Below, piece after piece: positions 1 through 40,225 of a DNA stretch of 40,225 bases (positions within the stretch are counted from its first letter, which is position 1; each line of letters starts with the position of its first letter). The stretch lies in NCBI GenBank assembly GCA_021200935.1, contig JAJQFY010000227.1, forward strand, positions 1-40,225, in the 5' to 3' direction. The DNA comes from Oscillospiraceae bacterium. Its GTDB lineage: Bacteria > Bacillota > Clostridia > Oscillospirales > Oscillospiraceae. The notes under the pieces are model-generated. The model had not been told where the DNA came from. It saw nothing but the letters and a program-made list of their open reading frames with translations, and searched no databases. The position numbers were made by a program, and so were the translations under genes.

Positions 1-613
1 CCCGGCCGGGGCGGGTGGGGTGGGGGTCGAACCAGACGGTTTTGCCGACGGCGATATCCCTGGCGTTATACCAGTCGTACAGGAGCTTTCCGGGGTCGCC
101 CTTGGGGCGTTTATAGGTCTGGCCCAAAAATTCCACGCCCTCCATTTTATTCACCTTCCGCACAATGCGGGACAGGGGGGCCGGGTTCACGTCTATGGCC
201 TGTCGCCAGCGCTCCAGGGTCTCGCCGCTCATGTTCCAGACGCCCAGGCCCCAGCTATAGCTCTCCGCGTGGATGCCGAACCAATACTGGGGCATGGTGG
301 TGTACAGCTCCGCCGTCACCCCCAGGGAGAACCACAAATGGTCGTTATACGGCCCCCGGCCATAGAGCCGCCTCGCGTCCCGGTAGATGCGGGATACATG
401 CACCTCCGGCGCGAGGCCGGGCATACGCTCCTCCAGCCGGTCCCGAAGCTGCCAGGCCAGGGCCTGGACAGGCCGATGCAGACAGCGCTCAAATTCCTCC
501 TTATGGGCCAGGAACCAGGGCTTTTCATTGTTAAAGGAAAGGCCCCACAAAAAATCTCTCAGCTCCCTGGGAAAGCCCTCAAAGGGCGGTATCTCTTTTG
601 GTATGGTCTGCAT
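1..613 (-). CDS. DUF2461 family protein (partial, runs off window start)
   Basis: Reverse-strand translation from CAT at 611-613 gives MQTIPKEIPPFEGFPRELRDFLWGLSFNNEKPWFLAHKEEFERCLHRPVQALAWQLRDR..., open to the window edge; missing from the ORF track because the stop lies outside the window. Pattern matches the DUF2461 family. Confidence 0.8.
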   Translation of the reverse strand, partial: MQTIPKEIPPFEGFPRELRDFLWGLSFNNEKPWFLAHKEEFERCLHRPVQALAWQLRDRLEERMPGLAPEVHVSRIYRDARRLYGRGPYNDHLWFSLGVTAELYTTMPQYWFGIHAESYSWGLGVWNMSGETLERWRQAIDVNPAPLSRIVRKVNKMEGVEFLGQTYKRPKGDPGKLLYDWYNARDIAVGKTVWFDPHPTRPGR

Positions 614-1265
614 ACGTCTCTCCCTGTCCATAGGTTCCGAATCTCTTGCGGGCGCGAGCCATTTCATCCGCCGTCAGCAGCACCGGCTCCCGCCCTGCGG
701 CGAGACAGCGCAGATAGATGTCCGCGCAAAACTCTATCTCCTGCGCGAGCTGGAAGGCGGCGGGCAAATCCTTCCCCAGGGCCACCAGACCGTGATTTGC
801 CAGCAGCACCGCGTCGCAGCCGTCCGCCGCCTCCACGGCGGCCTGTGCAAGCTCCGGCCCGCCGAAATCCCGGTAGGGGGCGCAGGGTATCTCATCCCTG
901 CCGGAAAGGGCCACCAAAAAGCTGACCGCGGGCAGGGGCAGCCGCAGGCAGGCCAGGGCTGTCACCGCCGGGGAATGGGTATGCGCCACGGCGCTTCTGT
1001 CAGGCCGGGCCTGATAAAACAGCAGGTGCATAGGCGCCTCGGAGGAGGGCTTTCGCTGTCCGTCGGCAACGGTTCCGTCCGGGTTTAAAACGGTCACATC
1101 CTCCGGCCTGATGGCGTCATATTCCATACCGCTGGGGCTGACGGCCACAAGGCCCGCCTGCCGGTCATAGACGCTGAGGTTGCCCCCTGTGCCGGAAGTC
1201 AGCCCGGCAGCGATGAGCCTCCGGCCATAGTCCGCCACCAGGGTTCGTTCTCTCTCCAATATCAT
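579..1265 (-). CDS. class II aldolase/adducin family protein (fuculose-phosphate aldolase-like)
   Basis: TSGTGGNLSVYD, SPSGMEYD, SEAPMHLLFYQARPD, AHTHSPAVTALA and LLANHGLVALG motifs of class II aldolases. Confidence 0.88.
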   Translation of the reverse strand: MILERERTLVADYGRRLIAAGLTSGTGGNLSVYDRQAGLVAVSPSGMEYDAIRPEDVTVLNPDGTVADGQRKPSSEAPMHLLFYQARPDRSAVAHTHSPAVTALACLRLPLPAVSFLVALSGRDEIPCAPYRDFGGPELAQAAVEAADGCDAVLLANHGLVALGKDLPAAFQLAQEIEFCADIYLRCLAAGREPVLLTADEMARARKRFGTYGQGETYADHTKRDTAL

Positions 1266-2176
1266 GGCTGGCCCTCAAAGAAGCGGCGGGGGTTATCCTC
1301 CAATATCTCGGTAATGTCCGCCTCTGTCATGCCCCCGGCCCGGAGCAGGGGCAGGGCCTGGGTGTGAACCACGGTGAAATCCGTCACCTGCTCCCGGCTC
1401 TTTTCCCAGCTATCCCAAAAGGCCAGGTACACCGCCGCGTCGTGGGACAGGAGGATGCGGTTTTGATAGCCCATGGAGCAGAGCCAGAGAATATTGTCCG
1501 TGACGGCCTGGACGGAATTGTCCCTGCCGCAGTAGCCCAGCCGGTCAAAGCCCAGATAACAGCCGGTCTCCGCCACAGCCTTGAGATAGTCCCGGTCGTT
1601 GGTGTCCCCGGTGTGGCCCAGGATGATGCGGTGGGCGGGAACGTATTTCCCCAGCCGGTCGAAGGCGTCCAGTCCCACCCCAAAGGGGCTGGCGGTGTGG
1701 CAGAATATAGGCAGATCCCGCTCCGCCGCCACCTGGCCGGTGACGGCCAGCAGCTTCTCCATCAGGGGCGTCACTCCCTGGCGCTCCACAGCGCACTTCA
1801 TAATGCCGCACTGGGCCGCGTCGGCGTACATGAAATCGTGGATTTCCTCCGCGCTGCGCTCCTGAAGCCACGGCTCCTCCTGGAAATAAAAGCCGCAGGA
1901 GGCAATGATGTTCAGCCCCGTGGCCTCCGCCGTGGCCCGGATAAGAGACAAATCCCGCCCCAGGTTATAGGGTGTGCCGTCCACAACGGTCTTCACCCCC
2001 ATGGCCTGCACCGGGGCGAACGCCTTTTTCGCCAGGGCCACCACCGTGTCCCCGTCAAAGAATTTATCCCCAAAGCTCATCCGCATAGACCAGTCGGCGC
2101 AGCTAATATGCTCGTGCATCAAAGTCGGCCCCAGATCCGCCGTGTCAATAGGGCCAAGAATGGATTGTATCTTCAT
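1262..2176 (-). CDS. phosphotriesterase-family (PTE-like) amidohydrolase/lactonase
   Basis: MKIQSILGPIDTADLGPTLMHEHISCADW start (HxH), FCHTASPFG, ILGHTGDTND, ILLSHDAAVY metal-ligand motifs. Internal ATG at 2176 preferred over the 2263 start in the track. Confidence 0.85.
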   Translation of the reverse strand: MKIQSILGPIDTADLGPTLMHEHISCADWSMRMSFGDKFFDGDTVVALAKKAFAPVQAMGVKTVVDGTPYNLGRDLSLIRATAEATGLNIIASCGFYFQEEPWLQERSAEEIHDFMYADAAQCGIMKCAVERQGVTPLMEKLLAVTGQVAAERDLPIFCHTASPFGVGLDAFDRLGKYVPAHRIILGHTGDTNDRDYLKAVAETGCYLGFDRLGYCGRDNSVQAVTDNILWLCSMGYQNRILLSHDAAVYLAFWDSWEKSREQVTDFTVVHTQALPLLRAGGMTEADITEILEDNPRRFFEGQP

Positions 2177-2195
2177 GCTGTGCAGCCCTCCTCTC

Positions 2196-3494
2196 TTACC
2201 ATATTTGTAAACGGTTGGCTTCCTTCCGCAGCTCCGCCCGGAAATCGGGGTGGGCCACGGCAATCAGCTCCTCCACCCGCTGGCGGATGGATTTCCCCCG
2301 CAGGTGGGCCACGCCGTACTCCGTCACCACCATATCCACAATGTTCCGGGGAATGGACACCACGCTCCCCGCCGTGAGCTGGGGGACAATGCGGGAAATG
2401 GTGCCGCTCTTGGCGGTGGATTGGAGGGCGATAATGCCCCGGCCATTGTTCGCGTGAAACGCGCCGTAGGCGAAGTCCCAGGCCCCGCCGGTGCCGGAAT
2501 ACTGCTTGCCAAGCAGGGTCTCCGAGCATATCTGGCCGGTCAGGTCAATCTCCAGCGCCGTGTTCACGGAAACCATGTTGTCGTTTTTGGCGATATTAAA
2601 GGGGTCGTTTACATAATGCACCGGCAGCAGCTCCACCATGGGATTTCCGTTGATGTAGTCATACAGCCCCTGGTCGCCCCAGGCGAAGGCGGCAATGGAG
2701 CGGTTGCGGTAGAACATCTTCCGGCTGTTGCTCACGGCGCCGCACTCCATCAGCTTGCCCATGGCGGAGCCCAGCATTTCCGTATAGATGCCCAAATCGT
2801 GCCGATCCATCAGCCGCTCGGCCACCGCGTCCGGCATACCGCCGATGCCGAGCTGAATGGTGTCCCCGTCGTGTATCAGGCTCGCGGCGTAGTCCGCGAT
2901 GGTCTCCTGCACCTGCGTCCGGGGATAAACGGGCGAGGTGGAGACCTCCCGCTCCCCTGCCACAAAGTAATCCACCTTCTCCGCCGATATGCGGGTGGTG
3001 CCGCTGGTATAGGGGAGGTTGGGGTTTATCTCCAAAATCACGGTCTCACAGGTGTCGAACAGCTCCAGCTCCATCTGCTGGCTGGTGGACATGCACACAT
3101 AGCCGTATCGATCCATAGGGGCCACCGCCCCCACGAACACATTGGGCCGCTTGGTCTCATACATGGCCTGGAAGCACATATGCAGGTTATTCGGCACAAA
3201 GCTGACCCGCCCGGTGGAGTGGAGCCGCCGCAGGCTCGGCCCGTAAAAGATGGAGAGAATGGAGATCACGTCCTCCATTCCGTCCATGGTCAGGAAGGGG
3301 TATTCCTCCTGGGGGTTCGCCAGCCAAATGGTCACATCCCGGACGCCCCGATCCCGTATCTCATGGAGGCGGCGGAGAAATTCCACCGGCTCGTTCCCGT
3401 AGGCCGCCACCGCGATCACGTCCCCGGTCTTGATTTTCCCCAGCACCTCGTCCATGGAGATGAATTTTGAATCATACAGCTTATATTTATCCAT
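2196..3494 (-). CDS. acetyl-CoA hydrolase/transferase family (4-hydroxybutyrate CoA-transferase-like)
   Basis: 432 aa with IQLGIGGMPDAV, EMLGSAMGKLMECG, GKQYSGTGGAWDFAYGA, VVTEYGVAHLRGKSIRQRVEELIAVAHPDFR, typical of this CoA-transferase family. Confidence 0.9.
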   Translation of the reverse strand: MDKYKLYDSKFISMDEVLGKIKTGDVIAVAAYGNEPVEFLRRLHEIRDRGVRDVTIWLANPQEEYPFLTMDGMEDVISILSIFYGPSLRRLHSTGRVSFVPNNLHMCFQAMYETKRPNVFVGAVAPMDRYGYVCMSTSQQMELELFDTCETVILEINPNLPYTSGTTRISAEKVDYFVAGEREVSTSPVYPRTQVQETIADYAASLIHDGDTIQLGIGGMPDAVAERLMDRHDLGIYTEMLGSAMGKLMECGAVSNSRKMFYRNRSIAAFAWGDQGLYDYINGNPMVELLPVHYVNDPFNIAKNDNMVSVNTALEIDLTGQICSETLLGKQYSGTGGAWDFAYGAFHANNGRGIIALQSTAKSGTISRIVPQLTAGSVVSIPRNIVDMVVTEYGVAHLRGKSIRQRVEELIAVAHPDFRAELRKEANRLQIW

Positions 3495-3687
3495 AAAAAT
3501 AAAAACACGCCCTTCATCTAAAACATTCTTGCCTTCTTATTGTACCATAAAAACCCAGCCCGGAACAACTGTCTTGCTTATATGATTTCTGTAAATATGT
3601 AATGTTCATTTTATGACGGTATTTCCCGTTTCCGGCCCTTCTCCGTCCATTTCTGAACGATGCCCGGCCTTTTGCGCGGAACGCCGT

Positions 3688-5769
3688 TCACACCGGGGGC
3701 AGCAAATCCCGCATACTGTCCAATCCGATCACGATGGTGGAGGCATTGTGCATAAACGCGGTGGCCGTCGGCTGGGCCGCTCCCAAAAGTCCCAGGGCGA
3801 TCAGCGCGCCATTCACGCCCATAATGGCCCTATAATTGCGGTCAATGCGCCTCATCATGGCGCGGCTGAGACGGCGGAGCGTCACAAGCTCTTCCAGGCT
3901 CCCGGCGGCAATCGTGATGTCCGCGATCTCGCGGGCTGTGGCCGCGCCGTCGCCAATGGCGATGCCCACGTCCGCCTCAGACAGCGCCGGAGAGTCATTG
4001 ATACCGTCTCCGATCATAACCACCTTATGGCCCGCGGCCCGTTCCTTTTGGATAAAGGCAGCCTTGTCCTCCGGCAGAACCTCCGAGTAATAGGCGTCCA
4101 CACCCACACGGGCGGCAATGGCGGCGGCTGTTCGCTCGCTGTCCCCGGTCATCATAACGATGTTTTGAAATCCCTCAGCCCGTAGTCCGGCAATCGCGGC
4201 AGGCGCCGACTGCCGCAGGGGATCCTCCACACAGATGACCGCCGCGAGCTGCCCGCCTATGCCCAAAAACAGATAGGAGCAATCCCCCGGCAGCCGATCC
4301 AGATCGGCCCTATGCTCCTGCTGAACCGTACAGCCCTCGTCCTCAAAGACAAAGTGATAGCTGCCAATGACCACACGTTCCGCGCCGATATGGCTTGCGA
4401 TTCCATGGGCCACAACATAATCCACACGAGAGTGCATTTCCTCGTGATCCAGACCGCGATCCTTAGCGGCCCGAACAACTGCCTTCGCCATGGAATGAGG
4501 AAAATGTTCCTCCAGGCAGGCCGCCACCCGCAGCATTTCATCCTCATCCCACCGGGCAAAGGGAATCACCTGCCGAACGGTGGGCCGGGCCATCGTCAGC
4601 GTGCCGGTCTTGTCGAACACGATGGTGTCCGCCTGGGCCAGCGCTTCCAGATATTTTCCGCCCTTTACCGTGATGTTGTGGGCATTGGCCTCCCGCATGG
4701 CGGACAGAACGGTGATAGGCATGGCCAGCTTTAAGGCGCAGGAAAAATCTACCATCAGCACACACATGGCCTTGGTCACGTTCCGGGTCAGCAGCCACAC
4801 AAGGACAGTCCCGGCCAGTGTATAGGGTACCAGCCGGTCAGCAAGATGCTCCGCCTTGCTCTCCACCGCCGACTTCAGCTTTTCCGAATCCTCAATCATG
4901 GCAATAATGCGCCCATACCGCGTGGAGCCGGAGACAGCCCGCACCTGAACGGTCAGCGACCCCTCCTCTATTGCCGTACCGGCATACACATAGCTGCCGG
5001 GTATTTTCCTCACCGGCTGGCTCTCCCCCGTCAGGGAAGCCTGGTTCACCATAGCCTCCCCCTCGACCACGTCGCCGTCAAAGGGAATAGAGCTGCCCAT
5101 ATAGACCGCCACCTGGTCGCCCGGTTGTATCGAAGCGGCTGGGACAGGGATATCCTGACCGTTCACCCGCTTAAACACCTGATCGACGCGCAGGGCCATA
5201 CTCCGCGCCAGATCACCTACCGAGCGCTTGTGCGTCCAGTCCTCTAAAAGCTCGCCTACCCCCAGCAAAAACATGACGGAACCGGCGGTATCCGCGTCGC
5301 CCCGAAGAATGGATACGGCAATGGCGGAAGCGTCCAGAACCGGCACCTCCATTTTTCCCCGGCGCAGGCAGTCCAGCCCCTTGGTTATGTAGCGGACAGA
5401 ACGAATCACGGTCAGAACCGTCCGCACAGGGGCAGGAAGGAACGCTTTAAACAGCACCCGCCGCGCCACCTGCAGAACCAGCTTCTCCTGAAATTCTCCG
5501 TTCAGCGCACGAGTGGAGCTGTCCAGCATCTCCTGCGGAGGCTGAACCCTTTCATAACGGGATTTCCGCAGCGCCTCGATCAGCGCGGCCCGCTCCCCCG
5601 TATATTCCACGGCGGCGTCCGCAGTCCGTTCGTACACCTTGACGCGGGTAACGAACTCCAGTCCCTCCAAATAATACTGCAGCGTGTCCGCCTGGGCGCA
5701 GGTCATGGCGTCCTGATCCATATGCACCCGCAGACGGCCCGCTATAGCGTGTTTTATGATAAATCTCAA
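3688..5769 (-). CDS. heavy-metal translocating P-type ATPase (CtpC-like P1B)
   Basis: DKTGTLT, TGES, MIGDGINDSPALSEADVGIAIGDG motifs. TTG start at 5769 (MRFIIKHAIAGRLRVH...) preceded by GGGAG about 9 nt upstream is preferred over the tracked ATG at 5856, whose extension runs across a hairpin. Confidence 0.9.
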   Translation of the reverse strand: MRFIIKHAIAGRLRVHMDQDAMTCAQADTLQYYLEGLEFVTRVKVYERTADAAVEYTGERAALIEALRKSRYERVQPPQEMLDSSTRALNGEFQEKLVLQVARRVLFKAFLPAPVRTVLTVIRSVRYITKGLDCLRRGKMEVPVLDASAIAVSILRGDADTAGSVMFLLGVGELLEDWTHKRSVGDLARSMALRVDQVFKRVNGQDIPVPAASIQPGDQVAVYMGSSIPFDGDVVEGEAMVNQASLTGESQPVRKIPGSYVYAGTAIEEGSLTVQVRAVSGSTRYGRIIAMIEDSEKLKSAVESKAEHLADRLVPYTLAGTVLVWLLTRNVTKAMCVLMVDFSCALKLAMPITVLSAMREANAHNITVKGGKYLEALAQADTIVFDKTGTLTMARPTVRQVIPFARWDEDEMLRVAACLEEHFPHSMAKAVVRAAKDRGLDHEEMHSRVDYVVAHGIASHIGAERVVIGSYHFVFEDEGCTVQQEHRADLDRLPGDCSYLFLGIGGQLAAVICVEDPLRQSAPAAIAGLRAEGFQNIVMMTGDSERTAAAIAARVGVDAYYSEVLPEDKAAFIQKERAAGHKVVMIGDGINDSPALSEADVGIAIGDGAATAREIADITIAAGSLEELVTLRRLSRAMMRRIDRNYRAIMGVNGALIALGLLGAAQPTATAFMHNASTIVIGLDSMRDLLPPV

Positions 5770-5823
5770 ATTGTATCTCTCCCATTCAGGGCTGACCGTT
5801 TCACAGCCGCCCGCTGTATAAAG

Positions 5824-5851
5824 TTTTCCCGGCGCAGCAGCGCCGGGAAAA
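5824..5851 (-). terminator. intercistronic stem-loop (terminator/attenuator-like) between the DUF6110-like gene and the P-type ATPase
   Basis: Perfect 12-bp stem ttttcccggcgc / gcgccgggaaaa with a 4-nt loop. Confidence 0.6.
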
Positions 5852-5862
5852 GCCATTGCAAA

Positions 5863-6156
5863 TTATTCAGCCTCCGTCGGTTCAGGCGTCGATTCCTCCT
5901 CCGCCTCGACCACCACATCTTCAAAGGCGGCGGTCTCCGAGGCGGCGGCGCGGGCTGCATTGACCTCTCTGGCCTCAGCCAGAATGTCCTCCGCGTTTTC
6001 CTGCACGGCGCTGACTGTTTTCATTACGCTGTCCTTTGCCCGCAGCGCAGCGGCGGCACACTGGACATAGACCTGTTTCGCTTCCTTGCTGCAAAGGAGC
6101 TTAACGCCCACGGAGCCAAGCACCATTCCGCCCAAAAATATACCAAATGCTCTCAT
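5863..6156 (-). CDS. small membrane-anchored protein, DUF6110-like
   Basis: MRAFGIFLGGMVLGSVGVKLLCSKEAKQVYVQCAAAALRAKDSVMKT...; N-terminal TM plus acidic tail; SD GGAGGTATATACGG before ATG; directly upstream of the ATPase. Confidence 0.7.
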   Translation of the reverse strand: MRAFGIFLGGMVLGSVGVKLLCSKEAKQVYVQCAAAALRAKDSVMKTVSAVQENAEDILAEAREVNAARAAASETAAFEDVVVEAEEESTPEPTEAE

Positions 6157-6266
6157 AATCCGTATATACCTCCGATCCCTTTTCCAAAGTGTTTTTCTTT
6201 TTCCTTTTCGCCCATTGACTGGGCAAACTGTACGCAGCCATATTCCGACTGCCGCGCTATATTTTT

Positions 6267-6295
6267 ATTATAAGCTCGTCCCCCTGGTTTGTCAA
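6267..6295 (-). promoter_or_regulatory. consensus sigma-A promoter for the DUF6110-like/ATPase operon
   Basis: Reverse strand TTGACA-N17-TATAAT (-35 at 6290-6295, -10 at 6267-6272). Confidence 0.75.
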
Positions 6296-6366
6296 GAATC
6301 AGCAAAATCGGAGCGACGCAGGAACAGGCGCTTTTCTCTCCTTCTCCAAATTGGCGAATCCGGCAG

Positions 6367-6395
6367 TTGACGGGGGCAACTTCTCATGTTATAAT
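6367..6395 (+). promoter_or_regulatory. sigma-A promoter for the CNNM/CBS gene pair
   Basis: TTGACG (6367-6372) - 17 nt - TATAAT (6390-6395). Confidence 0.7.
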
Positions 6396-6488
6396 ATTGT
6401 AATATTTTAGCTCCGCACCGGCCTGGGCCGGGGCGGGCGGCGGGCCTGGCCCGCTATCCTACCAAGAAATAAGAGGTGGTTATCCCCC

Positions 6489-7778
6489 ATGGATGATGGC
6501 AGTTGGCTGTCGATCCTGGCGCTGGCCCTGCTTTTGCTCGGCGCAGCCTATTTTGCACTGATGGAGTCCTCCTTCGCCTGCGCCTCCCGCGCCCGCGTTC
6601 GCGCCCGGCAGGAAAAGGGCGACGCCCAGGCGGAGAAGGCCCTGTGGATTCTGGACAATTTTGACCGGGCCATTACGACCATCCTAATTGGCACAAACAT
6701 CATTCACCTGTCCGCCGCCGCCATTGTCACCCTGCTGGTCACAAGGCTGTGGGGAACAGGCGCTGTTGTTTGGGGTACGCTCGTCACCACGCTGGCGCTG
6801 TTTTTCGCCGGGGAGATGCTGCCAAAAACCATAGCGCGCAAATACAGCGAGCGAATCTGTCTCAGGTTCGCGGGTTCGCTGTGCTTTTTTATGCGTATTT
6901 TCACCCCCATTTCCGCCGTGCTGACCGCCATCGGCCAGGCCGTGGCGAAGCTGACGCCGGGAAACGAGGAGGAGGTCTCCGTCACGGAGGACGAGCTTTA
7001 CGACATCATTGAGGACATGACCGACGCCGGGAGCCTGGAGGAGACCCAGGGCGACCTGGTGCAGTCCGCCCTGGAATTTGGGGACATCACCGTGGATCAC
7101 GTCCTCACGGCGCGGGTGGACATGGCGGCGGTGGACATATCCTGGCCGGTGGACAGGGTCATGGACTTTATCCGCTCCCACCGGCACAGCCGCCTGCCTG
7201 TATACGACGGGACGGTGGACAACATTGTCGGCGTTCTGCAAATACGCAAGTACATAAAAACCTGGCTGGAGCAGGGGGACAGCGTGGAGCTGCGGGCGCT
7301 TCTGGACGAGGCGTATTTCGTCCCCGCCGGCACCAACGTAGACGCCCTGCTGCCGGAGATGAGCAAAAAGCGGCTGAATATGGCCATCGTCACCGACGCC
7401 TGGGGCGGCACCCTGGGTCTTGTAACGGTGGAGGACATATTGGAGGAGCTGGTGGGCGAGATTTGGGACGAGGAGGACGTGGTAGAGGAGCATTTCCATC
7501 CCCTGGGCGGGGGCCGATATGAGGTAGACGCCCAGATGGACGCGGACGAGGTCTTTGAGCTTCTGGGCTACGATGACCCGGAGGACGACCCGGAGCTGGC
7601 CCACAAGTCCCTGACGGAGTGGACGCTGGAGCAGTTCGAGCTGATGCCCGCCCAGCGGGATAAATTCCTGTACCACGACCTGGAATTTACCGTGTCCGAC
7701 ATCTACAAGCACCGCATCCGCAAGCTGGTTGTCCGGCAGCTTCCCGGCCAGCCGGAGGAAGGAGGCCAGGAGGCATGA
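6489..7778 (+). CDS. hemolysin C/CorC-type CNNM-CBS domain transporter-like protein
   Basis: 429 aa; CNNM membrane domain (EMLPKTIARKYSE), CBS pair (DHVLTARVDMAAVDI, HRHSRLPVYDGTVDNIVGVL, MAIVTDAWGGTLGLVTVEDILEELVGEIWDE), CorC_HlyC C-terminus. Confidence 0.92.
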   Translation: MDDGSWLSILALALLLLGAAYFALMESSFACASRARVRARQEKGDAQAEKALWILDNFDRAITTILIGTNIIHLSAAAIVTLLVTRLWGTGAVVWGTLVTTLALFFAGEMLPKTIARKYSERICLRFAGSLCFFMRIFTPISAVLTAIGQAVAKLTPGNEEEVSVTEDELYDIIEDMTDAGSLEETQGDLVQSALEFGDITVDHVLTARVDMAAVDISWPVDRVMDFIRSHRHSRLPVYDGTVDNIVGVLQIRKYIKTWLEQGDSVELRALLDEAYFVPAGTNVDALLPEMSKKRLNMAIVTDAWGGTLGLVTVEDILEELVGEIWDEEDVVEEHFHPLGGGRYEVDAQMDADEVFELLGYDDPEDDPELAHKSLTEWTLEQFELMPAQRDKFLYHDLEFTVSDIYKHRIRKLVVRQLPGQPEEGGQEA

Positions 7779-9034
7779 CTGGTTACATTGTGGCTCTGCT
7801 CATATGCGTGGCCCTGTCCGGCTTTTTCTCCGCCTCAGAGATGAGCCTCTCCTCCGCCAACCGCCTCCGGCTGGAAAACGCCGCGGAGGACGGCAGCCGT
7901 TCCGCCAGGACGGCCCTGGAGCTTTTGGACAGATTTGAGGACGCCCTGAGCGCCATTTTAATTGGAAACAATCTGGTAAATGTGGCCTCCTCCTCTCTCT
8001 GCTCCGTGATCGCCCTGGGGCTGGCCGCCAGCACCGGCGCGGCGGAGGGGGCCTGCGCCACCCTGGCGACAGTGATTGACACGGTTATTATTATCGTCTG
8101 CGGCGAGACGATCCCCAAGATTCTGGCAAAGAAAAACGCCAACCGCCTGGCCCCCGCCGTGGCCGGGCCGGTAAAGGGGCTGTCCATCGTCCTAAAGCCC
8201 CTGATCTGGTGCGTCACCTCCCTGATTAATCTGATTACCGGCCATCTGCCGACAGACGACGAGGAAAACGACCAGGAGGCGGCGGTGGAGGAACTGCAAT
8301 CCATTATCGAGACCGCCGAGGACGAGGACGTGCTGGACGAGGAGCGCAGCGAGCTGCTCCAGGCCGCCCTGGATTTTGGGGATATCTCCGCCAGCCAGGT
8401 TATGACCTCCCGGGTGGATATGCTGGCTATCAACATCGACGACAGTTGGGAGGACATTCTCCGCCTCGCCGCCGACGCCCCCTATTCCCGCCTGCCGGTA
8501 TACGAGGGGGACACGGACAACATCATCGGCATTCTGCATCTCAACGCCCTGTACCGGGCCATGCTGGACGGGGAGGCCCACGACCTGCGGCCTCTGCTCA
8601 GCCAGCCCTGCTGGATTTATAAAACCGTAAAGCTCCCCGCCGTGCTGGAGCAGCTTCGCTCCCGCCAGACCCATCTCGCCATCGTCACCGACGAGTACGG
8701 CGGCACCGCCGGGGTCATCACCATGGAGGACGTGCTGGAATCCCTGGTGGGCGACATCTGGGACGAGACGGACGAGTTCGCCCCGGAGGTGGTGCAGACC
8801 GGCGACGGCCTGTGGGAGCTGGACGGAGACCTGCCCATTGGGGATTTCCTGGAGCTGACCGAGCTGGACGAGAAGTCCTTCGACTTTGAAAGCGAGACCG
8901 TGGGCGGCTGGGTCATGGAAATGGTAGGCGGTTTCCCCGCCCCTGGCTGCCGCGTGACCTACAAAAATCTCACCGTCACCGTCCTGGAGGCCGACGGCAA
9001 GCGGGTGGAAAAGCTCCGGGTGGAGCAGGAATAA
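7775..9034 (+). CDS. hemolysin C/CorC-type CNNM-CBS domain protein (tandem paralog)
   Basis: 419 aa; GFFSASEMSLSSANRLRLEN, GETIPKILAKKNANR, QVMTSRVDMLAINID, LAIVTDEYGGTAGVITMEDVLESLVGDIWDE. Overlaps the previous gene by 4 nt. Confidence 0.92.
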   Translation: MTGYIVALLICVALSGFFSASEMSLSSANRLRLENAAEDGSRSARTALELLDRFEDALSAILIGNNLVNVASSSLCSVIALGLAASTGAAEGACATLATVIDTVIIIVCGETIPKILAKKNANRLAPAVAGPVKGLSIVLKPLIWCVTSLINLITGHLPTDDEENDQEAAVEELQSIIETAEDEDVLDEERSELLQAALDFGDISASQVMTSRVDMLAINIDDSWEDILRLAADAPYSRLPVYEGDTDNIIGILHLNALYRAMLDGEAHDLRPLLSQPCWIYKTVKLPAVLEQLRSRQTHLAIVTDEYGGTAGVITMEDVLESLVGDIWDETDEFAPEVVQTGDGLWELDGDLPIGDFLELTELDEKSFDFESETVGGWVMEMVGGFPAPGCRVTYKNLTVTVLEADGKRVEKLRVEQE

Positions 9035-9057
9035 CGGACGCCTCAAAGCCTAAACGC

Positions 9058-9098
9058 GGAAAACCCGCAGCGACTGTTGAACAGACGCTGCGGGTTTT
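9058..9098 (+). terminator. intrinsic terminator-like hairpin
   Basis: aaaacccgcagcg / cgctgcgggtttt. Confidence 0.7.
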
Positions 9099-9133
9099 GG
9101 GTTAGGGGGGGTACAGCCGCTTACGCCGCAGGC

Positions 9134-10873
9134 TTACCCAATCTCAATCAAGCTGCCGTCCTCGGCACGGGCAAACTGGCTCATAAACTCCCAGGCGGCA
9201 GTGGCCTGATAATCGCTGTTGGCGTGTCCTGCGTCTATAAACGCTACCAGTTCTACCAGCGGCACACTGTATTCATCGCTGCTATAGCAGCTATACTCAT
9301 AGCTCAAGCCTCTGTCCACCACGGTAAACTTTTCGTCCGGCACAAAGCCCCAATACTCCTGGGCCTCAAAATCTTCCTCCCCATGCTCTATTTCATTAAC
9401 ATCCAGGATGTTCGCCCAGAAGGAGGCCCCGGCGTCCAGCACCGTCATCTGCGTAATGTCATCGACTACCGTGCAGCTCAGGCTGTCATTGGTTCCTACC
9501 ATGAAAATGAACGGCATATCATAGCTCTCCGCATCCATGACAAGCTCCTCTGTATCGCTTGCATTGTCTGTAGCCCCAAAGGGCGCCGCTGCCGCGATCA
9601 AATCCGGGTAAGCAAAGGCCAGGGACGCGGTACTCTTTCCGCCCATAGAGAAGCCAAAGACATATATCCTGGATGTATCTATGGAATAGGTCTCAATAGC
9701 GTATTGAATTACCTCATACAGAAAGGCGTCATCATAATACTGATAGTCCGGCGCGATTACTATAAATTCTTCCTCTGCCGCAAGCTGCGCCCAGCCACAG
9801 GATTTGACCACATTCACCGGGTCATCGTTGCCGCCGTGAAGCACCAGAACAAGAGGAACCTCCTCCCCGCTGTCCAGTACAGACTGGGGGACAAAATCAT
9901 AAATATCCCGATCCATATCCCCATCGTTCATGGTATGGTAAATCTGTTCAATGCCAAGCTCCCCCAGATTTGGCCAATCCATCAAAATCCAATCGCTCAT
10001 ATCCTGGGAGTCCAGAACCAGGTTGGCGCTGACAGACAGCCGCATGGTACGGCTCAAAAGGCTGGCCCAGGCATCCTCAATCAGCTCCGCATCCAATTCG
10101 TCTGTGCCTTCCGCAACGATTACCTTTTTCTGGGCATATTCACTGTTATAGAATATATTCCCCTCCTCTGCGTCCACCTCGTTGACCGCCTTGTAATAAG
10201 CGACGGCCTCCTCCGAGGCATTCACCAGGTAAGCGGGTATGGCCAGCCCCTCCGGCAGCGTCTCGTCAATTTCACCGCCAAAGGTCAGGATACCGGCAAT
10301 GCGGGAGGCGTTCTGGGACAGGACGTTGTTCACAAAGGTAGCGCCGCTGCCCTCCGCGATAATATATTGCAGGGTGTTCATGGTATGCCGGTCATACTCT
10401 CCCTCCGGCCCGTTGTCGCCCATGGTGATCACGCCGCCGGCCAGATAATACTGGGCCTCATAATAGACCGCCAGGTCGTCCTCGCTCCAGCTATCCCCGT
10501 TTATCGGCAGAGGCACCACAACGCAGCCGGGGGCCTGATCCGCAATGTCAATAAGCCCCAGCTCCTGAATCATCTCGTATGCCTCCTCCGCGCTGGCAGG
10601 CGCCGTGTCAGGATAGACAAAGAACACACTGTTCAGGAAATTGGACAGGATGTCAAAATCATACAGGTCGGGCGAGATATAAATGTAATATTTTCCTCCC
10701 GTGGTCTCGCCGCCAATGGTAACGTCTTCCATAAAATAGAAATTCTCCGGCAGGTCGCTGGATGCCTCCCCCGTGGCCTCCCCTGAACAGAAGGCAAAGC
10801 CGGAAGCCAGCAGCAATGCCGAAAGCAGCACTACCATTGCCAACAACGCAAAACAGAACCGTTTGGATTTCAT
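9134..10873 (-). CDS. secreted alpha/beta-hydrolase esterase (PHB-depolymerase-like)
   Basis: Signal peptide MKSKRFCFALLAMVVLLSALLLASGFA; C-terminal half has VPLVLVLHGGNDD, VFGFSMGGKST nucleophile elbow and DAGHANSDYQATAAWEFMSQF. Confidence 0.82.
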   Translation of the reverse strand: MKSKRFCFALLAMVVLLSALLLASGFAFCSGEATGEASSDLPENFYFMEDVTIGGETTGGKYYIYISPDLYDFDILSNFLNSVFFVYPDTAPASAEEAYEMIQELGLIDIADQAPGCVVVPLPINGDSWSEDDLAVYYEAQYYLAGGVITMGDNGPEGEYDRHTMNTLQYIIAEGSGATFVNNVLSQNASRIAGILTFGGEIDETLPEGLAIPAYLVNASEEAVAYYKAVNEVDAEEGNIFYNSEYAQKKVIVAEGTDELDAELIEDAWASLLSRTMRLSVSANLVLDSQDMSDWILMDWPNLGELGIEQIYHTMNDGDMDRDIYDFVPQSVLDSGEEVPLVLVLHGGNDDPVNVVKSCGWAQLAAEEEFIVIAPDYQYYDDAFLYEVIQYAIETYSIDTSRIYVFGFSMGGKSTASLAFAYPDLIAAAAPFGATDNASDTEELVMDAESYDMPFIFMVGTNDSLSCTVVDDITQMTVLDAGASFWANILDVNEIEHGEEDFEAQEYWGFVPDEKFTVVDRGLSYEYSCYSSDEYSVPLVELVAFIDAGHANSDYQATAAWEFMSQFARAEDGSLIEIG

Positions 10874-11010
10874 AGATTTTCCTCCTTTATTGTGGTATAA
10901 TTAACTTGGTTCTATATAAAAGAATATCATATGACCTCTCTCCCGTCCAACAGGTCTTTCCAAAGAATCACAGGAAAAACACGATAATTCCCCCTCTATG
11001 GAGGTATACC

Positions 11011-11937
11011 ATGAACTTTACGCAGCTTGAATACTTCCTGACCATCGCGCAGACCGGCAGCATTACGGCGGCGGCCAGACGACTGTTTATATCCCAGCAG
11101 ACCCTGAGCGAATCCCTCCGCCGCCTGGAGGATGAGCTGGGCGTCACGCTGGTGCAGCGCACAAGACCCATTGCCCTGACGGAGGCCGGGCAGTGCGTGG
11201 CCGAGGGGGCCAGGGATATTCTCGACCGAAAGGCTCAAATGCTTCAGCAGCTAGAATCAGCCGAGGAAAAATACAGCCTCCTGATTCATATAAGCGCAAA
11301 GGAAGCGCCCCCTTTTCTGCCCAAACTGATTGCGGCCTTTCAGAGAGAACATCCCGAATATACGATAACGCTTCAATCCCACGAAAAAATGGATTCCTTT
11401 GCGTCCGGCATTCTTTTCTCGTCACCGTTTGCCGATTTGGACAGCCATCTGGCATGGTATCCCGTCTGGAAAGATACGCTTGCAGTTGTTGTCCAAGATG
11501 AACTATTGAAAAAGACCTTTGGCGGCAACACGGCTTGTCTGCGCCAACAGCTTTCCACCTCCGGCGATCTGGCGCAGCTCAAGCCGCTGCCCTTTGTTGT
11601 TCTCACGTCACCGCCCGATGTGTCCAACCCCATTCTAAGCGCCTTGGAAAAAGCCCATATTGACAGCGGTCAAATCCGTGAGGTAAGCAATTCCGCCCTG
11701 CTTCACAGTCTCTGTGAGATCGGCTCTGCCGCCACAATCCATCCGCAAAGCTATGCCTCTTCTCACTATGCCCACCAAATCACCGACGGCGTTTTGGAGC
11801 TGTTTCCGCTGGACGAACAATACGGCTCCTACCTTCTGCACATTGGCTGCGGCAGGCAATGCAGGCCGCAAAGCATTGAGCGGCAGTTTATACGCTTCAC
11901 CCAGGAGTTTATGAACCGGGAAATGCCGGTAAAATGA
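11011..11937 (+). CDS. LysR family transcriptional regulator
   Basis: MNFTQLEYFLTIAQTGSITAAARRLFISQQTLSESLRRLEDELGVTLVQRTRPIALTEAG; SD GGAGGTATACC directly upstream of ATG 11011. Confidence 0.92.
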   Translation: MNFTQLEYFLTIAQTGSITAAARRLFISQQTLSESLRRLEDELGVTLVQRTRPIALTEAGQCVAEGARDILDRKAQMLQQLESAEEKYSLLIHISAKEAPPFLPKLIAAFQREHPEYTITLQSHEKMDSFASGILFSSPFADLDSHLAWYPVWKDTLAVVVQDELLKKTFGGNTACLRQQLSTSGDLAQLKPLPFVVLTSPPDVSNPILSALEKAHIDSGQIREVSNSALLHSLCEIGSAATIHPQSYASSHYAHQITDGVLELFPLDEQYGSYLLHIGCGRQCRPQSIERQFIRFTQEFMNREMPVK

Positions 11938-11986
11938 CAAGAAGCGGTTCAAACCGAACCGCTCCTGCTGCTTGTGTAATATTCTT

Positions 11987-12505
11987 TTATTCCGCCTCCG
12001 CCGCCACGTCCAGCCGGGCGTGGATGAAGTCCTGCACGTTTTCCCGCGTGATGTCCAGCGCCACGGCAAGCTCCCCAAAGAGGAGATTTTCCGCCCGCTC
12101 CATGTACCGGCGGTCTACCGCGCCGAATTTCAGCTTGGCCTGCTCCCGCTCCCTCTTCTTCCGATAGGTGGACATGGTAAGACGCAGAAGATCCAGGCAG
12201 TCATGGCTCTCCAGCTCGGTTTTATAATGGTTTTCGAGCTGCTGGAGATTTTGGTTGTTATACGCCTCTGCATGGATATTTGGTATCTGGTCGATCAGGT
12301 TCATGGCCTCCTCCCGGCTGATGACCGGGCGGGTGAACACCCTGTCGTTATCCACCGGCGTGGTAATTGTGCCGGTCTGATATAATGGGGTCAGCACATA
12401 ATACAATCTCTCCGGGGCCGTCCTGCTGGCCCGCTTTGGCACAATCCCCGTCACCCGGCACACGCCGGTTCCCCCATATAAAATCAGATCGCCCACCTTA
12501 TACAA
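11987..12505 (-). CDS. CarD-like transcriptional regulator
   Basis: MYKVGDLILYGGTGVCRVTGIV... YYVLTPLY...TPVD: CarD/TRCF RNAP-interacting domain, then helical C-terminus. Confidence 0.85.
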   Translation of the reverse strand: MYKVGDLILYGGTGVCRVTGIVPKRASRTAPERLYYVLTPLYQTGTITTPVDNDRVFTRPVISREEAMNLIDQIPNIHAEAYNNQNLQQLENHYKTELESHDCLDLLRLTMSTYRKKREREQAKLKFGAVDRRYMERAENLLFGELAVALDITRENVQDFIHARLDVAAEAE

Positions 12506-12663
12506 AGCACTACACTCCCTTAAAAAAAGTTAGATACAGCGCCCGTCCAGCAAACAGGCGCAGTTCTCCATTGCATACACATTATAGCACTTTTTTACGG
12601 TGGATGTAAGGTTTTTTTTCAGATTTTTATATCTTTTTTATAAAAAGTTATGAGAAAAGTTAT

Positions 12664-12698
12664 GAAAAAGCCCGGCCCTTGCAGGTCGGACTTTTTCA
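12664..12698 (-). terminator. intrinsic terminator-like hairpin downstream of the MFS gene
   Basis: gaaaaagcccggcc ... ggtcggacttttt. Confidence 0.6.
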
Positions 12699-12712
12699 TA
12701 TTCGGCAGCATC

Positions 12713-13957
12713 TCAGCTTTCGGCCTTGGCGGCGTCCCGCTTATTCAGGGTGCGCTGGATAATAATCATAAGCACCACAGGGATCAGGGCCGTGATGGCG
12801 CCCATAATAAAGGTGGAGGTGACGTTTTCCACCGTGGCCTTCAGGATGTTGTTGGACACCCAGTTGAAGAAAATGGAGCTGAAGCCCAGGGCCAGCATGG
12901 CCACGCCGTAGTTAGTGCCGGAGTGCTTCGCCCCGAACAGGTCGGTGCAGAGGGCGGCATTCAGGGCGGAGGGGCCGCCATAGGCAAAGGCGATAATGGC
13001 GATGGTGGCGAAATAGCCATAGCCGGTGATGAAGGTCATCAGCGCAGCGCCCACAAAGGTCAGGCCGGACAAGATATACATGGTATTGGCACGGCCCAGC
13101 TTATCGCTCAGGGTGGACATGATAATGCGCCCCAGGGCGTTGGTGATGCCGGTGAAGGACACGCAGGCGATGGCGGCGCTCTCCGCCAGACCACGGGTCA
13201 TACCCAGATCCTTAATCAGCGGTACGCAAAGGTTCCATGTGCCGTTGATGAAGAAGATGGAGAAGAACAGGCACCAGAACGCGGGCTGCTTCATGGACTG
13301 GCCCAGGGTGTAGTTCTCGCCCCCGGAAACGGCCTTCTCCGGCAGGTTCAGGCTCTTGATGTACTCCTCGCTGGGAAGGCTCACAAAGCTGCTGGCAACA
13401 AGGCCCAGCACCAGGAACACACCGGCCAGGATCAGAAACACCGGGGTGAAGTTCACCACGCCGTCTGTGGTGAACACATTCATCAGGGCGTTGGACAGGG
13501 GGGTAAACACCACGGTGGACAGACCGAAGGCCCCGCAGGCCAGGCCAGAGGCCAGACCCCGGCGGTGGGGCAGCCACTTCTGGATGCAGCTAATGCAGGC
13601 GCCGTAGGCGAAGCCGGAGCCCAGGCCGCCCATGACGGCATAGGTGACATAGATGAGGGAAATGGTCTTCTCCGTCAGGAACGCGGTCAGGCCCACGCCC
13701 AGGGAGAACAGGATGACCCCCAGAAAGCAGGTCAGCTTGGGGCCCTTCTTGTCGTTGATGAAGCCGCCGATCAGGTTGCCGAACACAAAGGCAAAGATCA
13801 TATACGAGGACACCATCCCCGCGGCGGAGGCGTTCCAGTTGAACGCGGTGACGATGGGCGTTTTGAACACGCTCCACAGGTACAGGATGCCCACGCAAAG
13901 CTGCACAACCAGTGCGCCGATGATAGCGGGCAGCGGCTTACTATTGTTTTTCTTCAT
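12713..13957 (-). CDS. MFS transporter, oxalate/formate antiporter (OFA)-like
   Basis: 414 aa, 12-TM pattern; VQLCVGILYLWSVFKTPIVTAFNW, GGLGSGFAYGACISCIQKWLPHRRGLASGLACGAFGLSTVVFTPL. Confidence 0.87.
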   Translation of the reverse strand: MKKNNSKPLPAIIGALVVQLCVGILYLWSVFKTPIVTAFNWNASAAGMVSSYMIFAFVFGNLIGGFINDKKGPKLTCFLGVILFSLGVGLTAFLTEKTISLIYVTYAVMGGLGSGFAYGACISCIQKWLPHRRGLASGLACGAFGLSTVVFTPLSNALMNVFTTDGVVNFTPVFLILAGVFLVLGLVASSFVSLPSEEYIKSLNLPEKAVSGGENYTLGQSMKQPAFWCLFFSIFFINGTWNLCVPLIKDLGMTRGLAESAAIACVSFTGITNALGRIIMSTLSDKLGRANTMYILSGLTFVGAALMTFITGYGYFATIAIIAFAYGGPSALNAALCTDLFGAKHSGTNYGVAMLALGFSSIFFNWVSNNILKATVENVTSTFIMGAITALIPVVLMIIIQRTLNKRDAAKAES

Positions 13958-14100
13958 GCTTCCTCCAAAAAAATACGCCCTTCCGCAGAAGAGGCTAAAA
14001 TCATACTTATATAATAGTCCTATTTCGCCCGTCTGTCAACGGCTGACCTTGATATTATCCCAAGGTTTTTTGCTGACGGACGAAAAGTTCCCCCTGGCTG

Positions 14101-14688
14101 TCACGAAATATCCTGCTTGGCCCCGGCCAGTATCTCCACACACAGGGCCGCCATTTCCTCCGGGGTCTCCCGCATCTCGGATTGCAGCCAGCCCCGGACA
14201 ATGTTCACAAACGCCCCCTCAAAGGCCAAGTTTAAGTAATGCTTTTCGGCGCTCTCCGGCAGGCCGTCCCGCTCCGCCAGGGAGGGCCTGGACAGCACAG
14301 AGCCAAGGGGTATCTTGGTAATCATAAAATTATGGGCCAGGCGCTTGTTGCCCCACACCTTTTGGAAAAAAGCAAGGTACTGTTCATATCCTCTGCCCTG
14401 AAAGGCCGCTTGAAGGACACTGCTGAGTTCCTGGGTCACGGAGTCCGACACCTCCGCCAGCAGTTCCTCCTTGGTGGCGTAATTCCTATAAAAGGTAGCC
14501 CGCGACACCCCGGCGCGGCTGACAAGCTCCGTGACGGATATTTTTTGCAGCTCCTTTTCACTGAGCAGGTGAATCAGCGCCGTTCGCAGGCACTCTCTCG
14601 ATATTCGATTGGATTCCGCCCCGGAAAGGCGCTGTATTCTGTGCTTCTCCAGCTCTGTTTTTTCTTCCGGCATGACACAAGCCTCCAA
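14101..14688 (-). CDS. TetR/AcrR family transcriptional regulator
   Basis: ECLRTALIHLLSEKELQKISVTELVSRAGVSRATFYRNYATKEELLAEV HTH. Start could be 14688 or 14673. Confidence 0.9.
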   Translation of the reverse strand: MEACVMPEEKTELEKHRIQRLSGAESNRISRECLRTALIHLLSEKELQKISVTELVSRAGVSRATFYRNYATKEELLAEVSDSVTQELSSVLQAAFQGRGYEQYLAFFQKVWGNKRLAHNFMITKIPLGSVLSRPSLAERDGLPESAEKHYLNLAFEGAFVNIVRGWLQSEMRETPEEMAALCVEILAGAKQDIS

Positions 14689-14881
14689 ATTTGTTTCCGC
14701 GATACAGATTTATATGAACTGTCTATTTCCAGCGGCTTCCTATGGATTTTTCCTGTGCGGTGTGCTACTATTGTCCGCAGAGACATTTGTCTCACCGTGT
14801 CAATCGTATCACTTCCGGCGGCAAATGTCAACCTGAAGCAAATTTATGGCCCGTTTCACGGGCGGAAAGGTGTTTTTAACC

Positions 14882-15445
14882 ATGAAAGCAATCAAGGAAA
14901 ATTCCAGCAGCCTGCTTGTCAGCGCGGCGGAGATCATTGTGGGCATACTGCTCTTTATCAACCCCACCGCATTCACCTCCGGCATCATCGTCCTGGGCGG
15001 CATTGTCCTGATCGTGATGGGCGCCATCAACGTCATTGCCCACCTGCGCCAGCCGGCGGAGCTGGCCATTCACGAGCGGCGGCTGACCGTGGGCCTGGTG
15101 GAAATCGCCGTGGGCCTGTTTTTCATCATTCGCCCAAGCTGGCTCACCGCCGTTTTCCCGGCTGTTACCATTATCTACGGCATCGTCATGCTGGTGATGG
15201 GCTTCGTGAAGGCCCAGTACACCGTTGACCTGCTGCGGCTGAAGCGGCCCCAGTGGTTCCTGGCCCTGATCAGCACAGTGATTTCCATCGTAGCCGCCAT
15301 CGTTATTCTCAGCCATCCTCTCTCCACCACCGCGTTCCTCTGGAACTTCACCGCCATTATGCTGATTGTTGAGGCCGTGATAGACATCGTCACCGTGTTC
15401 TTCAAGGGCAGCAAAAACGCCGGGGCCGGTGCCTCAGAGCAATAA
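14882..15445 (+). CDS. DUF308 (HdeD-like) membrane protein
   Basis: MKAIKENSSSLLVSAAEIIVGILLFINPTAFTSGIIVLGGIVLIVMGAINVI..., repeated TM pairs. Confidence 0.8.
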   Translation: MKAIKENSSSLLVSAAEIIVGILLFINPTAFTSGIIVLGGIVLIVMGAINVIAHLRQPAELAIHERRLTVGLVEIAVGLFFIIRPSWLTAVFPAVTIIYGIVMLVMGFVKAQYTVDLLRLKRPQWFLALISTVISIVAAIVILSHPLSTTAFLWNFTAIMLIVEAVIDIVTVFFKGSKNAGAGASEQ

Positions 15446-15475
15446 ATCGAGCCCTCTCGCTGGAGAAATCAAAGA

Positions 15476-15592
15476 ATGAAACAAAGCAAGAACGGCGGCA
15501 TCGAGCAACTCATGCCCGACCTGTCCCCCGCCGCCCAGCCCGCCGGGACCCTAACCATGGCCCCCGGCACCTGCACCTTTTTGGTGGTGTAA
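15476..15592 (+). CDS. possible 38-aa small ORF (or gene remnant)
   Basis: MKQSKNGGIEQLMPDLSPAAQPAGTLTMAPGTCTFLVV*; weak GGAG upstream; followed by a strong terminator. Confidence 0.3.
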   Translation: MKQSKNGGIEQLMPDLSPAAQPAGTLTMAPGTCTFLVV

Positions 15593-15649
15593 CAGGCACA
15601 TATATACAATTCCTGCATTTGCCTCTCCACAATCGTCCCATACAGCTTT

Positions 15650-15690
15650 ACCCCCGCTTTGCGCCTGTCACAAAAGCGCAAAGCGGGGGT
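15650..15690 (+). terminator. strong intrinsic terminator-like hairpin
   Basis: 15-bp perfect stem acccccgctttgcgc / gcgcaaagcgggggt, 11-nt loop, then tttg. Confidence 0.7.
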
Positions 15691-15722
15691 TTTGAAGCGT
15701 CAAGTCTTGGGATAGAAAAGCG

Positions 15723-16460
15723 CTAGAAAAACACCGCTGCGGAAAACCGGCCCTGGCTGCGGCACCATAGGCGGGTTTCGTCCAGAGACCAATCCAGGGG
15801 GATGTCCTCGCCAGGGCGGCACTCGGCCCGGTAGTCTATCCGCAGGCCGGTCATAGGGTGGGTCTGGTGAAATTCCTGGGGGGCCAGGTCACAGACCCAG
15901 TCCAGGTACCGGGCGTTGGTCAGGTGTCCGTTGATATCCGTCTCGCTGTAGCGCACCTGCCGGGAGGTGGTCTGAAAGGTGGAGGGATTGGGGATAGGCC
16001 GCATTTTGGGCAGGAAGGAATCCTCCCCCTCCCCCTCCGGGCTTGGGAGCGTGGGGCGAGGGACATTGGAACCCATCATGGAGTGGGTATGCACATCCGC
16101 CACCGTCCAGAGGGAGCTGCCGGTTATCATCTCCCGGCCCTCCTGATCCAGAATATGGTAGGAGTAGGGGTAAATCCCCATCTGGCTCCGACCAGCCCAG
16201 CCCCGGAAGGTGACGGGCTGGCCGTGGCAGGGCAGGGCCGTCACCTGACAGCTCACCCTGGCTACCACCCAGATAAAGCCGCCGTCCAGCATACAGTCCA
16301 GGCCCACCCCCCAATTTTCCGTCAAGTCCTCGGAGCAGTCCTGAAACAAAGTCAGCACCGCAGAGGGCTTCAGCCGCCGGAACATATCGCAGTCCCGCAT
16401 GGCCACGTCGAAGGTTTTCTCGTATAATAATCTGTCTTGATTTTTTAGCTTTATTGTCAT
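15723..16460 (-). CDS. acyl-ACP thioesterase
   Basis: MTIKLKNQDRLLYEKTFDVAMRDCDMFRRLKPSAVLTLFQDCSEDLTENWGVGLD..., RQVRYSETDINGHLTNARYLDWVCDL (second hotdog domain). Start at internal ATG. Confidence 0.88.
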   Translation of the reverse strand: MTIKLKNQDRLLYEKTFDVAMRDCDMFRRLKPSAVLTLFQDCSEDLTENWGVGLDCMLDGGFIWVVARVSCQVTALPCHGQPVTFRGWAGRSQMGIYPYSYHILDQEGREMITGSSLWTVADVHTHSMMGSNVPRPTLPSPEGEGEDSFLPKMRPIPNPSTFQTTSRQVRYSETDINGHLTNARYLDWVCDLAPQEFHQTHPMTGLRIDYRAECRPGEDIPLDWSLDETRLWCRSQGRFSAAVFF

Positions 16461-16663
16461 TTTCTCTTCTGCCTGTCTAAAACAGCTCCAATGCACACGC
16501 CCATACAGACCCCCAGGGGGATTCCCAGCCCATAGCTGTCCAAGGCCGCCCCGTAGGCCACCCCAAACAGCAGGCCCGCTATCAGTCCCATAGACTTGTA
16601 GCTGACATAGGAGCCGCTCTTTTTCTTCTTTCCGTCCTGCGTATTTTTATCTTTATCCGCCAT
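16457..16663 (-). CDS. small two-TM membrane protein
   Basis: MADKDKNTQDGKKKKSGSYVSYKSMGLIAGLLFGVAYGAALDSYGLGIPLGVCMGVCIGAVLDRQKRK; 4-nt overlap with the thioesterase start. Confidence 0.7.
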   Translation of the reverse strand: MADKDKNTQDGKKKKSGSYVSYKSMGLIAGLLFGVAYGAALDSYGLGIPLGVCMGVCIGAVLDRQKRK

Positions 16664-16760
16664 GGCCGCACCCTCCTAACAATGTTTCTACGTCAATTAT
16701 AATTCCTCCCGCCCATTCTGTAAAGCCCCAACGGATCGAAGAAATTATACGCTTACACGC

Positions 16761-16799
16761 AAAAACAGCGGTTCCGGCTCGGGCGGTTCCGCTGTTTTT
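16761..16799. terminator. hairpin between 16.66 and 16.86 kb genes
   Basis: aaaaacagcgg ... ccgctgttttt. Confidence 0.5.
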
Positions 16800-16816
16800 T
16801 GACAGCCTTAATAACA

Positions 16817-16847
16817 AAGGAGGGCCGAAGCCCTCCTTGTTTTTTTT
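16817..16847. terminator. intrinsic terminator-like hairpin (bidirectional look)
   Basis: aaggagggc cgaa gccctcctt followed by gttttttttt on the + strand; reverse strand has TTTGTTATT. Confidence 0.6.
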
Positions 16848-16858
16848 GGGAATTAGTT

Positions 16859-18481
16859 TTAGCCCTCGTAGGCCAGGGTGGTGGCCAGGGTGGTCAGGAA
16901 CTCGATGCCGACCTCTACCAGGTCAAAGTTCATGGCTTCGGCGGTGGTGTGGCCGTCGCTGCCGCCGCTGATGCCGGTGGAGATGATGTAGAGATCCTCA
17001 TCCTTCTCGGCAAACTCGCCGCACTCCACGCCAGCGTGGATAGCGCTGAGCGTGTACTCCTCGCCGGTCAGCTCATAAAAGACCTCTGCGGCAATCTCGG
17101 AGAGGAGGTTATTGGCCTTCAGGGGCCAGGTGGCGATGGTTACGGGGATATCCAGGTCGAAGCCGCTCAGCTCGGCCAGGTTGTAGCTGATCAGGGTGAT
17201 CTGCTCAGCCTGGAAGGTAGAAGAGCTGCGCATGAAGCAGGTGAAGGACACCTCATCCTCGGCCACGGAGACCAGGCCCAGGTTCGAGGAGGATTCCGTC
17301 CCCTCGGCGGTGGCCAGCAGGGTGTGAATGTTGTTGGGAACGGAACTCATGAGCTGCACGAAGGTGACGGACAGGTCAGCGTCCAGCGCCATCTCTACGG
17401 TCTCATCAGAGACGCCGTAGGTGAAGGTGTACTCGGTCTCGGTGGCCTCATAGGACTCCTTAAACAGCTTGGCAAAGTTGTCCAGAACCTCCGCGGCGGC
17501 GTCCGTATCCTCCAGCACGATGGTGGCCTTGCTGCTGCTGGGGATGGCGTTGGTGGCGTTGCCGCCCTCCAGGCTTACCAGGTTGAAGTCGATGCCCGCC
17601 TGGTGCAGAGAGACCAGAGCGTCAGCCATGGCTACCAGGCCGTTGGCCTTGCCGTTGCCAACACCGGCGGAGTGACCGCCCTGCAGGCCGGAGAACTCAA
17701 GGGTATATGCGGTGTAACCCTCAGGAACATAAACCCACTCAGCCTCATGGGAGTAGGTGAAGTACTTGCCGCCGGCACAGGCGATGACTGCCCCGCCGTA
17801 GCCGCCGTCCACGTTGATCATGTAGTCGGCGCCCTCCAGATACTTAGCGTCCAGAGCGGCGGCACCCAGCAGGCCGTCCTCCTCATCCACGGTGAAGATG
17901 AAGCGAAGGGGGCCATGCTCAAACTCGTCGGCATAGTCCATATATGTCAGCATGAAGGCCACGCCGGAGCCGTTGTCCGCGCCCAGAGAGGTACCGTCAG
18001 CGGTCAGGCTGTTCTCGGACCAGATCAGATCCAGGGGGTCGTTCTGCCAGTCATGCTCCACGCCCTCGTCCGTAGCGGCCACCATGTCGATGTGGCCCTG
18101 GAAGATAACGGTGGGGGCGTCCTCCAGGCCCTCGGTGGCGGGGAGATACATGATGACGTTGCCGATTTCCTCGGTCTCGTACTCAATGCCTCTGGCCTCG
18201 GCCCACACGGTCAGGTGCTCAGTCATTTTGGTGGTATAGTGGCTGGGCCGGGGAACCTGGGTGAAGTTGGCGAACTCCTGGATGTAGGTCATAACGACCT
18301 CGCTGTCGTAGGAGACGATGTCGGGAACCTCCACCATGTCGTAGCCGTCAAGCTCCAACACGCGGTCGCTGCGGGACTCCGCCGCCATAGCAGGGATGCT
18401 GCAGCCAAGCAGCAGAACCGCTGCACATACCAGGGCTAATAGTCTTTTTTCACAGAAAATCCTCCTTGAATAATTTGGCAA
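16859..18481 (-). CDS. secreted M20 family aminoacyl-histidine dipeptidase (PepD-like)
   Basis: Signal peptide KRLLALVCAAVLLLGCSIPAMAAES; VIFQGHIDMVAATDEGVEHDW, SLGADNGSGVAFML, FIFTVDEEDGLLGAAALD, ISTGISGGSDGHTTAE. Confidence 0.88.
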   Translation of the reverse strand: MPNYSRRIFCEKRLLALVCAAVLLLGCSIPAMAAESRSDRVLELDGYDMVEVPDIVSYDSEVVMTYIQEFANFTQVPRPSHYTTKMTEHLTVWAEARGIEYETEEIGNVIMYLPATEGLEDAPTVIFQGHIDMVAATDEGVEHDWQNDPLDLIWSENSLTADGTSLGADNGSGVAFMLTYMDYADEFEHGPLRFIFTVDEEDGLLGAAALDAKYLEGADYMINVDGGYGGAVIACAGGKYFTYSHEAEWVYVPEGYTAYTLEFSGLQGGHSAGVGNGKANGLVAMADALVSLHQAGIDFNLVSLEGGNATNAIPSSSKATIVLEDTDAAAEVLDNFAKLFKESYEATETEYTFTYGVSDETVEMALDADLSVTFVQLMSSVPNNIHTLLATAEGTESSSNLGLVSVAEDEVSFTCFMRSSSTFQAEQITLISYNLAELSGFDLDIPVTIATWPLKANNLLSEIAAEVFYELTGEEYTLSAIHAGVECGEFAEKDEDLYIISTGISGGSDGHTTAEAMNFDLVEVGIEFLTTLATTLAYEG

Positions 18482-18701
18482 TCAGCTTGTTGTAACTTTT
18501 TATAATGATTACCTTTAGGTAAGTTTACCATTTCTCTTTCCATGCGTCAACAAAAATTTGATTTAATGTGATAGAAATTGTATCCATATTTCAGGAAAAT
18601 ACTGATTACCCATAGGCGGACTAGACATTCTGTGCAATATGTTAAGGACCGCGGAAGCGCTGTCAGCGGCTCCTGCGGCCCTTGGGGTTTTGCCGATATG
18701 A

Positions 18702-18854
18702 TTATTTTTGTGTAGACGCGGCGATATAGGATTTTATCAGCTTTTTGATTTCCTTCGGCGTATAGCTTGTCTGTTCAGGGGAGGATTCAATGATATCGAT
18801 CAGATCATAGGCCATGGCCTTTTTGATCTCGTCTGACTCTCTGTCTGTCGGCAT
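18702..18854 (-). CDS. small (50 aa) conserved-looking hypothetical protein
   Basis: MPTDRESDEIKKAMAYDLIDIIESSPEQTSYTPKEIKKLIKSYIAASTQK; strong SD GGAGGTGACAGAAATG. Confidence 0.6.
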   Translation of the reverse strand: MPTDRESDEIKKAMAYDLIDIIESSPEQTSYTPKEIKKLIKSYIAASTQK

Positions 18855-18880
18855 TTCTGTCACCTCCCGTGTCCAGCCGA

Positions 18881-20692
18881 TTATTTCCGATGCTCCGCCT
18901 TCATGCGGCGCTCGTGATTCAGGACGCGCTTGCGAAGGCGCAGATGCTCCGGGGTGACTTCCAGCAGCTCGTCGTCGGCCATAAATTCCAGGCACTGCTC
19001 CAGGCTCATCTGCCGGGGCGGGACAAGGCGAAGAGCCTCGTCGGAGCCGGAGGCCCGGGTGTTGGTCAGGTGCTTGGAGCGGCAGACGTTTACCACCACG
19101 TCCTCCTTTTTAGGACACTCCCCCACGATCATGCCCTCGTATACGTCCGTGCCGGGGCCAATGAACAGCGCGCCTCTGTCCTGGGCGTTCCAGAGGCCGT
19201 AGGCCACCGCCTGGCCGGTCTCGAAGGCCACCAGGGAGCCGGTGTTCCGCCGCTTCAGCTCCCCCTTCACGGGGGCGTAGGAGTCGAACACGGAGGCCAT
19301 AATGCCCTCGCCCCGGGTATCGGTCAGAAACTCGCTGCGGTAGCCGAAAAGCCCCCGGCTGGGGACGAGAAACTCCAGCTTCATCCGGCTGCCCACCGGG
19401 TTCATCTGGATAAACTCGCCCTTCCGCATACCCAGCTTTTCCATAACGGAACCCATGCACTCGGAGGGAACGTCCAGCACCACCCGCTCCATAGGCTCGC
19501 ATTTTTTCCCGTCGATTTCCTTAAACAGCACCCGGGGCGGGGAGACCTGGAACTCGTACCCCTCCCGGCGCATGGTCTCGATGAGGATAGACAGGTGCAT
19601 TTCCCCCCGCCCGGCCACGTTGAAGGCGTCGGTGGTGTCCGTCTCCGTGACCCGGAGAGACACGTCCTTCAGGGTCTCCTGATCCAGGCGCTGGCGGATG
19701 TTCCGGCTTGTGACCCATTTCCCCTCCCGTCCTGCATAGGGGCTGTCGTTGACGGAGAAGGTCATCTCGATGGTGGGGGCGGAGATCTTCACAAAGGGCA
19801 GCGGCTCCACCGCCTCCGGGGCGCATATGGTGTCCCCGATGGTCACGTCCCCAATGCCGCTCATGGCGATAATGCTTCCGGCCTCCGCCTGCTCCACCGC
19901 CATCCGGCCCAGAGGCTCGTATTCATACAGGCTCACGGCCTTGGCCTTGCGGACGGGCCGCTCCTCGTGATAATCGCAGACGGTGATCTCCTGGTTCTGG
20001 CTGATGCGGCCCCGCTGGATCAGGCCAATGGCAATGCGGCCCACATAGTCGTTATAGTCCAGGGAGCTTACCAGCATCTGGAACGGCTCCTCCACCCGCC
20101 GCTCCGGGGCGGGGATATAGTCCACGATGGCATCGAACAGGGGTGTCAGGTCTGTCCCCTTCACGTCCGGGGAGACGGAGCAAATGCCCTCCCGGGCGGA
20201 GGCGAACAGCATGGGGGAGTCGAGCTGCTCATCGGTGCAGCCCAAATCCATCAGAAGCTCCAAAACCTCGTCGATGACCTCATATACCCGCTGGTCGGGC
20301 CGGTCGATTTTGTTCACCACCACAATGACCTTGTGGCCGAGCTGCAAGGCGTGTTCCAGCACGAACCGGGTCTGGGGCATAGGCCCCTCCGCCGCGTCTA
20401 CCAGAAGGAGAACGCCGTTGACCATTTTCAGTATGCGCTCCACCTCGCCGCCGAAATCCGCGTGGCCCGGTGTGTCCACGATATTGATTTTGGTGTCCTT
20501 ATAGTGGATGGCGGTGTTTTTCGCCAGAATGGTAATGCCCCGCTCCCGCTCCAGGTCGCCGGAGTCCATGACCCGCTCCATGACCTGCTGATTGGCCCGG
20601 AAGGCCCCGGACTGCCGGAGCATGGCGTCCACCAGGGTGGTCTTCCCGTGGTCAACGTGGGCGATAATGGCAATGTTTCTCAAATCCTGCAT
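18881..20692 (-). CDS. typA: GTP-binding protein TypA/BipA
   Basis: MQDLRNIAIIAHVDHGKTTLVDAMLRQSG, DTPGHADFGGEVER, NKIDRPDQR, FLVPSRGLFGYRSEFLTDTRGEG. Start at internal ATG 20692. Confidence 0.96.
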   Translation of the reverse strand: MQDLRNIAIIAHVDHGKTTLVDAMLRQSGAFRANQQVMERVMDSGDLERERGITILAKNTAIHYKDTKINIVDTPGHADFGGEVERILKMVNGVLLLVDAAEGPMPQTRFVLEHALQLGHKVIVVVNKIDRPDQRVYEVIDEVLELLMDLGCTDEQLDSPMLFASAREGICSVSPDVKGTDLTPLFDAIVDYIPAPERRVEEPFQMLVSSLDYNDYVGRIAIGLIQRGRISQNQEITVCDYHEERPVRKAKAVSLYEYEPLGRMAVEQAEAGSIIAMSGIGDVTIGDTICAPEAVEPLPFVKISAPTIEMTFSVNDSPYAGREGKWVTSRNIRQRLDQETLKDVSLRVTETDTTDAFNVAGRGEMHLSILIETMRREGYEFQVSPPRVLFKEIDGKKCEPMERVVLDVPSECMGSVMEKLGMRKGEFIQMNPVGSRMKLEFLVPSRGLFGYRSEFLTDTRGEGIMASVFDSYAPVKGELKRRNTGSLVAFETGQAVAYGLWNAQDRGALFIGPGTDVYEGMIVGECPKKEDVVVNVCRSKHLTNTRASGSDEALRLVPPRQMSLEQCLEFMADDELLEVTPEHLRLRKRVLNHERRMKAEHRK

Positions 20693-20871
20693 AGCTGCTA
20701 TCACTCTTTTCTTCGGTATCTGTTGTATCGTACAAAAAATTATTGTACCATCCCATTCTGTAAATTGCAACCAAAAACCCATCGTTCGGGAAGAAATCCC
20801 GTTGAAATCCTGGGCGGCGTATGGTATATTAAGGTATCACGCAAAGGCCGGGGAACCCGGCGGGAGGCGGT

Positions 20872-21483
20872 ATGGATAATTTTTTCGCGCTGATGGCCCG
20901 GATGAAGAACATCGGGCGGTGGGAGCTGATGCGTTCCCTGACCCCGGAGAACGTGCAGGAGCATAGCCACATGGTGGCGGTGCTGGCCCACGCCCTGGCG
21001 GTGATTCGCCGGGACATCTTTGACCGGCCCTGCGACCCCAACCAGGCGGCGGCCATGGCCCTGTTTCACGACGCGGGGGAGATTTTGACCGGCGACCTGC
21101 CTACTCCCATCAAATACCACAGCCCGGAGCTGATGACCGCCTACCGCCAGGTGGAGGCGGCGGCCTCGGAGCGGCTGCTGGATATGCTGCCGGAGGCCAT
21201 GCGCCCGGCCTACGCTCCCCTGCTCTCCCCCACCGACCCGGAGCTGAAGGCCCTGGTGAAGGGGGCGGACAAGCTGGCGGCGTATATCAAGTGCATTGAG
21301 GAGCGCCGGGCGGGGAACGACGAGTTTTTGCAGGCGGAGCGAAAGAGTCTGGACGCCCTGCGGGGCTACGGCCTGCCGGAGGTGGACTATTTCCTGGAAC
21401 ACTTCATCCCCTCCTTCGAGCTTACCCTGGACGAGCTGGGAACCATGGACTACCAGGAACCGGCGCTGCCGGGGGCAAAATAA
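20872..21483 (+). CDS. YfbR-like 5'-deoxynucleotidase (HD domain)
   Basis: MDNFFALMARMKNIGRWELMRSLTPENVQEHSHMVAVLAHAL...ALFHDAGEILTGDLPTPIKY. Confidence 0.9.
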   Translation: MDNFFALMARMKNIGRWELMRSLTPENVQEHSHMVAVLAHALAVIRRDIFDRPCDPNQAAAMALFHDAGEILTGDLPTPIKYHSPELMTAYRQVEAAASERLLDMLPEAMRPAYAPLLSPTDPELKALVKGADKLAAYIKCIEERRAGNDEFLQAERKSLDALRGYGLPEVDYFLEHFIPSFELTLDELGTMDYQEPALPGAK

Positions 21484-21526
21484 GAAAAACTACATTATAC
21501 ATTACTAATAAAGAGAGGCAATCACT

Positions 21527-22963
21527 ATGCGGATGAAAGCGACAGACAAGACCATGGAAAAAATCGTGGCCCTGTGCAAAAACAGGGGCTTTATCTTCGC
21601 CGGGTCGGAGATATACGGCGGCCTGGCCAACTCCTGGGACTACGGCCCTCTGGGCGTGCTGATGAAGCAGAACGTCAAAAACGCCTGGTGGAAGAAGTTC
21701 GTCCAGGAAAGCCCCTACAACGTGGGCCTGGACGCGGGCATTCTGATGAACCCCCGGGTATGGGAGGCCAGCGGCCACGTTACCAACTTCAACGACCCCC
21801 TCATCGACTGCAAGGGCTGCAAGCGCCGCCACCGGGCGGACAAGCTCATTGAGGAGTGGGCCCATGAAACCGGCGTGGACGTGAACGTGGAGGCCATGAC
21901 CAACGAGGAGATGGTGGCCTACATCCGGGAAAAGCAGATCCACTGCCCCGGCTGCGGCGCCTGCGATTTTTCAGACATCAAGAAGTTTAACCTGATGTTC
22001 AAGACCCACCAGGGCGTCACCCAGGAGAGCGGCACGGACGTGTATCTCCGGCCCGAGACCGCCCAGGGCATTTTTGTGGACTACAAAAACGTTTTGCGTA
22101 CCACCCGGAAGAAGCTGCCCTTCGGCATCTGCCAGATCGGCAAGAGCTTCCGCAACGAGATCACGCCGGGCAACTTCACCTTCCGCATCCTGGAGTTTGA
22201 GCAGATGGAGCTGGAGTTTTTCTGCCAGCCGGGGACGGACATGGAGTGGTTCGAGTATTGGCGGGGCTTCTGCAGGGACTGGCTTCTGGGCCTTGGCATG
22301 ACGGAGGAGAATCTTCGCCTCCGCGACCACGAGAAGGAGGAGCTGAGCTTCTATTCCAAGGCCACCACAGACTTTGAGTATCTCTTCCCCTTCGGCTGGG
22401 GCGAGCTGTGGGGCGTTGCCGACCGCACGGATTACGACCTGACCCAGCACCAGACCTTCTCCGGGGAGAAAATGGAATACAAGGAGGAGGGCATGGAGGC
22501 CGGGTTCATCCCCTATGTCATCGAGCCGTCCCTGGGCGCGGACCGGGCCATGCTGGCCTTCCTGATTGACGCCTACGACGAGGAGCAGGTGGGCGTGGAC
22601 AAGAAGGGCAAGCCGGACGTTCGCACCGTGCTGCACCTCCACCCCCAGCTTGCCCCCTATAAATGCGCCGTGCTGCCTCTGTCCAAGAAGGAGATCCTTA
22701 CCGGCCCGGCCAAGGAGCTGGTGCAGGAGCTTTCCAAGGACTTCTCCTGCGATTACGACGAGACCGGCTCCATCGGCAAGCGCTACCGCCGGGAGGACGA
22801 GATCGGCACTCCCTTCTGCATCACCCTGGACTTCCAGACCGTAGGAGACGGGGAGGTTCCTGCGGACAACTGCGTCACCATCCGGGACCGGGACACTATG
22901 GAGCAGGTGCGGCTGCCCATCGACCGGGTGCGGGATTATATCGCCCAGCGGGTCAAATACTGA
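21527..22963 (+). CDS. glyS: glycyl-tRNA synthetase (single-chain type)
   Basis: [104 protein letters not shown]. Confidence 0.97.
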
Positions 22964-22964
22964 T

Positions 22965-23345
22965 ATGAACGAGCAGGAGCGGCGGGAGCCACAGCCCAGG
23001 GACACGGCGGGCCAGAGCTTTGTAAAAACCATACGCCCCGCCGGGTGCGTGCTGTTTGTGGTGCTGGCGGTTCTGGTAGGTCTTATCTGCCTGACCAGCG
23101 GAAGAGACCCGATTTCCGGCTACCAGGCCCCGGAGGACACGGCCTATTACGCCGCCCACCCGGAGGCGCTGGTACAGGAGCTGGAGGAGAACGTTTTCCC
23201 GGCCCTGCCGGAATACGATATGGCGGCGGCGGTGAACGAGAGCGGCACCGTCACCGTCTCGATAGACGACGAGCATTTTGTGGTGGGCCGGGCCGCCCTC
23301 CTGCGGTATTTCGACGAGAGCCTTTTTGTCTTTGAAAGGAGCTGA
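22965..23345 (+). CDS. single-TM hypothetical membrane protein
   Basis: ORF begins 1 nt after the glyS stop; TM segment AGCVLFVVLAVLVGLICLTSG. Confidence 0.6.
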   Translation: MNEQERREPQPRDTAGQSFVKTIRPAGCVLFVVLAVLVGLICLTSGRDPISGYQAPEDTAYYAAHPEALVQELEENVFPALPEYDMAAAVNESGTVTVSIDDEHFVVGRAALLRYFDESLFVFERS

Positions 23346-23351
23346 CGGGCC

Positions 23352-24524
23352 ATGCGTATCAAAGTTGCCGCCGCCGCGCCGGAGATTATTCCCGGCCAGC
23401 CGGGGCAGAATATGGCAAACGTTCTGGCGGCCATCAGCCGCGCCCGCGCCGACGGAGCGGCTATGCTGGTGCTGCCGGACGGGGTGCCGGAGGACATAAA
23501 CCATGGGGCGGTGGAGCGCCAGGCCGGGCCTATGCCGGTCTATCCCCTGACGGCCCCCTCCCTGACGGCGGAGCAGCTTCTCCAGCCCCAGGAGCTGGAC
23601 ATCCTCTGCTGCTCCTCCAACCGGGCGGCCACCGCCTCCTCCTATTATGAAAACGAGGAGCTGGCGGCCATGGCCAGCCACGAGAATATGGCCGTGGTTA
23701 TCATGGCCTGCCCCCTGGGGGGCGAAGGGCAGCAGGTATACACCGGCCAGTGCGTCATTGCCCAGAACGGCTTTCTTCTGGCAAGCTCCGAGACGGGCTA
23801 CGCCCTGGCGGAGGTGTCCATGCCCCGGCGGGGCGCGAAATCATCGGTGGAGGAGACTGTTACCGGCCAGCCCACCACACCCTGGACGGTTTTCCCGGAA
23901 ATGCTGCCCCGCATTTTGAACCTGCAAAGCGATGCCCTGGCCCGCCGTATGCGGGCCGCCGGGACGCCTCAGCTCACCCTTTCCGTGGGGGAACGGCCCG
24001 ACGACCTGCTGGCCCTGTGCGTCTGCGCGGGGGCGGTGGACAGGCTGCGCCTGTCCCGGAAGAACATCCACGCGGAGGTATCCAGCCCCCTCACGGAGCG
24101 GGTGGCCGCCCGGCTGGGTGTGTCCTGCGGCGGGGGCGGGGGCCTTTCCGTGGCCTCCCAGGATCTGACCGCCCGCGCATTGGAAGGGGCCGTGCCGGAG
24201 GGCTACGCCGTGAACGCCGCCCTGCCCCGCGGCGTGTCCCGCCTGGTGCTGCGCGCCTACGCCAACACCTGCGGCGACCGGGACATCTCCATCCCCCTGC
24301 GGGCCGTTCTGAGCGTGGACGAGACCCCCTGGGCGCTGACGGATTTTCTGCTGTACTGCGCCCTGGTATACGACCTGCCCCGCTGGGCCAACGAGCGCCT
24401 GCTGGAGGACGCCTTCCAAAACAAGTATTCCCTGGAGCTTCTGCAATCCACGCAGGAATCGTTTTTCAAAAGCTACCACAAGCCCACCCCCTGTGACGGG
24501 CCGGTGATTTTCTCCGTAAAATAA
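23352..24524 (+). CDS. degenerate glutamine-dependent NAD+ synthetase (NadE)-like protein
   Basis: NadE-like landmarks from N to C: VAAAAPEIIPGQPGQN (nitrilase-like start), PRILNLQSDALARRMRAAG, YAVNAALPRGVSRLVLRAYA, LTDFLLYCALVYDLPRWANERLLEDAFQNKYS, ESFFKSYHKPTPCDGPVIFSV. Catalytic motifs absent. Confidence 0.65.
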   Translation: MRIKVAAAAPEIIPGQPGQNMANVLAAISRARADGAAMLVLPDGVPEDINHGAVERQAGPMPVYPLTAPSLTAEQLLQPQELDILCCSSNRAATASSYYENEELAAMASHENMAVVIMACPLGGEGQQVYTGQCVIAQNGFLLASSETGYALAEVSMPRRGAKSSVEETVTGQPTTPWTVFPEMLPRILNLQSDALARRMRAAGTPQLTLSVGERPDDLLALCVCAGAVDRLRLSRKNIHAEVSSPLTERVAARLGVSCGGGGGLSVASQDLTARALEGAVPEGYAVNAALPRGVSRLVLRAYANTCGDRDISIPLRAVLSVDETPWALTDFLLYCALVYDLPRWANERLLEDAFQNKYSLELLQSTQESFFKSYHKPTPCDGPVIFSVK

Positions 24525-24527
24525 GAA

Positions 24528-24565
24528 ATCTGCCTCAAAACAGACGTTTTGGGGCAGATATTTTT
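24528..24565 (+). terminator. intrinsic terminator of the yfbR-glyS-nadE-like operon
   Basis: atctgcctcaaaac agac gttttggggcagat then atttttagg. Confidence 0.75.
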
Positions 24566-24580
24566 AGGTTTGGATGGAGA

Positions 24581-26428
24581 TTACTCCCCCGTGCCGTCCA
24601 GCATGGCGCCGTTGGAGGGGTGGTCGGCAATCTCATACACGCCATCGGCGGCCACAAACTCCTCATAGGTCATGGCGGCCTCGCCGAACCAGGTGGCGTC
24701 GAACAGCATTTCCGCCGGGAAGCTGGTGTAATCCCCGGCCTCGATCAGGGCATAGTAGTCATCAGCGGAGCCGCTGGTCTGGATGTCCTCACAGGAGTCC
24801 ACGAAGGCCATAAGGTACGCCTGATAATCGCTCTCCTCCGTGCCGGTGGCGGCGGTCTCCTCAGACGCCTCGCCGGACGCCTCACCGCTGGCTTCCTCGG
24901 TCTCCTCCTCCACGGTCAGCAGGGAGGTGACGAAGGGGGTCTTGTCGGCTTCCGCCACGGTGGTGTTGTTGTTGGAGATGATGTACCAAATCAGCTCATC
25001 GAACATGGTGTCTGCATCCTCCAGGGTCTGCTCCTGAAGGCCGATGTAATAGCTGGTCATGCTCTCGGCGGCGGCCTCAGGGTCCTCCGCGTACAGAGCG
25101 GCGGTCTCCTCCAGGATGGAGGGCAGCTCGGCAATCAGGCTGGTCTCCACGCTGTTCCAGTAGGCGCGGACGCCGTCGCCCCAAAGGGTGCGGTTCTGCT
25201 CCGCCAGGGAGCCAAGGCGCTTGAAGTGGGTGAAGGCAATGTCAAGGCGATAGTAATAGCTGCCGAAGTTCTCCACATAGCCCTCCGGGTTGTTGGCGTA
25301 GATATCCGCCACAGCGGTGATCAGGTTGCTCATGGGCAGGTACACGGAATGCTCCGCGTTGGCGAGGCAGTTCCAGGTGACGACGCACATAGCGGCGGGC
25401 AGGTCGGGATAGGTCTCGATAACGGCGCAGTTGATCTGGCGCTCGATGCCGATGACGCGGGCAGTCCCACCGGCCTCCTCCGGGCAGTACTCAGTATCCT
25501 CGAAGCGGGCGCGGGTCAGCTCCAGGATGTCCTGGACGGAGACAAGCTCGTCCGGCTCATAGAACAGGTCGTAGCGGGTCTTGGTGTCGTAATCCCCGGC
25601 GGTGGAGGGGGCCAGCAGCACATGGCCGTACCAGGTGCGGAGGTTGGAGCCGTCGCTGAGCAGGTCGGTGCCACAGTAGGTCTCATAGAGATCCATGTTG
25701 CCGTCCTCGTCATAGACGGCCACGCCGATTTCCTCCGGCAGGGTGAACAGGCCCTCGGAGCAGTACATGGTCTCGCCCTCGACGTACTCCTCCACGGTGC
25801 CGAGCATACACTCGTTGCCGAACACAGCCACGCAGTCATCCGGGCATTTCACGGCGATCCACTGATGGCCGGAATAGCTCTCCAGATACCAGGCCTCGTT
25901 CTGGTCGGTGATCAGGAAGGTGTTGGACTCGGAGCTGCCGTACAGCTCCATCAGCTCCCCGTAGGTCTCCACGGCCTCCCGGGCAGTGGTGCAGGTGGCG
26001 GCGATATAGGCGCTGATCCAGCTCTCGGCCAGGCCGTCGGTGGTATGGGGGTCGGCCTCCTGCATTTCGTCGGAGATGTAGGTGGTGACGGCGCCGGTGA
26101 TGGACAGGCCGTATTCATTGCTGGCGGCGTTGGAGAAGTCAAGCCGGGACATGAACGGGGTGGCGGTGTACTGGTAGGTCACGTCCGGCAGGGGAACCTC
26201 CCGGTCGCCCACGGTAATGGTGCGGCCCGGCTCGGTGCTGGCCTCCACCACGATGACGCAGCCTTGGGATCTGGTGGACGCGTCCACCGTATGGCCGATC
26301 ATGTAGGTGCCGTCCACGCTCACATCCTTGCCCACATAGTAGCCGGTGCAGGCCAGGGCGCTGGTCATGCCTGCCATCAGGACAATGGCAAACACCGCGC
26401 TGAGCAGGAATTTCAGGGTACGCTTCAT
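24581..26428 (-). CDS. secreted C69 family dipeptidase (Ntn hydrolase)
   Basis: Signal peptide then ALACTGYYVGKDVSVDGTYMIGHTVD (N-terminal Cys nucleophile); NEAWYLESYSGHQWIAVKCPDD; internal low-complexity Glu/Ala/Ser/Gly linker. Confidence 0.87.
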   Translation of the reverse strand: MKRTLKFLLSAVFAIVLMAGMTSALACTGYYVGKDVSVDGTYMIGHTVDASTRSQGCVIVVEASTEPGRTITVGDREVPLPDVTYQYTATPFMSRLDFSNAASNEYGLSITGAVTTYISDEMQEADPHTTDGLAESWISAYIAATCTTAREAVETYGELMELYGSSESNTFLITDQNEAWYLESYSGHQWIAVKCPDDCVAVFGNECMLGTVEEYVEGETMYCSEGLFTLPEEIGVAVYDEDGNMDLYETYCGTDLLSDGSNLRTWYGHVLLAPSTAGDYDTKTRYDLFYEPDELVSVQDILELTRARFEDTEYCPEEAGGTARVIGIERQINCAVIETYPDLPAAMCVVTWNCLANAEHSVYLPMSNLITAVADIYANNPEGYVENFGSYYYRLDIAFTHFKRLGSLAEQNRTLWGDGVRAYWNSVETSLIAELPSILEETAALYAEDPEAAAESMTSYYIGLQEQTLEDADTMFDELIWYIISNNNTTVAEADKTPFVTSLLTVEEETEEASGEASGEASEETAATGTEESDYQAYLMAFVDSCEDIQTSGSADDYYALIEAGDYTSFPAEMLFDATWFGEAAMTYEEFVAADGVYEIADHPSNGAMLDGTGE

Positions 26429-26601
26429 TTTTGTTTCCTCCTTATGATTTGAAACGCAAGAAAATATTTTCTCACATATCAGTTTTAATTATAATAGGAT
26501 TTTTCAAAAAAGGAAGAAGCAATTTTAACAAATATTGACGGAGTTTTCCATTAAATCCCATTAAAATGAACATTCCATGAACAAAGCGGCGGCAAAAAAC
26601 G

Positions 26602-26637
26602 GGGGCGGTCTCAAAGCCAGCGCTTCAAGACCGCCCC
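26602..26637 (-). terminator. intrinsic terminator of ppdK
   Basis: Reverse strand ggggcggtct ... agaccgcccc then cgttttttgcc. Confidence 0.75.
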
Positions 26638-26657
26638 ACAGGGACTGGAAATTGGGA

Positions 26658-29273
26658 TTATCCGTTTTTAATCATGGCCTGGGCCGCCGACAAGCGGGCG
26701 ATGGGAACCCGGTAGGGGGAGCAGGAGACATAGTCCAGCCCGACCCGGTGGAAGAAGTCGATGGAGTTAGGCTCACCGCCATGCTCGCCGCAGATGCCCA
26801 TGTGCATATCCGGGCGAACCTGACGGCCCAGGCGCACGCCCTCCTCGACCAGACGGCCTGTCCCCATCTCGTCAATGCGCTCGAAGGGGTCATGCTCCAG
26901 AATCTTCTTGTTGAGATACACCGGCAGGAACCGGCCCGCGTCGTCCCGGCTGAGGCCGAAGCTCATCTGGGTCAGGTCGTTGGTGCCGAAGGAGAAGAAC
27001 TCCGCCTCCTCGGCAATGCGGTCAGCGGACATGGCCGCCCTGGGGATCTCGATCATGGTGCCGATCTTATAGGGCAGCTCCACGCCGGACGCGGCAATGA
27101 TGGGGTCGGCGGTGTCCTTTATCAGCTTCCGCATATAGGCGATCTCGCCCTTGGAGGACACCAGGGGTACCATAATCTCCGCCTCCACGGTGACGCCGGT
27201 CTCTTTGGTGACATTGATGGCCGCCTCGATGATGGCCTGGGTCTGCATTTGGGCAATCTCCGGGTACAGAATGGGCAGGCGGCAGCCCCGCAGGCCCATC
27301 ATGGGGTTGACCTCGTGGAGGGCGCGGACAATGGATTTCAGCTCCTCAAGGGGAACCTCCATCTGCTCGGACAGCACCTTCAGCTCCGGGTCCTCCGTGG
27401 GCAGGAACTCATGGAGAGGCGGGTCAAGCAGCCGGATGGTGACGGGCTTGCCGGTCATGACCCGGAACAGGCCCTCAAAGTCCCCCCGCTGCATGGGCAG
27501 CAGCTTGTCAAGCGCCTGGCGGCGGCGCTCCTCGTCCTGGGCCACGATCATCTGCCGCATGATGAAGATGCGGTTAGGGTCGAAGAACATATGCTCCGTC
27601 CGGCAGAGGCCGATGCCCTCCGCGCCGTAATCCAGGGCGGTCTTGGCGTCGGCGGGGGTGTCGGCGTTGGCCCGCACGCCCAGGCGGCGAATCTCGTCCG
27701 CCCAGCCCATAACGGCGGCGAACTGCCCGGCCATCTCCGCCGGGACGGTGGGGACTCTGCCAAGGTAGACGTTGCCGGTGGAGCCGTCGATGGACATGAA
27801 GTCCCCCTCCCGGACGATGGTGTCCCCTATCTTCAGATAATGCTCCTTTTCAAATATACGCAGGTCGCCGCAGCCCGCCACGCAGCAGGAGCCAATCTGC
27901 CGGGCCACCACCGCCGCGTGGCTGGTGCGTCCGCCGTGGGCGGTCAAAATGCCCTCCGCGGCGTTCATGCCCTCCACGTCCTCGGCACTGGTCTCGTTGC
28001 GAACCAGCAGCACGGGGCCGATTTTCCCCTGGTCGATGGCCTTTTTCGCGGTGAAGTACACCGCGCCGCAGGCCGCGCCGGGGGAGGCGGGCAGGCCCTT
28101 GGCCACCGGGACAGCCGCTTTCAGGGCCTCCGGGTCAAAGGAGGGGTGGAGCAGAGCGTCGAGCTGCTGCGGCTCTATCTTCATCAGGGCCTCCTCCTTG
28201 GTGCAAAGGCCCTCCTCCACCATGTCCACGGCAATCTTCATGGCCGCCTGGGCGGAGCGCTTGCCGTTGCGGGTCTGGAGCATGAAAAGCTGGCCCCGCT
28301 CGATGGTGAACTCCATGTCCTGCATATCTTTATAATGCTGCTCCAGCCGGTGGGCCACGTCCGCGAATTTTTCATATACGTCCGGCATGATCTCCGCCAG
28401 CTTGTCGATGGTCTCCGGGGTGCGGATACCGGCCACCACATCCTCGCCCTGGGCGTTGATGAGGAACTCCCCGTACAGCCTCGCCTCGCCGGTGGCGGGG
28501 TCGCGGGTGAAGGCCACGCCGGTGCCGGAGTCATTGCCCATGTTGCCGAAGGCCATGCGCTGCACGTTCACCGCCGTACCCCAGCTATAGGGGATACTGT
28601 ACATCCGGCGGTAGGCGTTGGCCCGGTCATTGTCCCAGCTTCTGAACACGGCCTTGACCGCGTTCACAAGCTGCTCTCTCGGCTCCTGGGGGAATTTCTG
28701 GCCAAGGCTCTCCTCGTAATAGCCCTTATAAAGGCCCACCAGCTCCTTCAAATCCTGGGCGGAAAGCTCGGAATCCAGCTTCACCCCGGCCTTCTCCCGG
28801 ACACCGGCAAGCATTTCCTCAAATTTATCGTGGCTCAGCTCCATGACCACATCGCCGTACATCTGGATGAACCGGCGGTAGTTATCATAGGCCCAGCGGG
28901 GGTTGCCGCTCTGCTCCGCCAGGGCCTCCGCCACCTGGTCGTTGATGCCCAGGTTCAAAATAGTGTCCATCATGCCGGGCATGGAAACCCGTGCGCCGGA
29001 GCGGACGCTGACCAGCAGGGGGGCCGCCGGGTCGCCGAATTTCTTCCCGGTCTGGGCCTCCAGTTGGGTGACGCTTGCCATAATCTCATCCAAAATGTCC
29101 GGGGCCAGCTCCCGGCCATCGTCATAATAGCGGGTGCAGGCTTCGGTGGTGATGGTGAAGCCCTCCGGCACGGGCAGGCCCAGGCCGGTCATCTCCGCCA
29201 GATTTGCCCCCTTGCCGCCCAGCAGCTCCCGCATGTTGGCGTTGCCCTCTGCGAAACGATAGACGTATTTCAT
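26658..29273 (-). CDS. ppdK: pyruvate, phosphate dikinase
   Basis: KYVYRFAEGNANMRELLGGKGANLAEMTGLGLPVPEGFTI; LTAHGGRTSHAAVVARQIG; GIGLCRTEHMFF; PYKIGTMIEIPRAAMSADRIAEEAEFFSFGTNDLTQM. Confidence 0.97.
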   Translation of the reverse strand: MKYVYRFAEGNANMRELLGGKGANLAEMTGLGLPVPEGFTITTEACTRYYDDGRELAPDILDEIMASVTQLEAQTGKKFGDPAAPLLVSVRSGARVSMPGMMDTILNLGINDQVAEALAEQSGNPRWAYDNYRRFIQMYGDVVMELSHDKFEEMLAGVREKAGVKLDSELSAQDLKELVGLYKGYYEESLGQKFPQEPREQLVNAVKAVFRSWDNDRANAYRRMYSIPYSWGTAVNVQRMAFGNMGNDSGTGVAFTRDPATGEARLYGEFLINAQGEDVVAGIRTPETIDKLAEIMPDVYEKFADVAHRLEQHYKDMQDMEFTIERGQLFMLQTRNGKRSAQAAMKIAVDMVEEGLCTKEEALMKIEPQQLDALLHPSFDPEALKAAVPVAKGLPASPGAACGAVYFTAKKAIDQGKIGPVLLVRNETSAEDVEGMNAAEGILTAHGGRTSHAAVVARQIGSCCVAGCGDLRIFEKEHYLKIGDTIVREGDFMSIDGSTGNVYLGRVPTVPAEMAGQFAAVMGWADEIRRLGVRANADTPADAKTALDYGAEGIGLCRTEHMFFDPNRIFIMRQMIVAQDEERRRQALDKLLPMQRGDFEGLFRVMTGKPVTIRLLDPPLHEFLPTEDPELKVLSEQMEVPLEELKSIVRALHEVNPMMGLRGCRLPILYPEIAQMQTQAIIEAAINVTKETGVTVEAEIMVPLVSSKGEIAYMRKLIKDTADPIIAASGVELPYKIGTMIEIPRAAMSADRIAEEAEFFSFGTNDLTQMSFGLSRDDAGRFLPVYLNKKILEHDPFERIDEMGTGRLVEEGVRLGRQVRPDMHMGICGEHGGEPNSIDFFHRVGLDYVSCSPYRVPIARLSAAQAMIKNG

Positions 29274-29505
29274 AAAAAACCTCCTGTATCTGTCGTTTTC
29301 TCCCCCGTCTGGTCTCCGTCACGGCGGAAAAACGAGAATTTAGTCAAAAAAGGTGTTTATTTTTGTGGAATAGTGTGGTATATATATAATATATCTTCCA
29401 ATGTCCATCTTAACCGGGCGCGATTTATTTGTCAAGTACATTTTTACAGAATTTCCCGGCCAAAGGGGCATTTAAGGAACATTTTATGTGGGAGGGCAAT
29501 GGTTT

Positions 29506-30282
29506 ATGCTGGTAGCGGAGCGGAGAAACCAGATCATCGAGATGCTGCGCCGGGACGACCGGGTGCTGGTTGGCCCCCTGGCAGAGCAGTTTGGCGTGTC
29601 GGAGGAGACCATCCGGCGGGATCTGGCCAATTTGGAGCAGATGGGGGTAGCCATGAAGTGCTACGGCGGCGCCACCCTGGTAGACAATCGGAACGCGCCG
29701 CCCTTCAAGGTGCGGAAAAAGCTGAACGTAGAGGAAAAGCGGATGGCGGCCGCCCTGGTGGCCCGGATGGTGGAGGACGGGGATTTTCTCATGCTGGACG
29801 ACAGCTCCACCAGCTATTTCGTGGCCCGCGCCCTCCACGGGAAAAAGCGGCTGACCATTGTCACCAACTCCATTGAGATTATATTAGACCTGTCCGGCGT
29901 CCGACAGGACTGGACGGTCATCTCCACCGGCGGAAATCTTGGCCAGGACGTGTTCGCCTTTTTTGGCCGCCAGGCGGAGGAGACCATCCGTTCCTTCCAT
30001 GTGGACAAGGCGGTCATCTCCTGCTCCGGGGTGGACAGAAATGGCCGCTTCACCGAGGCGGGCATTGAAAACGCCAACATCAAGCGGGCCATGATGGAGT
30101 CCAGCCGCCAGGTGATTCTGGCCATAGACAGCCATAAATTCGACAACACCGCCTTTTTGACCGTGGGAGAGATAAAGCAGCTCAACACCATCGTCACCGA
30201 CAAAAATCCCGGCCCCGGCTGGCCGGAGCTTCTGGAAAAGCAGGGCGTGGAGCTGGTGGTTCCCCAGCAGCCAGGTACATAG
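29506..30282 (+). CDS. DeoR/GlpR family transcriptional regulator
   Basis: MLVAERRNQIIEMLRRDDRVLVGPLAEQFGVSEETIRRDLANLEQMGVAMKCYGGATL; C-terminal DeoR sensor domain. Confidence 0.93.
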   Translation: MLVAERRNQIIEMLRRDDRVLVGPLAEQFGVSEETIRRDLANLEQMGVAMKCYGGATLVDNRNAPPFKVRKKLNVEEKRMAAALVARMVEDGDFLMLDDSSTSYFVARALHGKKRLTIVTNSIEIILDLSGVRQDWTVISTGGNLGQDVFAFFGRQAEETIRSFHVDKAVISCSGVDRNGRFTEAGIENANIKRAMMESSRQVILAIDSHKFDNTAFLTVGEIKQLNTIVTDKNPGPGWPELLEKQGVELVVPQQPGT

Positions 30283-30335
30283 ACGCATCAAGGGTTCGGC
30301 AGCCAGGCATGGCCGCCGAACCCTTTGCTTTGCTG

Positions 30336-30425
30336 TTTCTGCCTATAAACATACCACATTATAGGCAGAAAAACAACCTGTCCCCAATTTATCTGCCTAT
30401 CCTCTCCTGATTTTATAGGCAGAAA
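30336..30425. repeat. two tandem inverted-repeat units with shared arms (54-bp period)
   Basis: Unit 1 tttctgcctataa-acataccaca-ttataggcagaaa (30336-30371); unit 2 tctgcctat-cctctcctgatt-ttataggcagaaa (30392-30425). 13-mer ttataggcagaaa repeated exactly. Confidence 0.8.
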
Positions 30426-30433
30426 CGTCTGTC

Positions 30434-31429
30434 TTACCAGGGGTTTACCACCCGCCGGGGGACGCGGCCCTGGGCGGCGGCCTGGATGTCCTCCCAAATC
30501 ATGGCGTAGCTCCGGCGGAAGCTGGCGGCGGTGATGCCGCCGATGTGGGGGCTGAACAAAATACGGTTCGCCAGGGCCTCCGGGATTTGAAGCAGGGGGT
30601 GGTCGGTCTGCACCGGCTCATGGTCTAAGGTGTCCAGCCCCGCCATGCGAAGGCGCCCGCTCTCCAGGGCCTCTATCAGCGCCTCGTCGTCCACCAGCTC
30701 GCCTCTGGCGGTGTTCACGAAACAGGCCTCCTCCCGCATGGACGCGAAAAACGCCCTGTCCGCCATTCCCGCAGTATTCTCGTTCACAGGCAGGTGCAGG
30801 CTCACAATGTCGCTCCGGCCCAGAAGCTCCGCCAGGGGCAGATACCGCACCCCCAGCTCCGCCTCCTCCCGGGGCGGGAGGGCCGAGGTCTTATAATAAT
30901 AAATCTCCTCCACCCCATGGGCCCGCAGCAGCGCCGCCGTACACCGGGCAATGCTGCCGAACCCCACCAGGCCCACGGCGCAGTCGGAAAGCTCCCGCAG
31001 GTCGCCCCGCTGCATATACCCCTCCTTCACCGCGATTTGGCGGCCCTCCCGGACGGCTCGGTCGTTGGCCCGCACGTCCCGAAGCATACCCAGCATGAGC
31101 AGCACCGCCTGCTCCGCCACGGCGCGGGCGTTGGCCCCCTGGCAGTTGCAGACATAAATCCCCCGCTCCCTGGCGGCCTGGAGGTCGATGCCGTTGTAGG
31201 CCACCCCCTCGGAGTGGATCAGCCGCAGCCGGGGCATACCGTCCATCAGCTCCGCCGTCACCTGCCCCACCGCGTCCACCACGATGAAGTCCGCGTCCCC
31301 CGCCAGGGCCAGATATTCCTCAGCGGCAAGACCCACGTAGGCGTCCGCCGTCTCCACCTGGGCGAGATAGCTCTCCGGGGCGGAATACCGCTCCATGTTC
31401 CCCTTTTTTCCAATGTGCAAAACCTTCAT
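30434..31429 (-). CDS. D-isomer specific 2-hydroxyacid dehydrogenase
   Basis: MKVLHIGKKGNMERYSAPESYLAQ...; AVGLVGFGSIARCTAALLRAHG; VNTARGELVDDEALIEALESGRLRMAGLDTLDHEP. SD AGGAGGAACCGGCT before ATG 31429. Confidence 0.93.
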   Translation of the reverse strand: MKVLHIGKKGNMERYSAPESYLAQVETADAYVGLAAEEYLALAGDADFIVVDAVGQVTAELMDGMPRLRLIHSEGVAYNGIDLQAARERGIYVCNCQGANARAVAEQAVLLMLGMLRDVRANDRAVREGRQIAVKEGYMQRGDLRELSDCAVGLVGFGSIARCTAALLRAHGVEEIYYYKTSALPPREEAELGVRYLPLAELLGRSDIVSLHLPVNENTAGMADRAFFASMREEACFVNTARGELVDDEALIEALESGRLRMAGLDTLDHEPVQTDHPLLQIPEALANRILFSPHIGGITAASFRRSYAMIWEDIQAAAQGRVPRRVVNPW

Positions 31430-31597
31430 AGCCGGTTCCTCCTGTTTGATTCTGAAAACAGTATACCACACCCCGCCCTTAAACGCACCAGGGCGGGCAA
31501 AAAAGGCCGGAGCGGAATCTTGTAAAGAAATCGGTTCTATGGTACAATGTCCGGCAGAAATCGGCACAGTACTCAATATTTTAAGGAGGAGATTTCT

Positions 31598-31921
31598 ATG
31601 GAAACCTTTGCAAGCCTGATGGAGATGATGATGGTCATCTGCTTCGGCATTTCCTGGCCGCTGAACATTATAAAAGCCTGGAAGGCCCGCACCGCCAAAA
31701 GCACCAGCCTTCCCTTCTACCTGCTGATTTGGTCGGGGTACATCTTCGCCATCATCGGCAAAATCGCCATGATCGTCTATAACGCCCCCCAGCCCTGGTA
31801 TGAGACCGTGCGGTGGTATGTGATGTTCTTCTATGTGCTGAACACCGTGATGGTTTCCGGCGGCATTGTCATCTATTTCCGCAACCGGGCCCTGGACAAA
31901 AAGGCGGAGGAGCAGGTCTGA
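31598..31921 (+). CDS. small PQ-loop/SemiSWEET-like membrane protein
   Basis: METFASLMEMMMVICFGISWPLNIIKAWKARTAKSTSLPFYLLIWSGYIFAIIGKI; SD AAGGAGGAG before ATG 31598. Confidence 0.6.
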   Translation: METFASLMEMMMVICFGISWPLNIIKAWKARTAKSTSLPFYLLIWSGYIFAIIGKIAMIVYNAPQPWYETVRWYVMFFYVLNTVMVSGGIVIYFRNRALDKKAEEQV

Positions 31922-31991
31922 CCCTCCTTGACGTGCGGCGGGGATGGGTATATAATTCTGATAGACTTACGAATTAGGATGGAACCGTATT

Positions 31992-32792
31992 ATGCAGAGT
32001 GAGGCTTACAGGCTGACGGGCGCGGCTGCGGTCGTCAGCGCCATGGGGTTTATGCTCCGATGGCTTCAAAATATAAACATCCTGGACGAGGAGACCGGCC
32101 TTGCGGACAAGGGGCCTGTCAGCACCGTGGTGGTGCTGTATATTGCCGCGGCGGTGCTGGCCTTGGTGGGCTGCCTTATCCAACTCAGGCGGTGCAAGGC
32201 GCCCCTGGAGGGGGAGGCGGCCCTGGCTGCTCACACGCCGGTTTACACCTGGGCGCTGTACGCCATTGCCGCGCTGCTGGCCCTCTCCGGCGTGATGCAG
32301 GTGTTCCAGGCCGGGGACAGCCTCTGGCCGGGTATGTACCGAATCGGCGGCCTGGGTACCATTCTGGGGGCCGTGGGGCTGCTGATGCTGGCCTCCGGCG
32401 GCGGGAGCAAGGAAAAGGCCCAGTGGAGCCGCCGCATTGGCTCCGGGCTTCTGATTCTCTTTGGGGCCATATGGCTGATTTCCGCCTACAGGGAGGCGGC
32501 CACCGACCCGGTTTTGTGGCGCTTCGCCCCGGAGATTTTGGCTATATGCGCCGTGCTGATGGCCTTTTACTACATGGCGGGGTATTACTTTGACTCCCCC
32601 CGGCCCATGTACACCCTGTTTTTCTGCGAGCTGGGCGCCTTTCTCAGCGTCATGCCCGCCATCGACGATATGCCCATGGGCGAGGCCCTGCGCTTCGGGG
32701 CCGTGGCCCTGCTCTTGTTTGTGTGGGGCTTTGTGCTGACAGCAAACCTCCAAAAGCCGGACACTGCCCCCACCTCGGAGGAGATTTCCTGA
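31992..32792 (+). CDS. multi-TM hypothetical membrane protein
   Basis: 266 aa with about 7 hydrophobic segments. Confidence 0.65.
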   Translation: MQSEAYRLTGAAAVVSAMGFMLRWLQNINILDEETGLADKGPVSTVVVLYIAAAVLALVGCLIQLRRCKAPLEGEAALAAHTPVYTWALYAIAALLALSGVMQVFQAGDSLWPGMYRIGGLGTILGAVGLLMLASGGGSKEKAQWSRRIGSGLLILFGAIWLISAYREAATDPVLWRFAPEILAICAVLMAFYYMAGYYFDSPRPMYTLFFCELGAFLSVMPAIDDMPMGEALRFGAVALLLFVWGFVLTANLQKPDTAPTSEEIS

Positions 32793-32841
32793 CCATTCAC
32801 CGCCGCCCTGAAAAAATTTCAAAATTTTTTGAAATTAGCTA

Positions 32842-32870
32842 TTGCATTTTCCCCCGGACTGTGCTAATAT
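32842..32870 (+). promoter_or_regulatory. promoter of tRNA-Pro
   Basis: TTGCAT (32842-32847) - 17 nt - TAATAT (32865-32870). Confidence 0.55.
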
Positions 32871-32885
32871 ACTAGGGCGCAATAA

Positions 32886-32962
32886 CCGGGTGTGGCGAAG
32901 TTTGGTATCGCGCCTGAATGGGGTTCAGGAGGCCGCTGGTTCAAGTCCAGTCACTCGGACCA
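32886..32962 (+). tRNA. tRNA-Pro(GGG), CCA encoded
   Basis: CCGGGTG/CACTCGG acceptor, GCG/CGC D-stem, CCTGA-ATGGGGT-TCAGG anticodon arm (anticodon GGG), GCTGG-TTCAAGT-CCAGT T arm, ACCA end. Confidence 0.95.
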
Positions 32963-32972
32963 AATCATAATA

Positions 32973-33016
32973 ATCCGAACCCATTATCCAAGTGGGTAAT
33001 GGGTTCGGATTTTTTT
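32973..33016 (+). terminator. intrinsic terminator after tRNA-Pro
   Basis: atccgaacccatta / taatgggttcggat 14-bp stem followed by tttttt. Confidence 0.88.
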
Positions 33017-33031
33017 ATTGCCGTAATCGTT

Positions 33032-33112
33032 TCATAAGCAGGTCTGGCAGGGATCGGCGTCTTCTTCGGGGAAGACAGCGCCCCCATGCGGATCTGCTTT
33101 TTCCGTTGTCAT
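33032..33112 (-). CDS. possible 26-aa small ORF or truncated gene remnant
   Basis: MTTEKADPHGGAVFPEEDADPCQTCL*; strong SD GGAGGGATAGACAGAAATG. Confidence 0.3.
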   Translation of the reverse strand: MTTEKADPHGGAVFPEEDADPCQTCL

Positions 33113-33196
33113 TTCTGTCTATCCCTCCAAAGAAAGCGCTTTTCCGCAACAGTGACAAACAGAAGGGAATACCTACGTATCGAAGACCTTATGATT

Positions 33197-34079
33197 CTAT
33201 TTTTTGCAAAAATTCTCAACAAAAAAAATAAACCGATTGGTTTGCTCAGTACACTCCCCATGAATCCAATAGAATCCCATTTCATAGCTCGCGGAACTTT
33301 CCAGCGGAATAACTGCACAATCATTACGAAAATCATAAGCAACATGTTCAGGGAGCGATACAACCCACATTCCCATCTTAACCATAAGATGAAGATTATT
33401 TAGGGTGATATCCTGTTGAGTCTGTGGTATATCCGCAAATGGATAGGTTACTAAAGTCCCCTGCGGTATTAATCTTAGCTCTTTTGTCGGCTGTGCATTG
33501 AGGCAGTTTACCAACTCTTGAGCTGAAATACTCTCTAAAGATGCAAAAGGATGTTTTTTTGAAGTTACGACGAAGAAATGGCCAGATTCTGTAGGAAGAA
33601 AATCTAGGATACCCGCCTCTTTTGATGTTTTTTCGATTGAAAAACTAAATCCAACGTCGTAATGACAAGTAAGCATTTGGGATACAAAATCTTGTGGCTG
33701 AGCAAATGTTATATTAAGAGTAACGTCAGGGTGACTTTCCTTGTATTTCTCACAAATCGTATGAAATTGTGGTACATAAAAATCCACACTAAGGATGTTT
33801 AATTCTTGTTTTCTTCGTTTTCCCAGAAGATGAATTTCTTTTTCTAATTCAGCCCAATCCGTCAATATAGCAAGCCCTCGTGTATATAAAAGCTCCCCCA
33901 GCCGCTGTACATGCGAGCGAATGCCCAGCGCGTGTCAAAAGCTCACAATCAAGTTCTCTCTCAATTTGCTTAATGCTTTTGCTAATTGATGAGTGACTAA
34001 TATAAAGCTGCTCTGCGGCGCGACTGATACTTTGCGCTTCTACGACGGTTATGAAATATCGCAACTGCTCTAAAGTCAT
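33197..34079 (-). pseudogene. LysR family regulator, frameshifted (HTH part 33849-34079; effector domain 33197-33865)
   Basis: MTLEQLRYFITVVEAQSISRAAEQLYISHSSISKSIKQIERELDCELLTRAGHSLACTAAG then a frame change to GELLYTRGLAILTDWAELEKE...; one extra G in the G5 run (C5 on +, 33895-33899). Confidence 0.85.
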
Positions 34080-34147
34080 AGTGGTTTCCTCCTTCTGCAC
34101 TCTGAGTGCTTAGGTTTATAATATACGCACTTGATTAATTTTTGCCT

Positions 34148-34176
34148 ATTATACCACAATATCGACAAAAATGCAA
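34148..34176 (-). promoter_or_regulatory. promoter for the LysR gene
   Basis: Reverse strand TTGCAT (34171-34176) - 17 nt - TATAAT (34148-34153). Confidence 0.5.
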
Positions 34177-34205
34177 CGCCCCCTGCAAACACAGCAAGGG
34201 GCGTT
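34175..34205 (-). terminator. terminator-like hairpin after the permease gene
   Basis: aacgcccc ... ggggcgtt; reverse strand followed by GCATTTTTG. Confidence 0.55.
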
Positions 34206-34215
34206 ATGAAGTAAT

Positions 34216-35534
34216 TTAATACATTATGCAGGCCATAGCAGTAGCAATGCTGGCGGTGATCAAGGGTATGATAACCGTTACAACGAAAAGATACTTATAC
34301 GCTTGTTTATGAGTATAACCAAACACATTTAACTGCATATAAATCATGCTGCTATGCGGCAAGGAATCAGTAACTGTTGCGGTCATAGTTATAATACGAT
34401 GCAACGCACCTGCATTAGCGCCTGTAGCCAACAGTGATTCACCTATTGTAGTACAGAACAAAACCTGGGAAGAAACCCCATCTGCAATCAGTGCGGAAAT
34501 AATTAACATCGCCACAAATGCAAGAATATGCGGACTGAGATTTACATTCAGGATAGTGTCAATAATGAAATCACAGGCAGCAGTGGATTGAATAACAGCG
34601 CCAAAGCCCGCTAACATGGAGCAACCGATAACAAGTGGAAAGGCATTTGACATTCCATTGCCAACGGAGTTGAGTTTCTTGCCTTTGGGAAGGCTTTTCC
34701 AGCGGATAATTAGCAGCCACAAAATTGCAATAATCTGACAAATGATAACAGATTGTGTAGAAGTGAAGCCAATTACATTTGTAAAAATCCAACAACCGGC
34801 AACAACTATTAGAATCGGAGTAAATGCGAACCAGACAGGAGGAAGCTCACAATCTTCGGCATCAAGAGCGGCATCGTCACAGAATGGAGAGGGAACAAAG
34901 TGATCTCCTTTTTTTCCGCTTGTTTTATTAAGTAAAAAGTATAAGCAATAACAAGCGCGCTGCCAACGATGACACCAACGATTCCCAACGCTGCGCCAGC
35001 ATAGATTGTCGTTCCTAAATAGAATGTTGGCATTAGATTAGTAAAGCCTGGGAAGCCTGGACAGGAAAATTGAACGACCGCTCCAATTCCGGTAGTAGCG
35101 GCAAGATATATGTACAGCGGCTGATCTGCTTCCTCCGCAATTGCGGAGCAAACGGAGATAACGACAAACACGCTGGTAGCCATTCCTGAAAAGCCTATAA
35201 AAACATTTAACAGCATACACAGAATAGGGCCGCTCTTCTTACCCGCATATCGTATGATAAAACGTCCAAGCGATTTCGCACAGCCGGTAGCAGCAATTAC
35301 CCCGCCTAATGCGCCTCCTGTCAAGTACACCAAAACACTGTTCTGAAAGGTTGAAGCTGTTCCCTCTGAAAATACATCAACAAAATTGCTGATCCATGTT
35401 CCTTCAATTGTTAAGGCAACAATTGCCACACAAAGAAGAATAATTGGAATTTGAGGAAACCCCTTCATGGATAAGACAATAAACAAGACCAAAGAGATCA
35501 AAAGTGCAATAGCTGATACAGTAACACTTGTCAT
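34216..35534 (-). pseudogene. GntP-like permease, interrupted by a -1 frame change (possible programmed frameshift)
   Basis: N part 34809-35534 and C part reading through VPSPFCDDAALDAEDCELPPVWFAFTPILIVVAGCWIFTNVIGFTSTQ...SLPHSSMIYMQLNVFGYTHKQAYKYLFVVTVIIPL; frame change at A7 (T7 on +, 34909-34915). Confidence 0.75.
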
Positions 35535-35573
35535 TTTTGTGAACCTTCTCTTTCCTTTATCAAGCAGTTCAGT

Positions 35574-36485
35574 TTAGTCAGCAAATCGCTTTCTTACATT
35601 ATAACGCCATATGCCATTGCCATCCTTAAAGAATATATCAGATTCTGTTTTGGCTTCCGGCGGGCAATAAGTGTTTTCATCGTCAAGTGTCGCATAAGGA
35701 CGAGGCGGTGTAACTGTAAGCTGAACGGGCTGTACAGGCGACCAGCCGTGATGTATTGTATGACGGTAAGAACGAGGCGGCGGCATTGCATCACTAAAGG
35801 AAGTATATTCCTCAATATCCCCTTCAGGCGCCTTACATATATCTGGATATATATCCTGATATGGAACATTCCAACCAGGCAAATGAGGGGCAGGCACTTT
35901 TTCGCATAGTTGCTGATAAGGCTGGTTCGCGTTATTCACCGAATCGAAATCATCACCAACACTTCCGTCTGGAGCTACGAGTTCATGCAAAAACTTCCAG
36001 TGCTTTGTCTCTTCGTCGTATATGAAATCTGCACCATACTGTTCATTCGTGATTGAACCCCATGGTTTAAGATCTTCATTATAGTGAATATACCACATAC
36101 CATGACAGATAAAAGACATTCGGCAGCTCATTCCATCATCTGCTACCTCAACAACGCCGGAGTTAAGTTCGTTAAATTCGGTGAATCCGATAATTCCAGA
36201 CTCAACACCAGCGGTTTCGGGGTAAATCTTGGGCATTTCCACATCATAAATGAGATGCTTAATTTCTAAATTTACAAATTGCGCGTGAACTATTTCCTTC
36301 CAGCCTTTTAGCCAGCCCCACATAAAGCCCCAGCCGCAGTCATCACTCCGATCCCATATTGTTGCAAATTCTTCCGGCTGATGACAAGACATTGCCAACA
36401 ACTGATGAATCGCGTGTAATCTCTCACATTCTATACTTCCACACGCATTGTGCATACGTTGTTCAATGGTAAGTTCTTTGTTCAT
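35574..36485 (-). CDS. NTF2/SnoaL-like protein C (tandem paralog)
   Basis: 303 aa; GMWYIHYNEDLKPWGSITNEQYGADFIYDEETKHWKFLHELV aligns with the two upstream neighbours. Confidence 0.65.
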   Translation of the reverse strand: MNKELTIEQRMHNACGSIECERLHAIHQLLAMSCHQPEEFATIWDRSDDCGWGFMWGWLKGWKEIVHAQFVNLEIKHLIYDVEMPKIYPETAGVESGIIGFTEFNELNSGVVEVADDGMSCRMSFICHGMWYIHYNEDLKPWGSITNEQYGADFIYDEETKHWKFLHELVAPDGSVGDDFDSVNNANQPYQQLCEKVPAPHLPGWNVPYQDIYPDICKAPEGDIEEYTSFSDAMPPPRSYRHTIHHGWSPVQPVQLTVTPPRPYATLDDENTYCPPEAKTESDIFFKDGNGIWRYNVRKRFAD

Positions 36486-36494
36486 GTATCCTCC

Positions 36495-37322
36495 TTAATA
36501 ACCCCAAGCCTCATAGGATGCCATACGAGCTTCCCAATTAACGTCCATGCAATCATCTCTCAATCCAGGATGGCCTTCTGGAGCGTAACTATTATCAGGT
36601 CCATAAGAAGCATGTGCACATGGAAAAGAAGGCCACCCGTCTGCTGAATGTGTACTTGGAAAATGAGTAATCATTTTAATTGTAGGATTACCTGCTTCAA
36701 ATTCCTGACGAAACGGCGTCTGTTCAGGTCTAGGGTAAAGTGGTTGGCTGCTGACCTTTTCCCCAGCAAGACAGACCATATCATATACCTCTGCCCAATG
36801 CCAGATTTTCCAATCATCATTCTCTTTAATCAAATCCACACCAGCGCGTCCAAAAATATGATAACCATCCGCGCTGCCATCAGCATGTCCCAAGGTTTCC
36901 TCTCCTGAAATAAACCACATTCCCTGCGCGGTTTCCCCATCTTCAGCCAAGTAAATTACCGGCGTACTGGCAGTACGCAGAATGGATGCTCCTTGACCAA
37001 GCGTACAGTTCTCGTTCGGATAGGCTTGTTGATATTCAGCCTGAACAGCTTTTCGATTCTCTAAATGCCGATGAATGTAATAATCTTCGATGGCATCCAT
37101 TCCCACATAGAAGCCCCAGGGGGATCCAAATGAAGCGGTATTTCTGTTTTTCGAAAAAGACACCCAACATCTACGACACCCCTCAGCCCGCTGATCCATG
37201 TTATAATAATATATTTTGCGGCTTATAACTTCCTTGCAGCGTTCCACTTCCATCATGCGGTCAAACTGTTCTTCGGGCGTGAAGAGTTGACGTTCATACC
37301 ATTTTACCTTTTTATTAATCAC
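36495..37322 (-). CDS. NTF2/SnoaL-like protein B (tandem paralog)
   Basis: 275 aa, GTG start overlapping the previous stop by 4 nt; GMWFISGEETLGHADGSADGYHIFGRAGVDLIKENDDWKIWHWAEVYD. Confidence 0.7.
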   Translation of the reverse strand: MINKKVKWYERQLFTPEEQFDRMMEVERCKEVISRKIYYYNMDQRAEGCRRCWVSFSKNRNTASFGSPWGFYVGMDAIEDYYIHRHLENRKAVQAEYQQAYPNENCTLGQGASILRTASTPVIYLAEDGETAQGMWFISGEETLGHADGSADGYHIFGRAGVDLIKENDDWKIWHWAEVYDMVCLAGEKVSSQPLYPRPEQTPFRQEFEAGNPTIKMITHFPSTHSADGWPSFPCAHASYGPDNSYAPEGHPGLRDDCMDVNWEARMASYEAWGY

Positions 37323-38068
37323 TTTGCAGTCACCTCCTGTGAAAATCCATAGCTAAATGTTTCAGAGAAAGTTGAATATTGTTCTGGCGGCAGAGGATAT
37401 TTAGGAAACGGACGTTTGCTTCCATAGTACTCACAAAGGCATACCTCAACATCCGGGGATGGAGGTACTTTTGATTTCAAGGGCGCAAAATCCGGGATAC
37501 TAACTTCCGTTTGAGCCTCTTCCCACCATGTTTTTCCCTGCGGAGTCTTAATTTCTTCAAGATACTGCATATGCCAGATTTTCCAGGAGTTATTTTCATT
37601 GATAAAATCAACTGCGAATATGCCAAAGAACCATTGACCGTATGGCCCAGCAGCAGAGTACTCAACCTTCTGCCCGGCGCAAGTCCACATACCCTTGGCC
37701 GTTTGCTCATCCTCCGCAATCGTAACTAAATCCGTAGAAAGTGAATAGACATCCATTGATCCAAGTCCTTTTTCTTGCGGACTTAAATGCTCCGTTAAAC
37801 TTGGAAATCTAGTTCTAATAATAAGATCTGCACAGGCGGTTCTGTCAGCCAATGATTGGAAATGTGATGCAACGGATTCGGCACCTAAATACCACCCATT
37901 ATTTACGCCCAAGCAAACTTGATCAGAACAGCTCCAATATTCGCGAAATATGCTATCTTCATTTTTGTGGAATAAATCCATAGAAAATCTACCAATAAGG
38001 TTTTTTATTTCTCGGAGTTCCTCCCACCTGTTCAGGGTTTGTTCTCGGCTATGGCTATTTACAAACAA
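37319..38068 (-). CDS. NTF2/SnoaL-like protein A (tandem paralog)
   Basis: GMWTCAGQKVEYSAAGPYGQWFFGIFAVDFINENNSWKIWHMQYLEE. TTG start at 38068 with AGGAGG at 38078-38083 preferred over ATG 38089. Confidence 0.7.
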   Translation of the reverse strand: MFVNSHSREQTLNRWEELREIKNLIGRFSMDLFHKNEDSIFREYWSCSDQVCLGVNNGWYLGAESVASHFQSLADRTACADLIIRTRFPSLTEHLSPQEKGLGSMDVYSLSTDLVTIAEDEQTAKGMWTCAGQKVEYSAAGPYGQWFFGIFAVDFINENNSWKIWHMQYLEEIKTPQGKTWWEEAQTEVSIPDFAPLKSKVPPSPDVEVCLCEYYGSKRPFPKYPLPPEQYSTFSETFSYGFSQEVTAK

Positions 38069-38104
38069 TACCTTCCGCCTCCTATTCATTTATGTGTTAA
38101 TTAT

Positions 38105-38133
38105 ATTATAAACAAACAATTCGTAGATGTAAA
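38105..38133 (-). promoter_or_regulatory. sigma-A promoter driving the NTF2-like cassette
   Basis: Reverse strand TTTACA (38128-38133) - 17 nt - TATAAT (38105-38110). Confidence 0.7.
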
Positions 38134-38136
38134 GCG

Positions 38137-38334
38137 CTATAAATGAACAACTTTGTGCGTATTAAGCACAGTTTGTGCTGCGTCACTTTGTCTGATTTTT
38201 TGATTTCCAAAAACTTGGAAACGCTTAATCTGTTCCGGTGCTTTATCACTATAGCCCCTGCCGATGGTTCCCCTGAGACATTCCTGTATAGTATCAATTT
38301 CTTTCTCTACACAAATCGTTCGCTTGCGTTCCAT
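38137..38334 (-). CDS. possible 65-aa small ORF
   Basis: MERKRTICVEKEIDTIQECLRGTIGRGYSDKAPEQIKRFQVFGNQKIRQSDAAQTVLNTHKVVHL; SD GGAGGGAGTATTGTT before ATG. Confidence 0.4.
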   Translation of the reverse strand: MERKRTICVEKEIDTIQECLRGTIGRGYSDKAPEQIKRFQVFGNQKIRQSDAAQTVLNTHKVVHL

Positions 38335-38429
38335 AACAATACTCCCTCCATATTTGACAGCGAAAAAACTATCAATTATGAAGGGAGTACAATATTATTG
38401 GGGAAACGCGTTTGTTTTTTACAGCGGCA

Positions 38430-39815
38430 TTACTTGCCCACGCAGAAGCGGGCGAAGATGCCGTTGGTTACGTCCTCCCGGACGGAGCGGCCTGACAGCT
38501 CGCCCAGGGCGGTCAAGGCCCCCTCTACCTCGGTCAGGACGGCGTCGGGGGGGAATCCCCCCTCCATGGCCTGCCGGGCGGCGCGGACATAGTCCAGGGC
38601 GCGGGCCACGGCCTCCGCCTGGCGGGGATTGGTGAGAATCTCCCCGGCAGGAACGGATGCCTCCGCGGGAAACAGGGCGGCCACGGCGGCCTCCAGCGCC
38701 TCCAGGCCCGCCCCGGTTTTGGCGCTGATGGGAATGGCCCCCGGCGGCGACCAGCGCTGGGGCAGGTCGGATTTATTGCACAGAAGGACGGCGCGGGGCG
38801 CCTTTTCCGCCGCCGCCAGCACCTCCCTGTCCTCCTCCGTCTCCGGGGCGGAGCCGTCGAACAGGGCCAGCACAAGCCCTGCCCCCTCCGCCGCCTGGCG
38901 GGCGCGGGCCACGCCCAGGCGCTCCACCGGGTCGTCCGTCCGGCGGATCCCGGCGGTGTCTGTCATACGCAAAAGCACGCCCCCCAGAATGGCCCGCTCC
39001 TCCACCGTGTCTCTGGTGGTGCCGGGAATATCGGTGACGATGGCCCGCTCATAGCCCAAAATGGCGTTCAGCAGGGAGGACTTGCCCGCGTTGGGGCGGC
39101 CCAAGATGGCGCAGGGGACGCCGCTTTTCATCACGCTGCCCCGGCGGAAGGTGGCATGAAGCCGCTCCAGGGTCTCCTCCGCCTCCCCCAGGGTGTGGGC
39201 GTAGCTTTCCATCTCGAAGGGCTCGATGTCCTCGTCCGGGTAGTCGATGACCGCATGGTAATGGGAGCAGATGGCCGCGAGGCTTTCATATATCCCGTCC
39301 GTCCGGCGGCGAATGGCCCCGTCAAGCTGGGCGGCGGCGTTTTCCGCCGCCTGCTCCGTCTCCGCGTCGATCAGGTCTATCACCGCCTCCGCCTGGGTCA
39401 GATCCATGCGGCGGTTAATAAAGGCCCGCTTGGTAAACTCCCCGGCCTGGGCCTGGCGCGCCCCGGCGGCAAAAAGGCTTTCAAGCCCCAGGCGCAGAAC
39501 CACCGGGGAGCCGTGACACTGCAATTCCGCCGTGTCTTCCCCTGTATAGCTGTTCGGCCCTCTGGATACAGTAGCCAGGCACTGGTCAAGGAGCGCTCCC
39601 CCTGGGGCCGCCAGGCAGCCCAGCACAAGCTGGCGGTCTGGCCGCTGGGACATGGCAGCCCCCCGCAGGGGGGTGAACACCTTGTCCACCACGGTCAGCG
39701 CCGCCGGGCCGCTGATCCGTATGATGCCGATGGCGGACAGTCCGCTGCCGGTGGCGATGGCCGCAATGGTATCGAAGGCGGCGGACTGTCCCTCCCGATC
39801 GGAGGCTTGGCTCAT
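38430..39815 (-). CDS. mnmE: tRNA uridine-5-carboxymethylaminomethyl modification GTPase MnmE
   Basis: DTIAAIATGSGLSAIGIIRISG; GRPNAGKSSLLNAILGYERAIVTDIPGTTRDTVEE; DTAGIR; C-terminal FARFCVGK. Confidence 0.97.
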   Translation of the reverse strand: MSQASDREGQSAAFDTIAAIATGSGLSAIGIIRISGPAALTVVDKVFTPLRGAAMSQRPDRQLVLGCLAAPGGALLDQCLATVSRGPNSYTGEDTAELQCHGSPVVLRLGLESLFAAGARQAQAGEFTKRAFINRRMDLTQAEAVIDLIDAETEQAAENAAAQLDGAIRRRTDGIYESLAAICSHYHAVIDYPDEDIEPFEMESYAHTLGEAEETLERLHATFRRGSVMKSGVPCAILGRPNAGKSSLLNAILGYERAIVTDIPGTTRDTVEERAILGGVLLRMTDTAGIRRTDDPVERLGVARARQAAEGAGLVLALFDGSAPETEEDREVLAAAEKAPRAVLLCNKSDLPQRWSPPGAIPISAKTGAGLEALEAAVAALFPAEASVPAGEILTNPRQAEAVARALDYVRAARQAMEGGFPPDAVLTEVEGALTALGELSGRSVREDVTNGIFARFCVGK

Positions 39816-40225
39816 TTCTGCTCTTCGTCCTTGGCGGACAGGTGATAGGTCAGCACCAGCAGGCTGTCGGAGAAGTGAATGTTCTCCACCAGCACCCCGG
39901 AATCCCCCACCTCAAGCTCCCTGTTGGTGAAATTCCAAATGGCCCGGACACCGGCCTTCACCATGTTGTCCGTCACGTCTTGGGCCGCGCTCTTGGTAAC
40001 GGTCAGGATGGCGATGTCCACCTTGTTCTCCCGGATGAAGTCGGCAAGGCCCGCGTAGTCGTACACCGGCACACCGGCAATGTCCGTGCCGATCAGCTCC
40101 GGCTTCACGTCAAAGGCCCCCAGGAAGCGGCACCCCTCGATGATGAAGCCCAGGTTCTTGATCAGGGCGCCGCCCAGGTTCCCGGCCCCCACAAGGATGG
40201 CGGAATAGTCCTGATAGGTTCCCAG
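39812..40225 (-). CDS. rex: redox-sensing transcriptional repressor Rex (C-terminal part, runs off window end)
   Basis: VGAGNLGGALIKNLGFIIEGCRFLGAFDVKPELIGTDIAGVPVYDY...GVRAIWNFTNRELEV...VENIHFSDSLLVLTYHL. Confidence 0.93.
   Translation of the reverse strand: MGTYQDYSAILVGAGNLGGALIKNLGFIIEGCRFLGAFDVKPELIGTDIAGVPVYDYAGLADFIRENKVDIAILTVTKSAAQDVTDNMVKAGVRAIWNFTNRELEVGDSGVLVENIHFSDSLLVLTYHLSAKDEEQK

What the first reader, a model, noticed from the sequence alone, without database searches (positions are those of the whole stretch)
35574..38133. Candidate undescribed cassette: three tandem diverged NTF2/SnoaL-like paralogs with their own promoter, a GntP-like permease and a LysR regulator
Three consecutive genes encode proteins of about 250-300 aa that differ overall but align through one core: A GMWTCAGQKVEYSAAGPYGQWFFGIFAVDFINENNSWKIWHMQYLEE; B GMWFISGEETLGHADGSADGYHIFGRAGVDLIKENDDWKIWHWAEVYD; C GMWYIHYNEDLKPWGSITNEQYGADFIYDEETKHWKFLHELVAPD. 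This resembles the C-terminal strands of NTF2/SnoaL cone-fold proteins (established: the fold includes dehydratases and isomerases such as BaiE and scytalone dehydratase). Each also has an extra Pro/Tyr-rich C-terminal tail (e.g. PLPPEQYSTFSETFSYGF, TPPRPYATLDDENTYCPP) not typical of small SnoaL proteins. They are followed on the same strand by a GntP-like organic-acid permease and a LysR regulator, which suggests uptake and conversion of a small organic acid or plant/host metabolite, possibly by a heteromeric enzyme. Function and novelty are inference.
Basis: partly seen in the sequence, partly recalled or inferred. Interest (0 to 1): 0.75.

Follow-up and report, generated by a model that had tools for sequence, protein, structure and literature searches.

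The report
Three-gene NTF2-fold enzyme module
The three neighbouring genes belong to a conserved three-gene set, always in the same order and present in up to about 14 copies per genome in one family of anaerobic (partly rumen) bacteria, that probably encodes one enzyme built of three related subunits for breaking down imported organic compounds; the copy in this window is an unusual, horizontally acquired one whose transporter and regulator genes are both interrupted.

Summary
A (37319-38089), B (36495-37322) and C (35574-36485) are adjacent, tightly coupled ORFs of the NTF2/SnoaL fold. Their closest solved relatives, by sequence and predicted structure, are the LdpA gamma-formaldehyde lyases; the C model is low-confidence, B was not modelled. 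The GntP-like permease and LysR genes are present but each carries a frameshift. The whole is a 5.4-kb low-GC island between tRNA-Pro and mnmE.

The cassette as described is not what is conserved. The A-B-C triplet is: in nine genomes of the family, 61 of 68 A genes have C downstream on the same strand with room for one B. Copy number reaches 14-15 in a 3.1-Mb genome. A, B and C are separate clades (bootstrap 100) whose trees mirror each other (r 0.90-0.95). Neighbours vary.

The catalytic His of LdpA is kept in 54/57 C, 37/53 B and 1/56 A. The three C exceptions, one of them the window's, form one subclade that lacks it in A, B and C.

Best reading: a hetero-oligomeric, cofactor-free NTF2-fold lyase with a non-catalytic A subunit. 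Complex formation, chemistry and substrate are inferred, not shown. New variant of a known kind.

The parts
37319..38089 (-). gene A, NTF2/SnoaL-fold subunit A (true start may be TTG at 38068)
   Evidence: ORF; AlphaFold pLDDT 86, Foldseek best LdpA E 3.6e-11; clade A bootstrap 100; Tyr at the position of LdpA His97
36495..37322 (-). gene B, NTF2/SnoaL-fold subunit B; 4-nt overlap with A
   Evidence: ORF; SnoaL_4 E 0.0017, below the Pfam cut-off; profile of B clade hits LdpA E 6.5e-5; Arg at the His97 position
35574..36485 (-). gene C, NTF2/SnoaL-fold subunit C (divergent: Ala31, Gly97, Asn105, Gln149, Ala171 where nearly all C have His, Arg, His, Arg, Cys)
   Evidence: ORF; profile of C clade hits LdpA E 2.9e-4; low-confidence model (pLDDT 55) still best matches LdpA E 4.7e-5; consensus positions
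38105..38133 (-). sigma-70-like promoter of the triplet, 11/12 match, 17-bp spacer
   Evidence: pattern match only
34216..35534 (-). GntP-like permease gene, interrupted by one frameshift at the 7-base run 34909-34915
   Evidence: Pfam GntP E 3.8e-9 on the first piece; frames
33197..34079 (-). LysR-type regulator gene, interrupted by a frameshift near 33870
   Evidence: LysR_substrate E 5.1e-11; HTH part in another frame
34174..34206 (-). terminator-like hairpin between permease and LysR gene
   Evidence: pattern match only
33024..38429 (.). low-GC island (GC about 0.42, third-position GC of A/B/C 0.37-0.39) inserted between tRNA-Pro and mnmE
   Evidence: GC profile, GC3; homology to sister genomes stops at about 33014-33023 on the left and at 38430 on the right
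32886..32962 (+). tRNA-Pro(GGG) with its own terminator-like hairpin (32972-33011) at the island's left edge

Best explanation
A, B and C are three subunits of one hetero-oligomeric enzyme of the NTF2/SnoaL fold, most likely an A:B:C trimer like the homotrimers of this fold (LinA, gallate decarboxylase AGDC1). It is a cofactor-free lyase (dehydration or retro-aldol type) acting on an imported, probably plant-derived ring or aryl compound. In the standard module C carries the catalytic histidine, B usually does, and A almost never does, so A would be a structural or regulatory subunit. In many other loci the unsaturated product would then be reduced by the neighbouring ene-reductase. Multiplication of the triplet with exchange of transporters and regulators would adapt it to many substrates. 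The window's copy belongs to a divergent subclade that lacks that histidine in all three subunits; it was probably acquired horizontally, and its permease and regulator are interrupted, so its own activity may differ or be failing. Shown here: gene order, fold (A by model, B and C by profile), nearest solved relatives, co-divergence, residue patterns, island boundaries. Inferred: complex, chemistry, substrate.
For: Order: 61 of 68 A hits in nine genomes have C on the same strand downstream with a gap centred on about 0.8 kb, i.e. one B; of the seven others one is a true A-C pair and the rest have no partner on the assembled contig, several at contig ends; among held loci 47 runs read exactly ABC, one AABC, one AC, and the rest are partial runs in the same order. 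Co-divergence: A, B, C clades bootstrap 100 each; distance correlations 0.94, 0.95, 0.90, none of 10,000 permutations as high. Tight coupling in the window: 4-nt overlap A/B, 9 bp B/C. Fold and kin: sequence profiles of all three find LdpA (8abt-8abw) in the PDB: A 1.3e-8, B 6.5e-5, C 2.9e-4; structure of A: LdpA 3.6e-11, LinA 8e-7, BaiE 1.4e-6. Division of labour: the position of LdpA His97 (8abu is the H97Q mutant) is His in 54/57 C, 37/53 B, 1/56 A. Neighbours: ene-reductase (Oxidored_FMN + Pyr_redox, nearest solved NCR 3e-70 and 2,4-dienoyl-CoA reductase) in 21 of 37 loci, FAD_binding_2 in 9. Precedent: MonBI-MonBII, where MonBI alone is inactive and the heterodimer is the enzyme (PMC13311259).
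Against: No complex was observed or modelled. One locus (G747:C17, L206) has A and C without B, so B is not indispensable everywhere. Co-divergence and fixed order also fit three separate enzymes acting in series. The acidic partner of the His in helix 1 is not kept in A (alignment). The window's own triplet has none of the three His, so a LdpA-type mechanism cannot be assumed for it. Nearly all data come from draft genomes.
Confidence: 0.55

Rival explanations
1. A, B and C are three separate homo-oligomeric enzymes that catalyse successive steps of one pathway (as BaiE and BaiI, both of the NTF2 fold to my knowledge, sit in one operon).
For: Conserved operon order and co-inheritance would look the same; the profiles of all three match a full NTF2 domain; active-site residues differ between the three.
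Against: A lacks the catalytic His in 55 of 56 sequences; intact pairing over 48 unique triplets with different transporters; the shared C-terminal motif in all three suggests a common architecture.
Confidence: 0.3
2. The triplet is not catalytic but binds or sequesters small molecules (NTF2-fold binding proteins) in a transport or sensing system.
For: Variable transporter neighbours (ABC, TRAP, GntP, MFS); the window's subunits lack the catalytic His.
Against: Near-invariant His105, Arg149, Glu148, Tyr150, Asp173 in C and frequent linkage to ene-reductases point to chemistry.
Confidence: 0.1
3. The window's own cassette (as distinct from the family) is a decaying, horizontally acquired remnant with no current function. 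This rival concerns this copy only and can be true together with the best explanation of the module.
For: Permease and LysR genes both frameshifted; island of foreign composition; departure from otherwise near-invariant residues in C.
Against: A, B and C are all intact over 2.5 kb with good ribosome sites; the same residue departures occur in two other genomes (L056 with an intact triplet, L060), so they are a lineage trait rather than decay; frameshifts in draft assemblies may be errors, and the ene-reductase of another cluster of this genome is likewise split (L021).
Confidence: 0.25

Closest known systems
LdpA / PcfL gamma-formaldehyde lyases of sphingomonads (NTF2 superfamily; 8abt, 8abu, 8abv, 8abw)
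   Same: Best sequence match in the PDB for A, B and C and best structural match for the models of A and C; similar length (about 250 aa); canonical C and most B keep the His97 equivalent
   Different: 16-18% identity over the structural match; LdpA is encoded by one gene, here there are three co-inherited genes; the window copies lack the His; no lignostilbene dioxygenase step expected in an anaerobe (inference)
BaiE bile-acid 7-alpha-dehydratase and the bai operon (with BaiCD/BaiH ene-reductases)
   Same: NTF2-fold dehydratase next to Oxidored_FMN enzymes in many related loci; structural match of A 1.4e-6
   Different: Lower similarity than LdpA; no ene-reductase in the window; no other bai genes seen beside the loci read; three subunits
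MonBI-MonBII epoxide hydrolase heterodimer
   Same: Known heteromeric enzyme made of two subunits, one inactive alone (PMC13311259)
   Different: Two subunits, polyether biosynthesis; homology to A/B/C not tested here
LinA, scytalone dehydratase, gallate decarboxylase AGDC1
   Same: Cone fold, His-Asp dyad; LinA and AGDC1 are trimers (PMC7862292)
   Different: Homo-oligomers encoded by one gene; LinA and the scytalone dehydratase match are about 150 aa, much shorter than A/B/C

Membership tests
NTF2-like / SnoaL_4 (PF13577) | alpha+beta cone fold | tested here: met
   Model of A pLDDT 86, helix and strand order of the fold, 245 PDB matches at E<=0.001; C same topology at low confidence; B by profile only
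NTF2-like / SnoaL_4 (PF13577) | score above the Pfam gathering cut-off | tested here: not met
   Window A 14.4 bits, B 18.8, C no match, cut-off 24; homologues elsewhere in the genome pass
LdpA/PcfL gamma-formaldehyde lyase | nearest relatives among solved proteins | tested here: met
LdpA/PcfL gamma-formaldehyde lyase | catalytic His97 | tested here: not met
   Window A Tyr, B Arg, C Asn; canonical C 54/57 His
LdpA/PcfL gamma-formaldehyde lyase | release of formaldehyde from a diaryl substrate | not testable with these tools
   needs an assay
BaiE bile-acid dehydratase | operon with BaiCD-like ene-reductase | tested here: not met
   No such gene in the window island; present near many related triplets
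Heteromeric enzymes of related subunits (MonBI-MonBII type) | adjacent, co-inherited related subunits, one lacking catalytic residues | tested here: met
Heteromeric enzymes of related subunits (MonBI-MonBII type) | physical complex required for activity | not testable with these tools
   multi-chain prediction and bench work not available here

The most novel reading that the evidence does not exclude
An undescribed class of obligate three-subunit NTF2-fold enzyme (A non-catalytic, B and C differentiated) that has radiated to 14 or more loci per genome in one family of anaerobic gut/rumen bacteria as a modular toolkit for many plant-derived compounds, with the window's subclade using a different catalytic residue.
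Probability: 0.4. Interest if true: 0.75.

Novelty: new variant of a known kind. Interest (0 to 1): 0.6.

Why it matters
NTF2-fold lyases of the BaiE/LinA/LdpA type are known as one-gene enzymes. A three-gene version that keeps its order, co-diverges, divides its active sites among subunits and multiplies to more than a dozen copies in 2-3 Mb genomes would be a large uncharacterised enzyme resource of gut and rumen anaerobes. It gives a directly testable question: is A:B:C one enzyme, and what does it degrade?

Tried and rejected
Pfam and NCBIfam on the window proteins alone gave almost nothing; only family profiles resolved them. A conserved A-B-C-GntP-LysR cassette was sought and rejected: the window's permease has only 27-31% identity matches in four sister genomes, and the nearest triplets, L056 and L060, have TRAP genes downstream instead; the GntP plus LysR next to the other triplet type (L020/L068) belongs to a different paralogue group. 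Restriction to the genus looked true at first (10 of 35 genus genomes, none of 294 others in the order sample or 398 in the phylum sample), but a denser family sample found 11 of 106 genera. Natural gene fusion as proof of contact: the only two-domain ORF (A-B in L060) differs from its sister L056 by one base in a G run, so it is weak. Integration at tRNA-Pro: no repeat of the tRNA end was found at the other border and no integrase gene lies in the island. Literature searches in the held open-access library for tandem or heteromeric SnoaL proteins in Oscillospiraceae or rumen found nothing specific; the LdpA paper itself is not held.

Full report
Observation. The three ORFs are real and lie where stated: A 37319-38089, B 36495-37322, C 35574-36485, all on the minus strand. 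A and B overlap by GTGA, C follows after 9 bp, and AGGAGG-like sites precede the likely starts. A's better start is probably TTG at 38068. A strong promoter match sits at 38133-38105. The permease and LysR sequences are there but each is broken by one frameshift, the permease at a 7-base homopolymer; a terminator-like hairpin separates them. Whether these are real or assembly errors cannot be told here.

Island. GC falls from about 0.65 to 0.42 between 33.0 and 38.4 kb, and third-position GC is 0.37-0.39 in A, B and C against 0.84 in mnmE. In sister genomes the left flank stays homologous to about 33014-33023, just past tRNA-Pro(GGG) and its terminator, and the right flank starts exactly at the end of mnmE, 38430. 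So this looks like an inserted segment next to a tRNA gene, without an integrase or att repeat. In no sister genome were the two flanks found joined, since they lie on different contigs there.

Fold and kin. On their own A, B and C score below the Pfam SnoaL_4 cut-off or not at all. Alignments of homologues (A1 = C-type, A2 = B-type, A3 = A-type) find, among all PDB sequences, LdpA (8abt-8abw) as the only relevant matches: A 1.3e-8, B 6.5e-5, C 2.9e-4. The AlphaFold model of A (pLDDT 86) has the NTF2 layout and its best Foldseek matches are LdpA (3.6e-11), with LinA and BaiE among the next. The model of C is poor (pLDDT 55) but LdpA again comes first. B was not modelled. LdpA and its homologue PcfL are NTF2 lyases acting on lignin-type dimers; LdpA dehydrates to a quinone methide, and both release formaldehyde and give stilbenes (PMC12997858, PMC11323797).

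The conserved unit. Searching the own genome and relatives and reading the loci showed that A-B-C recurs. In a tree of the paralogues A, B and C are three clades (bootstrap 100 each) with nearly the same branching order; pairwise distance correlations are 0.94 (A-B), 0.95 (A-C) and 0.90 (B-C), and no permutation of 10,000 reached them. The window's A, B and C each group with L056 and L060 at or next to the base of their clade. In the family, 19 of 401 sampled genomes and 11 of 106 genera have a match to the A profile (E-values are per genome, a few of the matches are weak and may be relatives rather than true A, and only part of the family is held). In nine of these genomes there are 68 A and 65 C hits; 61 A have C downstream on the same strand with a gap of 687-1673 bp, mostly about 0.8 kb. 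G750 has 14-15 and G884 12-14. One true exception has A and C without B (G747:C17, L206). The two loci found by the separate scan of named genomes are both recorded as MAGs with rumen-project style names (RUG12379, RUI539); the rumen origin is my reading of those names.

Division of labour. The structure 8abu is the H97Q mutant of LdpA with bound substrate, which marks His97 as catalytic. The equivalent position, 12 residues before the Asp of the DG turn, is His in 54 of 57 C, 37 of 53 B and 1 of 56 A, where it is mostly Lys or Arg. The only three C without it (Asn) are the window, L056 and L060, whose B has Arg. The window's C also departs at other near-invariant C positions (31, 97, 149, 171), while keeping H27, E148, Y150, D153, E168 and D173. 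A W-x-I-W-H motif near the last strand is conserved in A and B.

Neighbours. Around the triplets the recurrent genes are an Oxidored_FMN/Pyr_redox ene-reductase (21 of 37 loci), FAD_binding_2 flavoproteins, dipeptide-type or SBP_bac_1 solute-binding proteins and ABC permeases, TRAP, MFS or GntP transporters, LysR, AraC or PucR regulators and a roughly 600-aa beta-helix-like protein. The window island has no ene-reductase.

Mechanism. Related enzymes with one gene are homotrimers in several cases (LinA, AGDC1; PMC7862292), and heteromeric enzymes with one inactive partner exist (MonBI-MonBII, PMC13311259). I therefore read A:B:C as a hetero-oligomer, probably a trimer, with C (and B) catalytic. 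This is inference: no complex was modelled, since only single chains could be predicted. The chemistry (dehydration or retro-aldol lyase) rests on kinship with LdpA, BaiE and LinA; the substrate class (plant-derived ring compounds) rests on the presumed rumen setting and on ene-reductase linkage, and is weak. For the window's copy the LdpA mechanism cannot be assumed because its His is missing.

Verdict. New variant of a known kind, interest 0.6.

Noticed in passing
L053:926-2785, L054:6259-8073, L183:12221-14044, L186:698-2524: A roughly 600-aa protein with beta-helix-like repeats, mostly without Pfam match, recurs next to triplets (7 loci); function unknown.
   Followed up: partly
L020:11599-13587 and L068:2715-4703: A second, separate kind of SnoaL triplet (three closer paralogues, His/His/Tyr at the LdpA His97 position) with an intact GntP-like permease and LysR regulators next to it.
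   Followed up: partly
L022:555-1550, L065:8484-9437, L066, L067, L069, L070, L071: Single-gene relatives of about 317-378 aa with hydrophobic N-termini that look like signal peptides, all with the His; sampled members form their own clade (bootstrap 100).
   Followed up: no
L187:2377-3981 and L021:5862-7253: Some C proteins carry an extra C-terminal domain of about 200 aa after the SnoaL part, and several A/B/C tails or neighbours contain collagen-like Gly-Gly-Pro runs (also L054, L058, L206).
   Followed up: no
L206:2602-4183 (G747:C17): A directly followed by C with no B between: the only clear exception to the ABC order.
   Followed up: partly
window 38143-38340, minus strand: Low-GC 65-aa ORF fragment (MERKRTICVEKEIDTIQECLRG...) between the triplet promoter and mnmE, possibly a remnant of another gene.
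   Followed up: no
L021:3836-5786: The ene-reductase of another triplet cluster in the window's genome is split into three ORFs, so frameshifts are not limited to the window's island.
   Followed up: no
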